Positions 1 to 64,000 of a stretch of 64,000 nucleotides of DNA are shown one piece after another (the first letter of the stretch is position 1; the number at the start of each line of letters is the position of its first letter). The DNA lies in assembly GCF_011947195.1 (NCBI RefSeq), contig NZ_JAATVY010000008.1, forward strand, positions 1 to 64,000, written 5' to 3'. This DNA comes from Planosporangium thailandense. GTDB taxonomy: Bacteria; Actinomycetota; Actinomycetes; Mycobacteriales; Micromonosporaceae. Under the pieces are notes generated by a model that was not told where the DNA came from, did no database searches, and worked only from the letters and a program-made list of their open reading frames with translations. A program made the position numbers and the translations under genes.

Positions 1-1377
1 ACCCGCGTGCGGCGGGGTGAGCGTGCCGTCGGCCGTCGACAGGCCCGCGTTCAGCTGCGTGTCGTCCAGCGCGGTCCCGTACACGACGCTCGCCGGCGCC
101 GGCCACACCAGCGTGGGGGCCTTCTTGTTCGCGTTGATCGTGATCGACCGCTGGATGGCCTGCAGGCCGAACTGGTCCGCGGCGGTGAAGTTGAGCACGG
201 TGTCCCCGACCGCGGTCGGCGTCCAGGTGAACGTACCGGTGGCCGGGTTGGTGCCGGAGGTCGTGAACGTCGCGTCCGCCGGCTTGTTGAGCACGCCCAG
301 CGTCACCGTGCTCCCACTGTCGGGGTCCGACGCCGCCACACTGACGGTGACCGGGGTGCCGGGCGTGGCGTCGATGACCGAGCCGTCCGCGACGGTCGGC
401 GCCACCCAGGTGGGCGGGTTGTTGGTCTGGTTGGTGATGCGCAGGAAGAAGTCGACGGCGACCGACGAGGCGGACGTACCCTGCTCGGTCAACGCGGTCA
501 CGGTCACCTGCGCGGAGTAGTACGTGTCCAGCGGCGCCGAGGCCAGTCTCTGGCCAGTGGTGTTCCAGGTGAACAGCCCGCTCGCGCTGACGGCCGCCCC
601 GGACGGCTGGGTGAACGCCGACCCGCCGTACTGCGACGGCGGCCAGTTGGCCGTGTCGGAGGCCTCTGTCGGGCTTGACAGCCGGTACGACGCGGTCGTG
701 CCGGCGGGCAGGCTCGCCGGGATGGTGAAGTTGCACGGGGAGTTGCGCGGGCAGTCCACGATCGGCGGCAGGCTGCTCGACACGCTGGACAGGCCGCCCG
801 AACCCAGGTTCACGAGACTGTTGATCCGCGTCGACTTGTCCGGGTTGTTCAGGTGGCCGGCCGGCGGGTTGTCCGTCGGAGAGCCGAGCCGGCAGCAGCC
901 GCTCACGTACGCGGTCCAACTACCGCTGGCGCTCGGATACAGGTGCTGCAGGTGACCCGATGTCGGCGAGGTGCCGTTCAACGCCTCGACGGTCAGCGTG
1001 TTGTTCGCCGCGTCCACGGTTGTCACCAGCAGGTACGGGTTGGCCACAGCGCCGTCGCCGAAGTACACCACGGTGTTCTGGTCTCGGACGACGTCTCCGA
1101 CGTTCGGATTGCGCGCTGTTCCGCCGCCCGAAGGGGTATAGGCCAACCAGCCGTTGAAGTCCCGCCGGAAGCTCTCGGTCATCGAGAAGACGACCATCCG
1201 GTCGTTGGCGCTCGACCGGCTCCACGACAGTTCGGCGGCCCGGAAGTGGGACGCCCAGGCGGGAGCGGACGACATCGCCACCGTCGTGACCCCGGCTACT
1301 GCCGTGACCAGGCCGACGACAATCAGCCTGACCAACGCTTTGAACCCGCGACGGGGCATGGCTAACAGATACTGCAT
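1..1377 (-). CDS. Secreted Ig-like repeat protein, 3' end outside window
   Basis: The minus frame is open from 1377 to the window edge (459 codons, no stop), so this is the N-terminal part of a larger protein. Start ATG at 1377 follows an AAGGGTGG ribosome site 7 bases upstream; a second in-frame ATG lies at 1359. Residues 7-41 form a signal peptide (Arg-rich n-region, hydrophobic core, cleavage near AWA-SHF). The mature part is rich in Thr, Ser, Asn and Gly. From about residue 310 it shows cadherin/Ig-like blocks (NPPTWVAPTVADGS, then ATGTFTWTPTAVGDT), and it ends in a block resembling MBG/Big-type repeats. Expected to be exported, perhaps as an adhesin or surface filament. Function not known. 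Confidence 0.75.
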   Translation of the reverse strand, partial: MQYLLAMPRRGFKALVRLIVVGLVTAVAGVTTVAMSSAPAWASHFRAAELSWSRSSANDRMVVFSMTESFRRDFNGWLAYTPSGGGTARNPNVGDVVRDQNTVVYFGDGAVANPYLLVTTVDAANNTLTVEALNGTSPTSGHLQHLYPSASGSWTAYVSGCCRLGSPTDNPPAGHLNNPDKSTRINSLVNLGSGGLSSVSSSLPPIVDCPRNSPCNFTIPASLPAGTTASYRLSSPTEASDTANWPPSQYGGSAFTQPSGAAVSASGLFTWNTTGQRLASAPLDTYYSAQVTVTALTEQGTSASSVAVDFFLRITNQTNNPPTWVAPTVADGSVIDATPGTPVTVSVAASDPDSGSTVTLGVLNKPADATFTTSGTNPATGTFTWTPTAVGDTVLNFTAADQFGLQAIQRSITINANKKAPTLVWPAPASVVYGTALDDTQLNAGLSTADGTLTPPHAG

Positions 1378-2053
1378 GCGACCACCCTTGGTGCTCCGTA
1401 ACGACGAACAGGGGGCACCTTCAGCCGTGGCCGACGTCGACGCGACGGCCACGGTCGCGGCCGCCGCGACACCCACCCCGTGCACCCGCTTGTAACGCAC
1501 GGTGCCTCCTGCCCAATGAGGATTTCGCCTTCGAGACGTGACACGAGGTTCACGATCACCGCGTCCCGACGACAAGGGACACCCGTCCCGTCTGGCGCAC
1601 GATCCGGTCCCGGCTCGGACACTAGGTCGGCTGGTACGAAAGATCGTCAGCCTTCGGATGGAGTACGAGTACATCGCCGGGATGACGTCGGCAGGCACAC
1701 TCGCTCGTGCGCCTACATCTCTGACGGCGGACCCACATCTCCAGTGACGTGGGAAAATTCGAGCGGTACCCGGTCGGCCGTTACGAGGAGTGTGCGGGAG
1801 ATGACCGGTACGCGAGACGGCTTCCTCGCGACCGCCCGCGCGGCGGCCGACCTTCGGCGCGAGCCAACGGTCCGGCCGCCTGGCGGAAGCCGAGCGCTCC
1901 GGCCACCATGCGCCCTTCAGCCCACGATCCGCTACGAGCGCCCCGACCAGGCCCGATTCCGCCTCGTCCGCAGCGATGACACCGTCGGCCTGCTCAACCA
2001 GGCCATCGCCGGCGCCAACGAGCCGACAATTCGTGCATATGACGCTTTGACCC

Positions 2054-2137
2054 CGCCGGGGGCACCACCACAGGCCAGCGAGACGAATTTCCCGCACGAC
2101 GAAGCCCGTGACCAGGCGAGACCCGGGCACGGGCTTC
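2054..2137 (+). repeat. tRNA-3'-end-like sequence plus hairpin, copy A
   Basis: The sequence begins CGCCGGGGGCACCACC, which looks like the 3' acceptor end of a tRNA of the GCCCCC type with CCA. It continues into ACGACGAAGCCC and a hairpin. A related stretch, same orientation, is at 5861-5927: same start, same GGCCAG, same CACGACGAAGCCC. No T-arm precedes either copy, so neither is a tRNA gene. They could be leftovers of a tRNA plus its terminator, or of attachment sites. Confidence 0.45.
2101..2137. terminator. Hairpin, 10-bp perfect stem
   Basis: GAAGCCCGTG at 2101-2110 pairs perfectly with CACGGGCTTC at 2128-2137 around a 17-base loop. There is no U-tract, as is usual for terminators in this GC range. 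No gene clearly ends here, which fits a leftover terminator. Confidence 0.5.
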
Positions 2138-2288
2138 TCTCATCTGTCCGGTTGCACCCGGCTGTAGCCGACGATCACCGGCCGTTCCCTCGAATACGTG
2201 CCGAAGCCCCTGCCTGCGGGCAGCCGCCAGTTTGACCTCTACCAGCCGATTCGCTTGATTGGGAAATGACGCTGCCGATGGACGCGTC

Positions 2289-3311
2289 ATGGGTGGCGCT
2301 TTCGACCGGGTGGCGGTGCGGCGACGGAAAATGCTGACCGGCGCGGCGCTGACCGTACTCGGCGACTGCTTCGCGGTCGCCTATTGCCTGATGACGTGGT
2401 CGGGGGCGAACCGTCAGATCATGCTCGCCGGCTACAGCTTCGGAATGGCGATCGGCGTCGTCGGCATATGGGCGGCGACGCGGGGACCCGCGAAAGCCAC
2501 CGGGCACGGCTTCGCGTTCGCGATGCTTGGCAGCGCCATCGTCATCATGACGCTGGGCGCACACTGGGACAGCGGCGCACGCTCACCGCTCACCCTGGGA
2601 TTCCTGCTCCCCATATTGTTCGTCGCCAGCTCCACGGCGCGCCTCGGCCTGATGGTGGGACTGGAGACGGTCATCATCGGGGCGTATCTCTCCGTCGTCG
2701 CTACCGGGCAGCCGGCGCCGCCTGGCTTCGTCTTCCTCCTTGTCGGGAGCATGCTGGGCGTGATCGGGGTGTGCGCCACTCAGGCAAGAGCCCTGGCACG
2801 GCAACGTACCCAGCTGCGAGCCCTCGCAGAGCTGGACCCGCTCACCGGCGCGCTGAACCGACGTGGCCTGAGCGCACTCGGCGAGCATCTGTTTCCGGGC
2901 GAGGGCTTCGCTGGCCACTCTGTGTTCTGCATGGACCTCGACGACTTCAAGGCTGTCAACGACAGCCTTGGGCACGCCGCCGGAGACGAGTTGTTGCAAT
3001 GGGTGGTGGCGACTACTCGCAGCGCGGTGCGTTCGGCCGACGTCATCGCGCGCACCGGTGGTGACGAGTTCGTGGTAGTCCTCGTCGACACTGACCCGTC
3101 CACAACGGCGGAACTCGCCAGCCGGGTCGGTCGGATGCTTCGGGAGCGTACGGACGTCAGCATCGGCTGGGCCTGCGCGCCGTACGACGGCGACAACCTC
3201 GACTCGCTGCTTCGGGCCGCCGACCGGCGCCTCTACGAGCGAAAGCGCAAACGCCGACACGTCGGCGGCCAAACGCATCCCCGCCCGGCCGCGATCGGCG
3301 AACAGCATTGA
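2289..3311 (+). CDS. Membrane-bound diguanylate cyclase (GGDEF)
   Basis: Would make cyclic di-GMP from two GTP. The first ~165 residues form about six hydrophobic membrane segments without a recognisable periplasmic sensor. A short helix (QARALARQRTQLRALAELDPLTGALNRRG) leads into a complete GGDEF domain. The active-site signature TGGDEF is intact (about residues 256-261), and the inhibitory I-site RxxD (RSAD) sits exactly five residues before it, so product inhibition is expected. There is no EAL domain. ATG 2289 is the preferred start; an upstream in-frame TTG at 2259 and an internal ATG at 2331 are alternatives, none with a strong ribosome site. Substrate and fold are confident; the input signal is unknown. 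Confidence 0.88.
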   Translation: MGGAFDRVAVRRRKMLTGAALTVLGDCFAVAYCLMTWSGANRQIMLAGYSFGMAIGVVGIWAATRGPAKATGHGFAFAMLGSAIVIMTLGAHWDSGARSPLTLGFLLPILFVASSTARLGLMVGLETVIIGAYLSVVATGQPAPPGFVFLLVGSMLGVIGVCATQARALARQRTQLRALAELDPLTGALNRRGLSALGEHLFPGEGFAGHSVFCMDLDDFKAVNDSLGHAAGDELLQWVVATTRSAVRSADVIARTGGDEFVVVLVDTDPSTTAELASRVGRMLRERTDVSIGWACAPYDGDNLDSLLRAADRRLYERKRKRRHVGGQTHPRPAAIGEQH

Positions 3312-4124
3312 GGCCCAGCGGCTCACCGGCAAACGGGCACGGTCGTCGAGATCACGAACGTTGGTGATCGAGGCGGCCGTTTCGCGTTCTGTCACTCGTG
3401 AGGCCGCTGGTCGACGCCGGTCGGGCGATGCCCGGTGAACGCCACGAATCGGGTGATCGTCGGCGCGGCCGAGACGACGGTGATCGGGTTCGCCGGGGCC
3501 GCCGGGGACCGGTTCGTGTCTCGCTGCGTCGACGGGCGGGACCAGCCTGGCTGCGTTCGAGGCCGCCGCACGCGTGGTCCGGGACCAGCTGGTCGCAGCC
3601 GGGACACCAGTGAACCGACGCAATCTGGCAGCGAGACTGCGCGGCCGGTCACCGGGTCCACAACGACCGCCCGGGTCATCTGCTGCGTTGTCACGGCCGT
3701 CGAGGGCCCACAACCACTCGCCGCGTCGCGCGGACCGCTGGCCGGTCAGCCACTCGAACGAGTGATGGACCGGCACCGTCGTTGTTGATCTTTCGGTTGA
3801 TCGGTGATCAACTTTGTCCGCGAGCCGCGGATGATCGACGGATATCACCGGTACCACCGTCGGCCACCACTGGATCGTGGTCGGACTCCAGCTTACCGAC
3901 ATAGCTGACGTATAAGTACAAAAGGCCCATTGCTCCTCTTTGTGCAGCGTGACAGGTTCGCCGGGGCCGATGTGGCCACCCCTCACTTCCGCAGTTCCGG
4001 CAGGTCACCTGCCGAGGAATGGCCGTGCCGGGGAGCGCGAACAGCCGCGCTCGGCGGTCGCGCCGGCGACAACGGTCGCGCCCTGCCCGGGATAGGGGGT
4101 CGAACAAGATAAAGGAGCAGCTGG
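3312..4124. other. Intergenic region with a decayed coding remnant
   Basis: About 0.8 kb between the GGDEF and vWA genes. It holds the frameshifted remnant listed at 3541-3700, a weak inverted repeat (GTTGATC 3784-3790 with GATCAAC 3806-3812), and the leader of the vWA gene ending in an AAAGGAG ribosome site near 4112-4118. The stretch around 3890-3930 is AT-richer and may carry the vWA promoter. Confidence 0.5.
3541..3700 (+). pseudogene. Frameshifted remnant of an HTH-like C-terminal domain
   Basis: In the frame starting at 3541 the translation reads ARVVRDQLVAAGTPVNRRNL and on to AARLRGR. After one frame change near 3637 it continues GHRVHNDRPGHLL. Joined, the two look like the small helical C-terminal domain found in actinobacterial plasmid-transfer or integrative-element proteins (DUF2637/Spd-like). 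That comparison is from memory. There is no start codon, no N-terminal membrane part, and the frame is broken. Confidence 0.35.
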
Positions 4125-5618
4125 ATGGTGTCGTCCGCGGAGAACGGTCCGGGCAGAAAGGCCCGCCGGGGCAGATTGCTGTTCCTCGCGACGGCGCTGA
4201 CCCTGACGGCAGCGACGGCCCTCGCGGGCGCCATGGGTGCGACCCGCGTACTGGGTCGCACCTCGCTGGCCGCGACGTCCACGCCGGTTCCGACCGAGGT
4301 GGCGTTCGCCCTGGAGGAGGGCAGCCGCGACAACACGGTGTTCCTTATGGCGGCGGGGGCGGCCATGAAGACGATCCACGACCTGGGCAACCAGCCCCGC
4401 TGGACCAGCAACAGCAGGGTCTCGGTCGTGACGTTCAAGAGCGATGCGCGCATTGCGGTACCCCTGACGAGCGACCTGCTGAGCACCGAGACCGCGATCC
4501 AGAAGCTCAACGCGCGCGAGGGCGGTGGCACCTGCATCGGCTGCGCGATCCGAATCGCCCAGATCCAGTTCAACGCAGCCGGCACCGCGGGCGCCCACCG
4601 GTTCATCGTCGTGCTGACCGCCGGGAACGAGGGAGAATTCAACACGTACGCCGGTGTAGCCGCGGATGTCAAGAAGGCCGGAGTCACGGTCCTTGCCGTC
4701 GGCCTCGGATTGAAACCGAACATGGACACAATCAACAACCTGGCCAGCGACGTGCCTGGCGTGCAGACCGCGTTCAGACTGGGCGGTGACATCGCCGCAA
4801 GTATCGGTGCGCTCATTCCCAGCCAGCCGTCGCCGGGCCCGAGCGAGAGCGCCTCGCCCAGCCCTAGCACGTCGCCGAGCCCCAGTGCCTCGCCCAGCGC
4901 CAGCACCTCGCCGAGCGTCAGCACCAGCCCGAGTGAGAGCGCCTCGCCGAGCGAGACCCCCACCGCAAGCCCGACCGAAACCACCACACCGAGCGCGACC
5001 CCCACCCCGAGCCCGACCGAAACCACCACACCGAGCGAGACCCCCACCGCAAGCCCGACCGAAACCACCCGCCCCACGGCGAGCGCGACCGCCTCGGCCA
5101 GCCCCACCGCTACGCCAACAGCGAGCGCATCCAGCCCGGCCGGTTCGGTGCCTTCGCCGACCGAGACGACTACCAGCGCCGGCGTGACAGTCGTCGACAG
5201 CAACGGTCAACCGCTCGCGGCCACTCCGGTCCTCTCCACCGGAGCCCGGGTGGGAATCAGTGCCTCGGGGTTCCGGGCCGGGGAGACGGTCAGTGCCACA
5301 GTCTTCTCCACCCCGCGGTCTCTGCCTGCGACGACCGCCGGCGCCGACGGCAGCGTCTCGTACGCCTTCACAGTCCCGGCCAATCTTGAACCGGGCGTCC
5401 ACAAGTTGGTCCTGAGCGGTGCCAGCGCCCACAAGGTCGTGGTCTTTACCGTGACGGCGGCGACGGGCAGCACGTCGCCCGCGGCGTCGGACGGCGGCAT
5501 GCTGGCTAAGACAGGTGTCGGGATCGGCGAGTTGGTACTGCTCGCTCTCGGCCTGCTGCTGGTCGGCGCCGTGGCCGTGCGCTACGGCCACCACTTGCGC
5601 GACCGAAGCAGCGCGTGA
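4125..5618 (+). CDS. Cell-wall anchored vWA-like protein with PST stalk and LAxTG signal
   Basis: Residues 15-50 form an export signal. Residues ~58-225 have a von Willebrand A-like pattern (VAFALEEGSRDNTVFL, then FIVVLTAGNEGEF). The metal-site motif DxSxS is degenerate: EEGS stands at that position, so Mg2+-dependent adhesion is uncertain. Residues ~228-350 are a Ser/Pro/Thr/Glu stalk made partly of near-identical 14-residue units. A beta-rich domain follows. The C-terminus has LAKTG, a hydrophobic segment and a basic tail (YGHHLRDR), matching substrates of class E sortases of Actinobacteria. AAAGGAG lies 7 bases before ATG 4125. No sortase gene is adjacent. Likely displayed on the wall; ligand unknown. 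Confidence 0.85.
   Translation: MVSSAENGPGRKARRGRLLFLATALTLTAATALAGAMGATRVLGRTSLAATSTPVPTEVAFALEEGSRDNTVFLMAAGAAMKTIHDLGNQPRWTSNSRVSVVTFKSDARIAVPLTSDLLSTETAIQKLNAREGGGTCIGCAIRIAQIQFNAAGTAGAHRFIVVLTAGNEGEFNTYAGVAADVKKAGVTVLAVGLGLKPNMDTINNLASDVPGVQTAFRLGGDIAASIGALIPSQPSPGPSESASPSPSTSPSPSASPSASTSPSVSTSPSESASPSETPTASPTETTTPSATPTPSPTETTTPSETPTASPTETTRPTASATASASPTATPTASASSPAGSVPSPTETTTSAGVTVVDSNGQPLAATPVLSTGARVGISASGFRAGETVSATVFSTPRSLPATTAGADGSVSYAFTVPANLEPGVHKLVLSGASAHKVVVFTVTAATGSTSPAASDGGMLAKTGVGIGELVLLALGLLLVGAVAVRYGHHLRDRSSA
4947..5069 (+). repeat. Three 42-bp in-frame tandem repeats (stalk)
   Basis: Units at 4947-4988, 4989-5030 and 5031-5069 are nearly identical and encode PSETPTASPTETTT-type peptides of the stalk. 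Such arrays change copy number by slippage, which would change stalk length without breaking the frame. Confidence 0.8.
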
Positions 5619-5626
5619 TCCGATCG

Positions 5627-5660
5627 GTTGCGGGCCCCGGCATGACGCGGGGCCCGCAAC
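5627..5660 (+). terminator. Terminator of the vWA gene
   Basis: A perfect 12-bp stem (GTTGCGGGCCCC 5627-5638 with GGGGCCCGCAAC 5649-5660, 10-base loop) starts 9 bases after the vWA stop codon. No U-tract. Confidence 0.8.
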
Positions 5661-5663
5661 GGG

Positions 5664-5880
5664 TCAGAGCGCCGAGATATCCAGTCGGAAGCACGGGTGC
5701 TCGACGAGCACCCGGTCGCCGAAGCGCAGCAGGGACCGCGCGGCGAAGTCGGGGGTGTCCCAGTCCGGTGGACAGATCCAGGTCGAAGGACATCTGCCAT
5801 TGCGGCGCCCGCCGGTAGCGCACGGAGCCGGTGGCCCGGAGGTCGGCGACGACGGTGCCGCGCCGGGGGCACCACCCAAC
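5664..5880 (-). pseudogene. Possible small frameshifted remnant
   Basis: On the minus strand one frame reads YRRAPQWQMSFDLD. A shifted frame continues with PPDWDTPDFAARSLLRFGDR and ends VLVEHPCFRLDISAL at a TGA at 5664. The joined peptide looks protein-like (acidic, aromatic, balanced), while each frame alone decays into Arg/Pro-rich noise. No family was recognised and no start is evident. It could be chance; low confidence. Confidence 0.22.
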
Positions 5881-5927
5881 GGCCAGCACGACGAAGCCCT
5901 TGACCAGGGATGCCCCGGTCAAGGGCT
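5861..5927 (+). repeat. tRNA-3'-end-like sequence plus hairpin, copy B
   Basis: Begins CGCCGGGGGCACCACC, then GGCCAG and CACGACGAAGCCC, matching copy A at 2054-2137 apart from a ~15-base gap. The hairpin is AGCCCTTGACC (5895-5905) with GGTCAAGGGCT (5917-5927), 11 perfect pairs. It also serves as a plausible terminator between the vWA gene and the convergent ABM gene. Copies A and B are direct repeats about 3.8 kb apart. Confidence 0.5.
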
Positions 5928-5972
5928 GCTCTCGATCTCGGCGACAGAGCGCGCGGGCCGGCGCGTCAGTTG

Positions 5973-6293
5973 TCACCACGCCTCCGGCAGTCCCTTGGCC
6001 GGACCCGGGGTGAGGAACTCCACCCGGTGCTCGCCCACCAGCAGCGGGTTCTTGCGGGCGTGGAACTCCTTGACGTGGTCGGCGTCCTCATGCGCCTGGA
6101 ACGCGTCCCGGTCGGCGTACACCTCGTAGAACACGCGCGCCAGCGGCTCGCCCTCGACGGTATGGGTGGCGTAGACCAGCGTGCCGGGCTCCTTGGCTGC
6201 GATCTGCGCGACCGCCTCGGCCGCCAACGCGTCGAACTGCTCCGCCGCCTGCTCGTCGCGGATGTCGAACCGGACCACCAACCCGAACGTCAC
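5973..6293 (-). CDS. Antibiotic biosynthesis monooxygenase (ABM) domain protein
   Basis: A single ABM-family ferredoxin-like fold of 106 residues, the usual size. It starts VTFGLVVRFDIRDEQAAEQF and contains the conserved GTLVYATHTVEG and FYEVYADRDAFQAHEDADHV segments. Members act as cofactor-free oxygenases on quinone-like substrates or as heme-degrading or stress proteins; the substrate here cannot be told. The GTG start at 6293 is chosen because AAGGTGG lies 6 bases upstream and the domain begins there; the longer frame to 6392 is antisense-like. It stands alone between two hairpins. Confidence 0.85.
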   Translation of the reverse strand: MTFGLVVRFDIRDEQAAEQFDALAAEAVAQIAAKEPGTLVYATHTVEGEPLARVFYEVYADRDAFQAHEDADHVKEFHARKNPLLVGEHRVEFLTPGPAKGLPEAW

Positions 6294-6363
6294 CGTGCAC
6301 CACCTTCCGATCGCGCGATCCCGCAGACGGTACAGCGACCGGCGGGGAGCCGGTGCACGACGA

Positions 6364-6399
6364 GGCCCGTGTGACCGGGGATCCCCGGTCACACGGGCC
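6364..6399 (-). terminator. 36-bp perfect palindrome, terminator-like
   Basis: Two 18-bp arms (6364-6381 and 6382-6399) meet with no loop, reading GGCCCGTGTGACCGGGGA on the left. It lies 15 bases past the stop of the minus-strand cutC remnant. Its flanks (GCACGACGAGGCCC before, CGCTCTCGC after) resemble the hairpins at 2101 and 5895, so these are one family of sequences. Confidence 0.7.
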
Positions 6400-6414
6400 G
6401 CTCTCGCACGATGC

Positions 6415-6895
6415 TCACGCCGCCGCGGCGATCACCCGCGACACGAGATCCTGCGACGTCGTGGACCGCTCGTACTCGGGCCGGTGCAGCACCCCGCCCA
6501 TGATCGGGGCGGGATTGCGGTGGACGGCCGGGCTGTCGCTGCTGACCAGCGCGGCGAAGTGGAACTCGTCGGCACCGGTCATCGCCGCGATGCGCGCGAT
6601 GTTGCGTTCGGTGATCCCGCCGCCGGGCATGACGATCAGACGTCCGGCGGCCTTGTCGACCAGCTCGGCGATCAGCGGCGCGCCCTCGAGGACGCTGCTC
6701 TCCTGCCCCGAGGTCAGGACCCGGTGTACGCCGAGGTCGACGAGCTGCTCCAGGGCGGTGAACGGATCGCGGGCCATGTCGAACGCGCGGTGGAACGTCA
6801 CGCTGGCGTCCCCCGCCGCGGCGATCAGCCGCCGGGCGGTGGCGAGGTCGACGTCGCCCTCGGGGGTCAGCGCGCAGATGACGACGCCGCTGCGC
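6415..6895 (-). pseudogene. cutC: Truncated CutC-like copper homeostasis protein (N-terminus missing)
   Basis: From GVVICALTPEGDVDLATARRL to the stop at 6415 the translation matches the second half of CutC, a TIM-barrel protein linked to copper homeostasis: VTFHRAFDMARDP, DLGVHRVLTSGQ, IVMPGGGITERNI. About 100 N-terminal residues of a ~240-residue CutC are absent. The frame stays open upstream to 7068, but that stretch is antisense to the ROK gene and is not CutC-like. The break is near 6890, where the ROK gene begins. A deletion or inversion that removed the cutC 5' end and promoter is the simplest reading. Probably non-functional. Confidence 0.7.
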
Positions 6896-7852
6896 CTCGT
6901 GGCCACGGGCGCGGCCGACAGCCGCGCCGACCTCGCACGGCTCAGCGGCCTGTCGCCGTCGACCGTCTCCCAGCGCGTCGAGGCGCTCATCGCACAGGAC
7001 CTGCTGCGGGAGGCGGGCGCCGGGAAGTCCCGCGGCGGGCGCCGGCCCCGACAGCTCGAGGTGCCCACCGACGCCGCGATCGTCGCGGCCCTCGATCTGG
7101 GCGCCCATCACGCCCGCATCGCCGCTCACGACCTGTCGGGCCAGCTCATCACCGCCCGCGAAGTCGACGTCGAGATCGGCGACGGCCCCGTGCCGGGGTG
7201 GAACGGATTCGACGTCCACGGATTCTGCGTCGCGCAGGCCGGCGTGCCGGTGGCCGTCGACAACGACGCCAACCTCATGGCGCTGGGCGAGCACCGGTGG
7301 ACCCACCCCGACCTGGAGCACGCGATCTACGTCAAGGCGGGCACCGGGATCGGGTCGGGCGTCATCGCCGCCGGCCGCCTGCACCGCGGCGCCCAGGGAT
7401 CGGCCGGCGACATCAGCCACTGCCGCGTGACCACGGACCCGACGGCGCAGTGCAGCTGCGGCAACACCGGATGCCTGGAGGCGGTGGCGAGCGGCGCCGC
7501 CCTCGTGGACGCGCTGCGCGCCCGCGGCCTCGACGTGTCGCACCCCCGCGACGTCACCCGGCTGGCACAGGACGGCGACGCCGCCGCGACCTCCATCACC
7601 CGGGCCGCCGGCCGCGCCATCGGCGAGATCCTGGCGGTCGTGGTCAACTTCTTCAATCCACAGGCCGTCGTCATCGGCGGCGTGCTGGCCGAGTGCGAGC
7701 CGCTGCTGGCGAGCATGCGCGCCTCGCTGTACGAACGGTCGCTGCCTTTCGCCAGCCAGGCGCTGACCATCGAGCGCTGCGCGACCGGTGTCGACGCGGG
7801 TGTACTCGGCGCCGCCCAGCTCGTCCTGGACCACATCCTCGACGCCGTCTGA
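6878..7852 (+). CDS. ROK-family transcriptional regulator with apparent internal deletion
   Basis: The N-terminal winged helix is clear (SRADLARLSGLSPSTVSQRV, then EALIAQDLL). The ROK fold follows: ALDLGAHHARIAAHDLSGQL, VDNDANLMALGEHRW, GTGIGSGVIAAGRLHRG, and the zinc-site motif CSCGNTGCLEA. Between DVEIGDGP and VPGWNGFDV about 50 residues expected in ROK proteins (the stretch with the PGPV motif) are missing, yet the frame is kept. Length is 324 against about 390-400 usual. ATG 6878 lies at the edge of the cutC fragment; GTG 6899 is an alternative. It would bind a sugar or sugar phosphate and repress transport genes if still functional, which is doubtful. Confidence 0.75.
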   Translation: MTTPLRLVATGAADSRADLARLSGLSPSTVSQRVEALIAQDLLREAGAGKSRGGRRPRQLEVPTDAAIVAALDLGAHHARIAAHDLSGQLITAREVDVEIGDGPVPGWNGFDVHGFCVAQAGVPVAVDNDANLMALGEHRWTHPDLEHAIYVKAGTGIGSGVIAAGRLHRGAQGSAGDISHCRVTTDPTAQCSCGNTGCLEAVASGAALVDALRARGLDVSHPRDVTRLAQDGDAAATSITRAAGRAIGEILAVVVNFFNPQAVVIGGVLAECEPLLASMRASLYERSLPFASQALTIERCATGVDAGVLGAAQLVLDHILDAV

Positions 7853-7870
7853 GCCGGCGACGAACCGGGC

Positions 7871-9862
7871 TCAGACGGGGACCTCGGCGCTCAAGATGAT
7901 CGTGCGCTCGTCCGGCAGGTGAAGGAACTCGGCCTGGCTCGCGGCGTTGTGGGCCAGGACGATGAACAGGCGTTTGCGCCAGGCGGCCAGGCCCGGGCGG
8001 TCGGTGCGTCGCAGCGTGATCTTCGAGACGAAGTACGAGACCTCGTCGAGGGTGAGCCCCTCGGCGACAGGGTGGGCGGCGGCGCGGCGGAGGACCTCGG
8101 GGAAGTCGGTGGGGTCCTGGAAGCCGAACACGGCGTCGACGTGGATGATGCCGTCGTCCGGGTTCCCGAGGTTGTCGATGGTCAGGCGCTCCTCCCAGGG
8201 GACGTGCGGGACGTTCGCGGTCCGACCGGAGATGATCACGATCTTGTTGTGCCGGACGTGGTTGTGCGCGACGTTCGCGCGCAGCGCGAGCGGCGTCGTC
8301 TCCTTGTTCGGGTGCGGGAACACCGCGGTACCCGGCACCCACGGGATGTCCATCGCGTGCAGCTTGTCGATGAAGTCCGGCAGCGGACCCTCCCGTTCGA
8401 CCCGGCGGGCGGTGACGAGTTCCCGCCCACGCTGCCAGGTCACCATGATCGTGAACACGATGGCCGCAATGAGCAGCGTCAGCCAACCACCGTGGGTGAC
8501 CTTGGTCAGGTTCGCGGTGAAGAAGGTCAGTTCGATCGTGCCGAAGACGAACCCGAGCAGCACGACCCGCCAGGCGGCCCAGCCCCACAGCCCCCGCGCG
8601 ACGACCAGGAACAACGTCGTGGTGATCAAGAACGTGCCGGTGACCGCGACGCCGTAGGCGGTCGCCAGCCGCGCCGAGGAGCGGAACGCGAACACCACCA
8701 GCAGGACCGCGGCGAACAGGCCCCAGTTCACCGCGGGCGCGTAGATCTGTCCGTACTCGCGGCGTGAGGTCTGCCGGATCCGCAGGTGCGGCAGGAAGCC
8801 CAGCCGCATGGCCTCCCGCGAGACCGAGAACGCCCCGGAGATCACCGCCTGCGACGCGATCACGGTGGCGGCGGTGGCCAGCACCACCATCGGCAGCCGC
8901 GCCCAGTGCGGTATCAGCAGGAAGAACGGATTGGCCCGGTTGGCCGGGGACGTCAGGATCAACGCGCCCTGACCGAGGTAGTTCAGCGTCAGCGCGGGAA
9001 ACACGATCGCGAACCAGGCCCGGCGGATAGGGGCACGGCCGAAGTGACCCATGTCGGCGTAGAGCGCCTCGGCGCCGGTGATCGCCAGCACCACCGCTCC
9101 CATCGCCACGAACGCGATGAACGGGTGGTCCACCGCGAACAGCACCGCGTAGGTCGGCGACAGCCCGGCCACGATGCCCGGCCGGCGCAGCACCTCCGCC
9201 GCGCCGGCGAGGCCGAGGCAGGCGAACCACACCAACATGACCGGTCCGAATACGGCCCCGACCCGATCGGTGCCCCAGCGCTGGCCGGCGAACAGCAGCG
9301 TCAGGATCACCGCCGCCGCCGGCAGCACGAACACCGCCCACTCCGGCGAGGTGACCTCCAGCCCTTCCACCGCCGACAGCACCGAAATCGCCGGGGTGAT
9401 GACGCTGTCTCCGTAGAACAGGGCGGCGCCGAGCACCCCGAGCGTCATCACCGCTGCGCAGCACCTGCCGCTGGCGCCGCTCAGCGCCCGCCGGGCGAGG
9501 GCGGCCAAGGCCATCACCCCGCCCTCGCCGTCGTTGTCCGCCCGCAGGATGAAGATCACGTACTTGACCGACACGACAAGAGTGATCGACCAGAAGACCA
9601 GCGAGATCACGCCGAACACGTCGTGGGCGTTCGGACGTACCACACCGCCGTCGATCGAGAAGACCGTCTGCATCGAGTACAGCGGGCTGGTGCCGATGTC
9701 GCCGTACACGACACCCAACGCGCCCAGGAGCAGCGCGAATCCGGCGGCGCCACGCGCCGGCAGACGGCCCGGCGGCGACACCGGGGACGTCGTACCGGCT
9801 TGCTCCGCTGTCGCGCCCTCGCCGCCGGCCGCGGTGTGCTCCGTATCCGCCCGTTCCGACAC
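7871..9862 (-). CDS. kup: Kup-type potassium uptake protein
   Basis: A K+/H+ symporter of the KUP/HAK/KT family in the cytoplasmic membrane. The family start is evident (ALGVVYGDIGTSPLYSMQT), followed by RADNDGEGGVMAL, FYGDSVITPAISVLSAVEGL and about twelve membrane segments. A cytoplasmic C-terminal domain follows from ~residue 470 (VPGTAVFPHPNKETTPLAL, VSYFVSKITL). Length (663 residues) is normal. GTG 9862 is preferred because the residues before it are not family-like; the frame is open to 9904. It converges on the ROK gene with an 18-bp gap. No ydaO-type riboswitch was seen upstream. Confidence 0.93.
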   Translation of the reverse strand: MSERADTEHTAAGGEGATAEQAGTTSPVSPPGRLPARGAAGFALLLGALGVVYGDIGTSPLYSMQTVFSIDGGVVRPNAHDVFGVISLVFWSITLVVSVKYVIFILRADNDGEGGVMALAALARRALSGASGRCCAAVMTLGVLGAALFYGDSVITPAISVLSAVEGLEVTSPEWAVFVLPAAAVILTLLFAGQRWGTDRVGAVFGPVMLVWFACLGLAGAAEVLRRPGIVAGLSPTYAVLFAVDHPFIAFVAMGAVVLAITGAEALYADMGHFGRAPIRRAWFAIVFPALTLNYLGQGALILTSPANRANPFFLLIPHWARLPMVVLATAATVIASQAVISGAFSVSREAMRLGFLPHLRIRQTSRREYGQIYAPAVNWGLFAAVLLVVFAFRSSARLATAYGVAVTGTFLITTTLFLVVARGLWGWAAWRVVLLGFVFGTIELTFFTANLTKVTHGGWLTLLIAAIVFTIMVTWQRGRELVTARRVEREGPLPDFIDKLHAMDIPWVPGTAVFPHPNKETTPLALRANVAHNHVRHNKIVIISGRTANVPHVPWEERLTIDNLGNPDDGIIHVDAVFGFQDPTDFPEVLRRAAAHPVAEGLTLDEVSYFVSKITLRRTDRPGLAAWRKRLFIVLAHNAASQAEFLHLPDERTIILSAEVPV

Positions 9863-10162
9863 CCCACAGGCATACCAACCCGCGCGCGCCTCCCCTGACA
9901 GCACCCCCTACCCCGGTCAACGGCGGCTCTCCGGCGGCCCCGGTGGCTCCTCCGCCGACCCGACTCCCTCGAGATCCACTGCGCGGTCGCGGTCCACTCC
10001 GGAACACCGGCACCGCCGCGTCGAACCCTTCACCCGGCGCGGGTGAAGACGAAACGCGGCGGGGCGTGCAGGTTTGGTTGTGCCCGACTCGGTAAGCAGG
10101 GCACCGCTCGTGTAATCCGCAACAGGCCCACCTCGATAAGACGACCGTCGAAGGGGAACGTC
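9863..10162. other. Divergent promoter region between kup and the repeat-protein gene
   Basis: 300 bases holding both promoters. It includes a small inverted repeat (CACCC 10031-10035 with GGGTG 10041-10045), the SigB-like promoter listed separately, and a GAAGGGGAA ribosome site near 10150-10158. Confidence 0.5.
10072..10095 (+). promoter_or_regulatory. Candidate SigB/SigF-type promoter of the repeat-protein gene
   Basis: GTTT at 10072-10075, a 14-base spacer, and CGGTAA at 10090-10095 match the GTTT-N14-GGGTAW consensus of SigB/SigF-class sigma factors with one mismatch. A sigma factor of this class is encoded at 49369 in this window. Prediction only. Confidence 0.4.
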
Positions 10163-10699
10163 ATGACTACTGCGGAGACCCAGCGCGCTCGCGACGCTCA
10201 GGCCCCCACGCGTGAGGGTGAAGGTCTGATGGAGCATCCGCTGCTGTGGGCGGCCCTGATGGGCCGGCGCGAACGCGGCGAATCCATCATCGAACATCCG
10301 CTGCTGTTCGCGGCGATGATGAGCCGGCGCGAGCGCGGGGAATCGATGATCGAACATCCGCTGCTGCTGGCGATGATGATGGGCCGACGCGACCGCGGGG
10401 AATCGATGATCGAGCACCCGCTGCTGCTGGCGATGATGATGGGCCGACGCGACCGCGGAGAATCGATGATCGAGCACCCGCTGCTGCTGGCGATGATGAT
10501 GGGCCGGCGCGAGCGCGGCACATCCATCATCGAGCACCCGCTGATGCTCGCCGCCATGATGACCATGATGGGCCGGCGCGAGCGCGAAGAACAAATGATC
10601 GAGCACCCGCTGCTGCTCGCCGCCATGATGAGCCGGCGTGACCGCGTCGAGTCGATGATCGACAACCCGCTGATGCTCGCGGCGCTGGAGCGCCAGTAG
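10163..10699 (+). CDS. Met/His/Arg-rich 20-residue tandem repeat protein, unknown
   Basis: No known family was recognised. After a 20-residue hydrophilic leader, the 178-residue protein consists of eight copies of a 20-residue unit, consensus SMIEHPLLLAMMMGRRDRGE. One copy has a three-residue insertion (MTM) and the last is degenerate (DNPLMLAALERQ). The invariant core is a Glu-His-Pro-Leu turn, a hydrophobic Met-rich run and an Arg-Arg pair, suggesting stacked short amphipathic helices. No signal peptide or typical membrane segment is present. GAAGGGGAA precedes ATG 10163 by a few bases. A hairpin terminator follows at 10786. Met and His could bind copper or another soft metal, but that is a guess; self-assembly is equally possible. 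Confidence 0.8.
   Translation: MTTAETQRARDAQAPTREGEGLMEHPLLWAALMGRRERGESIIEHPLLFAAMMSRRERGESMIEHPLLLAMMMGRRDRGESMIEHPLLLAMMMGRRDRGESMIEHPLLLAMMMGRRERGTSIIEHPLMLAAMMTMMGRREREEQMIEHPLLLAAMMSRRDRVESMIDNPLMLAALERQ
10223..10699 (+). repeat. 60-bp in-frame tandem repeats, eight copies
   Basis: The array codes the 20-residue units of the repeat protein. Copies 3-5 (about 10343-10522) are almost identical in DNA, pointing to recent duplication; outer copies have diverged mostly at third positions and at Met/Ile and Leu/Phe positions, which suggests selection on the peptide. Confidence 0.9.
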
Positions 10700-10785
10700 A
10701 CGCCGGGCGGCGGGGCCGTACTCCGCCTTTCGCAGGTGGGCGAAGCGTCCCCTGAGCCGATACGGAATCTTCGCCCGCGCGGGCG

Positions 10786-10827
10786 CCGCCCTCCGGTCCG
10801 TCACGGAGACGTCCGACTGGAGGGCGG
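10786..10827 (+). terminator. Hairpin downstream of the repeat-protein gene
   Basis: CCGCCCTCC (10786-10794) pairs with GGAGGGCGG (10819-10827), nine perfect pairs around a 24-base loop. It lies about 90 bases after the stop codon. No U-tract. Confidence 0.6.
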
Positions 10828-10865
10828 GTCACCACAACAGGAACCGGGGGAATCAACTTGACATC

Positions 10866-11179
10866 TCCCCCAACTGAAGCAGGGGGATTCAACCCTCGCA
10901 GGTTGAGCTTTCTACTTCGCCGACCACAGCCGACCCGAACCAACGGCGAGGGACGGTGTACCGCCCATCGGTCTTACCCAGTCTCCACAGACGTTACTTC
11001 CCGCCAGCCCGGCGGTAGGCCCGACCGGCTTGGTTGTCGCCGGCCAGGCGCACAGAAAATTGCACACCTGTTCGCCCACGCGCCACGGATAGCCACACCG
11101 GTCCGCCTTGGCGGCGAACCGGCTTTCCTTGCCCTGCTGACGCAGGAGATCCGTTTCCTCCCCCGCTTGAAAGCGGGGG
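10866..11179. mobile_element. IS200/IS605-like end relic without transposase
   Basis: This ~310-base stretch is bounded by two C5/G5 hairpins: TCCCCC 10866-10871 with GGGGGA 10882-10887, followed by TCAACC/GGTTGA (10889-10906); and CCCCCGCTT 11160-11168 with AAGCGGGGG 11171-11179. Such CCCCC-GCTT-GGGGG hairpins are characteristic of the ends of IS200/IS605-family elements in actinomycetes. No TnpA or TnpB open frame remains. It lies between the repeat-protein gene and the next small gene. Could also be a non-autonomous derivative; family assignment is from memory. Confidence 0.33.
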
Positions 11180-11198
11180 TATCCACGAAAGGAATCTG

Positions 11199-11576
11199 AT
11201 GACACCTGAATCTGGCAGAGCAGCAGGACAGGATCCGGTCGAGGCATTAATCGACGACCTCATCCACGACATACTGAGCGAGGCGGGCCAGCCCGGCGGG
11301 GCCACGGCACGGGGCAGAGGGCCGCTGGGCGGCCTGATCGACGCGATCGCGGCGTCGTCGCGTACGACGGCCCGCCCGTCGATGTTCGAACGGCTCCTCC
11401 TCGCCCAGGTCCTCGCTTCCAGCCTGGCCGACGCGCTCGCGCCCGCACTGGCGGAGACGCTGGCACCCGAGATCATGAAGGCCCTGGAGCACTACGCACC
11501 CGGGAAGCCGGCCGTCAAGGAGCCTGCCGCGGCAGGTGTTTCCCGGGAGAAGGGCCGCAAGGCAGACGAGAAGTAG
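11199..11576 (+). CDS. Small helical protein of unknown function
   Basis: 125 residues, family not recognised. The N-terminal half has an acidic amphipathic helix (PVEALIDDLIHDILSEAGQ). The centre has a Gly/Arg linker and a second helix (PLGGLIDAIAAS). The third is long and strongly amphipathic (MFERLLLAQVLASSLADALAPALAETLAPEIMKALEHYA). The tail is Lys-rich (REKGRKADEK). No signal peptide. GAAAGGAAT lies just before ATG 11199. It follows the repeat-protein gene, separated only by the IS-like relic, so the two may once have been adjacent; both are short, helical and free of known domains. A role in self-assembly or as a phasin-like coat is conceivable but untested. Confidence 0.65.
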   Translation: MTPESGRAAGQDPVEALIDDLIHDILSEAGQPGGATARGRGPLGGLIDAIAASSRTTARPSMFERLLLAQVLASSLADALAPALAETLAPEIMKALEHYAPGKPAVKEPAAAGVSREKGRKADEK

Positions 11577-11825
11577 CGAGGACCGACCGCCGGACCCTGG
11601 ACAGGGGCGGCCCGGCCCACGCAACGTAGGTCACCTGGAGCGCGTGTCGGCGCGGCCGCCGCAGCCGGCGGTCGCGCCACTTCGAGTCCGCTCCGTCCTT
11701 ATGCTCCCCTCTATTTACCCTAGTCTTTACCCTTCCCTCTCCCATCCCGTTCAGCGGTCCTGAACGATGCCGCAGGTAGGCGCCGGGCACCCCACCGGCG
11801 CGTCCCTTGTGGATTGGGAGAGGCA
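11577..11825. promoter_or_regulatory. Leader of the propeller gene with pyrimidine-rich tract
   Basis: The stretch 11693-11752 on the plus strand is almost entirely C and T with two short TTTA/TAGT interruptions, unusually AT-rich for this genome. It lies ~75 bases before the start of the secreted propeller gene. It may contain the promoter or a structured 5' UTR; no consensus was recognised. Confidence 0.35.
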
Positions 11826-14498
11826 TTGTCGCCTGAACTACTGCCCACGCGGCATCGAAAAGTCGCCGTCATCAGTGCGTTGTCCGTCGTCGCCCTCGGC
11901 CTGAGCGCCGCTCCCGCGGCGGCGGCCAAACCGCAGCCCCGCCCGCACCAGGTGGGCTTGCTGGCCAGCACGGCGCACCACAAGAGCGCCACCACCTCGT
12001 CCGGCACGATGAAGGCGCTCGCCGCGCCCGGAGGCGGTGACGCCGACGGCGGCGAGGGCGCCAACGAGATCCAGGAAGGCGCCGACCAGTACGCCGAAGC
12101 GCGCACCTCCCCCGGCGTGGTCGCGCCCGGCGCGTACTCGGCCGCCTGGGCGCAGCTGCAGTCGCTGCGCAAGACCGGCGGCAACTGGACCGACGAGACC
12201 GCGCTGCCGTACAACTCGGACGACCCGCGCTACCGGGACGTCAACTCCAACTCGTCCGGCGGTGCCGGCCAGGTGACCGGCCGGATCACCGGGCTCGCGG
12301 CCGACGACTCCGGTTACGTGTACGCCGGCGCGGCCAACGGCGGCGTGTGGCGCTCGCGTACCGGCGGCGGCAAGTGGGAGCCGATCTCCGACAAGCTCCC
12401 CTCGCCGGCCACCGGTGACCTGCGCCTGGACGGCAAGGGCCGGCTCTGGTATGCCACCGGCGAGGCCAACACCAGCTCGACCGCGTTCATCGGCTCCGGC
12501 GTGTACGTGCTCGCCGACCCGCGCCACGGCCAGTTCCAGCCGGGCAACCGCGTCGGCGGCACCGAGCTCGAGAGCACCATCATCAGCAAGCTGCGCTTCA
12601 TCGGCGACCGGGTCTGGGCCGCCACCAACCGCGGCGTGTGGAGCCACTCCACGATCAATCTGTCCGGACCATGGACAGCGGAGTTCATTCCGAACCCGGA
12701 CTACCTGCCAACCGGCCCGCTCGCCGCGGACCCGAACGCGCCGTACAAGAACATCACCAACGACGTCATCGCCGACCCCAAGGACCCGTCGAAGGTGATC
12801 CTCGCGGTCGGCTGGCGCAGCGGCGACGCGTACAACGGCTTCTACACCAAGCAGAACGGCGCCTGGCAGCGCGTCACGCTCGGCGGTGACATCGCCAGCG
12901 ACGCGGCCAACGTCGGCGCGGTAACCTTCGCGGCCGCCGCGGACGGCTCGAAGTTCTACGCGATCGAGCAGTCGCCGAAGGTGATGGCCGCCAACCCGGA
13001 CAGCGGGCTGATGGGCATCTACGAGGCCGACGGCTCCCCGTTCGGCCCGTGGCACCTGGTCGCCGACTACAAAAAGCTCGCCGCGTCCGGCTCGGCGCTG
13101 ACCGGCGCCGGCTACATGCCGGGCATCCAGTCCTGGTACAACCAGTTCCTGCAGGTGGACCCGACCGACCCGAACCACGTGTACATGGGTCTGGAGGAGG
13201 TCTTCGAGACCAAGGACGCCGGCGCCACCTGGACCACACCCGGGCCGTACTGGAACTTCGGCTTCCCCTGCTGGAACATCGATCCGGGCAGGCAGACCGG
13301 TGACTGCCACCAGACGATCCACGCCGACCAGCACGCGGTGACGATCGGAACGTACAAGGGCAGGTCGTACGTCATCGTCGGCGACGACGGCGGCGCCTAC
13401 CGGCGTCCGGTGCGCGGCCAGGCGGACGCGAGCGGGCACGCCACCGACTGGACGTCGCTGGGCGACGGCACGATGGACGTGCTGCAGTACTACTCGGTCG
13501 GTGTCGGCCTGGACCGCAACAACAAGAAGGCGGGCATCGCCATCAGCGGCGGTCTCCAGGACAACGGCCAGTCCGTCAAGCGCCCCGGCGACAAGGTGAT
13601 GGGCTCCAACTTCGGCGGTGACGGCGGCGACACGATCGTCGACCCGGCCAACGGCTGCAACATCGCCGAGGAGTACGTCTACCTCGCCATGTCGGTGACC
13701 AACAACTGCGCGGTCAACGACGGCTCGTGGACCACCGATCCGGCCAAGGCGACCACCCGCCAGATCGCGCCGCCGGACTCCAAGGACAGCTTGGCCCGGT
13801 TCATCGCGCCGTTCACCTACGACCCCAAGGACACCAAGACCTGGGTCGCGGGCGGGCAGCACGTGTGGGTGCAGCACAAGGGCTGGAACATCCAGTCCGG
13901 TGACGACTGGACCAACGTGTTCGACCTCGGCGACGGCCACGTGGCGACCGCCGTGTCGGTCTCCGGCGGCACGGCGTACGTCGGCTGGTGCGGCCCGTGC
14001 AACAACCAGGGCTTCACCCGAGGAATCGCCGTCGGCAACGTCAACGACCCGGCCAGCTGGCACCAGCTCAACCTCCCGGTCGAGGGTCAGCTACCCAACC
14101 GGTACATCTCCGGCTTCGACGTCGACCCGGCCAACGCCAACCACGTGGTCGTGGCGATCAACGGCTTCAGCCGTCGCTGGACCGAGGGTCCGGGCGCCGG
14201 GATCGGTCACGTCTTCGAGTCCCGCGACGCCGGGGCGACCTGGACCGACATCTCCGGTGACGACCTGCCGGACGTGCCGGCCGACTCGGTGAAGATGCTG
14301 CGGGGCGGCGGCCTCGTCCTCGCCACCGACCTCGGCGTGCTCTACCGGGCGTCGAGCCACGGCAGGTGGACGGTGCTCGGCCGCAACTTCCCGACCACGG
14401 CGGTCATGCAGATCAAGACCGGCCCGTTCGGGAAGCTGTACGCCGCCACCCACGGGCGCGGCATCTGGTCGTACGACCTGAGCAGGCTCGACGACTGA
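11826..14498 (+). CDS. Large secreted beta-propeller protein (sialidase/sortilin-like repeats)
   Basis: A signal peptide (residues ~5-35, ending APAAAAKPQ) leads to an ~850-residue extracellular protein. It has repeated BNR/Asp-box-type strands: GYVYAGAANGGVWRSRTGGGKWEPI, HVYMGLEEVFETKDAGATWT, HVFESRDAGATWTDISG, KLYAATHGRGIWSY. This pattern is seen in WD40/YVTN/BNR exo-sialidase-like and VPS10-like propellers. Several Cys pairs suggest disulfides (FGFPCWN, TGDCHQT). The enzymatic residues of true sialidases could not be verified, so glycoside hydrolase activity is uncertain. TTG 11826 is preferred, with GGGAG five bases upstream; an in-frame TTG at 11814 is the alternative. It is followed by a strong terminator. 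Confidence 0.85.
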   Translation: MSPELLPTRHRKVAVISALSVVALGLSAAPAAAAKPQPRPHQVGLLASTAHHKSATTSSGTMKALAAPGGGDADGGEGANEIQEGADQYAEARTSPGVVAPGAYSAAWAQLQSLRKTGGNWTDETALPYNSDDPRYRDVNSNSSGGAGQVTGRITGLAADDSGYVYAGAANGGVWRSRTGGGKWEPISDKLPSPATGDLRLDGKGRLWYATGEANTSSTAFIGSGVYVLADPRHGQFQPGNRVGGTELESTIISKLRFIGDRVWAATNRGVWSHSTINLSGPWTAEFIPNPDYLPTGPLAADPNAPYKNITNDVIADPKDPSKVILAVGWRSGDAYNGFYTKQNGAWQRVTLGGDIASDAANVGAVTFAAAADGSKFYAIEQSPKVMAANPDSGLMGIYEADGSPFGPWHLVADYKKLAASGSALTGAGYMPGIQSWYNQFLQVDPTDPNHVYMGLEEVFETKDAGATWTTPGPYWNFGFPCWNIDPGRQTGDCHQTIHADQHAVTIGTYKGRSYVIVGDDGGAYRRPVRGQADASGHATDWTSLGDGTMDVLQYYSVGVGLDRNNKKAGIAISGGLQDNGQSVKRPGDKVMGSNFGGDGGDTIVDPANGCNIAEEYVYLAMSVTNNCAVNDGSWTTDPAKATTRQIAPPDSKDSLARFIAPFTYDPKDTKTWVAGGQHVWVQHKGWNIQSGDDWTNVFDLGDGHVATAVSVSGGTAYVGWCGPCNNQGFTRGIAVGNVNDPASWHQLNLPVEGQLPNRYISGFDVDPANANHVVVAINGFSRRWTEGPGAGIGHVFESRDAGATWTDISGDDLPDVPADSVKMLRGGGLVLATDLGVLYRASSHGRWTVLGRNFPTTAVMQIKTGPFGKLYAATHGRGIWSYDLSRLDD

Positions 14499-14514
14499 CA
14501 GTGACGCACACCGG

Positions 14515-14547
14515 ATGCGGGGGCACCCTGAGCGGGTGCCTCCGCAT
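14515..14547 (+). terminator. Terminator of the propeller gene
   Basis: ATGCGGGGGCACCC (14515-14528) pairs with GGGTGCCTCCGCAT (14534-14547) with one wobble, five-base loop, followed by TCTTCT. It lies between convergent genes and may act for both. Confidence 0.75.
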
Positions 14548-14570
14548 TCTTCTACCGCTGGGCCGTCGGC

Positions 14571-15074
14571 CTACGCGGGGAAGATCATGCAGGAGGACGT
14601 CGCGTGCGCGATCAGCCGGCCGGCGTCGTCGAACACCTGCGCCTGGGCCAGCGCGGTGCGCTGGCCGCGGGACAGCACGGTCCCCTCGCAGCGCAGCGGT
14701 CCGGAGTTCAGGGTGACCGGCCGCAGGAACTTCGTCGTCAGGTCCAGCGAGGTGTACGCGACGCCGACCGGCAGCGTGGACTGCACCGCGCACGCGGCGG
14801 CGGAGTCGAGCAGGGTCGCCAGCACACCGCCGTGCATCGTGCCGATCGGGTTGTAGTGGAACTCCTGCGGCTCCAGCCCGAAGACGATGCGGCCGGGCTC
14901 GACCTCGACCGGGGTCATGCCGAGCGTGCGCATCACCGGTGGCTGCGGGAGCTCACCGGTCCCGATGGCCTGGAGAATCTCGAGTCCCGTACGGCCAGCC
15001 GCGGCCGCCACGCTGATCGTCGGGTCTTCCCACGTGTAGGTGCGCGTTCTGACAGCCCGCTGAGTCTCGGTCAT
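14571..15074 (-). CDS. PaaI-family hotdog thioesterase
   Basis: Hydrolyses acyl-CoA or aryl-CoA thioesters. 167 residues with a hot-dog fold; the family motif is clear (HYNPIGTMHGGVLATLLDSA), with the catalytic Asp in LLDSA, and a second conserved strand TSLDLTTKFLRPVT. The N-terminal ~55 residues are an extension before the fold. ATG 15074. It is transcribed divergently from an HxlR regulator 55 bases away, an arrangement that often means direct control by that regulator. Substrate not known. Confidence 0.88.
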   Translation of the reverse strand: MTETQRAVRTRTYTWEDPTISVAAAAGRTGLEILQAIGTGELPQPPVMRTLGMTPVEVEPGRIVFGLEPQEFHYNPIGTMHGGVLATLLDSAAACAVQSTLPVGVAYTSLDLTTKFLRPVTLNSGPLRCEGTVLSRGQRTALAQAQVFDDAGRLIAHATSSCMIFPA

Positions 15075-15129
15075 GGACGGAGCGTGTCACCGCTTGCTGG
15101 GTCTGTCAACGAGACTTAGCCTGGGTCAC

Positions 15130-15636
15130 ATGGAATCTCCAACGGCGGCAGCGCCGGCAGCCACGTTCCCAGCCGCGCTGATGTGGTCGGCGGACAACTG
15201 CACCGTCGCGCGCGCCATGGCGGTCATCGGCGACAAGTGGACGTTCGTCGTGCTGCGGGAGATCTTCTGCGGCATCCACCGGTTCGACCAGATGCGGGTC
15301 CGCACCGGCATCCCCCGGCAGGTGCTCGCCAACCGCCTGGACCGGCTCGTCGCCGAGGGCCTGCTGCACCGCCAGCCGTACCGCGAAGAGGGCCTCCGAA
15401 CCCGCACCGAGTACCGGCTCACCGACAAGGGCCTGGACCTGTACCCCGTGCTGACCGCCGTGCTGGCGTGGGGAAACCGGTACCTCGCGGACCCGCAAGG
15501 GTCCCCGATCGAACTGGTCCACCGCGACTGCGGCGCGCAGGTGCAGGCGCCGCTGCGGTGCGCCGCGGGGCACGAGGTCGAGTCGCCCCGGGACGTGCTG
15601 CCGCAGCCCGGTCCGGGCGCGCGCCGCCGGGCGTGA
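15130..15636 (+). CDS. HxlR-family transcriptional regulator
   Basis: A winged-helix DNA-binding protein of 168 residues. The HxlR core is obvious: NCTVARAMAVIGDKWTFVVL, FDQMRVRTGIPRQVLANRLDRLVAEGLL, EYRLTDKGLDLYPVL. The Cys in DNC sits at the N-terminal position used by redox- or quinone-sensing members such as YodB, so thiol sensing is possible. The C-terminal tail (HRDCGAQVQAPLRCAAGHEV) has two more Cys and could bind metal. ATG 15130 is preferred. It is divergent from the PaaI thioesterase; the 55-base gap contains TTGACA toward the thioesterase and probably the operator. Confidence 0.9.
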   Translation: MESPTAAAPAATFPAALMWSADNCTVARAMAVIGDKWTFVVLREIFCGIHRFDQMRVRTGIPRQVLANRLDRLVAEGLLHRQPYREEGLRTRTEYRLTDKGLDLYPVLTAVLAWGNRYLADPQGSPIELVHRDCGAQVQAPLRCAAGHEVESPRDVLPQPGPGARRRA

Positions 15637-15652
15637 CGTCCACAGTCGACTC

Positions 15653-16459
15653 TCAACGCACCACGATGCGATCGATGTCGGGCGCGTAGCCGCGCGAGCC
15701 GCCCAGTTCGATCGTGTTGCGGCCGGCGGCCAGGTCGACGGGGATCGTCACCGACCCGACCGTGTACCAGTCGGGGGTCGTCGGAACCGGTCCCGAGATC
15801 GCGCGCCCGCCGTTGACGCGCCCGGTCAAGGTACGTCGGTCAGCCGAGATGTAGTAGATCGTCAGCAGGCGCCGGCCCCCGGTCGGGGCGGTGACGGTGA
15901 ACGTCACCGTCTCCCCTCTTCCCAGGTCGCCCACCACGTAGCCGCCGGACGCGCCGCGCACGCGCCGCAGTCGCGTCCCCGCGCTTCGGACGCCGCCCGG
16001 CCCCTCCGCCTCGTACGAGGCCGGAAACGCGCCGGCGACCGGCCCGGGAGTGGGGGTCCGGGTCGGGGTGGGGGTGGGGGTGGCGCGCGGCCCGGTTGTC
16101 GACGGCGCGGCCGAGGGCGTCGCGGCGGCGCTGCTCGGCGCGGCGGTGGCGGAGGCCGGCGGCGAAGCCGGCCTCGACGCCCCGGGCGGGGGCGACGCAC
16201 CGAACGCGTCGGTGGGCGGCAGCAACCACGGAGCCGCGACATCACTGACGGACACGCCGGGGCGCGGGACCGGCCCTCTCCCGCCGATCGCGGTCGGGAT
16301 CACCAGCGCGACGAGCCCGGTCGCGCCCGCGGCCACGGCCAGCACGGTGGCGACCCCGATTCCCAAGCGACGGCTGCGCATCCGCTCGCGCAACGACACG
16401 CCCCGCCGGTGACGGGCGACCGCGTCGTCGGACGGGCCCGTGGTGGGCTCCGTTGTCAT
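15653..16459 (-). CDS. Membrane-anchored protein with CBM-like C-terminal domain
   Basis: 268 residues. The N-terminus is cytoplasmic and basic (RHRRGVSLRERMRSRRLG), followed by one membrane segment (~residues 33-55) and a Pro/Ala/Ser/Thr linker (~75-145, PTPTPTRTPTPGP). The C-terminal ~125-residue beta-sandwich resembles carbohydrate-binding modules of the CBM6/35 type: SYEAEGPGGVRSAGTRLRRV, GGYVVGDLGRGETVTFTV, NTIELGGSRGYAPDIDRIVV. It probably presents a sugar-binding domain outside the membrane. ATG 16459 is chosen over the longer frame because GGAGG sits just upstream. No catalytic domain. Confidence 0.75.
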   Translation of the reverse strand: MTTEPTTGPSDDAVARHRRGVSLRERMRSRRLGIGVATVLAVAAGATGLVALVIPTAIGGRGPVPRPGVSVSDVAAPWLLPPTDAFGASPPPGASRPASPPASATAAPSSAAATPSAAPSTTGPRATPTPTPTRTPTPGPVAGAFPASYEAEGPGGVRSAGTRLRRVRGASGGYVVGDLGRGETVTFTVTAPTGGRRLLTIYYISADRRTLTGRVNGGRAISGPVPTTPDWYTVGSVTIPVDLAAGRNTIELGGSRGYAPDIDRIVVR

Positions 16460-16724
16460 GTCCCTCCCCGCGCGGACGTCGTCGGCGCTGTTCCCGGCGC
16501 AGAACATATCCGCTCGGCCGGGATCGGCGACCAGCCACATGGCCGACAACAGATGTCGATATGGTCAGTGACGGTCCTCGTTGGATGGTCGCCGCCCATT
16601 TCGATCCGCTTCGCCCACCGGCCCGGTACGCAGAGTGGTCGCCTGGTAGCCGAATCCCGCCCGACCCACGCGCCGCCACTCATAACCAGCGTTCCAGCGG
16701 CCGCTGGCGTCACACCCGGCGCGG

Positions 16725-17015
16725 TTAAGGACGGGGATTGACCCGGGTCCAGCGCCGCTGACCCGGCCGGCGTCCACCGGCGGCGGCCAGGCAGCGCGGA
16801 CAGATCGCGCCCACCCGGTCGGCTTCGGTCAGCACGTCGGTCGGCCCGTACTCCCACGGCACGTGCGGGAACCGGATCAGCCGCGACCGGCTCAGCGGCA
16901 GCCCGCACGCCGTCTGGTTGGTACCCGGAACCCAGCCGTGCACCTCCCCGGCCGGTTGGCGTACGCCGTCCTCGTCGATCCACTGTCCGGACGCGGCCAC
17001 TGAAAAGCGTGCCAT
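16725..17015 (-). CDS. Small Cys-containing protein, unknown
   Basis: 96 residues, no named family recognised. It contains ACGLPLSRSRL and AICPRCLAAAG; the single Cys plus the CxxC pair could bind zinc or iron. The start MARFSVAASGQW at ATG 17015 is followed by a polar, non-membrane sequence. It stands alone, divergent from the SNF2 gene, with the long palindrome 17031-17082 directly upstream. Confidence 0.6.
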   Translation of the reverse strand: MARFSVAASGQWIDEDGVRQPAGEVHGWVPGTNQTACGLPLSRSRLIRFPHVPWEYGPTDVLTEADRVGAICPRCLAAAGGRRPGQRRWTRVNPRP

Positions 17016-17030
17016 GAATCGGATCTACCC

Positions 17031-17082
17031 ATGATCGTGGAGGATTTTCCGTGCCAGAACACGGAAAATCCTCCACGATCAT
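17031..17082. repeat. Long intergenic palindrome, copy 1 of 3
   Basis: Two perfect 23-bp arms (17031-17053 and 17060-17082) flank a six-base loop. The left arm begins ATGATCGTGGAGGATTTTCC. It shares the ATGATC-S-TG-R-AGGAT outer block with palindromes at 57177-57228 and 59776-59827. Here it lies between divergent genes, so it cannot be only a terminator. Confidence 0.85.
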
Positions 17083-17150
17083 GACGACCGGCTGGGAGCC
17101 GAAGGCTGCCGCCCTATGCTTGTCCGGGTCCGTTCAGGGGGAGGCTTCGG

Positions 17151-20100
17151 GTGCTGGTGGTCCACGGGCTCTGGCTGGCCGCCGGCCGGCTCGCCCTGTG
17201 GGGCGAGGATCCGGCGCTGCCCACGCGGCGACGCGCCCGAGCACCCGGCCGGCACCCGCGCCACCCGTTCGCGGCGGCGCCCGACGCGCTCGCCGAGGCG
17301 CTCGGCGGGGTGCTCCCCGAGGTGCCGAAGCCCATACCCGGCACCGTCGCGCTGGCGCTCCCCACGGCCGGCGGCGCCCCGATGTCATCGCCCGAGCTCG
17401 TGCGCGACCCGCCGCCCCGACAGCCCGCCCGGCCGGTCACGGCCGGCGGGTGGCTGGTGCCGACGCTGGAGTACGAGCCCGACGACGCCCTCGCCGTGCT
17501 GGCCGCGCTCGCCGAGTCGGCGCGGGCCGCCGGGTTCACCTGCGGCGCGACGATCGCCCACCTGAACGCGGTCGCCGGATTCGCCGCCGACCTGGTCACG
17601 CGGGGACGGCTCCTGCCGACGGCGCAGCACGGGCCGACAGCGGTGTGGCGACCCGTGCTCGCCGGCCCGGACGCCGCCTGGGCGCAGGCGCTCGTCCTGG
17701 CCCTGCCGCCCGCCGGACGGGCGGAGCTGCGGACGGAGGCCACCGAGGCCACCGAGACCGCCGGCACCGCCGAGGCCGCCGACACCGCCGAGGCCGCCGG
17801 CAGCGCCGAGGCACGCGACGTCCTCGCCGGCGCGCTCGACGCGCTCGTCGACGCGGCCGCCCGGGCCGCGCTCGACGGGTACCCGATCGGCGGCGACCGG
17901 CCACGCACGGCCGCCGAGGCCTGGCTCCGGGCGCTGACCGGGCGCGAGCGCCGCTTCGAAGCCCACGCGGGCGACCTGGCCCGGCTGACCGACGGGCTGG
18001 CCGCGTGGCAGCGCGACGCGGTCGGCGGCCCGGTACGCGCCTGCTTCCGCCTGGTCGAGCCCGACGAGGAGACCGACGACTGGCAGCTCCAGTTCGCCCT
18101 CCAGGCGACCGACCGGCCGAGCCTTGTCGTGGACGCCGCACAGGTCTGGCACGCCCGGGGACCCCTCAAGGGGCTCTCCCGCCGGCTCGAATCGCCGCAG
18201 GAGACGCTGCTGGCCGAGCTGGGCCGGGCCACCCGGCTGCACCCGCCGATCCGCGCGGCCTTGCGCGAAGCCCGGCCGTCCGCCCTGGCCCTGGACACCG
18301 ACGGCGCGCACGCGTTCCTCACCGAGGGCGCGCCGATGCTCGCCGCCGCCGGCTTCGGAGTGCTGCTGCCCTCCTGGTGGGGCCGGCCCTCGGCGCGGCT
18401 GGGCGTACGGCTGGCCGCGCACTCGCCGACCGCGCCGGGCACCGTGGCCGGCAGGAGCGCGCTCGGGCAGGACGCCATCGTCTCCTACCGCTGGGAGCTG
18501 GCACTGGGCGACGAGGAGCTCACCGCCGAGGAGTTGGAGGCGCTCACGACGCTCAACGCCCCGCTCGTGCGGCTACGCGGCCAGTGGGTGCAGGTGGACC
18601 CCAAGCGCCTCGCCAACGGCGTGAAGCTCCTGCGCGCCAACGGCCACGGGCAGGGCAGCGTCATCGAGCTGCTGCGTACCGCCGCCGCGCCGGACGCGGG
18701 CCCCGGCGGGCTGCCGGTCGTCGGGGTGCGCGCGGACGGCTGGCTCGGCGAACTGCTGTCCGGGCAGGCCGAGCGCCACCTCGCCCCGGTGGCGGCGCCT
18801 CCCGGCTTCGCCGGGACACTCCGTCCGTACCAGGAGCGCGGGGTCGCGTGGCTGGCGTTCCTGGAGTCGCTGGGGCTCGGCGGCATCCTCGCCGACGACA
18901 TGGGCCTGGGCAAGACGATCCAGCTGCTCGCACTGACGGCATCCGACCCGCCGGAAGCCGGCCCGACCCTGCTGGTGTGCCCGATGTCGCTGGTCGGCAA
19001 CTGGCAGCGGGAAGCCGCGAAGTTCGCGCCGGACCTGCGGGTACACGTCCATCACGGCGCCGAGCGCGCCCGCGGCCGCGCGTTCACCGCCGCCGTCCGC
19101 GACGCGGACCTGGTCGTCACCACGTACTCGCTCGCGGCGCGGGACGCCGCCGCGCTCGCCGAGATCGACTGGCACCGGATCGTGGTCGACGAGGCGCAGG
19201 CGATCAAGAACGCTGCCACCCGGCAGGCCGTGGCCGTCCGGTCGCTGCCGGCCCGGCACCGGGTCGCCGTCACGGGCACCCCGGTGGAGAACCGGCTCGC
19301 CGACCTGTGGTCGCTGATGGAGTTCGCCAATCCCGGCCTGCTCGACACCGCGGCCGGCTTCAAGAAACGGTACGCGGAGCCGGTCGAGCGGCACGGTGAC
19401 GCCGACGCGGCGGCCCGGCTGCGCCGGCTGACCGGCCCGTTCATCCTGCGGCGGGTCAAGACCGACAAGACGATCATCACGGATCTGCCGGAGAAGTTGG
19501 AGATGGAGGTGCTGTGCAACCTGACCGCCGAGCAGGCCTCGCTCTACCAGGCGGTCGTCGAGGACATGATGCACCGCATCGAGACCAGTGACGGCATGGA
19601 GCGGCGCGGCCTGGTGCTGGCGACGATGACCAAGCTGAAGCAGGTGTGCAACCATCCGGCGCAGTTCCTGCACGACGGTTCGCGGCTGGCCGGCCGGTCC
19701 GGCAAGCTGGACCGGCTGGAGGAGATCCTCGACGAAGTCCTCGCGGCCGGCGAGAAGGCGCTGCTGTTCACGCAGTACGCGGAGTTCGGCGCCATGCTGC
19801 GCGCACACCTGTCCGCCCGGTGCTCCCGCGAGGTGGCGTACCTGCACGGCGGCGTCGGCAAGGCGGCGCGGGACGAGATGGTCGCCCGGTTCCAGGAACC
19901 CGGCGGCCCGTCGCTGTTCGTGCTGTCGCTCAAGGCCGGCGGCACCGGTTTGACGCTGACCGCCGCCAACCACGTCGTACACGTCGACCGGTGGTGGAAC
20001 CCGGCCGTGGAGGACCAGGCCACCGACCGGGCGTTCCGCATCGGGCAGCAGCGCTCGGTGCAGGTCCGCAAGTTCGTCTGCGCCGGCACCGTCGAAGAGA

Positions 20101-20237
20101 AGATCTCCGCGATGATCCGGGACAAGCGGGGGCTGGCCGCGCGCATCGTCGGCACCGGCGAACAGTGGCTCACCGAACTGTCCACTGCGGAGCTGCGTGA
20201 CCTGTTCGCGCTCGAGGCCGGGGCGGTCGTGGAATGA
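17151..20237 (+). CDS. SNF2-family ATP-dependent helicase/translocase
   Basis: 1,028 residues. The N-terminal ~540 residues form the extension found in bacterial SNF2 proteins paired with SWIM partners. The SNF2 ATPase core starts ~residue 560 (LRPYQERGVAWLAFLESLGL). Walker A is ILADDMGLGKT (~580), the DEAD-like box VDEAQAIKN (~680), and motif III AVTGTPVENRL. The second RecA lobe ends with DRWWNPAVEDQATDRAFRIGQ. All ATPase motifs are intact, so it should translocate on double-stranded DNA. GTG 17151 follows GGGGGAGG. The next gene overlaps by four bases. A run of Glu-Ala-Thr repeats near residues 197-222 is a low-complexity insertion. Confidence 0.93.
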   Translation: MLVVHGLWLAAGRLALWGEDPALPTRRRARAPGRHPRHPFAAAPDALAEALGGVLPEVPKPIPGTVALALPTAGGAPMSSPELVRDPPPRQPARPVTAGGWLVPTLEYEPDDALAVLAALAESARAAGFTCGATIAHLNAVAGFAADLVTRGRLLPTAQHGPTAVWRPVLAGPDAAWAQALVLALPPAGRAELRTEATEATETAGTAEAADTAEAAGSAEARDVLAGALDALVDAAARAALDGYPIGGDRPRTAAEAWLRALTGRERRFEAHAGDLARLTDGLAAWQRDAVGGPVRACFRLVEPDEETDDWQLQFALQATDRPSLVVDAAQVWHARGPLKGLSRRLESPQETLLAELGRATRLHPPIRAALREARPSALALDTDGAHAFLTEGAPMLAAAGFGVLLPSWWGRPSARLGVRLAAHSPTAPGTVAGRSALGQDAIVSYRWELALGDEELTAEELEALTTLNAPLVRLRGQWVQVDPKRLANGVKLLRANGHGQGSVIELLRTAAAPDAGPGGLPVVGVRADGWLGELLSGQAERHLAPVAAPPGFAGTLRPYQERGVAWLAFLESLGLGGILADDMGLGKTIQLLALTASDPPEAGPTLLVCPMSLVGNWQREAAKFAPDLRVHVHHGAERARGRAFTAAVRDADLVVTTYSLAARDAAALAEIDWHRIVVDEAQAIKNAATRQAVAVRSLPARHRVAVTGTPVENRLADLWSLMEFANPGLLDTAAGFKKRYAEPVERHGDADAAARLRRLTGPFILRRVKTDKTIITDLPEKLEMEVLCNLTAEQASLYQAVVEDMMHRIETSDGMERRGLVLATMTKLKQVCNHPAQFLHDGSRLAGRSGKLDRLEEILDEVLAAGEKALLFTQYAEFGAMLRAHLSARCSREVAYLHGGVGKAARDEMVARFQEPGGPSLFVLSLKAGGTGLTLTAANHVVHVDRWWNPAVEDQATDRAFRIGQQRSVQVRKFVCAGTVEEKISAMIRDKRGLAARIVGTGEQWLTELSTAELRDLFALEAGAVVE

Positions 20238-21097
20238 GGTTCTCCGACTACGGGCGCCCCCGCAAGGTGGAGGGCGGAATCAAGGCGCGCAGCACGCGCG
20301 GCGCAATCGGGGAATCGTGGTGGTCGCGGCGCTTCCTCGCCGTCCTGGAGTCCTTCGCGCTCGGCACCCGGCTCACCCGCGGCCGTTCGTACGCCCGCGC
20401 CGGGCAGGTGCTGTCGCTGACCGTGGCACCCGGCTCGATCACCGCGTCGGTGCAGGGTTCCCGGCCGGCGCCGTACGACGTGACCGTCGGTTTGGAGCCG
20501 TTCCCCGAGGACGTGTGGACCCGCGTCGAGGAGGCGCTCGCCGCGCAGGCGCTGTTCGGCGCCCAGCTGCTCGCCGGGGAGATGCCGCACGAGATCGAGG
20601 AGGTGTTCGCCGGCGCCGGGGCGCCACTGTTCCCTTCGTCCATGGCCGACCTGCGGCTGAAGTGCTCGTGCCCGGACTGGAGCGTGCCCTGCAAGCATCT
20701 GGCCGCCACGTTCTACCTGCTGGCCGAGGCGTTCGACACCGATCCGTTCCAGATCCTGTACTGGCGGGGCCGCGACCGGGAGACGCTGCTTTCACACCTG
20801 CGGGGGCTGCGCAGCGGAGTCGACGAGCCCGCCCTGCTGCCCGCGCCCGCCGCGCCGGCCGCACCGCTCGGCGCGGCCACCGCCCTCGCCGACGTGGCCG
20901 CGCCGCCGCTGGACTCCACACTCGACCGGTTCTGGGTCCCACCGGTACCCCTCCCCCAGCGCCCGCCCACCCTGGACGTCGAGCCCGATCTGTTGCTGCG
21001 CCAGCTGCCACCACCCGGGCCAGCGCTCGGCGGGCCGCCCCTGGTCGACCGGTTGCGCCCCGCGTACCGGCGGATGTCCGGTACCGAGGACGCCTGA
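20234..21097 (+). CDS. SWIM zinc-finger protein
   Basis: 287 residues. The SWIM motif CxCx(n)CxH is present as LKCSCPDWSVPCKHLAA (~residue 140), expected to bind zinc and DNA or protein. The N-terminal part (MRFSDYGRPRKVEGGIKARS, GESWWSRRFLAVLE) is typical of the SWIM protein encoded next to SNF2 helicases in Actinobacteria. Its ATG overlaps the SNF2 stop codon (ATGA), so the two are translationally coupled and probably form one complex. The C-terminal ~90 residues are Pro/Ala-rich and poorly conserved. DNA-repair or chromosome-maintenance roles are proposed for such pairs but not settled. Confidence 0.9.
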   Translation: MRFSDYGRPRKVEGGIKARSTRGAIGESWWSRRFLAVLESFALGTRLTRGRSYARAGQVLSLTVAPGSITASVQGSRPAPYDVTVGLEPFPEDVWTRVEEALAAQALFGAQLLAGEMPHEIEEVFAGAGAPLFPSSMADLRLKCSCPDWSVPCKHLAATFYLLAEAFDTDPFQILYWRGRDRETLLSHLRGLRSGVDEPALLPAPAAPAAPLGAATALADVAAPPLDSTLDRFWVPPVPLPQRPPTLDVEPDLLLRQLPPPGPALGGPPLVDRLRPAYRRMSGTEDA

Positions 21098-21211
21098 CCT
21101 CGCGACCGGCCGGCCTCCGGCGGACGACCGGGGCGCGGACTCTGTCCGTCCGGATGACAGCTCGCGCCCGGAAAACCTTTCATTCGGTGCAGCTTCTGCC
21201 GAAGGCCAGGC

Positions 21212-22396
21212 ATGCCTTCTCGGATGAACATCTGGCGCAGGTTCCCCAGCGTCACGGCGCAGAACCTCACGCTCGCCGTCGTGCTCGGCGGCACCGTCGC
21301 CGCCGCGGTCGGGGTCGCGGCGGTCGTCGCGCTGCCCCATTCGGTGACCGCCAACCAACGTGGTGCCTTCATCCGTGACATCGCGCTGACCGGCCTGGTG
21401 AGCGTCGCCCTCATCACCCTCATCGTCTGGTCAGCCGCGAGCAACATGGCCCGGCCGATGCGCGACCTGCTCGCGTTCGTCCGTGCCGTGGCCGGCGGCG
21501 ACCTGCGGGGCCGGGTCGACATCGCCGGACGCGACGAGCTGGCCCAGATCGCCGACGCGGTCAACCAGATGAACGCGACGCTGGCCGACCAGATCGCCGG
21601 GATGAACGCGCTCGCCGAAGCGCTGGGCCGGTCCTCGGGCGAGCTGGCTCAGCTCAGCTCCGACCTGGACGGCGACGCCCAGCGGGTGGTGGGCAGCAGC
21701 GCGGCCATGAACGCGACGTCCGGGCACGCGCACGAGGAGGTGCAGTCGGTGTCGGCCGCCGTCGAGGAGCTGAGCGCCAGCGTCAGCGAGATCGCGCTGA
21801 GCGCCTCCACCGCGGCCCAGGTGTCCTCCGACGGTGTCGACGTCGCCGCCCAGACCAACAGCACGGTGGCCCGCCTCGGCGAGAGCTCCGGCGCGATCGC
21901 CGAGGTGATCCGGGCGATCACCGCGATCGCGGAGCAGACCAACCTGCTCGCCCTCAACGCCACCATCGAGGCCGCGCGGGCGGGTGAGGCGGGCAAGGGC
22001 TTCGCCGTCGTCGCCGGCGAGGTCAAGGAGCTGGCCGCGCAGACCGCGACGGCGACCGAGGACATCGGCCGCCGCATCACCGCCATCCAGCAGGACAGTC
22101 AGGACGCGGTGGCCGCGATCGAACGGATCAGCGGCATCATCGTCAAGGTCAACGAGCTGCAGACCACCATCGCGACCGCCGTGGAGGAGCAGTCGGCCAC
22201 CACCTCCGAGATCGGCCGAGGCGTGATCGACGTCGCCGGCGGCTTCGACAACCTCTCCACCGGCATCGCGCAGATCTCCGAATCGGCCGAGCGTGCGACG
22301 CACGGCGCCGCCCGTACCCGGGAGCTGGCGGCGGATCTCCGTGAGACGGCGGGCAAGCTCCACACCGCGGCTGCGGCGTTCCAACTGCCGGTCTGA
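21212..22396 (+). CDS. Methyl-accepting chemotaxis-type transducer without sensor domain
   Basis: 394 residues. Two membrane segments (~19-42 and ~58-80) are joined by a loop of only ~15 residues, so no periplasmic ligand domain exists. A HAMP domain follows ([21 protein letters not shown]...[17 protein letters not shown]), then a cytoplasmic coiled coil with the conserved hairpin tip [20 protein letters not shown] and [21 protein letters not shown]. It would signal to CheA/CheW. No che genes are in the window. The signal must come through the membrane, the HAMP unit or a partner protein. ATG 21212. Confidence 0.9.
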
Positions 22397-22419
22397 ACCG
22401 GTCGGGAGCGGCGCGGCGG

Positions 22420-23097
22420 TCAGCCGACGACGCTGCTGTACTCGGCCCGCGCCAGGCTCATGTGCAGCACCGAGAGCAGGGCGTCGCGCACCGACCGGCG
22501 CTGCCGCGCGTCGAAGCTGATCAGCGGCGTCTCGTCGGAGACGGCGAGGGCCCAGCGCACGTCCTCGAGGTGATGTTCGAGCCGGCCGTCGAACCGGTTG
22601 GCGGCCACCACGAACGGGATGTCGTGGTGTTCGAAGTAGTCGACCGCCGCGTAGCAGTCCTCCAGCCGACGGGTGTCGACGATGACCAGCGCGCCCAGCG
22701 CACCCTGGGTCAGGTCGTGCCACATGAAGCCGAAGCGGTCCTGGCCGGGCGTGCCGAACAGGTACAGCTTGATCTCCTCGTCGATGGTGATGCACCCGAA
22801 GTCGAGCGCCACCGTCGTGGTCGTCTTCTCGGGTACGTGACCGGTGCGGTCGATGTGCGCGGCCACCTCCGTCATCGCGGCTTCGGTGGTGAGCAGTGGA
22901 ATCTCCGAGATGACCGACACCGTGGTCGTCTTGCCCACGCCGAAGCCACCGGCGACGACGATCTTCACCGGCAGCGGCGGCTGGCCGGAACGGTCGCCCG
23001 ACTCCCCCGGGCCGCGCTCCGACCGAGGGTCGAGGAGCTGTGGGTACGGGGGCTGGAGCTTCGGGTTCCCCGCATCAACGGATGGCTTGGAGTCCAC
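22420..23097 (-). CDS. cvnD: Conservon GTPase (CvnD-like)
   Basis: A small Ras-like GTPase. After a ~45-residue Pro-rich leader come Walker A (VVAGGFGVGKTTTVSVISEI), the switch region (TTVALDFGCITIDEEIKLYL), FGTPGQDRF (G3) and AANRFDGRL in the base-recognition place. 225 residues from GTG 23097, preferred because AAAGGG lies six bases upstream; a TTG at 23112 is possible. It overlaps the end of the DUF742 gene. This is the fourth conservon component and probably switches between the CvnA-C complex and targets at the membrane. Confidence 0.92.
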   Translation of the reverse strand: MDSKPSVDAGNPKLQPPYPQLLDPRSERGPGESGDRSGQPPLPVKIVVAGGFGVGKTTTVSVISEIPLLTTEAAMTEVAAHIDRTGHVPEKTTTTVALDFGCITIDEEIKLYLFGTPGQDRFGFMWHDLTQGALGALVIVDTRRLEDCYAAVDYFEHHDIPFVVAANRFDGRLEHHLEDVRWALAVSDETPLISFDARQRRSVRDALLSVLHMSLARAEYSSVVG

Positions 23098-23560
23098 GGA
23101 TGACCCTTTCAATGATCTTCTTGTTCTGGTGGAGCCCGGCGTCCGGCCGGCGCACGGCCAGGTAGCCCGCTTCGATCAGGTCGCTCGTGAGCACCCGGGC
23201 GACGCCGAGGTGCAGCCCCAGCCGGGCGGCGACCTCCGCGATGGCGATCGGCTGCGCACACAGCAGGACGATGTCGCGGTACTCGTAAGCCAGCCGGACG
23301 GCATCGGCCCGGCCGGCGGAGGTGGTCTTCACCTGAGCCTCGATCTCCAGGCTGGCGTCGACGGGGCGCACTCTGCCGCCCGTGAGCAGGTAGGGGCGCA
23401 CCCCGGAGGGCTCGGGGTACGGCGGGGCGCCGTTCGACCCCGACGGCCGTTCGTCCGGGCGGTCGTCCACCCCGCCCGGCTCGTCGACATAGGGCCGGAT
23501 CAGTCCCGGATCCGGCAGCGGCCGCCGCTCGTCGTCACCTGGTGTCGAACTCAGGACCAT
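23075..23560 (-). CDS. cvnC: DUF742 protein (CvnC-like)
   Basis: 161 residues. The DUF742 domain begins at VRPYLLTGGRVRPVDASLEI and includes VKTTSAGRADAVRLAYEYRD, IAIAEVAARLGLHLGVARVL and DLIEAGYLAVRRP. It is a winged-helix-like module that in conservons links the kinase-like CvnA to the GTPase. The N-terminal half is a disordered acidic/Pro-rich tail. ATG 23560 lies five bases after the roadblock gene stop and its end overlaps the GTPase gene, so translation is coupled. Confidence 0.9.
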   Translation of the reverse strand: MVLSSTPGDDERRPLPDPGLIRPYVDEPGGVDDRPDERPSGSNGAPPYPEPSGVRPYLLTGGRVRPVDASLEIEAQVKTTSAGRADAVRLAYEYRDIVLLCAQPIAIAEVAARLGLHLGVARVLTSDLIEAGYLAVRRPDAGLHQNKKIIERVIRGLQAIR

Positions 23561-23565
23561 CGCTG

Positions 23566-23997
23566 TCAGGACCCGACGCTGATCTTCAGTTCCTCGACGA
23601 GCTGCGGCGTCAGGAAGTCGCCGGCACGGTTGGCGAACATCGCCATCTCGTAGGCCAGTACGCCGAGGTTGGCCTCCTTCATGGCGAGCACGCCCAACGA
23701 GGAACCGGTGCCGAGGGTGCACACCATGAGGTAGCCCCGCTCCAGGTCGATGATGACCTTGTTGGCCGCGCCCAGGTCGTAGACCCGGGAAGCGCCGAAC
23801 GCGAGACTGTTGATCGCCGAGGTGATGGCGGCCAACCGGTCGGCGTCCGCCCGCTCGAGGGTGGCCGACATGGCGATGAGCAGGCCGTCGGAGGACACCG
23901 CGATCGCCTCGATCACCCCGGCGGTGCCGGCCGCGAACCGCCGCAGCAGCCAGTTGAAGCGCTGTACATCTGAATTGACGCTCTGCGTTGTCTGCAT
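23566..23997 (-). CDS. cvnB: Roadblock/LC7 protein (CvnB-like)
   Basis: 143 residues with one roadblock/LC7 fold: FNWLLRRFAAGTAGVIEAIA, VSSDGLLIAMSATLERADAD, LAFGASRVYDLG, KVIIDLERGYLMVCTLG. These dimeric proteins act as platforms or GTPase-activating partners for MglA/CvnD-type GTPases. ATG 23997 (MQTTQSV) is chosen; the longer frame upstream is not family-like. It stands between CvnA and CvnC in the same transcription unit. Confidence 0.92.
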   Translation of the reverse strand: MQTTQSVNSDVQRFNWLLRRFAAGTAGVIEAIAVSSDGLLIAMSATLERADADRLAAITSAINSLAFGASRVYDLGAANKVIIDLERGYLMVCTLGTGSSLGVLAMKEANLGVLAYEMAMFANRAGDFLTPQLVEELKISVGS

Positions 23998-24055
23998 TAC
24001 CGCCACTCCACTTCGTTGTCGCATAACGGGCGCCGTCCGCCACCGGCGTCGCGGG

Positions 24056-26593
24056 TCACTGGTTGGCGCCCACACCCCTCGAAGCCCCCGCGGCGCGAGC
24101 CACGCCTGCCACGAAGCTGTCCAGCTCCGCCCGCTCGGCATCGGGGTCGCGCGGCTGCGCGCCCGGCGCCGAACGGTCCGAGGTGCCGTCGCCGCGAAGG
24201 GACCGGTCGAGGTGGGTGCCGGGCACCCGTCGGGTCAGCGAGCCGCGCGCCGCGGGCGCCCGCTCGGACGCGGCTGCCGCGTCGGCCCGGGGCTGCTCCG
24301 TACCCGACAGGTCCATCCCGAAAGCGGGCAGGTGCCCACCCGGCTGGCGACGGGTGAGCCCGCTGCGGGTCGACGCAGGCGTGGTCGAGGACGCCGGCTC
24401 GGGGGTATGCCGGGCCGGCGCCGGCTCGGGGTGCGGCCCGGCCGGCGTCGCCGGCAGGGCGGTCGGGCCGGCCGGGGCGTCCTCGTCGATCACGGAGACG
24501 TCGACCACATCGGGGCCGACCGTGGTCGCGTCCGTGACCGAGGCCCCGGTGGCGGTCGTGTCCACCACCGTGGCGTCCACCACCGTGCCGCTGATCTCCT
24601 GCGGCTGGAACCAGGCGAAGGAGACGTCGTACTGCCCCGACGCCCAGTCCGTGAGCTGCGCCAACTCGCGGGTCCGGTCGCGGCCGGGCGCGTACGCGCG
24701 CGACGCCGGTGGGACGGCCCGGCGGGCGATGATCCGGGGCGCCGGCGCGGCGTTGATCGGCAGTACCCGGTCGGTGGTGAACAGCGTCGTCGGCACCTGC
24801 ACCTCCGCGCTCACCCCGTTTCCCGGGCTGTGGCGAAGCCGCACCCGCAGGCCGTGCCGCCGGGCTATCCGGCCCACCACGAACAGTCCCAGGACGCTGG
24901 TCGGCGCGATGTCGAGCCGTTCGCGCTCGACCAGCCGGCGGTTCTCCTCCGCCAGTCGCTCGTCGGACATGCCGATGCCGTGGTCGACGACCACGATCTC
25001 GCAGCAGGACCCGAGCCGGGCGTACACCTCGACGGGGCTGCCCGGCGGCGAGAAGGCGGTGGCGTTCTCCAGCAGTTCGGCCAGCAGCAGCCGGAGGTCG
25101 GGTACCAGCTGAGGCATGATCGTGACCTCGCAGAGGGCGGCGATCCGCACCGCCTGGTACCCCTCGATCTCGGCGATGGCCGAGCGCACCACCTCGTGCA
25201 GCGACGCCGCCGCGGAGATCGGCTCGTCCTCGCGGATGCCGGACACCACCAGCAGGCTGTCGGCGCTGCGGCGCAGCCTGGTCGTCAGGTGGTCGAGCCG
25301 GTACAGCTTGACCAGCATCCGCTCGTCCTGCTCGTTGCGCTCGAACTCGTCGATGAACGCGAGCTGCCGGGCGACCAGGCTGCGGGTGCGCCGGCCGACG
25401 GTGGCGAACATGACCGCCACGTTGCGGCGGCTCGCGACCTGCCGCTCCATCAGCAGCGCCGCCGTGGTCTGCACCCGGTTGAACGCGGCCGCGAGCTCGC
25501 CTATCTCGTCACTGCCGCCCACCTCGACGGTCGCGAGGTTCGGTGGGCGCCGGTGGTACGCGTCGGTGTCGGCGACGCGTACCAGCTCGTCGCTGGCCAG
25601 GTCGGCGACCCGCCGGGCCGCGGACGTGAGCTGCCGCAGCGGTACCGCGACCGAGCGGCTGACCCGGAAGCTCATCCAGATCACGAACACCAGCAGCGCG
25701 ACCGCGAGGCCGATGAGCGTGACCGCGGCGGTGCCGGCCGCGGCGGCCCGGTCCTGTGCCCGTACGACCGTCGCGTGCACCACCCGCTCCTGCAGCGCGC
25801 CCCCCTGGGTGGCGGCGGAGCGGACGTTCGCGACGATCTCCGGTAGCGGCGCCGGCAGCCCGTTGCCGGCGCTGACCTGGCTCGAAAGCTCGTCCAACCG
25901 GCGCGCGTTGTCGCCGCGCTCGACCGCGTCGAGCATCGACACCGCCGGGCCCTCGGCCTGCTGGCGGAACCGGTCGATGTCGATCCGGTGCAGCGATCTG
26001 GCCTCGATGGCGAGGTCGGCGCCGGCCCGCTTGTCGGTGGCCGCGATGAGCAGCGCTCCGCCGATCCGGTAGGCCTCCTCGTTCGCGCGCAGCAGGGCGT
26101 CCAGGGCGCTCAGTTGCCGCAGTCCGGTGATGTCGACGCGTGGTTGCCGGGTCAGCTCCAACGCGTCGATCAGGGCGATGATCCGGGCGTGGTAGGCGCC
26201 CTGTACCTCGGCCGGCGCCGCCGTACCGTCGAGGACCTGGCGCCGGACCGCATCCAGCGACCCGAGCTGGCCGACCGCCCGGCGGACGGCCGGGGTGCCG
26301 TGCTCGGCCGCCTCTTCCGCCCGGTCGGCGCTGGTCGCACCGAGCGCCGCATAGCCGCTGCGGTCCACCTCGGGGCTGGCCAGCGACGCGAGCGCGAGCA
26401 GCCGCTCGGATTGCAGCCCCTCGACCAGTTCGGCGACGTCACGGGCGTCGTGCGCGGCGTCGACGGCCACCGCGGCGGCGATCGTCGAGTCGAGGCGGGC
26501 GACCGCGAACGGCACTCCGGTGAGCACGAGCGCGGCGAGCGGCAGCGTCAGCAGCACGCTCAGCTTCTGCTGGACGCTCAATCTAGCTAACAT
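24056..26593 (-). CDS. cvnA: Nitrate/nitrite-sensor-like histidine kinase (CvnA-like)
   Basis: 845 residues. A first membrane helix (~10-32), an extracellular all-helical sensing domain of the NIT type (~45-300) with the DVAELVEGLQSERLLALASL motif, a second helix (~310-335), HAMP (VAVPLRQLTSAARRVADLAS) and a kinase core. The ATP-binding motifs are visible: LLLAELLENATAFSPPGSPV (N box) and VVVDHGIGMSDERLAEENRR (G1). The phospho-acceptor His region is not classical, as usual for CvnA proteins. The ~220-residue C-terminal tail is disordered and Pro/Thr-rich. ATG 26593 follows GGAAGGGG and overlaps the preceding gene by 11 bases. Confidence 0.92.
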   Translation of the reverse strand: MLARLSVQQKLSVLLTLPLAALVLTGVPFAVARLDSTIAAAVAVDAAHDARDVAELVEGLQSERLLALASLASPEVDRSGYAALGATSADRAEEAAEHGTPAVRRAVGQLGSLDAVRRQVLDGTAAPAEVQGAYHARIIALIDALELTRQPRVDITGLRQLSALDALLRANEEAYRIGGALLIAATDKRAGADLAIEARSLHRIDIDRFRQQAEGPAVSMLDAVERGDNARRLDELSSQVSAGNGLPAPLPEIVANVRSAATQGGALQERVVHATVVRAQDRAAAAGTAAVTLIGLAVALLVFVIWMSFRVSRSVAVPLRQLTSAARRVADLASDELVRVADTDAYHRRPPNLATVEVGGSDEIGELAAAFNRVQTTAALLMERQVASRRNVAVMFATVGRRTRSLVARQLAFIDEFERNEQDERMLVKLYRLDHLTTRLRRSADSLLVVSGIREDEPISAAASLHEVVRSAIAEIEGYQAVRIAALCEVTIMPQLVPDLRLLLAELLENATAFSPPGSPVEVYARLGSCCEIVVVDHGIGMSDERLAEENRRLVERERLDIAPTSVLGLFVVGRIARRHGLRVRLRHSPGNGVSAEVQVPTTLFTTDRVLPINAAPAPRIIARRAVPPASRAYAPGRDRTRELAQLTDWASGQYDVSFAWFQPQEISGTVVDATVVDTTATGASVTDATTVGPDVVDVSVIDEDAPAGPTALPATPAGPHPEPAPARHTPEPASSTTPASTRSGLTRRQPGGHLPAFGMDLSGTEQPRADAAAASERAPAARGSLTRRVPGTHLDRSLRGDGTSDRSAPGAQPRDPDAERAELDSFVAGVARAAGASRGVGANQ

Positions 26594-27932
26594 CGCCCGC
26601 CCCTTCCCGCCGCTGGGGCCGTACCGCCCGGCCCACGTGCAGCAGTTCCTCGGCCGGCTCCCGGTCGCCGGGAGCGGCGTCGCGGGGATCGACGTCGTCC
26701 GGCTCGCCGTCACCCGGGTCGAACGGGCTCAGATCGACGGGCGAGGAGCCGACGGGTGAGGAGCCGACGAGCGGGGAGCCGACGAGCGAGGACGGGCCGG
26801 CCGGGGCGGACCCTGGCGGTGCGGCCCCCGCGCGGACCCGCTCGGCCTGTCCGGAAGCCCGGTCACGGGGATCGGCCGCCTCCTCGCGATCGTCCACGCC
26901 GGCCGCCGTGCGCGCCGGCCGCGGCGAGGCGGGCAGCAGCATCGACAGCAGGATGCCGAGGAGCAGCACGGCCGCACCGGCGGCGATCATCGTCCAGGTC
27001 TGCCGGACCGACAGCCGGTCGGAGCGTTCGCGCAGCAGGGAGTCGAGCTCGCCGAGGATCGCGCCAGCGAGCGGGCGGACCTGCAGGCGTACCCGGTCGG
27101 CGCCGCTCGCGATGGCCGCCACATCGGTGCGGTTGAACGTCTGCAGCCAGATCGTCGGGGGAACGAACGCGTCCACCGCCGACGTGAACGCGTCGAGCTG
27201 GCCGGCCAGGTTGGGGCCGAGCACCGGGTTGCCCATCCCGTCCTCGGCCTTGCTGTCCAGCGCCTTGTGCAGGCTGAGGCTCATCTGCTCGCTGGCCGCG
27301 GCCACCTGGTAGCGGGCCACCGAGATCCGGGTCTGCGCGGCGTCCGACACGTTGCGCCCGGCGAGCATCGCCAGGTCCGCGGCCCGCCCCGCCGAGACCA
27401 GCACGTCGGTCACCCGCAGCAGGGCGGCATCGGCCAGGTAGTACGCGTCCAGCTGCGGGTCGGGTAGGAGCTTCGACGCGTCGCCGATCTTGCGCGCCAG
27501 GTCGACGGCGAGGGCGACCACCGCCGAGTACGCCGTGTACGCCGGCTCGCCCACCAGGTGCTGGCCCATGACGGTGGCGATCCGGCCGCGCAGTTCGGAC
27601 CAGCGCCGGTGGGTGCCGAGCGGATCGCCGTGGGTGTCGTCGACGGCGTCGACCGCAGTGATCGCGGCGTCCATCTGGTTGGCGTCGGGCTGGGCGCCGC
27701 GGACGGCGGCGGACTGCGCGTCGGTCAGCTCAGCGACGAACTGCACGAGGGGCTGGATGTACGCCACGCCGTGCCGCTCGGCCTGGACGGCCGCCTGGGC
27801 CTGGCCGGTCGCGCTCCACGACTGCGCGGTCACGAGGACGAAGAGCGCGCCGGCCGCGAGCAGGACGGTGAGTCGCACCAGCACGTGCGAGCCCCAGGGC
27901 CTCGTCATGGCGGCTTGAACCCGGTTGGGCAT
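26583..27932 (-). CDS. Membrane sensor-like protein heading the conservon operon
   Basis: 449 residues: membrane segment at ~18-38, a ~280-residue helical extracellular region, a second segment at ~320-340 (TWTMIAAGAAVLLLGILLSM), then a disordered cytoplasmic tail with short repeats (LVGSPLVGSSPVGSSPV). The layout copies the sensory half of CvnA (two helices around a NIT-like four-helix domain) without HAMP or kinase. The stop codon overlaps the CvnA start, so it is co-translated. It is not one of the four standard conservon proteins and may supply or modulate the input signal. ATG 27932 with GGAAGGGG upstream. Confidence 0.75.
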   Translation of the reverse strand: MPNRVQAAMTRPWGSHVLVRLTVLLAAGALFVLVTAQSWSATGQAQAAVQAERHGVAYIQPLVQFVAELTDAQSAAVRGAQPDANQMDAAITAVDAVDDTHGDPLGTHRRWSELRGRIATVMGQHLVGEPAYTAYSAVVALAVDLARKIGDASKLLPDPQLDAYYLADAALLRVTDVLVSAGRAADLAMLAGRNVSDAAQTRISVARYQVAAASEQMSLSLHKALDSKAEDGMGNPVLGPNLAGQLDAFTSAVDAFVPPTIWLQTFNRTDVAAIASGADRVRLQVRPLAGAILGELDSLLRERSDRLSVRQTWTMIAAGAAVLLLGILLSMLLPASPRPARTAAGVDDREEAADPRDRASGQAERVRAGAAPPGSAPAGPSSLVGSPLVGSSPVGSSPVDLSPFDPGDGEPDDVDPRDAAPGDREPAEELLHVGRAVRPQRREGAGDVS

Positions 27933-28125
27933 GGTGGTTTCCCCTTCCTGACCGGCTGGCACTTCCTGCTGTTGCTTCTTGTCGTCACGGTCACCACGCC
28001 GCGGCGGGCGGATCGCCGGTCCCTGTCTCCCGGCCGACCCGGCTCATCAGGCGCCAGCGGTCGAGGCGGACGCGGCGGTCGAGTCGGACGCAGCGGGTCG
28101 AGGCGGACGCGGCGGTCCAGCCGCC
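27933..28125. repeat. Leader of the conservon operon with short direct repeats
   Basis: The block GGTCGAGGCGGACGCGGCGG occurs at about 28057-28076 and again at 28097-28116, with a diverged copy between. It lies between the conservon start and the amt stop. No gene seen; the repeat may be slippage-born. Confidence 0.45.
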
Positions 28126-29451
28126 TCAGCGGCGCCGGCTGCGCGGCGACCCGACGCTGGACACCGGAACGGGCGCGCACGCACGGGTACGCGGAGGCAC
28201 GATCTCGTAGGCGGCTTCGCCGTGCTGGGACAGGTCGAGCCCGACAGCTTCCTCGCGCGGGTGTACGCGGTTTCCGAGCAGCCGGTTGGTGAGGCTGCCC
28301 AACAGGCCCGTCGCGACGAGCGAGTACGCCACGACCACGAACACGGCGACCAGCTGGACGCCGAGCAGCCGGTACCCGCCGCCGTAGAACAGGCCGTCGG
28401 CGCCGTCGGGGTTGACCGACCTGGTGGCGAACAGACCCACGGCGAGCGACCCGACCACGCCGCCGCCGAGGTGGACGGTGACCACGTCGAGCGAGTCGTC
28501 GAGGTCGAACCACGACTTCAGGCCGACCGCGAGCTGGCAGACCGCACCGGCGAGCAGGCCGATGGCGATCGCGCCGAGCGGCGTCACGTACCCGGCCGCG
28601 GGCGTCACCGCGACCAGCCCGGTGATGACGCCCGACGCCGCCCCGATGGTCGTGCCCTTGCCGAAGCGCACCCGCTCGACGCCCACCCACACCAGGAGCG
28701 CGGCGCAGGCACCGAGCTGGGTGTTGACGACGGCGGTGGCGGCGACTCCGTTCGCGGCGAGCGCGGCGCCGCCGTTCAGCCCGAACCAACCGAACCACAG
28801 CAGGGCGGTACCGATCATGACGAGCGGCACGTTGTGCGGGCGGTGCTGCTCCTGCGGCCAGCCACGGCGTCGGCCGAGCGCCCAGGCCATCGCGAGCGCC
28901 GCGGCGCCGGCGTTGGCGTGTACGACGGCGCCGCCCGCGAAGTCGAGCACGCCGAGCCGGTGCAGCCAGCCCTCCGGCGAGAAGATCCAGTGCGTCACCG
29001 GCGCGTACACCACGAGCGTCCACAGCGCGACGAAGACGACGTACGCCTCGAACCGCCAGCGCTCGGCCGTGGCTCCGGTCAGCACGACGGGGGTGAGGGC
29101 GGCGATCATCATCTGGAACGCGGCGAAGGCCAGCACCGGCACCTGAAGGTGGGCCAGGCCGGGCAGTCGCCCGCCGGGCAGGTACGCGTCGGCTCCGGTC
29201 AGCCCGGCGAGCCCGAAACCACCCACCAGCCGGCCGGGGCCGAACGCGAGGGAGAAGCCGACCGCAGCCCAGAGGATGCTGACGACGGCGATCGCCGCGA
29301 AGCCCTGCATGATCGTTGCGAGGACGTTCTTCTGGCGGACCATGCCGCCGTAGAAGAAAGCCACGCCGGGCGCCATCACCAGTACAAGGGCCGTGCTGCC
29401 CAGCAACCAGGCGGTCGCGCCAACATCCCACGAACCTTGGCCAGGGTTCAC
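28126..29451 (-). CDS. amt: Ammonium transporter
   Basis: 441 residues, about eleven membrane helices. Family blocks are intact: APGVAFFYGGMVRQKNVLAT, THWIFSPEGWLHRLGVLDFAGGAVVHANAG (first pore His), VNTQLGACAALLVWV, and the DSLDVVTVHLGGGVVGSLAVG block with the second pore His. It imports ammonium under nitrogen limitation. GTG 29451 is preceded by GGAAGGACG. No glnK or glnD follows, unlike many actinobacterial amtB loci; the downstream neighbour is the conservon operon on the same strand. Confidence 0.94.
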   Translation of the reverse strand: MNPGQGSWDVGATAWLLGSTALVLVMAPGVAFFYGGMVRQKNVLATIMQGFAAIAVVSILWAAVGFSLAFGPGRLVGGFGLAGLTGADAYLPGGRLPGLAHLQVPVLAFAAFQMMIAALTPVVLTGATAERWRFEAYVVFVALWTLVVYAPVTHWIFSPEGWLHRLGVLDFAGGAVVHANAGAAALAMAWALGRRRGWPQEQHRPHNVPLVMIGTALLWFGWFGLNGGAALAANGVAATAVVNTQLGACAALLVWVGVERVRFGKGTTIGAASGVITGLVAVTPAAGYVTPLGAIAIGLLAGAVCQLAVGLKSWFDLDDSLDVVTVHLGGGVVGSLAVGLFATRSVNPDGADGLFYGGGYRLLGVQLVAVFVVVAYSLVATGLLGSLTNRLLGNRVHPREEAVGLDLSQHGEAAYEIVPPRTRACAPVPVSSVGSPRSRRR

Positions 29452-29906
29452 CGATTCGTCCTTCCCGCAACAATGCGAGCTGGTGGACGGGTTCGCCGTG
29501 GCCCGACCTTCTTCGCCGGTGACGGAAGCCGGCGAGGAGTCTTTAGCTCAATGAGTCTGCAAGCTCAATACCACAGGTCTATGTGACCCCGGCCACTATA
29601 GGCACTCGTCGCGGGGAGGCGCGACCGTACGCGCGTGAAAAGCTCCACCTGGGACACCTGGCGGATATTTCCCGGCCCGGCAACCACGACCGAGCGGGAC
29701 AGCGCCGGACATTTCACCGCGGCCGTCGCCTACGGCGCCGTGGAGACGGTCGCGGTCCTCGTGACCGTGGAGCCCGTCGCCCGGGGCCGACCGCGCCACC
29801 CCCGAGCGATACCTTTATTCCTACAAACTGTAGGAGCAGCGGGTCGAGCGTACGATCGACTTCGATGGATCACGGCTCACACGGGGGCCATGACGAGGGA
29901 GGTTCG
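29452..29906. other. Divergent region between amt and the BlaI-type gene
   Basis: 455 bases containing both promoters. AT-richer sequence around 29540-29580 may hold the amt promoter. A BlaI-like operator is at 29821-29833. An in-frame ATG at 29865 would add a His-rich leader (MDHGSHGGHDEGG) to the repressor if used. No separate gene is convincing. Confidence 0.5.
29821..29833. promoter_or_regulatory. BlaI/MecI-type operator
   Basis: CTACAAACTGTAG is a 13-bp palindrome with the TACA-N3-TGTA core recognised by BlaI/MecI/CopY-family repressors. It lies 74 bases before the GTG of the BlaI-type gene, where autoregulation would be expected; CCTTTATTCC just upstream could be promoter sequence. Confidence 0.6.
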
Positions 29907-30290
29907 GTGATCAAGCGACCGGCACACGGTCGGCGGGCGGCCGGCGCGCTGGAGGGCGAGGTGCTCGGGGCGCTCTGGGCCGCCGACACGCCACTCACCC
30001 CGGCCCAGCTACAGACCACCCTGGGCACCGGGTTGGCCTACAACACCATCCACACGATCCTGAGCCGGCTGCAGGACAAAGGCATGGTCGTCCGGATCCG
30101 CGAGGGCGGCCGCAGCGCGTACCGGCCGGCCAAGGACGCCGCGCAGGACGCCGCCGACCGCATGCGCACCGTCCTGGAGGGCGGCCGGGACCGCGCCGAG
30201 ATCCTGCAGCGCTTCGTCACCTCGCTCAGCCCCGACGACGAACAGGCCCTTCGCGCGGCGCTCGGCGAGGACGGGCCCGAGGTTCGGTAA
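29907..30290 (+). CDS. BlaI/MecI/CopY-family repressor
   Basis: 127 residues. The winged helix is typical: GALEGEVLGALWAADTPLTP, NTIHTILSRLQDKGMVVRIR, GRSAYRPAKDAAQDAADRMR; the rest is a dimerisation helix. Members repress their own gene and a partner (often an M56 peptidase or a copper pump). No such partner is next to it; the next genes encode a phosphatase and a deacetylase, which may be under its control. GTG 29907 follows GGGAGG; ATG 29865 is an alternative. An operator-like palindrome precedes it. Confidence 0.9.
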   Translation: MIKRPAHGRRAAGALEGEVLGALWAADTPLTPAQLQTTLGTGLAYNTIHTILSRLQDKGMVVRIREGGRSAYRPAKDAAQDAADRMRTVLEGGRDRAEILQRFVTSLSPDDEQALRAALGEDGPEVR

Positions 30291-30305
30291 GCCCAGGGGT
30301 ACGGC

Positions 30306-31226
30306 GTGAAATGGACCCTGCTGCGCACCGCCGTCGTGGCGGTCGTGGCGACCCTAGCCATCCTGGTGTCCTGCGGGCGGGTCCCGCTGCACCGGTCAGC
30401 ACCGGCCGGCTCGCCGGGCTCGACGGCCACCGACCCCGCCGGACCGCCGGCGGCAGGCAGAAGCCCGGCTACCCTCCCCCGGCCCGACCACGTCGTGGTC
30501 GCCGTCTTCGAAAACAAGACGTACGGCACCGTGGCGGGCGACCGCCGCGCCCCGTACCTCAACGCGGTGATGAAACGGGCCGCTCTCTTCACCAACGCCC
30601 ACGGCGTCACCCATCCGAGCCAACCCAACTACCTCGCCCTGTTCTCGGGCTCCACGCACGGCGTCACCGACGACCACTGCCCCGTCCGGCTCAACGGCGC
30701 GCCCAATCTCGCCCGCCAGTTGCTCGACGCGGGCCTGACCTTCACCGGCTACTCCGAAGACCTTCCCCGAGCCGGATTCTCCGGTTGTTCGCACGCCGGC
30801 TACGCGGCCAAGCACAACCCCTGGGCGGACTTCGACAACGTGCCCGCGAGCGCCAACCAGCCGTACACCGCCTTCCCCACCGACTTCCACACGCTGCCGA
30901 CGGTGTCGTTCGTGATCCCCAACCTGTGCCACGACATGCACGACTGCGGCGTCGCCACCGGTGACGCGTGGGCCCGGTCCCACCTCGACACCTACCTGCG
31001 CTGGGCGGAGCAGCACAACAGCCTGCTCATCGTGACGTTCGACGAGAACGACGGCAGCCCGCACAACCAGATCGTCACGTTCATCGCGGGCGCGGGCGTA
31101 CAGCCGGGCAGCTACACCGAGCCGGTCGACCACTACCGCGTACTGCGTACCCTCCAGTCCCTGTACGGGCTCGCGCCGCTGGGCGACTCCGCGCGCACCA
31201 GTCCCGTCACCGACGTATGGCGGTAA
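30306..31226 (+). CDS. SapM-like secreted acid phosphatase/phosphoesterase
   Basis: 306 residues. The signal peptide carries a possible lipobox (LAILVSCGR), so it may be a lipoprotein. The phosphoesterase family (PF04185-like) is shown by HVVVAVFENKTYGTV, the THPSQPNYLALFSGSTHGVT block around the active site, SFVIPNLCHDMHDC and LIVTFDENDGSPHNQI. SapM of Mycobacterium tuberculosis, a relative, removes phosphate from phosphatidylinositol-3-phosphate; the substrate here is unknown. Four Cys could make disulfides. It begins 15 bases after the BlaI-type gene, suggesting one transcript. Confidence 0.88.
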   Translation: MKWTLLRTAVVAVVATLAILVSCGRVPLHRSAPAGSPGSTATDPAGPPAAGRSPATLPRPDHVVVAVFENKTYGTVAGDRRAPYLNAVMKRAALFTNAHGVTHPSQPNYLALFSGSTHGVTDDHCPVRLNGAPNLARQLLDAGLTFTGYSEDLPRAGFSGCSHAGYAAKHNPWADFDNVPASANQPYTAFPTDFHTLPTVSFVIPNLCHDMHDCGVATGDAWARSHLDTYLRWAEQHNSLLIVTFDENDGSPHNQIVTFIAGAGVQPGSYTEPVDHYRVLRTLQSLYGLAPLGDSARTSPVTDVWR

Positions 31227-31239
31227 GTAGAGTGCTGGC

Positions 31240-32010
31240 GTGAAGCGCTCCGGCTCGCCCGCCTCCCGCACCGCGCCCCCCGGTACCGCCCGCGTCACCC
31301 GGTTCGGCCTGCTCGCGGCCGGTGCCGTGCTCGCGGCCTCCGCCGCCAACGCGGCGCCCGCCATCTCGTCGATCGCGCCGCTGCGCCGTCGGCTGATGCC
31401 CGGCCTGTCCGGAGCGGGGCAGTCCGACCACGTGGCGCTGACATTCGACGACGGGCCCGATCCCCGGTCCACGCCGGCGTTCCTCGACCTGCTGCGCGAC
31501 AAGGGCATCCGGGCGACGTTCTTCCTTCTCGGCGACATGCTCAGCCGCGCCCCGCAGCTCGGCGCCGAACTGGTCGCGGCCGGTCACGAGGTGGCGGTCC
31601 ACGGCTGGCACCACCGCTGCCTGCTCGTACGCGGGCCGCGCGCCACCTACGACGACATCGCCCGCGCCCGCGACCTGATCGCCACCGTCACCGGCCGGCA
31701 ACCCCGGTGGTACCGGCCGCCCTACGGCGTCCTGACCGCCGCCGGACTGCGCGCCGCGCGGCGGCTCGACCTCACCCCGATGCTGTGGACCGCCTGGGGG
31801 CGCGACTGGGAGTCGCGCGCCACGCCCGCGTCCGTGCTGTCGACCGTCACCGGCAGGCTGCACGGCGGCGGGACGGTTCTGCTGCACGACTCCGACTGCA
31901 CCTCGGCGCCGGACTCCTGGCGGCGCACGCTCGGGGCGCTGCCGGAGCTGATCGACGGCATCCGCGCCAGGCAGTTGCGCATCGGCCCACTCGCCGAGCA
32001 CGGCATCTAG
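31240..32010 (+). CDS. Polysaccharide deacetylase (NodB family)
   Basis: 256 residues with an N-terminal signal/anchor (~18-45). All NodB motifs are visible: TFDDGPDP (catalytic Asp and metal Asp), the metal-His motif HGWHH, RPPYG, and LLHDSD near the C-terminus. It would remove N- or O-acetyl groups from peptidoglycan or another extracellular polymer in a metal-dependent way. GTG 31240 lies 13 bases after the phosphatase stop, so BlaI, phosphatase and deacetylase genes may form one operon related to the cell envelope. Confidence 0.92.
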   Translation: MKRSGSPASRTAPPGTARVTRFGLLAAGAVLAASAANAAPAISSIAPLRRRLMPGLSGAGQSDHVALTFDDGPDPRSTPAFLDLLRDKGIRATFFLLGDMLSRAPQLGAELVAAGHEVAVHGWHHRCLLVRGPRATYDDIARARDLIATVTGRQPRWYRPPYGVLTAAGLRAARRLDLTPMLWTAWGRDWESRATPASVLSTVTGRLHGGGTVLLHDSDCTSAPDSWRRTLGALPELIDGIRARQLRIGPLAEHGI

Positions 32011-32028
32011 TCAGTTCCGGGCAGGGCG

Positions 32029-32466
32029 CTACTGGGAGTTCAACGCGCCCAGCAGCGTGCCCACGCACGAACACAGGCCGAGCACCAGCACGACGGACAG
32101 CAGCGCGATCAGAACCGGCACGCCGTTGTACTTCTGCGGCGGCGCTCCCAGCGAGCCACGTGAGAACGCGACGACCGGCGAACGGTACTCCAGTTCGACC
32201 GTCTGCCCCGGCGCGACGCTGACGGTGAGGTCGGCCGGCCCCACGCGCGGCGGCAGCAGGTACGGCGTGTAGACGTCGACACGGTGGTCGCCGGGCGGGA
32301 CCGGAACGACGATCCGCCCCCATTCCGCCGCCACCGGGTAACCGTCGATGGCGATCTTCGGCTTCACGAAGAAATAGAAGAACGCCAGGGGTAGGAACTT
32401 GGTGGTGAGCGCGATCGCCGACCCGGGGTGCGCGGTGCCGGCGTATTCCGGCTGCGGAATGCTCAT
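32029..32466 (-). CDS. Small membrane-anchored protein with beta domain, unknown
   Basis: 145 residues from ATG 32466 (AGGAG upstream). A hydrophobic N-terminal stretch (LPLAFFYFFVKPKIAIDGYP), a ~60-residue beta-rich part (RIVVPVPPGDHRVDVYTPYL, DLTVSVAPGQTVELEYRSP) and a C-terminal membrane helix (PVLIALLSVVLVLGLCSCVG). The middle resembles small PEGA-like domains of actinobacterial membrane proteins of unknown role. It converges on the deacetylase gene and follows the HTH gene at 32541 on the same strand. Confidence 0.7.
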   Translation of the reverse strand: MSIPQPEYAGTAHPGSAIALTTKFLPLAFFYFFVKPKIAIDGYPVAAEWGRIVVPVPPGDHRVDVYTPYLLPPRVGPADLTVSVAPGQTVELEYRSPVVAFSRGSLGAPPQKYNGVPVLIALLSVVLVLGLCSCVGTLLGALNSQ

Positions 32467-32540
32467 GGCATCTCCTCTCACAATGACGGTCCCCGCTGTA
32501 TCCACATCAGACACAGCGGGGACCGGCGTGATTTTTTGCG

Positions 32541-33176
32541 TCAGTCGAGCATGCCCTGGTTGCGCAGGCGGCGCAGCCACCCCGTCGCGGTGTGACGAGG
32601 TACGCCGTAGTGCCGCGCGAGCGCCGTCGTGCCGCCGACTTCCCGGTACGCCGCAAGTACCTCGGCCGGCTCGGGCATCCGCCGGTACGCGCGGCGGCCG
32701 GTCGCCGACTGCGCCGGCACGGCCGCCCGTTCCGCCTTGGACTGGCGGGACCGCGACAGTGCCTTCTTCGCCGGCGCGGTGCGTGCCGGCTTCTTCGCCT
32801 GGGACGGCCGGCCGGCCCGGGGTGACGGAACGATCGGCTGCGGCGCGCTCGAAGCCTGCGGCGCGGAACCGTCCGCTTCGGACGCCGGAAGGTCGGCGGA
32901 AACCGGTGCCGACGCCTCCGTCTGCGCGGGAGCATCCGAGTGCTCGGACGGGGTCGGCGTCGCCTCGATCGCGGTGGTCGTCGGCGGTGCGAGCGCGGCG
33001 ATGAGCTGATCGAGATTGATCGCCGGCAGTTGCTGCGGGAAGATCGCACCGCCCTCGGGCGCCCGTACGGTCAATTCGGTGACACGAGCATTGCCGGATG
33101 TCGTATCCACCTTGATGGTGGTAAGCGCTCCGGCCTCATCGTCATTGGGCGTAATGGTGATGGTGTAGCCAGCCAC
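32541..33176 (-). CDS. HTH protein with basic Ala/Pro-rich linker
   Basis: 211 residues. The N-terminal ~65 residues are a beta-rich domain (YTITITPNDDEAGALTTIKV, ARVTELTVRAPEGG). A long Ala/Pro/Ser linker follows, ending in Lys/Arg-rich KKPARTAPAKKALSRSRQSK. The C-terminal ~45 residues are a helix-turn-helix (EPAEVLAAYREVGGTTALAR, HYGVPRHTATGWLRRLRNQG). The architecture suggests a nucleoid-associated or developmental DNA-binding protein; no named family was assigned. GTG 33176 is preferred because GGAGG stands seven bases upstream; ATG 33191 would add five residues. Confidence 0.75.
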   Translation of the reverse strand: MAGYTITITPNDDEAGALTTIKVDTTSGNARVTELTVRAPEGGAIFPQQLPAINLDQLIAALAPPTTTAIEATPTPSEHSDAPAQTEASAPVSADLPASEADGSAPQASSAPQPIVPSPRAGRPSQAKKPARTAPAKKALSRSRQSKAERAAVPAQSATGRRAYRRMPEPAEVLAAYREVGGTTALARHYGVPRHTATGWLRRLRNQGMLD

Positions 33177-33529
33177 GGTGGGGTCCTCCATGGAGGTGAA
33201 CGATCAGCCGCCATCCGTAGGGGAGGATTATGGATGGCGACGACAACGGAACACGAGCACCTCGTGATCAATGGAAGTCTGCCATGGACGGACAGGATTT
33301 CCTAAGGGTCATCTCCCTGATTTCGACATCTCGTGACCCGTGGATCGTCACTGCTGATTCTCAGTAAACGATCTGTCACTCTTGGTGTAATAGAGCGATC
33401 ACAAATCGAAAATCTTGCCGACCTGATCAGGTTCCATTCCCACCATCCCCATGCCCGCCGAGCTTCCCGTCTCGTCGAGAATGCGCGAAACGCAGCACCA
33501 CGCCGAACACCGGTTACGAGGCGGCGGGG
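33177..33529. other. AT-richer intergenic region, no gene seen
   Basis: About 350 bases upstream of the HTH gene and downstream of the molybdopterin oxidoreductase. The part 33200-33450 is clearly less GC-rich than its surroundings and probably holds the promoter of the HTH gene. Frames across it are shadows. Confidence 0.45.
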
Positions 33530-35728
33530 TCAGACCGGCTCCGCCACCTCGATCGTCACCGGGGTCCCGTTGAGCACCGCCGTACCCGACAGCGGGTCCA
33601 GTCGCAGGTCGTCGTGCAGCCGGTTGACGTTGGCGCCGGCGGTACGCGAGGCGACGGACAGCTCGACTCCGGGAAGGTCGTGCCCCCAGCCGTGCGGGAT
33701 GCTCACCACGCCGGGGGCGATGTCGTCGCTCACCTCGACGGTCAGCTCGACCCGGCCGACCCGCGAGGTCACCCGCGCCGTCCCGCCGTCGACGAGGCCG
33801 AGGCGCTCCGCGTCAGTCCGGCTGACCACGACAGTGCACAGTTCGCGGCCCTTCACCAGCGCCGGCACGTTGTGCATCCACGAGTTGTTGGAGCGAAGAT
33901 GCCGGCGTCCAACCACGACGAACTCGTCCGCTGCCGGTACGGGCGCGTCGGCGAGCGCGCCAACCGCGTCGGCGATCGGCTGCGGGCACAGCTCGATGCG
34001 ACCGGACGGCGTGCGCAGGATCTCCGGGAGGCGCGGGGTCAGCGGGCCGAGGTCGACGCCGTGCGGGTTGGCGCGCAGCTTCGCAAGCGACAGCCCGTCG
34101 GGTACCCGTCCGAAGCCGTCGCCGTAAGCGCCCGTGCGCAGCCGCAGATCGAGGGCCCGCTCGGCGGCGGTGTCGCCGGTCAACAGGGCGGGGTCGGCGC
34201 CGATCTGCTCGCAGGCCTTGCGCAGCTCGCCGTCCTGCCACGCCTCGACGTCGGCGCGCCAGCCGAGTCCGGCGAAGACGGCGGCCAGCCGCAGCAGGAT
34301 CTCGCACTCGTCGCGCAGGTCGGCCGGAAGCGGCAGCGGCGGCGGCGAGAAGTTGGCGACGTTGCGCACGGCGAAGCCGTAGAACGCCAGGTCGTAGTGG
34401 GCGCTGCGGCTCGGCGGCGGTGGCGGCAGGATCACGTCCGCGTGCCGCGAGGTCTCGTTGACGTACGGGTCGACGCTCACCATGAAGTCGAGCGTCGCAA
34501 GCGCGCGGGCGAGCCGGTCGGCGTTGGGGACCGACGACGCCGGGTTACCGGCTACCGTGACCAGGGCCCGTACCTGTCCCTCGCCCGGGGTGGCGATCTC
34601 GTCGACCAGCGTGACCGCCGGCAGCTCGCCGAGGACCTCGGGCAGGCCGCGTACCCGGCTGCGCCAGCGGCCGGTCGTGAACCCCGGCCCGCTCCCCTTC
34701 CCCCGCCGGGTGTGTGCCGGCAGCGGGAACATCGCCCCGCCCGCACGGTCGAGGTTGCCGGTGAGGATGTTCAGCACGTCGATCAGCCAGCTCGTGACCG
34801 TGCCGTACGCGACGGTGGTGGTGCCGATCCGGCCGTACACGGCGGCGCGGCCGGCGGTGGCCAGTGCCCGGGCCAGTTCGCGGATGGTGGCCGCGTCCAC
34901 GCCGCAGCGCACGGCCATCGCCTCCGGGGTGAACGGCGTGACCAGCGCACGCACCTCGTCGAGGCCGGTGAGATGTTCCGCCAGCCGGCCGGGTTTCGCG
35001 AGATCCGCCGCGAAGAGCTCGTGCACCATGCCCAGCAGCAGGAACACGTCGGTGCCGGGCCGGATCGGCACGTACCGGTCGGCGGCCCGGGCGGTGCGGC
35101 TGCGCCGTGGGTCGACCACGACGAACCGGCCACCGCGCGCCTGGAGCGCCTTGAGCCGCCCGGGGGCGTCGGGCACCGTCCACAGGCTGCCGTTCGACGA
35201 GTACGGGTCGGCCCCGAGGATCAGCAGGAATTCGGTACGGTCGATGTCGGGTACCGGAATCGCGAACGGGCCGCCGAACAGGTAGCCGCACGAGACGTGC
35301 TTGGGCATCTGGTCGAGCGTCGAGGCGGTGTAGACGTTACGCGAACCGAGCACCTTGCGCAGCAGCCCGGCGTACAGGTTGCCGGCGAGGGTGTGCACGT
35401 TGGGGTTGCCGAGGTAGAGCGCGACGGCGTCCCGGCCGTGCGCGTCGATGACGCCGGTCAGCCCGGCTTCGACGGCGTCGAACGCCTCGTCCCAGGTCGC
35501 CGGCACCAGCTTCCCGTCGCGCCGGATCCGGGGCGTACGCAGCCGGTCGCGGTCGGCGTCGAGTTCGCCGAGCGAGGCGCCCTTGGGGCAGATGAAGCCG
35601 TGGCTGAGCACGTCGTCGGCGTCCCCACGGACCCGCATGATCCGGTCTCCGGAGACGCTCAGCTCCAGGCCGCAGGTGGCCTCGCACAACGGACACGTCG
35701 TGTAGGCGGTGCGCGTCTGGTCAGCCAT
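33530..35728 (-). CDS. Molybdopterin-dependent oxidoreductase (DMSO reductase family)
   Basis: 732 residues. The N-terminal 4Fe-4S motif is CPLCEATC...FICPKG. The molybdopterin regions follow: ATWDEAFDAVEAGLTG, LGNPNVHTLAGNLYAG, LILGADPYSSNGSLW, VVVDPRRSRTARAADRYVPI (MGD contacts), and the C-terminal dinucleotide-binding beta barrel (SNNSWMHNVPALVKGRE, HGWGHDLPG). It resembles the catalytic subunit of formate dehydrogenase or assimilatory nitrate reductase, but has no electron-transfer subunit next to it. The motif pattern cannot fix the substrate. No Tat signal, so cytoplasmic. ATG 35728. Confidence 0.9.
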   Translation of the reverse strand: MADQTRTAYTTCPLCEATCGLELSVSGDRIMRVRGDADDVLSHGFICPKGASLGELDADRDRLRTPRIRRDGKLVPATWDEAFDAVEAGLTGVIDAHGRDAVALYLGNPNVHTLAGNLYAGLLRKVLGSRNVYTASTLDQMPKHVSCGYLFGGPFAIPVPDIDRTEFLLILGADPYSSNGSLWTVPDAPGRLKALQARGGRFVVVDPRRSRTARAADRYVPIRPGTDVFLLLGMVHELFAADLAKPGRLAEHLTGLDEVRALVTPFTPEAMAVRCGVDAATIRELARALATAGRAAVYGRIGTTTVAYGTVTSWLIDVLNILTGNLDRAGGAMFPLPAHTRRGKGSGPGFTTGRWRSRVRGLPEVLGELPAVTLVDEIATPGEGQVRALVTVAGNPASSVPNADRLARALATLDFMVSVDPYVNETSRHADVILPPPPPSRSAHYDLAFYGFAVRNVANFSPPPLPLPADLRDECEILLRLAAVFAGLGWRADVEAWQDGELRKACEQIGADPALLTGDTAAERALDLRLRTGAYGDGFGRVPDGLSLAKLRANPHGVDLGPLTPRLPEILRTPSGRIELCPQPIADAVGALADAPVPAADEFVVVGRRHLRSNNSWMHNVPALVKGRELCTVVVSRTDAERLGLVDGGTARVTSRVGRVELTVEVSDDIAPGVVSIPHGWGHDLPGVELSVASRTAGANVNRLHDDLRLDPLSGTAVLNGTPVTIEVAEPV

Positions 35729-35780
35729 GTGCCAGTCCTCACTCGATCCGTGTGGTCCGTGGTTACCGGCCAGTTAACTA

Positions 35781-35816
35781 GATGCCCGGCCGCCTGACGA
35801 GAGGCGACCGGGCATC
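35781..35816. terminator. Hairpin after the PD40 gene
   Basis: GATGCCCGG (35781-35789) pairs with CCGGGCATC (35808-35816), with an inner CGCCT/AGGCG stem. It lies 34 bases beyond the stop of the minus-strand PD40 gene. On the plus side it is followed nearby by TTTTTT (35825-35830). Confidence 0.65.
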
Positions 35817-35849
35817 GGATCGAGTTTTTTCTATCGCGAGCCGCGAGGC

Positions 35850-37232
35850 TTACGGCTTCAGTTGCCGGACGAACACGTCCGAGACCTTGTTGGTGTCGCC
35901 GGCGACGAGGTTCGTCGCGTCGGATACGAACAGGACGAACCGACCGTCCGCCGAGAAGACCGGAACAAAGCTGCCCCAGTAGCCGTTGCTCTGCCCGCCG
36001 CTCGTGGCGACGCTGACCCGGGTGGTGGTGCCAGCGACCCGGTCCCGCACGAACACGTCCGAAACCTTGTTGGTGTCCCCGGACACGAGGTTCGACGCAT
36101 CGGATTCGAACGCTACGTACCGGCCGTCCGCCGAGATCGACGGCCAGTCGCTGAAGCCGTTGCTCTGCCCACCCTTGGTGGCGACGCTGACCCGGGTGGT
36201 GGTGCCCGCGACCCGGTCCCGCACGAACACGTCCCAGTCTCCGTTGCTGTCCCCGGACACCAGATTCGTGGCGGCGGACATGAACGCGACGTACCGGCCG
36301 TCGGAGGAGATCGACGGTTCGAAGCTGGGCAGGTCGGCCTGCCGTCCGCCGGCGCCAACGCTCACCCGCGTGGTGGTGCCGGCGACCCGGTCCCGCACGA
36401 ATACGTCTTCCCGGCCATTGGTGTCCCCGGTGACCAGATTGGACGCGAAGGAGTTGAACACCACGTAGCGACCGTTCGCACTTATCGCGGTTTCATCGCC
36501 GTCCACGTCGCCCCCAGCGCTCCAAGCGTTGGCCTGCACGCCCTTGCTGGAGACGCTGACCCGGGTGGTGGTGCCGGCGACGCGGTCCCGCACGAACACG
36601 TCGGACGTCTTGTTGGTGTCCCCGGTGACCAGGTTCGACGCGAAGGAGGCGAAGGCGACGTACCGGCCGTCCGCCGAAATCTTCGGATAGTAGCTCTGGC
36701 CGTTGGCCTGTCCGCCGCCGTTGGCGACGCTGACCCGGGTTGTGGTGCCCGCGACCCGGTCCCGCACGAACACGTCGTCGGTCTTGTTGGTGTCCCCGGC
36801 CACCAGGTTGGACGCATCAGACATGAACGCGACGTACCGACCGTCCGCCGAGATCGACACCCCGCGGCTCGTCCCGTTGGCCTGGCGGCCACCGGTGGCG
36901 ACGCTGACCCGGGTGGTGGTACCGGCGACCCGGTCCCGTACGAAGATGTCGCCGGTTCCGTTGGTGTCTCCGGCCACCAGATTCGACGCCTGCGAGTAGA
37001 ACGCGACGTACCGGCCGTTCGCCGAGATCGCCGAAACACCGGCGGACTTGTTGCCCTGCACCTTGCTGGTCGAGACGCTCACCCGGGTGGTGGTGGGGGT
37101 GAAGGCGGTAGCCGCCGCGGCCGGCTGTTCGGCAACGGCGATGCCGGCCAGTACGGAGGCCGCCACGACGGGCAGGGCGATCGCACGTCGGGCGGATCGA
37201 CCGTTGTTCACGAGACGTGTCGAGATGGTCAC
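35850..37232 (-). CDS. Secreted seven-bladed PD40 beta-propeller
   Basis: 460 residues: a signal peptide ending AAAATAF (~residue 42), then seven tandem ~57-residue blades of very regular sequence. Each blade carries TTTRVSVAT, ISADGRYVAF and ASNLVAGDTN, and blades are joined by DVFVRDRVAG. This matches TolB/PD40-type propeller repeats. The last blade ends SDVFVRQLKP. No catalytic residues are evident; a binding or scaffolding role outside the cell is likely. GTG 37232 is listed; GTG 37211 is possible; neither has a good ribosome site. Confidence 0.88.
   Translation of the reverse strand: MTISTRLVNNGRSARRAIALPVVAASVLAGIAVAEQPAAAATAFTPTTTRVSVSTSKVQGNKSAGVSAISANGRYVAFYSQASNLVAGDTNGTGDIFVRDRVAGTTTRVSVATGGRQANGTSRGVSISADGRYVAFMSDASNLVAGDTNKTDDVFVRDRVAGTTTRVSVANGGGQANGQSYYPKISADGRYVAFASFASNLVTGDTNKTSDVFVRDRVAGTTTRVSVSSKGVQANAWSAGGDVDGDETAISANGRYVVFNSFASNLVTGDTNGREDVFVRDRVAGTTTRVSVGAGGRQADLPSFEPSISSDGRYVAFMSAATNLVSGDSNGDWDVFVRDRVAGTTTRVSVATKGGQSNGFSDWPSISADGRYVAFESDASNLVSGDTNKVSDVFVRDRVAGTTTRVSVATSGGQSNGYWGSFVPVFSADGRFVLFVSDATNLVAGDTNKVSDVFVRQLKP
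35860..37100 (-). repeat. Seven ~171-bp tandem repeats in the PD40 gene
   Basis: The blades are alike at DNA level too: the segment encoding VAGTTTRVSV recurs about every 170 bases with few changes. This indicates recent duplication or gene conversion within the gene. Confidence 0.85.
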
Positions 37233-37339
37233 AGTACGAGTTTGAGATCTTGCCGGACAAGCGGTGAGAGATCGTCGATCACGCCGATCCGGACGGTCGG
37301 ACGATCAACCACGCCAACCGGATGACAAGGCCCACGGCG

Positions 37340-37911
37340 CTACGCCGCCGGTGACAGGCCGGCAAGTACGAAGTCCGCGACCTCGTCGGCGAGCTGCCGG
37401 GGCGACTTCGGGCCGTCGGGCTGGTACCACTGCGGCAACTGGTTGACGATGCCGAAGACGATCAGCGTGACCGTGTCCGCCGAGGCGACCGCCGCGAACG
37501 CGCCGTCGGCCTGCCCCCGCGCGACCAGGTCCCGGAACGTCTCGTGGTACCTGCGCCGCTGCGCCCGCAGCGCCGCCATCGGTCCGGCCGCGAGCTTGTG
37601 CATCTCCCGGGCGAACACCGCCGCCTCGGCCAGCCGGGCGGTGGTGGTCTCGATGAGATCGACGATGACCGCACGGATCACCTCGCCGGGCAGGCCGCCG
37701 GCGGCGAGGATCCGGTCCAGGTCGGCCAGCTGCTGGCTGATCAGCCCGTGGTAGATCTCGTAAAGCAGGTCGTCTTTGGACCTGAAGTAGTGGTACATCG
37801 CGCCCTTGGTGACCGCGGCCCGTTCGACGATCTCCTGTACCGAGGTGCCGTCGAACCCCTTCTCCGCGAACAGCTCGACGGCCGCATCGAGCAAGCGGGT
37901 CTGAACGGCAC

Positions 37912-37921
<10 letters not shown>
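37340..37921 (-). CDS. TetR-family regulator
   Basis: 193 residues. The DNA-binding domain is classical ([51 protein letters not shown]); the ligand domain resembles KstR2/FadR-like regulators of acyl-CoA metabolism. ATG 37921 overlaps the end of the acyl-CoA dehydrogenase gene by 10 bases, so it is the last gene of the kinase, dehydrogenase and TetR operon. It most likely represses that operon through the palindrome at 40148-40167. The open frame reaches to 39001, but the upstream part is a shadow of the dehydrogenase. Confidence 0.93.
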
Positions 37922-39123
<1,202 letters not shown>

Positions 39124-39125
39124 CG

Positions 39126-40136
39126 TTACTCCCCCAGAATCTCGCGTGCCCGCTCGATGAGCCGGGGCACGGCCGGTCCGAACGTCTCGAATCCCGCGCC
39201 GACGGTCTTGCCCTGCAGGTATCGGGCGTGGATGCCCTCGCTGATGACGGCGAGCTTGTAGTTGCCGAACGCGACGTACCAGTTCAGCCGCGCGACGTCG
39301 ATGCCGGTTGCCGCCGCGTAGCGCGCCGCGAGCTCCGCGCCGGTCGGGAACCCGTCCGGCACGGGTGGGATGAGCCTGCTCTGCGCCAGATCCGTGTACA
39401 CGACGAGCAGCCCCACATCGGCGAGCGGATCGCCGATCGTGGCCATCTCCCAGTCCATGACGGCGAGGATGGTGCTCAGGTCGTGGGAGAACATGACGTT
39501 GTCGAGTCGGTAGTCGCCGTGCACGATCCCCGCCCGGGAAGAGGCCGGCACCTCCTCCGCGAGCCGCCTGGTGACCTCTTCGAGCAGCGGTAGCTCACGG
39601 GTCTTCGACCGCTCCCACTGCTGGTGCCACCGGCGCACCTGCCGCTCCAGGTAGCCCTCCGGCCGGCCGAAGTCGGCCAGCCCGACGGCCTCGTGGTCGA
39701 CGCCGTGCAGCCGGACCAGCAGGTCGATCAGAGCCTCCCCGCACGCGCGCGCCCGGTCCGGCGCGACCCCGACCGTGCCGCGCAGAACGACCCCGTCGAC
39801 GTACTCCATGACGTAGAACTGCGCGCCGATCACGTCGGCGTCGGTGCACAGCAGCAGCGGTCCCGGCACCGGGAAGCCGATGGCCGACAGGGCGCTGATC
39901 ACCCGGTACTCGCGGCCCATGTCGTGGGCGGACGGCAGAACGTGTCCGAGGGGCGGGCGCCGCACCACGACGCGTTTCGTCCCGTCGCTGACGAGGTAGG
40001 TGAGGTTCGAGCGGCCACCGCTGATGACGGAGCCGGAAAGCGGGCCGGTCAACCCGGCACCCGATGCGAGAATCGCCGCCGCGCGCTCCAGGTCGAGCCC
40101 GGGCGGGCTGCCTTCCGACACGTCAGCCGACACCAT
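39126..40136 (-). CDS. APH-family phosphotransferase (ACAD10/11-type kinase)
   Basis: 336 residues. The kinase-like fold is shown by [20 protein letters not shown] (nucleotide loop and Lys strand), [12 protein letters not shown] (hinge), [14 protein letters not shown] (catalytic HGD..N) and [20 protein letters not shown] (metal-binding D). It would phosphorylate a hydroxyl group on a small molecule; with the next gene, probably a hydroxyacyl-CoA rather than an antibiotic. ATG 40136 is chosen because GGGAGG stands four bases upstream, directly beside the TetR-type operator. First gene of the operon. Confidence 0.9.
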
Positions 40137-40147
40137 TGCGCCTCCCA

Positions 40148-40167
40148 CATACCAACCGGTCGGTATG
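40148..40167. promoter_or_regulatory. TetR-type operator of the kinase/dehydrogenase operon
   Basis: CATACCAACCGGTCGGTATG is a 20-bp palindrome with one mismatched pair around an ACCGGT centre, the usual form of operators for TetR regulators of fatty- and acyl-CoA genes. It ends next to the ribosome site of the kinase gene, so binding would block transcription of the operon encoding the TetR protein at 37340. Confidence 0.75.
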
Positions 40168-40211
40168 GACCGTAACGACATGCCCGGAACGGTGTCAACG
40201 CCACCTGGGCC

Positions 40212-40264
40212 AGCGTTGGGCTATCGACGTTACAGGTCAGTCGTAACGTCGATAGCCCAACGCT
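40212..40264. repeat. Long perfect inverted repeat between divergent operons
   Basis: 22-bp arms (40212-40233 and 40243-40264) pair perfectly around a nine-base loop; the left arm starts AGCGTTGGGCTATCGACG. It lies between the kinase operon and the cyclodeaminase/folD operon. Sequence is unlike the ATGATC palindromes elsewhere in the window. Confidence 0.8.
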
Positions 40265-40360
40265 CGGCCGTGATCGGCACGGTCCCCGGCCGACGAGCGG
40301 CGACCGCGTATCTGCTTAACTCTTGACCGAGAGACACCCGACTTGAGACGGGAGTTCACC

Positions 40361-40984
40361 GTGCAGCACCAGGAGATCGGCGCCTGGCTGGACGACCTCG
40401 CCTCGGAGGCGCCCGCGCCCGGCGGCGGAGCCGTCGCCGCGATGCAGGTCGCCATGGCGGCCGGCCTGGTGGAGATGGTCACCAACCTGACCATCGGCAA
40501 CCCCCGGTACGCCGAGCACGAGCAGACGATGATCGAGGCCCGCGCGCAGGCGGACGAGCAGCGCCGCCGCGCGCTCCAGCTGGCCGACGACGACGCCCGC
40601 GCCTTCACCGCCGTGACCGACGCCTACAAGCTGCCCAAGGGTACCGACGAGGAGAAGGCCACCCGGTCGGCGCGCATCCAGCAGGCGCTACTCGGCGCGG
40701 CGGACGTCCCCTGGCGCACCGCGCAGGCCGCCGCCACGGTGCTCGACCTCGCCGAGCAGATCCTTCCCGGCGCAAACGTCAACGTGCTCTCCGACGTCGC
40801 GGTCGCAGCCTCCAGCGCCCGCGCCGGGCTGGAGTCCGCGATCGTCAACATCGAGGTCAACCGGACCGCGATCAAGGACGAGGACGAGCGCGCCCGACTC
40901 GGCGACGCGGTCGCGTCCATCGAGCGGGACCTCGAGCGCGCGAGCGCGGTGGTGGCATCGGTACGGAAGGGGCTGCAGCGGTGA
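40361..40984 (+). CDS. fchA: FTCD_C-type cyclodeaminase/methenyl-THF cyclohydrolase
   Basis: 207 residues, all helical. The family start is clear: GAWLDDLASEAPAPGGGAVAA, MQVAMAAGLVEMVTNLTIG, then DDARAFTAVTDAYKLPKGTDEEK and NVNVLSDVAVAASSARAGLESAIVNIEVN. Members either deaminate formimino-THF or act as methenyl-THF cyclohydrolase (FchA of clostridia). GTG 40361 follows GGGAG; the frame opens at TTG 40343. The stop overlaps the folD start by four bases. The pairing suggests a one-carbon-folate role, probably the cyclohydrolase step (see folD). The symbol is by analogy. Confidence 0.85.
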   Translation: MQHQEIGAWLDDLASEAPAPGGGAVAAMQVAMAAGLVEMVTNLTIGNPRYAEHEQTMIEARAQADEQRRRALQLADDDARAFTAVTDAYKLPKGTDEEKATRSARIQQALLGAADVPWRTAQAAATVLDLAEQILPGANVNVLSDVAVAASSARAGLESAIVNIEVNRTAIKDEDERARLGDAVASIERDLERASAVVASVRKGLQR

Positions 40985-41814
40985 CGCTCATCGACGGACG
41001 CGCGATCTCCCAGGCGATCCTGGACACCGTGTCGGCCGACGTGGCGGCGCTGCGCGACGCCGGCACCACGCCGACGCTGGCGATCGTGGTGCCGACCGAC
41101 GACGAGGCGACCGCCTGGTACGTGCGGTCGATCGTGCGTACGGCCACCAAGGTCGGCGTCGAGGCGCGCCAGATCGACCGGCACGGCATCACCGCCGACG
41201 AACTCGTCGCCGAGCTCGCCTCCCTGTCGTCCGACCCGGGCGTGCACGGCATCATCTGCCAGACGCCGCTGCCGAAGGGCGTCACCCTCGACCAGGTCGG
41301 TCAGCACATCGCGCCGGCCAAGGACGTCGACGGCGCCAACCCGGAGAGCCTGGGTCGGCTCGCCGCAGGGCTCCCCGCGTTCGCTCCCGCGACCGCGCAG
41401 GCGGTCGTGGAGATCCTGCAGCGGGAGCGGACGCCGCTGTCCGGCGTGGACCTGGTCGTCGTCGGGCGCAGCAACGTCGTCGGAAAGCCCGCCGCGCTGC
41501 TGCTGCTGGCCGAGAACGCGACGGTCACGGTGTGCCACTCGCGTACGCGGGACCTGGCCGCGCACACCCGTCGGGCGGACGTCCTCGTCGCGGCGGTGGG
41601 ACGGGCCCACATGCTCGGCGCCGACCACGTCAAGCCCGGCGCGGTCGTCATCGACGTCGGCACCAACCCGACCGAGGACGGTGGCCTCGTCGGCGACGTG
41701 GACACCGCGGCCGTCGAGCCGGTAGCCGGCTCGATCACGCCGGTGCCGGGCGGCGTGGGTCCGGTGACGACGGCGCTGCTGCTGCGCAACGTCGTCACCG
41801 CCGCGCGCGGCTGA
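40981..41814 (+). CDS. folD: FolD-like methylene-THF dehydrogenase, catalytic Lys replaced
   Basis: 277 residues. FolD normally oxidises methylene-THF and hydrolyses methenyl-THF in one active site. Conserved blocks are present: ICQTPLPKG, KDVDGANPESLGRL (Asp), VVVGRSNVVGKPAALLLL (NADP binding), ITPVPGGVGPVTTALLL. In the YVxxK motif the catalytic Lys is Ile51 (WYVRSIVRTATKVG). In E. coli FolD the equivalent Lys is needed for cyclohydrolase, much less so for the dehydrogenase. So this may be a dehydrogenase-only FolD working with the overlapping upstream gene. ATG/GTGA coupling: start 40981 (GTG). Confidence 0.92.
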   Translation: MTLIDGRAISQAILDTVSADVAALRDAGTTPTLAIVVPTDDEATAWYVRSIVRTATKVGVEARQIDRHGITADELVAELASLSSDPGVHGIICQTPLPKGVTLDQVGQHIAPAKDVDGANPESLGRLAAGLPAFAPATAQAVVEILQRERTPLSGVDLVVVGRSNVVGKPAALLLLAENATVTVCHSRTRDLAAHTRRADVLVAAVGRAHMLGADHVKPGAVVIDVGTNPTEDGGLVGDVDTAAVEPVAGSITPVPGGVGPVTTALLLRNVVTAARG

Positions 41815-41844
41815 GCCGAGCCGGGGCGGATCTCGGAGCCGGGT

Positions 41845-41871
41845 GAACCGGTACCGGAAGGTACCCGTGTC
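41845..41871 (+). promoter_or_regulatory. Predicted ECF sigma promoter
   Basis: GAACC at 41845-41849, a 16-base spacer, and CGTGTC at 41866-41871 fit the usual ECF pattern (GAACC-N16-CGTC/CGTGT). It lies 54 bases before the lipoprotein start; the downstream operon encodes an ECF sigma factor, which may drive its own operon. Confidence 0.55.
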
Positions 41872-41924
41872 ATCGGATGTCGACGGTCGGGCAGACGGCC
41901 CGCCGCTCATCCGGGAGGTTCACG

Positions 41925-42536
41925 ATGATCCGCCTCCGTACCCGTGGCGGCGCGCTGCTGACCACCTCGGCCCTGATCCTCGCCCTCACCTCCGGCTGCG
42001 CCCGCCTCGGGCTGTCGACCACGTCGTCGGCCCGGACCCGGTCGACCACCTCCGGGCAGGCGCCCGCCCTCAGCCTGATCGCGAAGAACGTCGACGGGCT
42101 GGGCAGCGTCGTCACCGACCGCGACGGGATGACCCTGTACCGGTTCGACAAGGACTCGTCCAACCCGCCGACCTCCAACTGCGACGGACAGTGCGCGCAG
42201 ACCTGGCCGCCGCTGACCACCACCGAGACCCGGATCCACCTCGAAGGCGTCGACCAGACCCTGGTCGGCACGATCGCCCGTAAGGACGGCTCGGTCCAGC
42301 TCACGCTCGGCGGCTGGCCGCTCTACCGGTACGCCAAGGACGCCGCCGCGGGAGACGCCAAGGGCCAGGGCGTGGGCAACACCTGGTACGCGGCCACTCC
42401 ACAGGGCAAGAAGGCCGCCGGGACGGCGCCCGCGCCGGGCGGTAGCGCCCCCGCGCCGGGCGGTAGCGCCCCCGCTGACGGCGGCGGGTCGGCTGATACC
42501 GGTGCCGCCGGCGACACCGGCGGGACCGGGTACTGA
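41925..42536 (+). CDS. Lipoprotein with COG4315-type repeats
   Basis: 203 residues. Lipobox LALTSGC at ~residue 24 follows a basic start and hydrophobic core. Two copies of the secreted repeat (PF03640-like) are visible: VVTDRDGMTLYRFDKDSSNP...CDGQCAQTWPPL and VGTIARKDGSVQLTLGGWPLYRYAKDAAAGD. The Cys pair after the first repeat could form a disulfide or bind a cofactor. The tail repeats APAPGGS and GGSADTG (18-bp DNA repeats near 42431-42475). ATG 41925 has GGGAGG upstream. It leads an ECF sigma/anti-sigma operon; many such lipoproteins are targets of the adjacent sigma factor. Confidence 0.88.
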   Translation: MIRLRTRGGALLTTSALILALTSGCARLGLSTTSSARTRSTTSGQAPALSLIAKNVDGLGSVVTDRDGMTLYRFDKDSSNPPTSNCDGQCAQTWPPLTTTETRIHLEGVDQTLVGTIARKDGSVQLTLGGWPLYRYAKDAAAGDAKGQGVGNTWYAATPQGKKAAGTAPAPGGSAPAPGGSAPADGGGSADTGAAGDTGGTGY

Positions 42537-42558
42537 GCGACGCCGGGTGGATGACGCG

Positions 42559-43209
42559 ATGAAAGCAGCACTTGACGAGCTTGCCCGGCCGACCGCGCCG
42601 GAGACGCCTCCCCCGCCCGCCGCGCCACTCCCGGCCGTGGCGCCGATTCCTTCACAACGGACGGCGCCGCCGCCGGTACCGGTGGACGGCTCGAAAGCCA
42701 GCGGCGAGGCCCTCGTCCGGACGCTCTACGAGGAGCACGGGCGCAGCCTGCTGGCGTACGCCACCCGGCTCACCGGCGACCGGGCGAGCGCCGAGGACGT
42801 CATGCAGGAGACGCTGCTGCGGGCCTGGAAGCACTCCGCGACCATCGTCAACCAGAAGGGGTCGGTACGCGGCTGGCTGCTCACGGTCGCCCGCAACATC
42901 GTCACCGACCGGGCCCGCGCCAGGGCCGCCCGACCGACCGAGGTCGCCGAGTCGCCCACGACCGGACCGGTCGCCGGCGACCACGCCGACGCGATCGTCG
43001 ACTCCATGGTCGTCCTGGACGCGCTGCAGCAGCTGTCGGCGGACCACCGGCAGGTGCTGGTGGAGCTGTACTACCGGGGCCGGTCGGTGTCGGAAGCCGC
43101 CCAGGTGCTCGGAGTTCCGCCGGGCACCGTCAAGTCGCGCACCTACTACGCCCTGCGGGCCATGCGCTCCGTACTCGACGCCGCAGGCGGGGAGGTGGAG
43201 GACCGGTGA
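42559..43209 (+). CDS. ECF sigma factor
   Basis: 216 residues. After a ~60-residue Pro/Ala-rich leader come region 2 (LVRTLYEEHGRSLLAYATRL, TGDRASAEDVMQETLLRAWK, RGWLLTVARNIVTDRARARA) and region 4 (ALQQLSADHRQVLVELYYRG, RSVSEAAQVLGVPPGTVKSR). It directs RNA polymerase to envelope-stress-type promoters such as the one predicted at 41845. ATG 42559 is listed, GTG 42547 is possible. The stop overlaps the anti-sigma start (GTGA), the standard coupled arrangement. Confidence 0.92.
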   Translation: MKAALDELARPTAPETPPPPAAPLPAVAPIPSQRTAPPPVPVDGSKASGEALVRTLYEEHGRSLLAYATRLTGDRASAEDVMQETLLRAWKHSATIVNQKGSVRGWLLTVARNIVTDRARARAARPTEVAESPTTGPVAGDHADAIVDSMVVLDALQQLSADHRQVLVELYYRGRSVSEAAQVLGVPPGTVKSRTYYALRAMRSVLDAAGGEVEDR

Positions 43210-43928
43210 GCCCTCCCGATCCGCACCCGCACGACCTGCTCGGCGCGTACGCGCTGGGCCGGCTCGACCAGAGCGAGGCGCGCACGCTCGACGCCCACCT
43301 CGCGTCGTGCGCCGGGTGCCGCCGCGAACTGGCCGCCCTGACGGCAACGACGGGCCGGCTGGCCGAGGTGCCCACGGAGGCCTTCCTGGAGGGCCCGCCG
43401 GACGGCGGGGAGCTGCTGCTGCGGCGTACCTTGTGGATCGTGCGCGCCGCCCGTACGCGGGGCCAGCGGCAGCGCACAGTGCTCGCCGCGGCCGGTCTCG
43501 TGCTCGTGGTGACGCTGGCGGCCGGCGCCGGGCTCGTGGCCGGCCGGGCCTGGGCGCCGGGAGGGACGGAGCCGGCGCAGGGAAGCACGGCGCCCGGGGA
43601 GGCGGCGCCGGGTACCAGGCCGCCCGCCTCCGGTGTACGGGTCGCCGCCACCACAGACGCGAAGAGCGGCGCGACGATCAACGCGGCCGTGACCCCGGCG
43701 GCCGGCTGGGTGCGCGTCCACGCGGTCGTCGACGGCGTCGCGCCCGGAACGCGCTGCCGGTTGGTGGTCGTGGCGCGCGCCGGCGGTCCGGTCGTCGCCG
43801 GCAGCTGGCTGGCGTCGGCTCCGGGCGGCACCTCGCTCGACGGGGCGGCTCTGGTCGCCGCCGAGGACGTCACCGCGGTCGAGGTCGTGACATTCGACGA
43901 CGAGAAGCTGGTGTCGGCGCCCTTCTGA
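43206..43928 (+). CDS. Zinc-finger anti-sigma factor
   Basis: 240 residues. The N-terminal cytoplasmic domain has the ZAS signature DAHLASCAGCRREL (HxxxCxxC) with an upstream His, one membrane helix (~residues 97-118, VLAAAGLVLVVTLAAGAGLV), and an extracytoplasmic domain of the RskA type (GWVRVHAVVDGVAPGTRCRL, VVAGSWLASAPGG). It would hold the upstream ECF sigma factor inactive until the membrane signal leads to cleavage or release. GTG 43206 overlaps the sigma stop. Confidence 0.93.
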   Translation: MSPPDPHPHDLLGAYALGRLDQSEARTLDAHLASCAGCRRELAALTATTGRLAEVPTEAFLEGPPDGGELLLRRTLWIVRAARTRGQRQRTVLAAAGLVLVVTLAAGAGLVAGRAWAPGGTEPAQGSTAPGEAAPGTRPPASGVRVAATTDAKSGATINAAVTPAAGWVRVHAVVDGVAPGTRCRLVVVARAGGPVVAGSWLASAPGGTSLDGAALVAAEDVTAVEVVTFDDEKLVSAPF

Positions 43929-43957
43929 AGCCGCGATCCGGGCGAGGATTGCGGACG

Positions 43958-45505
43958 ATGAACCTGCACCAGGTGTACGTCCTGCTGTTCGCCGGAGCCG
44001 TTGTCCTGCTGGTGAGCGTCGCCGCCGCGCGGCTGGCCTACCGGGTCGGCCTGCCGGTGCTGCTGGCGTTCCTGGGCGTGGGCCTGCTGCTCGGCGCGGA
44101 CGGGCTGGGCCTGCGCTTCGACAACGCCGGCGCGGCCGAGGCGCTCGGCACCGCGGCGCTCGCCGTGATCCTGGTGGAAGGCGGGCTGAGCACCGAGCTG
44201 CCGGTCATCCGGCCGGTACTCGTGCCGGCCGCGATCCTGGCGACCGTCGGCGTGCTGATCAGCGTGGCCGTGGTGGCCGTGGCCGCGCACGTCGTGCTGC
44301 ACGCGCCGTGGCGGTTGGCGCTGCTGCTCGGCGCGATCGTGTCGTCCACCGACGCGGCGGCGGTGTTCTCGGTGTTGCGCGCGCTGCCGCTTCCCCGGCG
44401 CCTGACCGGCCTGTTGGAGGCCGAGTCCGGCCTCAACGACGCGCCGTCGGTGATCCTCGTCGTCGCGCTGAGCACCGCGACCCTGCGTCTCGATTCCGCG
44501 CCCCGGCTGCTGGGCGACCTGGTGTACGAACTGGCGGCGGGCACTCTGATCGGGCTGGCCGTCGGCACCGCCGGGGTGTGGCTGCTGCGCCGGTTGTCGC
44601 TGGTCACCGCGGGACTGCACTCGCTGGCGATGGTGGCCACCGGAATCCTGGGGTTCGCGACGGCCGGGGTGGCGCACGCCAGCGGCTTCCTCGCCGCGTA
44701 CGTCGCCTCGCTGATCCTCGGCAACGCCGGGCTGCCGCACCGGCGGACCACCCGGGCGGTGGCCGAGGGGCTGGGCTGGATCGCCCAGATCAGTCTGTTC
44801 ATCATGCTCGGCCTGCTCGCCACCCCGCACGAGCTGAGAGCGAGCGTGCTGCCCGCGCTCGTCGTCGGGATCGTCCTGGTGCTGGTCGCGCGCCCGCTCG
44901 CGGTACTGCTGTGCCTGACGCCGTTCCGGGTGCCGCTGCGCGAGCAGGCGTTCCTGTCGCTGGCGGGCCTGCGCGGAGCGGTGCCGATCGTGCTGGCGAC
45001 CATCCCGATCGTCGCCCGCGTACCGGGTGGCCGGCCGCTGCTCAACCTGGTCTTCGTCGTGGTCGTCGTCTTCATCGTGCTGCAGGCGCCGGCCCTGCCC
45101 GCGCTCGCGCGGCGACTGCGGCTGGTGCCGGCCGTCGCGGGACGGGAGCTGCGCGTCTCGGCCGCGCCGCTGGACATGATCGACGCCGAGCTGATCGAGC
45201 TGACCATCGATCCCGGCTCGCGCCTGCACGGGGTGGAGATCTTCGAGCTGCGCCTGCCGGAGCCCTGCGCGGTCACCCTGGTGGTACGTGACGGCAACGC
45301 CTTCGTACCGCAGCCGACCACCCGGCTGGTCACCGGTGACCAGCTCCTCGTGGTCGCGACGACCGCGAAGCGGGCGGCGGCCGAACGCCGGCTGCGGGCG
45401 GTGGCCCGGGCCGGCCGGCTGGCCGCGTGGTACGGCGAGACCGGAGACCCCGACAGTCCGGCCCCGGAGCGGGAGGGCGATCAGTCGAAGAAGCGCGCGA
45501 GGTGA
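43958..45505 (+). CDS. K+/H+ antiporter (NhaP2/CvrA-like, CPA1)
   Basis: 515 residues. Twelve or more membrane helices with CPA-type motifs: FLGVGLLLGADGLGLRFDNA, LVEGGLSTELPVIRPVL, GAIVSSTDAAAVFSVLRAL, GLLEAESGLNDAPSVILVV (the ND of the transport site), LAGLRGAVPIVLATIPI. A cytoplasmic TrkA_C-like domain at the C-terminus (~410-490, IELTIDPGSRLHGVEIFELR) suggests nucleotide or cyclic-di-AMP control. ATG 43958 is preferred. Its end overlaps the convergent methyltransferase gene by 25 bases. Confidence 0.9.
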   Translation: MNLHQVYVLLFAGAVVLLVSVAAARLAYRVGLPVLLAFLGVGLLLGADGLGLRFDNAGAAEALGTAALAVILVEGGLSTELPVIRPVLVPAAILATVGVLISVAVVAVAAHVVLHAPWRLALLLGAIVSSTDAAAVFSVLRALPLPRRLTGLLEAESGLNDAPSVILVVALSTATLRLDSAPRLLGDLVYELAAGTLIGLAVGTAGVWLLRRLSLVTAGLHSLAMVATGILGFATAGVAHASGFLAAYVASLILGNAGLPHRRTTRAVAEGLGWIAQISLFIMLGLLATPHELRASVLPALVVGIVLVLVARPLAVLLCLTPFRVPLREQAFLSLAGLRGAVPIVLATIPIVARVPGGRPLLNLVFVVVVVFIVLQAPALPALARRLRLVPAVAGRELRVSAAPLDMIDAELIELTIDPGSRLHGVEIFELRLPEPCAVTLVVRDGNAFVPQPTTRLVTGDQLLVVATTAKRAAAERRLRAVARAGRLAAWYGETGDPDSPAPEREGDQSKKRAR

Positions 45506-46206
45506 GCGTCGTCCGGGCCGTGGTCGTGCTCGCCCAGCGGGGTCAGGTCGGCGAAGACGCTGGCGCCGTCACAGCCGGCGTGCAGCGGGTACCAGCGCAG
45601 CGGGCTCCCGGGACGCCGGCAGATCCCTTTGATCGTCTGGAGGTCGAGCAGCCGTACGTGCGTCGGGTCGGCGACCGCGTTCACATGCCGCCACCACGGG
45701 CTGAGCACGTGCAGCACGCCGTCCGGGCGCAGCACCCGGTGACACTCGTCGATCAGCGCCAGGAAGTCGATCAGGTGCTCGAGCACGTGGACCGCGAAGA
45801 TGACGTCGACGGACCGGTCGGCGAACGGCAGCCCGTACGCGAGATCCGCCAGGACGTCCACTCCGGACGCCGGCAGCAGGTCGACGCCGACGTTCCCGGG
45901 GTACTGCTTGACGCCGCCGCAGCCGATGTCCAGCACGACCGGATCCCGCCCGCCGACCCGTACCCGCGACCAGACGGCGAGTACGCCGTCGAGGCGGCCG
46001 ATGAGCCGGCGTACCAGCAGCAGGTCCTTGTTGTCGGACACGTCTCCGGTCAGGTGCGCGACGCCGCCGTCGAACCGCACGTCGACGGCGATCCCGCGCA
46101 GCCGGTCGTCGTGGGCGAACAGATCGCCCGCCGCCTCGGTCAGGTGCCGGTCCAGGCCGGCCAGCCGGCGCTGGCCGTAAGGCGCCGCCGCCCCGATCCA
46201 CGTCAT
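45481..46206 (-). CDS. BON-domain/SAM-dependent methyltransferase fusion
   Basis: 241 residues. The N-terminal ~80 residues contain a BON domain (LDRHLTEAAGDLFAHDDRLR, GIAVDVRFDGGVAHLTGDVS, DNKDLLLVRRLIGRLDGV). From ~residue 88 a class I methyltransferase follows: VVLDIGCGGVKQYPGNVGVD (SAM loop), DVLADLAYGLPFADRSVDVI, FAVHVLEHLIDFLALIDECH. The fusion of a membrane/phospholipid-binding BON module with a methyltransferase is unusual; the substrate may be a lipid or envelope molecule. ATG 46206 has AGAAAGGA upstream. Last gene of the Rieske/MFS operon. Confidence 0.85.
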   Translation of the reverse strand: MTWIGAAAPYGQRRLAGLDRHLTEAAGDLFAHDDRLRGIAVDVRFDGGVAHLTGDVSDNKDLLLVRRLIGRLDGVLAVWSRVRVGGRDPVVLDIGCGGVKQYPGNVGVDLLPASGVDVLADLAYGLPFADRSVDVIFAVHVLEHLIDFLALIDECHRVLRPDGVLHVLSPWWRHVNAVADPTHVRLLDLQTIKGICRRPGSPLRWYPLHAGCDGASVFADLTPLGEHDHGPDDAHLARFFD

Positions 46207-46253
46207 AGCTGTCCTTTCTCCTCCGCGGTGCGGTTCCTACCTACTCGGCCTAA

Positions 46254-47867
46254 CTACTCGGCCGAGATGAAGTGCATGGTCCGGGGCTCGCCGTGGACGT
46301 ACCGCAGCGCCTGGTCCTCGATCAACTGATCGGCCTTGGTCATGCGCTCGCCGTGCATGCGCAGGTGCTCCTGCCAGTTGTCCGTGGTGAACGTCTCGAC
46401 GTACCTGGTGGGGTCGGCCGCGTCGTGGTAGAGGTTCCAGCGGTGCGCGCCGAACCGGCGCCGGCTGTCCCGTACCATCCGCATGGCGTCCTCGAACTTC
46501 TCGACGTCCGGTGGCTCGACCTTGTACTCCCGGATCACCAGCACCGGGCCGCTGTCGTGGCCCTCGCGCGGGGCCATGATCGGCTCGGGCCAGACATCGA
46601 CGATGTCCCGCTCGTAGTGGGCGCCGAGCCGCAGCTGGTAGCTCACCCCGGCGAGCGGGCCGAGCACGACGCCCAGGGCGGCGATGCCCAACGCGAGCGC
46701 CACCCCGTAGTGCTGCGCGAACGCGCCCCACAGCACGCTGCCCAGCGCCTGGGTGCCCTGGAAGACCAGCAGGTACACGGCCATCGCACGGGCCCGCACC
46801 CAGCTCGGCAGCGACGTCTGCGCGGCCGCGCTCATCGACGACATGCCGCCGACCCAGGCCGCGCCCACGAACGGAAGCACGACCACGACCGGCCACAGCA
46901 GACGGCTGGCCGCCACGACCCCGGTGCCGAGGCCGAACGTGACGGTGCAGGCCCGGACTACCGCCTCCAGCCCGAACCGGTCCCGTGCCTCGGTCAGGAA
47001 CGCGGTGCCGATCACCGCGCCAACCCCGATCAGCCCGAGCAGCATCCCGTACCCGGCGGAGCCGAGGTGCAGCTGACGGGCCGCGACGATCGGCAGCAGC
47101 GCCCACAGCGCCACCGCGAAGACCAGGAACGCCGAGACCCGGACGAGCACGGCCTGCACCGGCGGCGAGTAGCGGACGTAGTTCATCCCGGTGCGCATCG
47201 CCGCCAGGAACGGCTCGGCGCCGAGCACCCGCGGTTCGGGCCGGTGCGGCCAGCGGATGAGGGTGAACAGGACGCCGAGGAACGACGCGGCGTTGACGCC
47301 GAACGCCGCCGCCGGACCCGCTCCGGCCACCACCACGCCGCCGATCGCCGGGCCGACCGCCCGGGAGAGGTTGATGTTGACCGCGTTCACCGCGGTCGCC
47401 TGCGGGATCTCCTCGCGCGCGACCAGCCCGGGCTGGATGGCCATCCAGGTGGGCGCCATGAGCGCCCCACCGGCGCCGATGAGGAACGTGAACGCCAGCA
47501 GCAGCCAGGGCGACATCAGTCCGATGAAGGTGAGTGCCGCCAGTCCCGCCGCGACCACCAGCATGACGGCCTGCGCGGTGACCAGCAGCCGGCGGCGGTC
47601 CATGACGTCGCCCAGCGCGCCGGCCGGCAGGCCGAAGATAACCACCGGCAGGCTCAGCGCCGTCTGCACCAGCGCGACGGGCAGCGCGGCCCTGGTCAGG
47701 GTGAGCATCAGCCACTGGGCGGCGACCGTCTGCATCCAGCCGCCCATGCTCGACGCCAGCTGGGCCAGCCACAACCGGCGGAACCACGTGTGCCGCAGCG
47801 GCGCCCACGCCGACGAACCGCCCGGCGCACCGGCGGCCGGCGCGGCCTGGGCACCTGTCGTCGTCAC
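46254..47867 (-). CDS. MFS exporter with C-terminal ABM-like domain
   Basis: 537 residues. About twelve helices of the MFS_3/EntS-like group (MQTVAAQWLMLTLTRAALPV, VIFGLPAGALGDVMDRRRLL, INLSRAVGPAIGGVVVAGAG). A ~105-residue cytoplasmic C-terminal domain (VLVIREYKVEPPDVEKFEDA, RRFGAHRWNLYHDAADPTRY) resembles ABM-type ferredoxin folds. It likely exports a small organic molecule; the substrate is not indicated. ATG 47867 begins 10 bases after the Rieske stop, so it is in the same transcript. Confidence 0.88.
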   Translation of the reverse strand: MTTTGAQAAPAAGAPGGSSAWAPLRHTWFRRLWLAQLASSMGGWMQTVAAQWLMLTLTRAALPVALVQTALSLPVVIFGLPAGALGDVMDRRRLLVTAQAVMLVVAAGLAALTFIGLMSPWLLLAFTFLIGAGGALMAPTWMAIQPGLVAREEIPQATAVNAVNINLSRAVGPAIGGVVVAGAGPAAAFGVNAASFLGVLFTLIRWPHRPEPRVLGAEPFLAAMRTGMNYVRYSPPVQAVLVRVSAFLVFAVALWALLPIVAARQLHLGSAGYGMLLGLIGVGAVIGTAFLTEARDRFGLEAVVRACTVTFGLGTGVVAASRLLWPVVVVLPFVGAAWVGGMSSMSAAAQTSLPSWVRARAMAVYLLVFQGTQALGSVLWGAFAQHYGVALALGIAALGVVLGPLAGVSYQLRLGAHYERDIVDVWPEPIMAPREGHDSGPVLVIREYKVEPPDVEKFEDAMRMVRDSRRRFGAHRWNLYHDAADPTRYVETFTTDNWQEHLRMHGERMTKADQLIEDQALRYVHGEPRTMHFISAE

Positions 47868-47877
47868 GCGCGGGCTC

Positions 47878-48321
47878 TCAATCCAACAGCCTGACCTGGT
47901 CGTTCTGGATCGTGATCGCCCTCGGCTCCAGCGGCCTGGTGGCCGGGCCGCGCAGGACCGAGCCGTTGGCGATGGAGAACTGGCTGCCGTGGCAGGGGCA
48001 GTCGATCCTGCCGTCGGCCACCCTGTTGACCAGGCAGCCCTGGTGGGTGCAGACCGCGCGGAAGCACTTGAAATTGCCGGCGGTCGGCTGGGTCACCACG
48101 ATCTCGTGGTTGTCCAGAACCTGACCCCCACCGACGGGTACCTGGTCGACGGTGGCGACGATGCCCTCCCCGCCCTGTCCCGGTGCGGCCGTGCGGGGTC
48201 CCTGCTCCGGGCCGTCCGGGTCCTGGCCGAAGGGAAGGCGCTCGGTGGCGCACCCGCCGACGGCCAGCCCGCCGAGCGTGACGCCACCGACCAGCACGCC
48301 GCGCCTCGTGATGTGTCCCAT
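47878..48321 (-). CDS. Tat-exported Rieske 2Fe-2S lipoprotein
   Basis: 147 residues. A twin-arginine signal (ITRRGVLVGGVTLGGLAVGG) ends in a Cys that fits a lipobox. The Rieske cluster ligands are complete: CTHQGC and CPCHGSQF (two Cys, two His plus the disulfide Cys pair). It would act outside the membrane as an electron carrier of high potential; no oxidase or cytochrome b partner is adjacent. ATG 48321 follows GGAAGG. First gene of the minus-strand operon with the MFS exporter and BON-methyltransferase. Confidence 0.93.
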   Translation of the reverse strand: MGHITRRGVLVGGVTLGGLAVGGCATERLPFGQDPDGPEQGPRTAAPGQGGEGIVATVDQVPVGGGQVLDNHEIVVTQPTAGNFKCFRAVCTHQGCLVNRVADGRIDCPCHGSQFSIANGSVLRGPATRPLEPRAITIQNDQVRLLD

Positions 48322-48400
48322 CGGGCTGCCTTCCGTGCACTTACGGCTGGTCCCGCTACCCGGCGTCGACCCGGATATGCGCACACACGCAACGACGATG

Positions 48401-48424
48401 GTTACCGAAGCGCGGACGGGGTAG
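48401..48424 (+). promoter_or_regulatory. Predicted SigB/SigF-type promoter
   Basis: GTTA at 48401-48404, a 14-base spacer and GGGTAG at 48419-48424 match GTTW-N14-GGGTAN closely. It stands 51 bases before the STAS-ATPase gene, ahead of the STAS-sigma gene; partner-switching operons are commonly driven by their own sigma factor. Confidence 0.55.
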
Positions 48425-48474
48425 TCGCGCTGCCGATAGAGCTCGCGAAAGATCCGCGGCCATAAGGAGAGACC

Positions 48475-49269
48475 GTGCTACCGCGAACGTTTCGGACGAG
48501 GCGGAAGGAGGCCGGCGGGCCCGGCCCGGACCTGTCCTGCCGCGTCGAGCGGCAGTCTCCCGTCGCACTGGTGCGCCTCGCCGGAACGCTGACGGTCGAG
48601 ACCGCCCCCGCCGTCCGCGCGACGCTGCTCCAGTGCCTGGCCAGCCAGCCCGAGCTGATCGTGGTTGACGTGTCGACGCTGGACACCGATGACGACATCG
48701 TACTTTCTGTTCTGCCGTCCATGGCGAGCCACGCCGCGGCGTGGCCCGGCGCGTCGCTCGTACTCGGCGCTCCGGGGCCGCAGTTGTCGGCCGCGCTGGA
48801 GCGGATGGCCGTCTGCCGCTCGGTTCCGATCTACCCCACGGTCGAGCAGGCGCTCGCCAGCCGGGCCGGCGGTCTGCCGCGCCGGCGGGCCAGCCAGGTC
48901 CTCAAGCCGGTGCCGCGGTCGCTGGGCAAGGCGCGCACCCTGGTCAGGCGCGCGTGCGCGGGTTGGAAGGTGGACACCGTCACGGACCGGGCCCAGATCG
49001 TGACGACCGAGCTCGTGGCCAACGCCCTGCGGCACGCCGGCACGCAGATGGAGCTCACGGTCTCGCTGCGCCAGCGCTACCTGCATCTGTCGGTACGCGA
49101 CGACTGCCGTGCGGCGCCCCGGCTGGGCGGCTCCGACGACGATCTGGGGACGGACGGGCGCGGTCTGAAGATCGTGGAGGCGCTCGCGGCGGGCTGGGGA
49201 AGCACGCCGACCGAAAATGGCAAGGTGGTCTGGGCCACCCTACAGTTACCGGGCAGCAACCGACGGTAA
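48475..49269 (+). CDS. STAS domain fused to RsbW-like anti-sigma kinase
   Basis: 264 residues. Residues ~20-130 have a STAS fold (ALVRLAGTLTVETAPAVRAT, ELIVVDVSTLDTDDDIVLSV). At the place of the phosphorylatable Ser (xDSSG) the residues are Asp73-Asp74-Ile75, so this STAS cannot be switched by Ser phosphorylation. Residues ~145-262 form a HATPase_c_2 domain: QIVTTELVANALRHAGTQME (N box), VRDDCRAAPRLGG, GRGLKIVEALAAGWGSTP (G2). It should bind and inhibit the sigma factor, possibly the one encoded 99 bases downstream. GTG 48475 follows AAGGAG. Confidence 0.9.
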   Translation: MLPRTFRTRRKEAGGPGPDLSCRVERQSPVALVRLAGTLTVETAPAVRATLLQCLASQPELIVVDVSTLDTDDDIVLSVLPSMASHAAAWPGASLVLGAPGPQLSAALERMAVCRSVPIYPTVEQALASRAGGLPRRRASQVLKPVPRSLGKARTLVRRACAGWKVDTVTDRAQIVTTELVANALRHAGTQMELTVSLRQRYLHLSVRDDCRAAPRLGGSDDDLGTDGRGLKIVEALAAGWGSTPTENGKVVWATLQLPGSNRR

Positions 49270-49368
49270 CGGGCCACAACCAGGGAAAATGTTGTGGACC
49301 AAGTTAGGTTTCAGCCGCCATAGACTTGGAAAGGACGTGGGGTCTCTCCGCGACGATGGGGGCCGCTC

Positions 49369-50520
49369 ATGGCCGAAACCGCACACGTCGAAGTCTGGCG
49401 TTTCGACTCGATACATCTAGTCAAGATCACCGGCGTGCTCGACTTCGCCGCCTCGGTGCGCCTGAGGCTGGTGTTGTTCGAGCAGCTTGATGCCGGCGCC
49501 GACCAGGTCGTCGTCGACCTTGCTGGAGTTCGGTTGATCGACGCCAGCGCAGTCGGTGTGATGCTGCGTGTACAGGAACAGCTCCAGGAGCGCGGCGGCA
49601 CGCTGCGCGTACAGGGCGCGCAGGGGCTCGCGCTCGAGGTACTGGAGATCACCGGCTCAGCCAAGGCGCTGGCCGCGTACGATCCCCCGCTCGAACTGCC
49701 GCTGTCGGCCGAGCGCGCCGACAACGTCGAGCATCTGGGGACCGACCGGCACCAGTGGCAGGGCCTGTGGGGTGACGAGATCAACACCCTGCTGTGGACG
49801 ATCAGCCAACTTCCGGCTGACGACCCGCACCGCCGCGAGCTGCGACAGCGCGTGGTGGAGGCCTGCCTGCCCTATGCCGAGCGGCTCGCCCGGCGCTTCC
49901 ACGGCCTGGGCGAGTCGGCCGCCGACCTCAACCAGGTCGCGGCGGTCGGGCTACTCAAGGCGGTCGACCGGTTCGACCCGAGCCACACGACGGATTTCGC
50001 CAGCTACGCGACCCCGACGATCGTGGGTGAGCTCAAGCGGCACTTCCGCGACCGTGGCTGGAGCGTACGGGTGCCGCGCCGGCTGCAGGAGCTGCGGCTG
50101 GAGATCAACCAGGCGCGCGAGTCGCTGACCCAGCGGCTGGGCCGCTCGCCCACCGTCCGGGACGTCGCCGACCACCTCGACATCGACGAGGAGCCGGTGG
50201 TGGAGGCGATGGTCGCGGCCAGTGGGTACCGGGCCAGTTCGCTGTACGCGCCGACGCACCCCGGCGAGGACGCGATGACCCCGGCCGACTGGCTGGGGCA
50301 GGAGGACGACGGGCTGGACGCGGTCGAGTTCCGCGAAGCGCTGCACCCGCTGCTGGCCAAGCTGCCGCACCGCGAGCAGAAGATCCTCAGCCTGCGTTTC
50401 TACGGCAACATGACCCAGGCTGAGATCGCCCGTGATCTGGGTATCTCCCAGATGCACGTGTCGCGCCTGCTCAGCCGGACCCTCGACCGGCTGCGGGAGG
50501 ACCTACTGCGACAGGACTGA
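49369..50520 (+). CDS. STAS-SigB/SigF fusion sigma factor
   Basis: 383 residues. Residues 1-105 are a STAS (anti-anti-sigma) domain with DQVVVDLAGVRLIDASAVGV; Ser60 is at the phosphorylation site. From ~residue 140 a complete group-3 sigma factor of the SigB/F/28 type follows: region 2 (ACLPYAERLARRFHGLGESA, AVGLLKAVDRFDPSHTTDFA, GELKRHFRDRGWSVRVPRRL), region 3 (QRLGRSPTVRDVADHLDIDE) and region 4 (LPHREQKILSLRFYGNMTQA, EIARDLGISQMHVSRLL). Carrying its own antagonist domain is unusual; it could sense the kinase in cis. ATG 49369. Confidence 0.93.
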   Translation: MAETAHVEVWRFDSIHLVKITGVLDFAASVRLRLVLFEQLDAGADQVVVDLAGVRLIDASAVGVMLRVQEQLQERGGTLRVQGAQGLALEVLEITGSAKALAAYDPPLELPLSAERADNVEHLGTDRHQWQGLWGDEINTLLWTISQLPADDPHRRELRQRVVEACLPYAERLARRFHGLGESAADLNQVAAVGLLKAVDRFDPSHTTDFASYATPTIVGELKRHFRDRGWSVRVPRRLQELRLEINQARESLTQRLGRSPTVRDVADHLDIDEEPVVEAMVAASGYRASSLYAPTHPGEDAMTPADWLGQEDDGLDAVEFREALHPLLAKLPHREQKILSLRFYGNMTQAEIARDLGISQMHVSRLLSRTLDRLREDLLRQD

Positions 50521-50619
50521 CGCAGCGGAGGTGGGTGCGGGACAACCGGACACCGGCCCGGCGGGCGCGACTGACGCCCGCCGGGCCGGCGACGACCCCG
50601 AGGCCGGCGACGCCCGCCC

Positions 50620-52122
50620 CTACCGGCCGTCCGTGGGCTCCAGATCACCCTGGGGCAGGTCCGCGCCGAACGGGGCGCCGGAGGTCGGCGCGCCGGCCGG
50701 TACGGGCGCCCGGTGGGGCAGGTACCGCCACGCCGCCCACCCGAGCGCGCCGATCGTGGCCGCGAGCACGGCCAGCGAGCCGGGCGCAGCCGTGGGCCGC
50801 GCGATGCTGTAGCCGTCGGGCAGCACCAGGAACGCCGCCACGGCGGTGACGGCGATCGGCCAGCGCCCCGGGAACCCGGCCGCCGCGAGCACCGCGATGG
50901 GAAGCATCCAGTACCAGGGGAAGAAGACGGGCGACAGCGCCGTGACGGCGACCAGCGCCACGCCCGCGTACCCGACGGTCCGCCGGGCGTCGTGGCCACG
51001 CGCCCGCCACCAGATCGCGACGAGCGCCACCGCCAGGACGGCCATGCCGACGTTGCGGGCGGCGCCGACCGTCTGGTGCGTGAGGTGCGCGGTGGCGCCG
51101 AACAGTTGACCGATGTACCCGACCGCCATGCCGACCCCGGTGGGCAGCGAGGTCCACTGCACGGTCTGGCTGCTGTACTTGAGCGCCGAGATCCAGCCGA
51201 AGCCCAGGCCGGTGGCGAGCGAGGCGGCGCCGTAGGCGACGGCGCCACCGGCCACGACCCACGCCGTCGCGGGGAGCAGCCGGCGCAGCGACCGGTCCGG
51301 GCGCACCACCGCGAGCACGGCGAACGGCAGTGCGACGCCGGCGGTGGCCTTGACCGCCACCGCGAGGCCGAGCAGCACGCCGCTGGCCAGCGGCCGCCGG
51401 CGGACCGCGAAGAACAGCCCGGCCAGGCAGAGCCCGACCATCAGGCCGTCGTTGTGGGCGGCCGAGACCAGGTTGACCCCGATGATCGGGCTGGCCAGCG
51501 CGAGCCAGGTCGCCCGGCCCTCGTCCACGCCGCACGCCGCGGCCAGGCGGCGCACGAACACGGCGGTCAGACATACCCCGGCGATAGCGGCGAGCCGCAG
51601 CAGCAGGATCGCAACCCAGAGGTTGCCGGCCGCCACCCGTACCGCCCCGCCGGTGATCGCCAGCGACGCCGGGCCGTACGGCGCGGGTGTGCTGCGCCAG
51701 ACGTACGACATCGTGTTGAGCCAGGGGCAGGGCAGCGCCGACGCGCCGAACTGGTACGGGTCGAGCCCACCGTCGTACACCGCGCCCTGGCAGGCGTACG
51801 CGTACACGTCACGGCTGCCCATCGGGGGCGCCAGCGCGAACGGCAGCGCCCAGATCGCGGCGGTGGTGAACACCCAGCGGGGGGTGAGGTGGCCGGCCCG
51901 GCCGGCCAGCAGCCAGGCGGCGACCATCAGCGCGGTGCCGACCAGCCACGCCGCCAGGCTGTACGGGCCGAGTGGCCGAGCCAGTATCCGCGGGATGTTG
52001 GTGCGCAGATCGCTGTCGGGCAGCGCGCCCCCGAGATAGGCGGCGACCGCCAGCACCACCGCGCCGAACAGCCCGAGATAGCGGGACACCCGCAGACGAT
52101 CCGATACTGACACATCGCTCAT
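50620..52122 (-). CDS. MptB-like alpha-1,6-mannosyltransferase (GT-C)
   Basis: 500 residues with ~12-13 membrane helices. The GT-C signature is PPMGSRDVYAYACQGAVYDG (catalytic Asp) after the first long loop, followed by LPCPWLNTMSYVWRSTPAPY and NLVSAAHNDGLMVGLCLAGL. It would transfer mannose from polyprenyl-phosphomannose to a growing lipomannan/mannan outside the membrane, as MptB does in corynebacteria and mycobacteria. ATG 52122 is preferred (AAAGGG upstream); the long frame to 52488 is not family-like. The C-terminal tail (~40 residues) is disordered. Confidence 0.87.
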   Translation of the reverse strand: MSDVSVSDRLRVSRYLGLFGAVVLAVAAYLGGALPDSDLRTNIPRILARPLGPYSLAAWLVGTALMVAAWLLAGRAGHLTPRWVFTTAAIWALPFALAPPMGSRDVYAYACQGAVYDGGLDPYQFGASALPCPWLNTMSYVWRSTPAPYGPASLAITGGAVRVAAGNLWVAILLLRLAAIAGVCLTAVFVRRLAAACGVDEGRATWLALASPIIGVNLVSAAHNDGLMVGLCLAGLFFAVRRRPLASGVLLGLAVAVKATAGVALPFAVLAVVRPDRSLRRLLPATAWVVAGGAVAYGAASLATGLGFGWISALKYSSQTVQWTSLPTGVGMAVGYIGQLFGATAHLTHQTVGAARNVGMAVLAVALVAIWWRARGHDARRTVGYAGVALVAVTALSPVFFPWYWMLPIAVLAAAGFPGRWPIAVTAVAAFLVLPDGYSIARPTAAPGSLAVLAATIGALGWAAWRYLPHRAPVPAGAPTSGAPFGADLPQGDLEPTDGR

Positions 52123-52300
52123 GCTCGCACCCTTTGTCACGCGGCTCGACTCGGCAGGGGCCGTTCGTGACAACCGGCAAACCTCACCGCCGGAGCCGTC
52201 CCGCCACATCGCGACAGCCATCGATCGAACCGCACGCGCGGATCCGCCGTACCAGTGGGTGGTCTCGCGGATATCGACAGCTTGATCGGAAGGGACAGCG

Positions 52301-54151
52301 ATGAAACCCATCCCAGCCACCCCGGCAGCCGCCGAACGCGGCCGGTGGACCCGACGACGACGTGCCGCCGCGGCGGTTGTCGGCCTGCTCTGCGCGGCAT
52401 CCTTGTACGGACTCGGACCAGGGTCCGCCGCCGCGTCCAGCCACCGGGAGGCGCCCCTGACGGCCGCGGACCCCGCGATCGACAACACGGACTTCTACGC
52501 CTTCGTCAGCCCGGACAAGCCGGACACCGTGACGTTCATCTCGAACTGGATACCGTTCCAGGAGCCCAACGGCGGCCCGAACTTCTACCCCTTCGCCACG
52601 GACGCGTCGTACATCGTGAACGTCGACAACGACGGCGACGCGGTCGCGGACGTGAAGTTCCGCTGGACCTTCAAGAACATCGACAAGCGCGGCAACAACA
52701 CGTTCCTCTACAACGACGGCGTGGTCAGCTCGATCGACGACAAGAACCTGCTGTTCCGGCAGGTGTACACGCTCGAGAAGTGGAGCTACGGCGGCTCCTG
52801 GAAGACCCTGGTCAAGGACGCGCCGGTCGCCCCGTCGCGGGTGGGACAGGCGTCCATGCCCGACTACAAGAAGCTGCGTGACCAGGCGGCGATCTCGCTC
52901 AGCGCCGGTGTGAAGGCCTTCGCCGGCCAGGCCGACGACCCGTTCTTCGCCGACCTGCGGGTGTTCGACCTGCTCTACGGCGGAAACCTCAGCGAGGTCG
53001 GGCAGGACACCCTCGCCGGCTACAACGTGAACACGATCGCGCTGCAGGTACCCCGCAGCAGCCTCGCGCTCAAGGGCGACGCCGCCCGCAACCCGATCAT
53101 CGGGGCGTGGGCGACCGCCGAGCGCTCCCGGGTGAGCATCAACGGCTTCGCCGGTAACAACAGCCCGGCCGCCGGCAACGGCGCGGCCGACCGGGGCTGG
53201 CAGCCCGGCGGCAAGGACAACAACAACCCGAACCGGTACGACGCCGGCAGCCGCTACCAGGACAAGAACGCCAACCGCGACAAGGGCGCCGACGGCTACC
53301 GCGCCAACCGCGACAACGACCAGGTCCAGGTCTCGCGGCTGGGCAACCCGCTGGTCAACGAGGTCGTCATGCCGGCCGGCCTGAAGGACGCCTTCAACTC
53401 GCTGTCCCCGGACAAGGACGCGAAGATCAAGGAGGTCATCGACCGCGTCCTCTACCCCGAGATCCCCAAGCTCATCCAGGGCATCTACAAGATCCCGGCG
53501 CCGCCGGGGCCGCGCCAGGACCTGGCCGAGATCTTCCTGACCGGCATCACCACCAAGGCCGGCGGCCCGATCAAGGCCGACCTCAACTCCCAGCTCAACA
53601 ACACCGACGTCAACGCCAACAAGTTCGTCGCCTCGGAGGAGCTGCGGCTCAACATGTCGGTCGCACCGGCCAAGAGCCCCAACCGGCTCGGCGTGCTCGG
53701 CGGTGACCTCCAGGGCTTCCCCAACGGCCGCCGGCTGACCGACGACGTCATCGACATCGCCCTCCAGGCGATGGAGGGCGCGGCGCAGAGCGGCAAGCTC
53801 GTCGACGCGCTCAAGGACGGCGACAAGGTCAACGCCAACGACCGCGGCTTCGAGCACGCGTTCCCGTACATCGCCCAGCCGAACACCGTCTCGGTCAACA
53901 GCCACGGCGCCTCGGTCAACCCGGAGAAGAAGAGCTTCTTCAGCAGCCTCACCAGCGGGTACGGCGGCGCCGCTCCGCTGACCGTCGGCGCGCTGGCGGC
54001 CTTCGTGGCGCTCGCCGGCTTCATGGCCAACCGGTACCGCGTGTCGGTCCGGCGCCGCCGCAACGAGCCCGCGGCCGTCGCGGTCACCGCCACCGGCGCT
54101 CCACCCACGGGTGCGCCACCCCCGGACATCCCACGGTCCGACACCCGGTGA
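52301..54151 (+). CDS. Secreted/anchored DUF4331 protein
   Basis: 616 residues. A signal peptide (~17-47, Arg-rich start) is followed by the DUF4331 core: SSHREAPLTAADPAIDNTDF, YAFVSPDKPDTVTFISNWIP, RLGNPLVNEVVMPAGLKDAF, LGVLGGDLQGFPNGRRLTDD. A C-terminal membrane helix (~567-585) and basic tail anchor it. A polar Asn/Asp/Lys-rich insertion is at ~285-345. DUF4331 has no established biochemical role. The gene leads an operon with a TPR protein and a His-rich NicO-type transporter, suggesting an envelope metal or redox function. ATG 52301. Confidence 0.88.
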   Translation: MKPIPATPAAAERGRWTRRRRAAAAVVGLLCAASLYGLGPGSAAASSHREAPLTAADPAIDNTDFYAFVSPDKPDTVTFISNWIPFQEPNGGPNFYPFATDASYIVNVDNDGDAVADVKFRWTFKNIDKRGNNTFLYNDGVVSSIDDKNLLFRQVYTLEKWSYGGSWKTLVKDAPVAPSRVGQASMPDYKKLRDQAAISLSAGVKAFAGQADDPFFADLRVFDLLYGGNLSEVGQDTLAGYNVNTIALQVPRSSLALKGDAARNPIIGAWATAERSRVSINGFAGNNSPAAGNGAADRGWQPGGKDNNNPNRYDAGSRYQDKNANRDKGADGYRANRDNDQVQVSRLGNPLVNEVVMPAGLKDAFNSLSPDKDAKIKEVIDRVLYPEIPKLIQGIYKIPAPPGPRQDLAEIFLTGITTKAGGPIKADLNSQLNNTDVNANKFVASEELRLNMSVAPAKSPNRLGVLGGDLQGFPNGRRLTDDVIDIALQAMEGAAQSGKLVDALKDGDKVNANDRGFEHAFPYIAQPNTVSVNSHGASVNPEKKSFFSSLTSGYGGAAPLTVGALAAFVALAGFMANRYRVSVRRRRNEPAAVAVTATGAPPTGAPPPDIPRSDTR

Positions 54152-54152
54152 C

Positions 54153-55619
54153 ATGCGACGACCGCTGATCCGCCAGCGGCTGGCGGCGTCTCTCGCCCTG
54201 ACCCGCCGGCCGCTGGCGGCCCTGGCCCGCCGGCGGCTGGCGGTGTCCCTCACCCTGGCCCGCCGGCCGCTGGCGGCGTCTCTCGCCCTGGCCCGGTCCA
54301 TGCCGCTGGCGGGCTCCGTCGCACTGGTCGGACTGATGGCGCTGGCGCTGATCCTCGCCGGGGGCGTCGTCTTCGGCCCGAAAGCCGGGTCCGGTCACGG
54401 CGCCGCCCAGACCGGGCACGACGCGACCGTGGCCCGGCCGGCCGACCTCCTCGCCACGACCATCACCCGACAGCAGCAGCGGCTGCGCGCCGTCCCCGGC
54501 GACTGGCACGCCTGGGCCGCGCTCAGCGCCGCGTACCTGGAGAAGGCCCGGGTGAGCGCCGACCCCACGTACTACCCCAAGGCCGAAGGGGCGGCCCGCG
54601 AGTCGCTGGCCCGCCACCCGGACGACAACGCCGACGCCCTCATCGCGCTCGGCGCGCTCGCCAACGCCCGCCACGACTTCGCAACGGCCCGCGACCAGGC
54701 GCGTGCCGCCCTCGCGGTCAACCCCGCCAGCTCCGACGCGTACGGGGTGCTCACCGACGCGCTCACCCAGCTCGGCGACGCGACCGGAGCCACCGACGCG
54801 GTACAGCACATGCTCGACCTGCGCCCCGGCCTCGCGGCCTACACGCGCGCCTCGTACGACCTGGAGCTGCGGGGCCGCACCGACGACGCGGCCGACCTGA
54901 TGCAGCGGGCCGCCGACGACGCGGTCGACCCGTACGACCTGGCGTTCTGCCACAGCCAACTCGGCGACCTCGCCTGGCAGGTCGGCGACGTGGCCCGGGC
55001 CGCGCGCGAGTACGCGGCGGCGCTGGCCGCCGACCCGGAGTCGGTCACCGCGCGGCGGGGCCGGGCCCGGACCGAGGCGGCGACCGGCCGTACCGACGGC
55101 GCGCTCGCCGACTACGCCGAACTCACCCGGCGCACCCCGACACCGGCGGACCTGCTCGAGTACGCGGACCTGCTGCGCGCCAACGGCCGTGGCTCCCAGG
55201 CCGACGAGCAGGTACGCCTCGCCGACGCCGCGCAGAGCCTGTTCACCGCCAACGGGGGCGTCGACGGGCTGGCCACGGCAGCGATCGCCCTGGCGACCGG
55301 CCGGCCGACCGACGCGGTCGCCGCCGCCCGCGACGAGTGGGCGCGCCGCCAGCACGTGGACGTCGCCGACACCCTCGCCTGGGCGCTGCACATCGCGGGC
55401 AAGGACGCCGAAGCGTCGGTGTACGCGCAGCGGGTCGCCGCGACGGGGGCGCGCGCCGCCGGGTACGCCTACCACCTCGGCATGATCGAGCTGGCCCTCG
55501 GCCAGCGGGACGCGGCCCGCGCCGACCTGACCCGGGCGCTGCGGACCAACCCGAACTTCTCGCCGGTCGACGCGCCCGCGGCGCGCAAGGCACTCGCCGA
55601 CCTGGGGGCGACGCCGTGA
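54153..55619 (+). CDS. TPR protein with Arg-rich repetitive N-terminus and one membrane helix
   Basis: 488 residues. The first ~48 residues are repeats of RRPLAASLALAR/T. A membrane helix follows (~52-75, SVALVGLMALALILAGGVVF), then about eight TPR units (ADNALIAL-type helices such as DNADALIALGALANARHDFA, DAYGVLTDALTQLGDATGAT, LAFCHSQLGDLAWQVGDVAR). TPRs mediate protein contacts, here probably outside the membrane. ATG 54153 directly follows the DUF4331 stop; its own stop overlaps the transporter GTG. Likely an assembly factor for its neighbours. Confidence 0.85.
   Translation: MRRPLIRQRLAASLALTRRPLAALARRRLAVSLTLARRPLAASLALARSMPLAGSVALVGLMALALILAGGVVFGPKAGSGHGAAQTGHDATVARPADLLATTITRQQQRLRAVPGDWHAWAALSAAYLEKARVSADPTYYPKAEGAARESLARHPDDNADALIALGALANARHDFATARDQARAALAVNPASSDAYGVLTDALTQLGDATGATDAVQHMLDLRPGLAAYTRASYDLELRGRTDDAADLMQRAADDAVDPYDLAFCHSQLGDLAWQVGDVARAAREYAAALAADPESVTARRGRARTEAATGRTDGALADYAELTRRTPTPADLLEYADLLRANGRGSQADEQVRLADAAQSLFTANGGVDGLATAAIALATGRPTDAVAAARDEWARRQHVDVADTLAWALHIAGKDAEASVYAQRVAATGARAAGYAYHLGMIELALGQRDAARADLTRALRTNPNFSPVDAPAARKALADLGATP
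54170..54300 (+). repeat. Imperfect tandem repeats at the TPR gene start
   Basis: Blocks containing CTGGCGGCGTCTCTCGCCCT and CCCGCCGGCCGCTGGCGG recur about every 30 bases (three to four copies), encoding the RRPLAASLALxR units. Likely born by slippage. Confidence 0.65.
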
Positions 55620-57166
55620 AGCGCCTCGTGCTCGTCCTGCTGGCAGGTGTGTTCGGCGTTCTCGCCTTCCCGTCGGGCCGTGCCGACGCCCACCCGCTCG
55701 GCAACTTCTCGGTCAACCAGTACGAGGGGCTGACCCTGCGACCGGACCGGATCGAGGTCACCGCGGTCGTCGACACCGCCGAGATCCCCACGCTGCAGGA
55801 GCGCGCGGACGTCGACGCCAACCACGACGGCCAGGCCGACGAGGCCGAACGGGCCGCGTACGCGGCGAAGACCTGCCGCGAGCTGGCCGGCGGCTTCGAG
55901 GTCCAGGCGGCGGGCAAGCGTCTGGAGTGGACGGTGACCGGGCCGGCGTTCGAGTACGCGCCGGGCGCGGGCGGTCTGCAGACGAGCCGGCTGACCTGTA
56001 CGCTCACCGGCCCGGCGAAGCTCGGCGCGGGGGCGGGCGTCACGGTCACCAACCGGTGGCGCACCGACCGGGTCGGCTGGCGGGAGATGACCGCCGTCGG
56101 CGACGGGGTACGACTGGTCGACTCCCCGCTGCCGGCGCGCAGCGTCAGCGACCAGCTCCGGTCGTACCCGGCCGATCTGCTCTCCTCGCGGCTGGACGTA
56201 CGTACCGCCTCGCTGCGGACCCAGCCGGCGGGCAGCGGCGCGGACGCCCGCGGCTCGGGGGTCCGACCGGCCGCCGCCGTCGCCGGGTCCGACCCGGTGA
56301 CCCGGTGGATGAACGCCGCGGACCGGCGGCTGCAGCAGGTGGCCGCCGGGCGGCGGATCACGCCGGTGGTGGGGATCCTGGCGGTCCTCGCGGCGGTGCT
56401 GCTGGGGGCCGGCCACGCGGCGCTGCCCGGGCACGGCAAGACGGTGATGGCCGCCTACCTGGCGGGAGAGCGCGGCCGCGTACGCGACGCGATGGTCGTC
56501 GGCGCCACCGTCACGCTGACCCACACGGGCGCGGTCCTGGTGATCGGCGCGCTGTTGAGCGCGTCGAGCGCGCTGGCCGGCGACCGCCTACTCGGCTACC
56601 TCGGCCTGGCCAGCGGCATCCTGGTGACCGCGGTCGGCGTCGGCATGCTGGTGGGCGCGCTCCGCCGCCGGGGTGGTCACGGCCACTCCCATCACGGCCA
56701 CTCCCACTCGCATCACGGTCACGGCCACTCCCACTCGCATGGCGACCACTCGCCTCACGGCCACCCCCACTCGCATGGCGACCACTCGCATCACGACCAC
56801 GACCACGGCGGCTCGACCCGCGTGGGGAAGCTCGGGCTGGCGGGCATCGGGCTCGCCGGCGGCCTCGTACCGAGCCCGTCGGCCCTCGTCGTCCTCCTCG
56901 GCGCGATCGGCCTGGGCCGCGCCGGTTTCGGGATCCTGCTCGTCGTCGGGTACGGGCTGGGCATGGCCGCCGCGCTGACCGGAGCCGGCCTGCTCCTGCT
57001 GTTCGTCTCGCGCCGCGTCACGGCCACGGCCCGCTGGCCGCGACTGGTCCGGCGGCTGTCGCCGTTCCTGGCCCGGGTGCCCGCGGCGACATCCACCCTG
57101 ACCGCGGGTCTGGTGACGATCGTCGGTCTCGGGCTGGCGCTGCGCGCCGCCGCCGGGGTGCTCTGA
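55616..57166 (+). CDS. NicO/RcnA-like nickel-cobalt transporter with His-rich loop
   Basis: 516 residues. Signal peptide to ~residue 25 (FPSGRADAHPLGNFSVNQYE), then a ~215-residue extracellular beta domain with an EF-hand-like loop (DANHDGQADEAE at ~64-75). From ~240 six membrane helices carry NicO motifs: GAGHAALPGHGKTVMAAYLA and VTLTHTGAVLVIGALL. Between helices lies a ~45-residue loop almost entirely of His, Gly, Ser and Asp (~360-400), expected to bind Ni, Co or Zn. GTG 55616 overlaps the TPR stop codon. Probably an exporter of divalent metal. Confidence 0.88.
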   Translation: MKRLVLVLLAGVFGVLAFPSGRADAHPLGNFSVNQYEGLTLRPDRIEVTAVVDTAEIPTLQERADVDANHDGQADEAERAAYAAKTCRELAGGFEVQAAGKRLEWTVTGPAFEYAPGAGGLQTSRLTCTLTGPAKLGAGAGVTVTNRWRTDRVGWREMTAVGDGVRLVDSPLPARSVSDQLRSYPADLLSSRLDVRTASLRTQPAGSGADARGSGVRPAAAVAGSDPVTRWMNAADRRLQQVAAGRRITPVVGILAVLAAVLLGAGHAALPGHGKTVMAAYLAGERGRVRDAMVVGATVTLTHTGAVLVIGALLSASSALAGDRLLGYLGLASGILVTAVGVGMLVGALRRRGGHGHSHHGHSHSHHGHGHSHSHGDHSPHGHPHSHGDHSHHDHDHGGSTRVGKLGLAGIGLAGGLVPSPSALVVLLGAIGLGRAGFGILLVVGYGLGMAAALTGAGLLLLFVSRRVTATARWPRLVRRLSPFLARVPAATSTLTAGLVTIVGLGLALRAAAGVL

Positions 57167-57176
57167 CGCCTCCTGC

Positions 57177-57228
57177 ATGATCCTGAAGGATTTTCCGTGC
57201 CGGTACCCGGAGAATCCTTCAGGATCAT
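57177..57228. repeat. Long intergenic palindrome, copy 2 of 3
   Basis: Left arm 57177-57199 begins ATGATCCTGAAGGATTTTCC; right arm 57207-57228 pairs with it except for a wobble and the innermost bases. Lies 10 bases after the transporter stop and 30 before the purine permease. Confidence 0.8.
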
Positions 57229-57257
57229 GGTGGTTACCGGCCAGCTAGCCTGGAACG

Positions 57258-58721
57258 ATGCTGCGGGTTTCGCAGCCCGGCCCCTGGCCGGCCAGCCCGC
57301 CTCCCAACCGCTTCGACCGGTTCTTCGAGATCAGCGCGCGCGGTTCGACGATCGGGCGGGAGGTGCGGGGCGGCCTCGCCACGTTCTTCACGATGGCGTA
57401 CATCGTGGTCCTCAACCCGCTGATCCTGGGCTCGGCCGCAGACGCCGGCGGCAGCAGGCTCGCGGTGCGGGCGCTGGCGGCCGCGACCGCGCTCGTGGCA
57501 GGGGCCACGACGATCCTCATGGGCGTGCTGGGCCGCTTCCCCCTGGCACTCGCGCCCGGCCTGGGCATCAACGCGATCGTGGCGTACGAGATCGCACCAC
57601 AGATGACCTGGGCCGACGCGATGGGTCTGGTGGTGATCGAGGGCCTGGTCATCTCGGTTCTCGTGCTCACCGGCCTGCGTACGGCGATCTTCCGGTCGGT
57701 GCCCACCCAGTTGAAGACCGCCATCGGCGTCGGCATCGGGCTGTTCCTGGCGCTGATCGGCTTCGTCGACGCCGGGTTCGTCCACGGCCATACCGGCTCG
57801 CCTCCGCTGAGCCTCGGCCTCGGCGGCACGCTCGCGAGCTGGCCGGCGCTCGTGTTCGTCGTGGGCCTGCTGCTGACGATGGTGCTGCTGGTCCGCCGGG
57901 TCCGGGGCGCGATCCTGCTCGGCATCGCCGGCTCCACCGTTCTCGCGATCATCGTGGAGACGCTGGCCAGACCGGGTCCGCCGGTGGTGAACGGCGTGCC
58001 GAACCCGAAGGGCTGGAGCCTCACCGTGCCGACGCTGCCCAGACGGCCGGTCGACGTACCCGACCTCTCGCTGGTCGGCCGCTTCGACGTGCTCGGCGCC
58101 TGGCCGCGGGTCGGCTGGCTGGTGGCGCTGATGTTCGCGTTCACCCTGATCCTGACGGACTTCTTCGACACGATGGGCACGATGGTGGCGGTCGCCCAGG
58201 AAGGCGGCATGCTCCGCGAGACCGGCGCTCCGCCCAGGGCCGGACAGATCCTCTTCGTGGACGGGGTCGCGGCGGCGGCCGGCGGCGCGGTCAGCGCGTC
58301 CAGCGTCACCTCGTTCGTCGAGAGCGCGGCGGGGGTCGCCGAAGGCGCCCGTACCGGGGTCGCCAACCTGGTCACCGGCGGGCTGTTCCTGCTGGCGATG
58401 TTCCTCTCGCCGCTGGTGACGATCGTGCCGTTCGAGGCCGCGTCCACCGCCCTCGTCGTGGTCGGCTTCCTGATGATGACGGCGGTCCGGGGCATCGACT
58501 GGAGCGACTACGAGATCGCGGTCCCGTCGTTCCTGACGATCGTGCTGATGCCGTTCACCTACTCGATCTCCACCGGCATCGGCGCGGGAGTCATCTCGTA
58601 CACCGTGTTGAAGCTCGTCGGCGGCAAGGGCCGGCAGGTGCATCCGCTGCTGTACCTGGTGGCGGTCCTGTTCACGCTGTACTTCCTGCGCGGCCCGCTG
58701 GAGGCGCTGGTCAGCCGGTGA
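57258..58721 (+). CDS. NCS2-family purine permease (AzgA/GhxP-like)
   Basis: 487 residues. About 13 membrane segments with family blocks: GREVRGGLATFFTMAYIVVL, LAPGLGINAIVAYEIAP, GLRTAIFRSVPTQLKTAIGV, TLILTDFFDTMGTMVAVAQE, GAVSASSVTSFVESAAGVAE. Imports hypoxanthine, guanine or adenine with protons. ATG 57258 lies downstream of the palindrome. Flanking genes show no purine link. Confidence 0.93.
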   Translation: MLRVSQPGPWPASPPPNRFDRFFEISARGSTIGREVRGGLATFFTMAYIVVLNPLILGSAADAGGSRLAVRALAAATALVAGATTILMGVLGRFPLALAPGLGINAIVAYEIAPQMTWADAMGLVVIEGLVISVLVLTGLRTAIFRSVPTQLKTAIGVGIGLFLALIGFVDAGFVHGHTGSPPLSLGLGGTLASWPALVFVVGLLLTMVLLVRRVRGAILLGIAGSTVLAIIVETLARPGPPVVNGVPNPKGWSLTVPTLPRRPVDVPDLSLVGRFDVLGAWPRVGWLVALMFAFTLILTDFFDTMGTMVAVAQEGGMLRETGAPPRAGQILFVDGVAAAAGGAVSASSVTSFVESAAGVAEGARTGVANLVTGGLFLLAMFLSPLVTIVPFEAASTALVVVGFLMMTAVRGIDWSDYEIAVPSFLTIVLMPFTYSISTGIGAGVISYTVLKLVGGKGRQVHPLLYLVAVLFTLYFLRGPLEALVSR

Positions 58722-58769
58722 ACGAGTCAGCCGGTGAACGTGTTTCCACCCCGATGTGCCGGGCACCGG

Positions 58770-58794
58770 GTTGACCCCCGCCCCACCGGGGTAG
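58770..58794 (+). promoter_or_regulatory. Possible SigB/SigF-type promoter of prsW
   Basis: GTTG at 58770-58773, a 15-base spacer and GGGTAG at 58789-58794 resemble the stress-sigma consensus, 35 bases before the PrsW start. A 15-bp direct repeat (GTCAGCCGGTGAACG at 58710 and 58726) is just upstream. Prediction only. Confidence 0.33.
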
Positions 58795-58829
58795 ATCGAG
58801 TCGGGTATCGATGACCACGGGAGGCGGGC

Positions 58830-59768
58830 ATGACGACGGTGGGTACTCCCCGGCGGGTCCAGCGCCGAGCGTGGCTGCGGATCTTCACCTCCGGGCTGCT
58901 GCTGTGGGTGCTCACCGTGGCGGTGACGTTCGTGACCGGCAACCCCAACCTGGTCCCGACGCTCGTGCTGCTCGGTAGCTTCCTCGTACCGGTCACGTTC
59001 GTGGCGTGGGCCTTCGAACGGCGCGACACCGGCGAGATCAACGCTGAACTGATCCTCAACACGTTCATCACCGGTGGGGTGCTCGGTGTCCTGGCCGCTT
59101 CCCTGCTGGAGCAGTACCTGCTGCACCCCTCGCCCGGGCTGTTCTTCGGCGTCGGCCTCATCGAGGAAGGCGTCAAGCTGGTCGCGCTGGCCTGGCTGAC
59201 CCGGCGACTGCACGTCAAGTCGGTGCGCGACGGGATGATCCTCGGGGCCTCGGTCGGCTTCGGGTTCGCCGCCTTCGAGTCGGCCGGTTACGCGTTCACC
59301 GCGCTGTTCACCGAGCACGGCCTGTCGCTGATGCAGCTGGTCGAGACGGAGCTGCTGCGCGGGCTGCTCTCGCCGGTCGGACACGGTCTGTGGACGGCGA
59401 TCCTGGGTGGTGTGCTGTTCTCCCCCAGCACCCGGGAGCACTTCCTGCTGTCGGGCCGCCTCTTCGTGGCGTACCTCGGAGTGTCGCTCCTGCACGCCCT
59501 GTGGGACTCGATGCACCAGATCGCGATGATCCTCACCCTGCTGTGGACGGGGACGGCGTGGCAGTACAACCTGCTGGCGCGCGGCTACCTCCCGCAGCCG
59601 ACCGAGACCCAGGTCCGGCTGATGACCTTCCTCGACTGGGCCGGGCTGATCGTGGTGGCGGTCGTCGGCGTCGGCTGGCTGCTGTTCGAGTGGTACCGGG
59701 CGCCGAGGTCACGTCCGCCGACCGCGGCGTGGCGGATCAGCACCGGCAACTGGGCCACGCCGACGTAG
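58830..59768 (+). CDS. PrsW-family intramembrane metalloprotease
   Basis: 312 residues with about eight membrane helices. Active-site motifs of the PrsW/CPBP clan: LIEEGVKLVALAWL (EExxK), FGFAAFESAGYAF, GHGLWTAILGG and LHALWDSMHQIA (metal-binding His residues). PrsW of Bacillus cuts the anti-sigma factor RsiW; here the substrate is unknown, but the membrane anti-sigma at 43206 is a possible class of target. ATG 58830 follows GGGAGG. Confidence 0.9.
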   Translation: MTTVGTPRRVQRRAWLRIFTSGLLLWVLTVAVTFVTGNPNLVPTLVLLGSFLVPVTFVAWAFERRDTGEINAELILNTFITGGVLGVLAASLLEQYLLHPSPGLFFGVGLIEEGVKLVALAWLTRRLHVKSVRDGMILGASVGFGFAAFESAGYAFTALFTEHGLSLMQLVETELLRGLLSPVGHGLWTAILGGVLFSPSTREHFLLSGRLFVAYLGVSLLHALWDSMHQIAMILTLLWTGTAWQYNLLARGYLPQPTETQVRLMTFLDWAGLIVVAVVGVGWLLFEWYRAPRSRPPTAAWRISTGNWATPT

Positions 59769-59775
59769 CCAACTC

Positions 59776-59827
59776 ATGATCCTGAAGGATCTGGGGGCCC
59801 ATAGCCCCCCGAAGTCTCCAGGATCAT
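59776..59827. repeat. Long intergenic palindrome, copy 3 of 3
   Basis: Left arm 59776-59797 begins ATGATCCTGAAGGATCTGGG; right arm 59805-59827 ends CCAGGATCAT with a few mismatches. It lies between convergent genes and overlaps the stop codon of the winged-helix gene; it can serve as a two-way terminator. Confidence 0.75.
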
Positions 59828-60396
59828 GAGAGTTCCCGTGCTGGGCCACGGATCACGGCGACCCGCGCGGCGCGGTCCAGCCGGTAGCCGATTCCCCGGA
59901 CGGTGCTGATGACCGGGCCCCGGCCGCCGAGCTTGACCCGCAGGCGGCGGACGTGGACGTCGACGGTACGACCACCGCTTGCCACCGCGTACCCCCAGAC
60001 CTGCCGGAGCAGTTGCCCGCGGGTGAGCACGCGACCGGCGTTGTCCGCGAGGTAGCACAGCAGGTCGTACTCGAGCCTGGTCAGGTGCAGGAGCCGCCCG
60101 TCGAGGAGCGCGACCCGGCGGTCGGCGAACAGTACGAGCTGCGGCACCGGACCGGGCAGGATCGCGGGTGCCAGGTCAAAGACCTCCGAGTCCGGTACGT
60201 CGACGACCGGTACGTCGACGACCGGTTCGTCGACGACCGCGACGGTGGTGGACACGCGCGGGGCGTCCGCGCCGTCCAGGGCGAGTGCGTGCAGCCGGTC
60301 GGCGAGCGCGAACGCCTGCTCGGCCGCCGGGGTGTCGCGCGCGACCGTGATCTGGACGCTGACGACGAGCGTGGAGGGTTCCACAGCGATGGTCAC
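59824..60396 (-). CDS. Orphan OmpR-type winged-helix regulator (no receiver domain)
   Basis: 190 residues. The C-terminal ~95 residues are a Trans_reg_C winged helix: [73 protein letters not shown]. The N-terminal ~95 residues are not a receiver; they include a small beta-strand part and [15 protein letters not shown] repeats (15-bp DNA repeats near 60195-60240). So phosphorylation control is absent. GTG 60396 follows GAGGAGA. No kinase neighbour. Confidence 0.87.
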
Positions 60397-60466
60397 GGGT
60401 CTCCTCGGGTTCGGTCGTGGGAACGTGGAGGCGTCGGGTGGGCGGAGTGCCGACGACATCGCCGGG

Positions 60467-60871
60467 TCATGCGTTCTGCTCCACTGCTGGCTCGACGGGC
60501 AGGCCGGCCGCGCGCCAGGCGCTGATCCCGCCGATGAGGTCGGTGGCCCGGAACAGGCCCAGGTCCTGCAGCGCGGCCGCGGCCAGCGACGAGGTGTAGC
60601 CCTCCTCGCAGTACACGATCACGGGCAGGTCGTAGCGGTCGGCGATCGGCAGCCGGGCGTCGCTTGCCGGGTCGAAGCGCCATTCGAGCACGTTGCGCTC
60701 GACCACGAGCGCGTGCGGGATCTGGCCGCCGGCGACGCGCTGCGCGACCGGCCGGATGTCGACGAGGACGGCGCCGTCACGCTGCGCGAGGTACGCAGCC
60801 TGCGGGCTCAGCCGGTCCAGGCGGGCCCGGGCAGCGGCGAGAATCTGGTCGATCGTGCGCCGGCCGGTCAC
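60467..60871 (-). CDS. Rhodanese-domain sulfurtransferase
   Basis: 134 residues, one rhodanese fold. The active-site loop is [20 protein letters not shown] with catalytic Cys; [20 protein letters not shown] and [12 protein letters not shown] are also typical. It passes sulfane sulfur to a thiol acceptor or removes it. Start GTG 60871 overlaps the stop of the cysteine dioxygenase gene by four bases, so both are co-translated and likely act together in cysteine sulfur handling. Confidence 0.9.
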
Positions 60872-61362
60872 CAGTCGACCCCGGCCTTCTCGACGACCGC
60901 GACCCGCAACACCCCGCCGTCGAGGCGGTACCTGGTCATCTCACCGAGCGCCGGGGCGTAGACGTGCAGGCTGACGGCCGGCTCGGTGCCGGTGTTGACG
61001 ATCCGGTGCACGTGCCGCGAGCCGAAGGCGCGCGTCGCGCCGCGGTGCAGGGTGGCCTCCCGGGGTACGACCGGCCCGGGCTCCCCCGGGCGAACCACCT
61101 GCTCGGTGAGCGCTCCGCGGACGACGTGGAACGCGCCAGCCGAGCCGCCGTGATCGTGCAGGTCGGTGGATTGGCCGGGGAGCCAGGTCAGCAGCCAGAC
61201 CTCATGGGTCGGGTCGCTGCCGAGCCGGGCGTACCAGCGGGACTCGGCGTCGAACTGCGGCGCGAGAGGCCAGCGCGCCGGGTCCTGGGCGTAGCGGCGG
61301 GCCAGGGCTGCGAGGCTTTTCACTGAGTGAATGTCGCGGCCACGGGTAAAAGTGACGGGCAT
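60868..61362 (-). CDS. Cysteine dioxygenase
   Basis: 164 residues, cupin fold. Oxidises L-cysteine to cysteine sulfinate with Fe(II). The iron ligands are HDHGG (two His) and HVHRIVN (third His); WLLTWLPGQSTDLHDHGGSA and GAFHVVRGALTE fit bacterial Cdo proteins. ATG 61362 (MPVTFTRGRD) is preferred over the long frame. Upstream, divergent to the old yellow enzyme gene, is an inverted repeat that may bind a sulfur regulator. Confidence 0.92.
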   Translation of the reverse strand: MPVTFTRGRDIHSVKSLAALARRYAQDPARWPLAPQFDAESRWYARLGSDPTHEVWLLTWLPGQSTDLHDHGGSAGAFHVVRGALTEQVVRPGEPGPVVPREATLHRGATRAFGSRHVHRIVNTGTEPAVSLHVYAPALGEMTRYRLDGGVLRVAVVEKAGVDW

Positions 61363-61531
61363 GGTTGCTCTCTCGTGGGAAGAGGTCGGCCTGGATGGGT
61401 ACGCGAAACTGCCGATGACGTCCGGACGCGCCGGACGGCGGGGACTAGCGACAGCGCGTGAGGCCACCGGCGGCGCGGTGCCAGCCGGGCGAGGCGTGAG
61501 AAGCTCGCATGCCCGACACGATACCCCACTT

Positions 61532-62649
<1,118 letters not shown>

Positions 62650-62669
62650 AGCCGCCTATCCTGATCGGC

Positions 62670-62759
62670 GTGCTGTTCAAAGCGCTGTGCATCCTGTCGG
62701 TGATCTTCGTGGGCGTGGGGATGATCGGCATCGCGATCCGCCGCCGGCGCGGTCTGTAG
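62670..62759 (+). CDS. Possible 29-residue membrane microprotein
   Basis: Starts GTG 62670, 20 bases after the OYE stop, reading a single hydrophobic helix (FKALCILSVIFVGVGMIGIA) with a basic tail IRRRRGL. The composition fits a genuine single-span peptide. No clear ribosome site; could be translated by coupling with OYE. Below usual gene-calling limits. Confidence 0.4.
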   Translation: MLFKALCILSVIFVGVGMIGIAIRRRRGL

Positions 62760-63285
62760 ACCCACCGGCGGCGGATCGCCACGTCGTCACCGCCGCCACG
62801 CCGCCGCGTCGTCACCGTTGCCACGCCGTCACCGTCACTGTCGCCGCGTCGTCACCCTTGCCACGCCGCCGCAGCGCCGGGCCGCATACCCCGGCCAGCA
62901 CTGGCACTTCTGCGCATGAGGTGCGCCACTCTCACCGCGATCGACTCCCCTTGCGCGAACCCGCAGGATCGCCGCACTGATTGTCGTCTATCGATCTTTA
63001 ACGGCGACTGAGCAGCCCCGACAGATCGCGCTCCACGACCGCTGACGCGGCAAGGGTTCCGGCCTTCACCGCTGGGCCACGGTGCGCCGAAATGAGGCCG
63101 ACATCAACGGTTGCCGATAGCGATGACCATTGATACCTTCGCCCAGACGTCGGCGGACCTTTGATTGTTCGGCCCATTAAGGCTTTTTCCTATCAACCGT
63201 CGGCGCCGAGCACAGGTCGGTTATCCGACCGTGGCCATCGCAGCGCGATGAACCCACCCCCGACGATCCACGAAAGGAACGCACC
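62760..63285. other. Intergenic region upstream of melC
   Basis: 525 bases. It holds three ~27-bp tandem-type repeats (separate entry), an AT-richer stretch at 62970-63190 with possible promoters for melC (e.g. TTGATA...TTGATT-like runs), and the GAAAGGAA ribosome site of melC1. No copper or other regulator site was recognised. Confidence 0.5.
62777..62868. repeat. Three ~27-bp direct repeats
   Basis: Copies at 62777-62803, 62802-62828 and 62842-62868 share CGCC(A/G)CGTCGTCACC and GCCACGCCG; copies 2 and 3 differ at one base. Spacing is irregular, so this is not CRISPR. Confidence 0.6.
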
Positions 63286-63702
63286 GTGGCGGACATCAGG
63301 CGCCGGGATCTGTTGAAACTGGCGGCGACCGGCGTGGTCGCCGTGACCGGAGTCGCCGGTGGCACCCAACTGGTCACCGCGACCCGCTCCCAGGCCGCAC
63401 CGCAGGACCACAACCACTCCACCGCTGACGAAACCTTCGAGGAGGTCTACCGGGGACGGCGGATCGAATGCGGTGTCAGTGGCGCCAGCCACCACCACGA
63501 CCGACGCACGGCGCTCGGCGTACCGCTGGCCGCCGCCCCGTTCGTCCGCATCGACGAAGCCGAACTGCACGTCATGGTGAACGCGGACGGCTCCTACACC
63601 AGCGTCGTCAACCACTACAAGTCCTTCCGGACCCTGACCGACGTGGCCCGCGCCGCCGTCGACGACCTGAACGGCGCCCAACTTCTCCCGATCCGCGCCT
63701 GA
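63286..63702 (+). CDS. melC1: Tyrosinase cofactor MelC1
   Basis: 138 residues. A Tat signal (ADIRRRDLLKLAATGVVAVT) precedes the small MelC1 fold: FEEVYRGRRIECGVSGASHH, FVRIDEAELHVMVNADGSYT, SVVNHYKSFRTLTDVARAAV. MelC1 chaperones copper into apo-tyrosinase and carries it through the Tat path; the His-rich ASHHHD and QDHNHS stretches could bind copper. GTG 63286 follows GAAAGGAA. Directly upstream of the tyrosinase gene, as in Streptomyces. Confidence 0.93.
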   Translation: MADIRRRDLLKLAATGVVAVTGVAGGTQLVTATRSQAAPQDHNHSTADETFEEVYRGRRIECGVSGASHHHDRRTALGVPLAAAPFVRIDEAELHVMVNADGSYTSVVNHYKSFRTLTDVARAAVDDLNGAQLLPIRA

Positions 63703-63748
63703 GGCCCCGTCTCCCACTCACTCCCCACATCGGAGGGACACCCACAGC

Positions 63749-64000
63749 ATGGGCACCCGCAAGAACCAGCGCGACCTGACCGCAGCCGAGAAGCGCGACT
63801 TCGTCAACGCGATCCTCGAACTCAAACGCAACGGTCACTACGACCGGTTCGTGCAGACCCACAATCACTTCATCACCAGCGACACCGACGACAGCGTCCG
63901 CGTCGGCCACCGCTCACCGTCGTTCCTGCCGTGGCACCGGCGGTTCCTGCTGGAGTTCGAGCAGGCGCTGCAGGCGGTCAACCCGGCGGTGACCCTGCCG
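63749..64000 (+). CDS. melC2: Tyrosinase MelC2, C-terminal part outside window
   Basis: First 84 codons, frame open to the window end. A copper monooxygenase that turns tyrosine to DOPA-quinone for melanin. The CuA site is visible: TQTHNHFITS-type His region (VQTHNHFITS) and GHRSPSFLPWHRRFLLEFEQ with the other His ligands. No signal peptide, as expected because MelC1 carries it out. ATG 63749 follows GGAGGGA. Confidence 0.93.
   Translation, partial: MGTRKNQRDLTAAEKRDFVNAILELKRNGHYDRFVQTHNHFITSDTDDSVRVGHRSPSFLPWHRRFLLEFEQALQAVNPAVTLP

What the first reader, a model, noticed from the sequence alone, without database searches (positions are those of the whole stretch)
10163..11576. Met/His/Arg repeat protein and a small helical neighbour of unknown role
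The 178-residue protein is almost wholly eight 20-residue units (EHPLLLAMMM-GRR core), with three central units nearly identical in DNA, and matches no family I know. A second short, strongly amphipathic protein follows, separated only by an IS-like relic. Repetitive Glu-His-Pro plus Met-rich hydrophobic plus Arg-Arg units suggest stacking into a filament or sheet, or soft-metal binding. A stress-type promoter seems to precede the first gene.
Basis: partly seen in the sequence, partly recalled or inferred. Interest (0 to 1): 0.72.

Follow-up and report, generated by a model that had tools for sequence, protein, structure and literature searches.

The report
Paired repeat protein and helical partner
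A bacterial gene for a protein built of many copies of one 20-residue unit sits beside a gene for a small helical partner, and the two keep company across scattered soil actinomycetes, which points to an undescribed two-part system of unknown function.

Summary
Window 10163-10699 encodes 178 residues with eight units, seven of them EHPL-type; window 11199-11576 encodes a 125-residue helical protein. Neither window protein reached a curated cut-off in Pfam or NCBIfam.

The gain is comparative. I collected 48 partner genes from Planosporangium, Dactylosporangium, the Streptosporangiaceae/Actinomadura group and Streptomyces. In 45 of 48 a repeat gene lies just upstream on the same strand; two more begin at a contig edge with only the last unit visible; one lacks it. 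In one 298-genome sample both genes occur in 19 genomes, one alone in 2, neither in 277. Unit number runs from about 3 to 10, while the unit core is under purifying selection (pN/pS below 1 in 42 of 42 genes tested). A stem-loop lies between the genes in most loci. SigB-like promoters precede 7 of 10 tested copies in one group; the window has a weaker one.

Metal binding is disfavoured, not excluded: Met positions shift between groups and His is mostly lost in one. A gas-vesicle role is not supported.

Best reading: a stress-linked repeat scaffold of variable valency with a dedicated helical partner. The module is well shown; the mechanism is inferred.

The parts
10163..10699 (+). Repeat gene: 178-aa protein, short polar N-terminal region then eight units spaced 20-23 residues
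10229..10696 (+). Tandem unit array (units start at 10229, 10289, 10349, 10409, 10469, 10529, 10598, 10658)
   Evidence: the last start computed from residue 166
10072..10096 (+). SigB-like promoter candidate GTTTGG-N13-GGTAAG, 91 bases before the start codon
   Evidence: a -10 element GGTAAG is listed for one promoter in PMC8346170 (passages); weak, and not clearly kept in the P. flavigriseum orthologue
10149..10159 (+). Ribosome-binding region of the repeat gene
   Evidence: by eye
10738..10776 (+). First intergenic stem (10738-10745 with 10769-10776), present in the P. flavigriseum orthologue
   Evidence: positions by eye
10786..10827 (+). Main intergenic stem-loop (10786-10794 with 10819-10827), CCGCCCTCC/GGAGGGCGG
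   Evidence: stem-loops in the same place in other groups
10863..11190 (+). Inserted mobile-element relic (approximate ends) with hairpins near both ends, separating the two genes in this genome
11199..11576 (+). Partner gene: 125-aa protein with three predicted helices and a LADALAPAL stretch that is invariant in 18 aligned relatives

Best explanation
This is a two-gene module. Gene 1 makes an intracellular scaffold: a string of similar units of about 20-23 residues, each a short wholly hydrophobic helix (P-LLLAAL-M) flanked by Arg residues and acidic linkers. Gene 2 makes a small three-helix partner. I propose that the units dock on the partner's invariant Ala/Leu-rich C-terminal helix (LADALAPALAEALAPEI), so that one scaffold gathers several partners into an oligomer or condensate-like body. 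Valency, not exact length, is what matters, because unit number changes freely. A SigB-like promoter switches the module on under osmotic or developmental stress, and a stem-loop between the genes makes the two products in unequal amounts. Shown: the conserved pair, the unit, protein-level selection on it, the stem-loop, and the promoter motif in one group. Inferred: that the products bind each other, that they assemble, and all of the regulation.
For: Pair adjacency in 45 of 48 partner loci on the same strand, the distance from repeat stop to the start of the partner profile match being -1 to 214 bases, and 499 in the window because of the insertion; two more (L027, L032) show the last unit at a contig edge. 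Co-occurrence in what is by its handles the same 298-genome sample: both 19, partner only 1, repeat only 1, neither 277; Fisher 8.5e-28, ignoring shared ancestry. Two versions of the pair exist in the window's genus, each keeping both genes. By eye, genes flanking the pair are not shared between groups in the 14 loci listed. Unit core under purifying selection: pN/pS below 1 in 42 of 42 genes with at least three usable units, median 0.33. Unit counts 10, 7 and 4 in three relatives with close partner proteins (L022, L023, L065). Stem-loop: mean z -2.66 and z below -2 in 27 of 44 intergenic regions, against mean -1.24 and 11 of 40 upstream controls; compensatory change in 7 of 17 pairs over 7 loci of the Streptosporangiaceae group and 2 of 17 pairs over 13 Streptomyces loci. 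Promoter GNNT-N14-16-GGGTAY in 7 of 40 upstream regions, shuffle mean 0.26, maximum 3.
Against: No direct evidence that the two proteins touch. The structure models are too poor to show docking or assembly. The promoter motif was seen by eye first and then tested; all 7 strict matches lie in related Streptosporangiaceae-group genomes (7 of 10 tested there), none in the tested Streptomyces, Dactylosporangium, Planosporangium or small-genome copies; 5 of 45 genes were left out of that test because no start was located. The seven loci were chosen from eleven; the four left out (L017, L022, L023, L065) have z of -1.31 to 0.32. The upstream control also has negative z, so part of the fold signal is background. 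Distribution is patchy: 12 of 300, 20 of 298 and 13 of 343 genomes.
Confidence: 0.4

Rival explanations
1. The repeat protein folds by itself into a helical solenoid or filament, one short helix per unit, and the partner is a cap or chaperone.
For: Units are regular, and the first and last units differ from the middle ones, as caps do. AlphaFold2 places one short helix in each of the eight units.
Against: Model confidence is very low and no residue reaches pLDDT 70. Unit spacing varies, mostly 18 to 23 residues. No solved structure matches the repeat protein by sequence.
Confidence: 0.25
2. The repeat protein coats or stabilises gas vesicles, as GvpC does with its 33-residue repeats.
For: Gas-vesicle family PF00741 is found in 13 of 16 and 19 of 30 partner-bearing genomes. 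GvpC is also a repeat protein that binds helices of a shell protein (PMC10185304, passages).
Against: Genomes without the pair carry it nearly as often: 28 of 50 against 32 of 46, Fisher p 0.21; Streptomyces 9 of 14 against 17 of 25; Streptosporangiaceae family 14 of 21 against 11 of 25, p 0.15. 14 of 46 partner-bearing genomes have none; some of these are small and may be incomplete, but G138 is a single contig. In G000, G722 and G723 the pair lies far from, or on another contig than, the PF00741 genes. The unit core is not amphipathic.
Confidence: 0.04
3. Soft-metal (Cu, Ag) or haem binding by Met and His.
For: The window protein is 15% Met and 4% His. His precedes the Pro in 80% of 249 units, and Met at +7 is kept in 58-76% of units in four groups and 91% in the window's own version.
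Against: In the second Planosporangium version His falls to 17% and Met at +7 to 12%, although other Met positions appear there. Met is only about 0.04 of unit residues in Streptomyces. Neither window protein has Cys.
Confidence: 0.08
4. A toxin-antitoxin-like or defence pair of two small genes.
For: Two small adjacent genes with patchy distribution.
Against: No PADLOC match for either protein. No match to the partner in the phage or plasmid records, or confirmed in viral contigs, nor to a repeat protein in plasmids. One orphan of each gene exists (L021, L094), so neither is obviously harmful alone (inference).
Confidence: 0.06

Closest known systems
GvpC, gas-vesicle reinforcing protein
   Same: Tandem repeats thought helical, which bind a helix of a shell protein (PMC10185304, passages)
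   Different: 33-residue amphipathic repeat in Anabaena. Here units of about 20-23 residues whose core is not amphipathic, and partner-bearing genomes that lack PF00741
Multivalent linker proteins such as EPYC1 and CsoS2 (papers listed; details recalled)
   Same: Repeated short motifs joined by flexible charged linkers, each docking a partner surface (recalled for those; inferred here)
   Different: Those gather Rubisco. No sequence relation was tested, and the partner here is a small protein of no known family
SigB-type stress promoters of Streptomyces coelicolor
   Same: -35 GNNT for promoters of osmotic-stress sigma factors, and GGGTAC/GGGTAT among the listed -10 elements (PMC8346170, passages)
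   Different: Only the promoter motif is shared; no resemblance of regulon members to this pair was tested

Membership tests
GvpC / gas-vesicle accessory protein | Gas-vesicle shell genes present in the same genome | tested here: not met
   PF00741 absent from 14 of 46 partner-bearing genomes, some of them small and perhaps incomplete
GvpC / gas-vesicle accessory protein | 33-residue amphipathic repeat | tested here: not met
   Spacing mostly 18-23; hydrophobic moment of the unit core 0.04
Met/His soft-metal binding protein | Conserved Met or His ligands in each repeat | tested here: inconclusive
   His before Pro 64-100% in five groups, 17% in one; Met at +7 58-91% in five groups, 12% in the same one
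Multivalent short-motif scaffold (EPYC1-like in action) | Repeated conserved motif with variable copy number and variable linkers | tested here: met
Multivalent short-motif scaffold (EPYC1-like in action) | Each motif binds a defined partner | not testable with these tools
   No complex prediction or binding data; only genetic linkage
Known curated families (Pfam, NCBIfam) | Window protein above the curated cut-off | tested here: not met
   all hits below cut-off. Among relatives, scattered Pfam hits such as Acyl-CoA_dh_1 in 3 of 15 repeat proteins (best E 2.3e-6) and AvrPtoB_bdg in 3 of 15 (best 5.3e-6), inconsistent and not examined further
SigB-type promoter | GNNT and GGGTAC/T at suitable spacing | tested here: inconclusive
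   Strict match in 7 of 40 upstream regions, all in one group; degenerate in the window

The most novel reading that the evidence does not exclude
A new kind of bacterial assembly system: a repeat scaffold whose valency is tuned by gaining and losing units, with a dedicated helical partner, made in a ratio set by a stem-loop under stress, building an undescribed intracellular body in sporangium-forming actinomycetes and Streptomyces.
Probability: 0.3. Interest if true: 0.85.

Novelty: categorically new. Interest (0 to 1): 0.62.

Why it matters
A two-gene module kept together across distant actinomycetes, and matching no curated family in the libraries searched, hints at an assembly that has not been looked for in organisms used for antibiotics. 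The freely changing number of similar units makes it a natural series for testing how valency controls assembly.

Tried and rejected
Gas-vesicle coating and a defence role were tested and set aside; metal binding was tested and lowered, not excluded. On rechecking I raised metal binding from 0.05 to 0.08, because Met at +7 is better kept than I first wrote. Pfam hits below cut-off for the window protein (AvrPtoB_bdg, Ank_3, HD_3) and scattered hits in relatives (cut-offs not shown for them, alignments not examined) were not taken as kinship because they differ between members. PHROGs gave three weak hits of unknown function. The PDB profile hit of the partner to a designed armadillo protein (4d49, E 0.0009) covers 41 helical positions, with no stretch passing on its own, and was not taken as kinship. 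I ran no fold search because both models are low in confidence. Rfam found nothing in window 9000-13000. Rows dropped: G083 (E 2.1e-5, stops inside); G357 and G389 (marginal, not examined); three genes with too few usable units from the selection test; five genes without a located start from the promoter test; three intergenic regions too short to fold; four loci of one group from the covariation fold.

Papers: PMC8346170, PMC3184153 and PMC10185304 were seen as passages only; PMC5927463 as abstract and outline; others only as search listings. Searches for anything in print on this pair: the unit peptide (0 papers), actinobacterial multivalent tandem-repeat proteins (1 unrelated paper), DUF2267 in actinobacteria (0). 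Subscription papers are mostly not held, and full protein databases such as nr were not searched.

Full report
What is in the window. The repeat gene is at 10163-10699 and the partner gene at 11199-11576, both on the + strand. The repeat protein has a short polar start and eight units spaced 20 to 23 residues. Seven units carry EHPL[LM], against at most one in 5000 shuffles. The window lies in a 7.0-Mb genome in 114 contigs. Of the three other genomes of its genus that are held, G002 has contigs matching records titled Planosporangium flavigriseum, while the pair-bearing contig of G003 matches a record titled Dactylosporangium sp. MAG. I therefore call the genus Planosporangium-like.

No known family. 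Neither window protein reached a Pfam or NCBIfam cut-off, PADLOC gave nothing, and PHROGs gave three weak hits of unknown function for the repeat protein. Among 18 partner proteins one weak Pfam hit appeared. Among 15 repeat proteins scattered hits appeared in up to 3 members each, the best at E 2.3e-6; they disagree between members. There was no PDB match for the repeat protein at E up to 1, and only a 41-position helical match for the partner profile.

The pair is conserved. A scan of genome contigs gave 17 partner loci. Genome searches gave 12 of 300 in the window's family, 20 of 298 in the family of a Nonomuraea genome, 13 of 343 in the genus of a Streptomyces genome, and in a class-wide sample of 394 only the window's own genome plus two marginal hits. 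Merged, and with one weak hit (G083) dropped, these are 48 distinct loci in 46 genomes. A repeat ORF lies upstream on the same strand in 45 of 48; the distance to the start of the partner profile match is -1 to 214 bases, and 499 in the window. L027 and L032 begin inside the repeat gene at a contig edge, with only the last unit visible. Nonomuraea indica (L021) lacks it. In what is by its handles the same 298-genome sample, searched once with each gene, both occur in 19, the partner alone in 1 (G715, N. indica), the repeat alone in 1 (G825, a short three-unit orphan, L094) and neither in 277. The Fisher value of 8.5e-28 ignores shared ancestry. By eye, genes within about 4 kb of the pair are not shared between groups in 14 loci; the two Dactylosporangium loci share theirs.

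Two versions in one genus. The window's genome and P. flavigriseum each carry a second pair, in a setting that looks the same in four genomes of the genus. There the repeat gene follows a protein with DUF2267 and pterin-4a-dehydratase-like domains (tested for the G001 copy), with two MEDS proteins nearby, one with a STAS domain and one with a histidine-kinase-like ATPase domain (tested for the G002 copies). Such domains are typical of sigma-factor control (recalled). In the partner tree the window version lies beside the Streptosporangiaceae group (86/77, not firm) and the second version beside Streptomyces (96/88); neither lies with the Dactylosporangium group of the window's own family. This suggests that the pair moves or duplicates as a unit.

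The unit. One search took 249 units from 45 proteins, leaving out most C-terminal units; the Pro is invariant by construction of the pattern. Leu at +1 to +3, Ala at +4, Leu or Met at +6 and Arg at +9 and +10 are the commonest residues, except that the second Planosporangium version prefers Val at +2. His before Pro stands at 80% overall, 64 to 100% in five groups and 17% in that version. Met at +7 is kept in 58-91% of units in five groups and 12% in that version, where Met is common at +5 and +6 instead. Unit pairs within a gene give pN/pS below 1 in 42 of 42 genes with at least three usable units (of 45), median 0.33, and 0.44 in the window gene; such pairs are not independent. Counts run from 3 to 10 (minima at contig edges, in a masked gene, and where the first degenerate unit is missed). 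Three relatives with close partners have 10, 7 and 4.

Structure. AlphaFold2 gave one short helix per unit at pLDDT 51.5, and three helices for the partner at pLDDT 59.5. These cannot show how either protein folds or binds. The unit core is hydrophobic all round (moment 0.04), and the partner is moderately amphipathic in its first helix and the end of its third. By eye, neither protein has a signal peptide or a membrane-length hydrophobic stretch; no predictor was run.

RNA and promoter. A stem-loop lies between the genes in most loci: mean z -2.66 over 44 regions, 27 below -2 (the window region cut before the insertion, three regions too short, L021 absent). The 110 bases before the repeat gene gave mean -1.24 and 11 of 40 below -2, so some of this is background. 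Compensatory changes occur in 7 of 17 pairs over seven loci chosen from eleven of the Streptosporangiaceae group (those left out have z of -1.31 to 0.32) and in 2 of 17 pairs over 13 Streptomyces loci. A run of four T occurs in 1 of 47 intergenic regions, so these do not look like classic terminators. GNNT-N14-16-GGGTAY occurs in 7 of 40 upstream regions against a shuffle mean of 0.26, all 74 to 87 bases before the start and all in one group, where 10 were tested. PMC8346170 gives -35 GNNT for osmotic-stress SigB homologues and lists GGGTAC and GGGTAT among -10 elements (passages). The window has GTTTGG-N13-GGTAAG at -91. A pattern written after seeing it occurs in 0.05% of 2000 shuffles, so that number is generous.

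The insertion. Relative to P. flavigriseum, about 330 bases lie at the start of the partner gene in the window, with hairpins near both ends; the exact junctions are my reading, since the aligner placed the gap a little further on. The right-end hairpin folds better than all but 1 of 200 shuffles, the left one not significantly (43 of 200). The right end has one further partial match in the genome, 77% over 94 bases. The left junction TTGAC and the hairpins recall IS200/IS605 elements (recalled, not tested). The partner keeps its frame and a ribosome site, and pN/pS against P. flavigriseum is 0.36.

Gas vesicles. PF00741 is in 32 of 46 partner-bearing genomes and 28 of 50 without the pair (Fisher p 0.21), so there is no clear link.

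Judgement. The pair as a conserved module is firm. That it is a variable-valency scaffold with a docked partner is my best inference, at 0.4. The rating 'categorically new' means that no known family or system fitted in the searches named here; it does not claim a proven new mechanism.

Noticed in passing
window 10863-11190 (approximate): A mobile-element relic with hairpin ends sits at the partner's start site; the 44 other adjacent pairs have a distance of at most 214 bases. The partner stays open.
   Followed up: partly
L021 around 8001 (Nonomuraea indica) and L094 2111-2356 (G825): One orphan partner without the repeat gene and one orphan three-unit repeat gene without the partner nearby.
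   Followed up: partly
L008, L009, L010, L011 around the second pair: A DUF2267 plus pterin-4a-dehydratase-like protein just upstream, and nearby MEDS-STAS and MEDS-ATPase proteins, in a setting that looks the same in four genomes of the genus.
   Followed up: partly
window 35865-37095: Two arrays of 174-base tandem repeats (about three copies each) in the TRF table.
   Followed up: no
window 56677-56806: Short tandem repeats whose consensus reads His-rich in one frame.
   Followed up: no
window 4839-5069: Ser/Thr/Pro-rich tandem repeats within a long + strand ORF (4125-5618).
   Followed up: no
G748 contigs 35 and 302, G802 contigs 92 and 155: Assemblies appear to break inside the repeat gene, its two ends lying at the ends of two contigs, so the family is probably under-counted in draft genomes.
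   Followed up: partly
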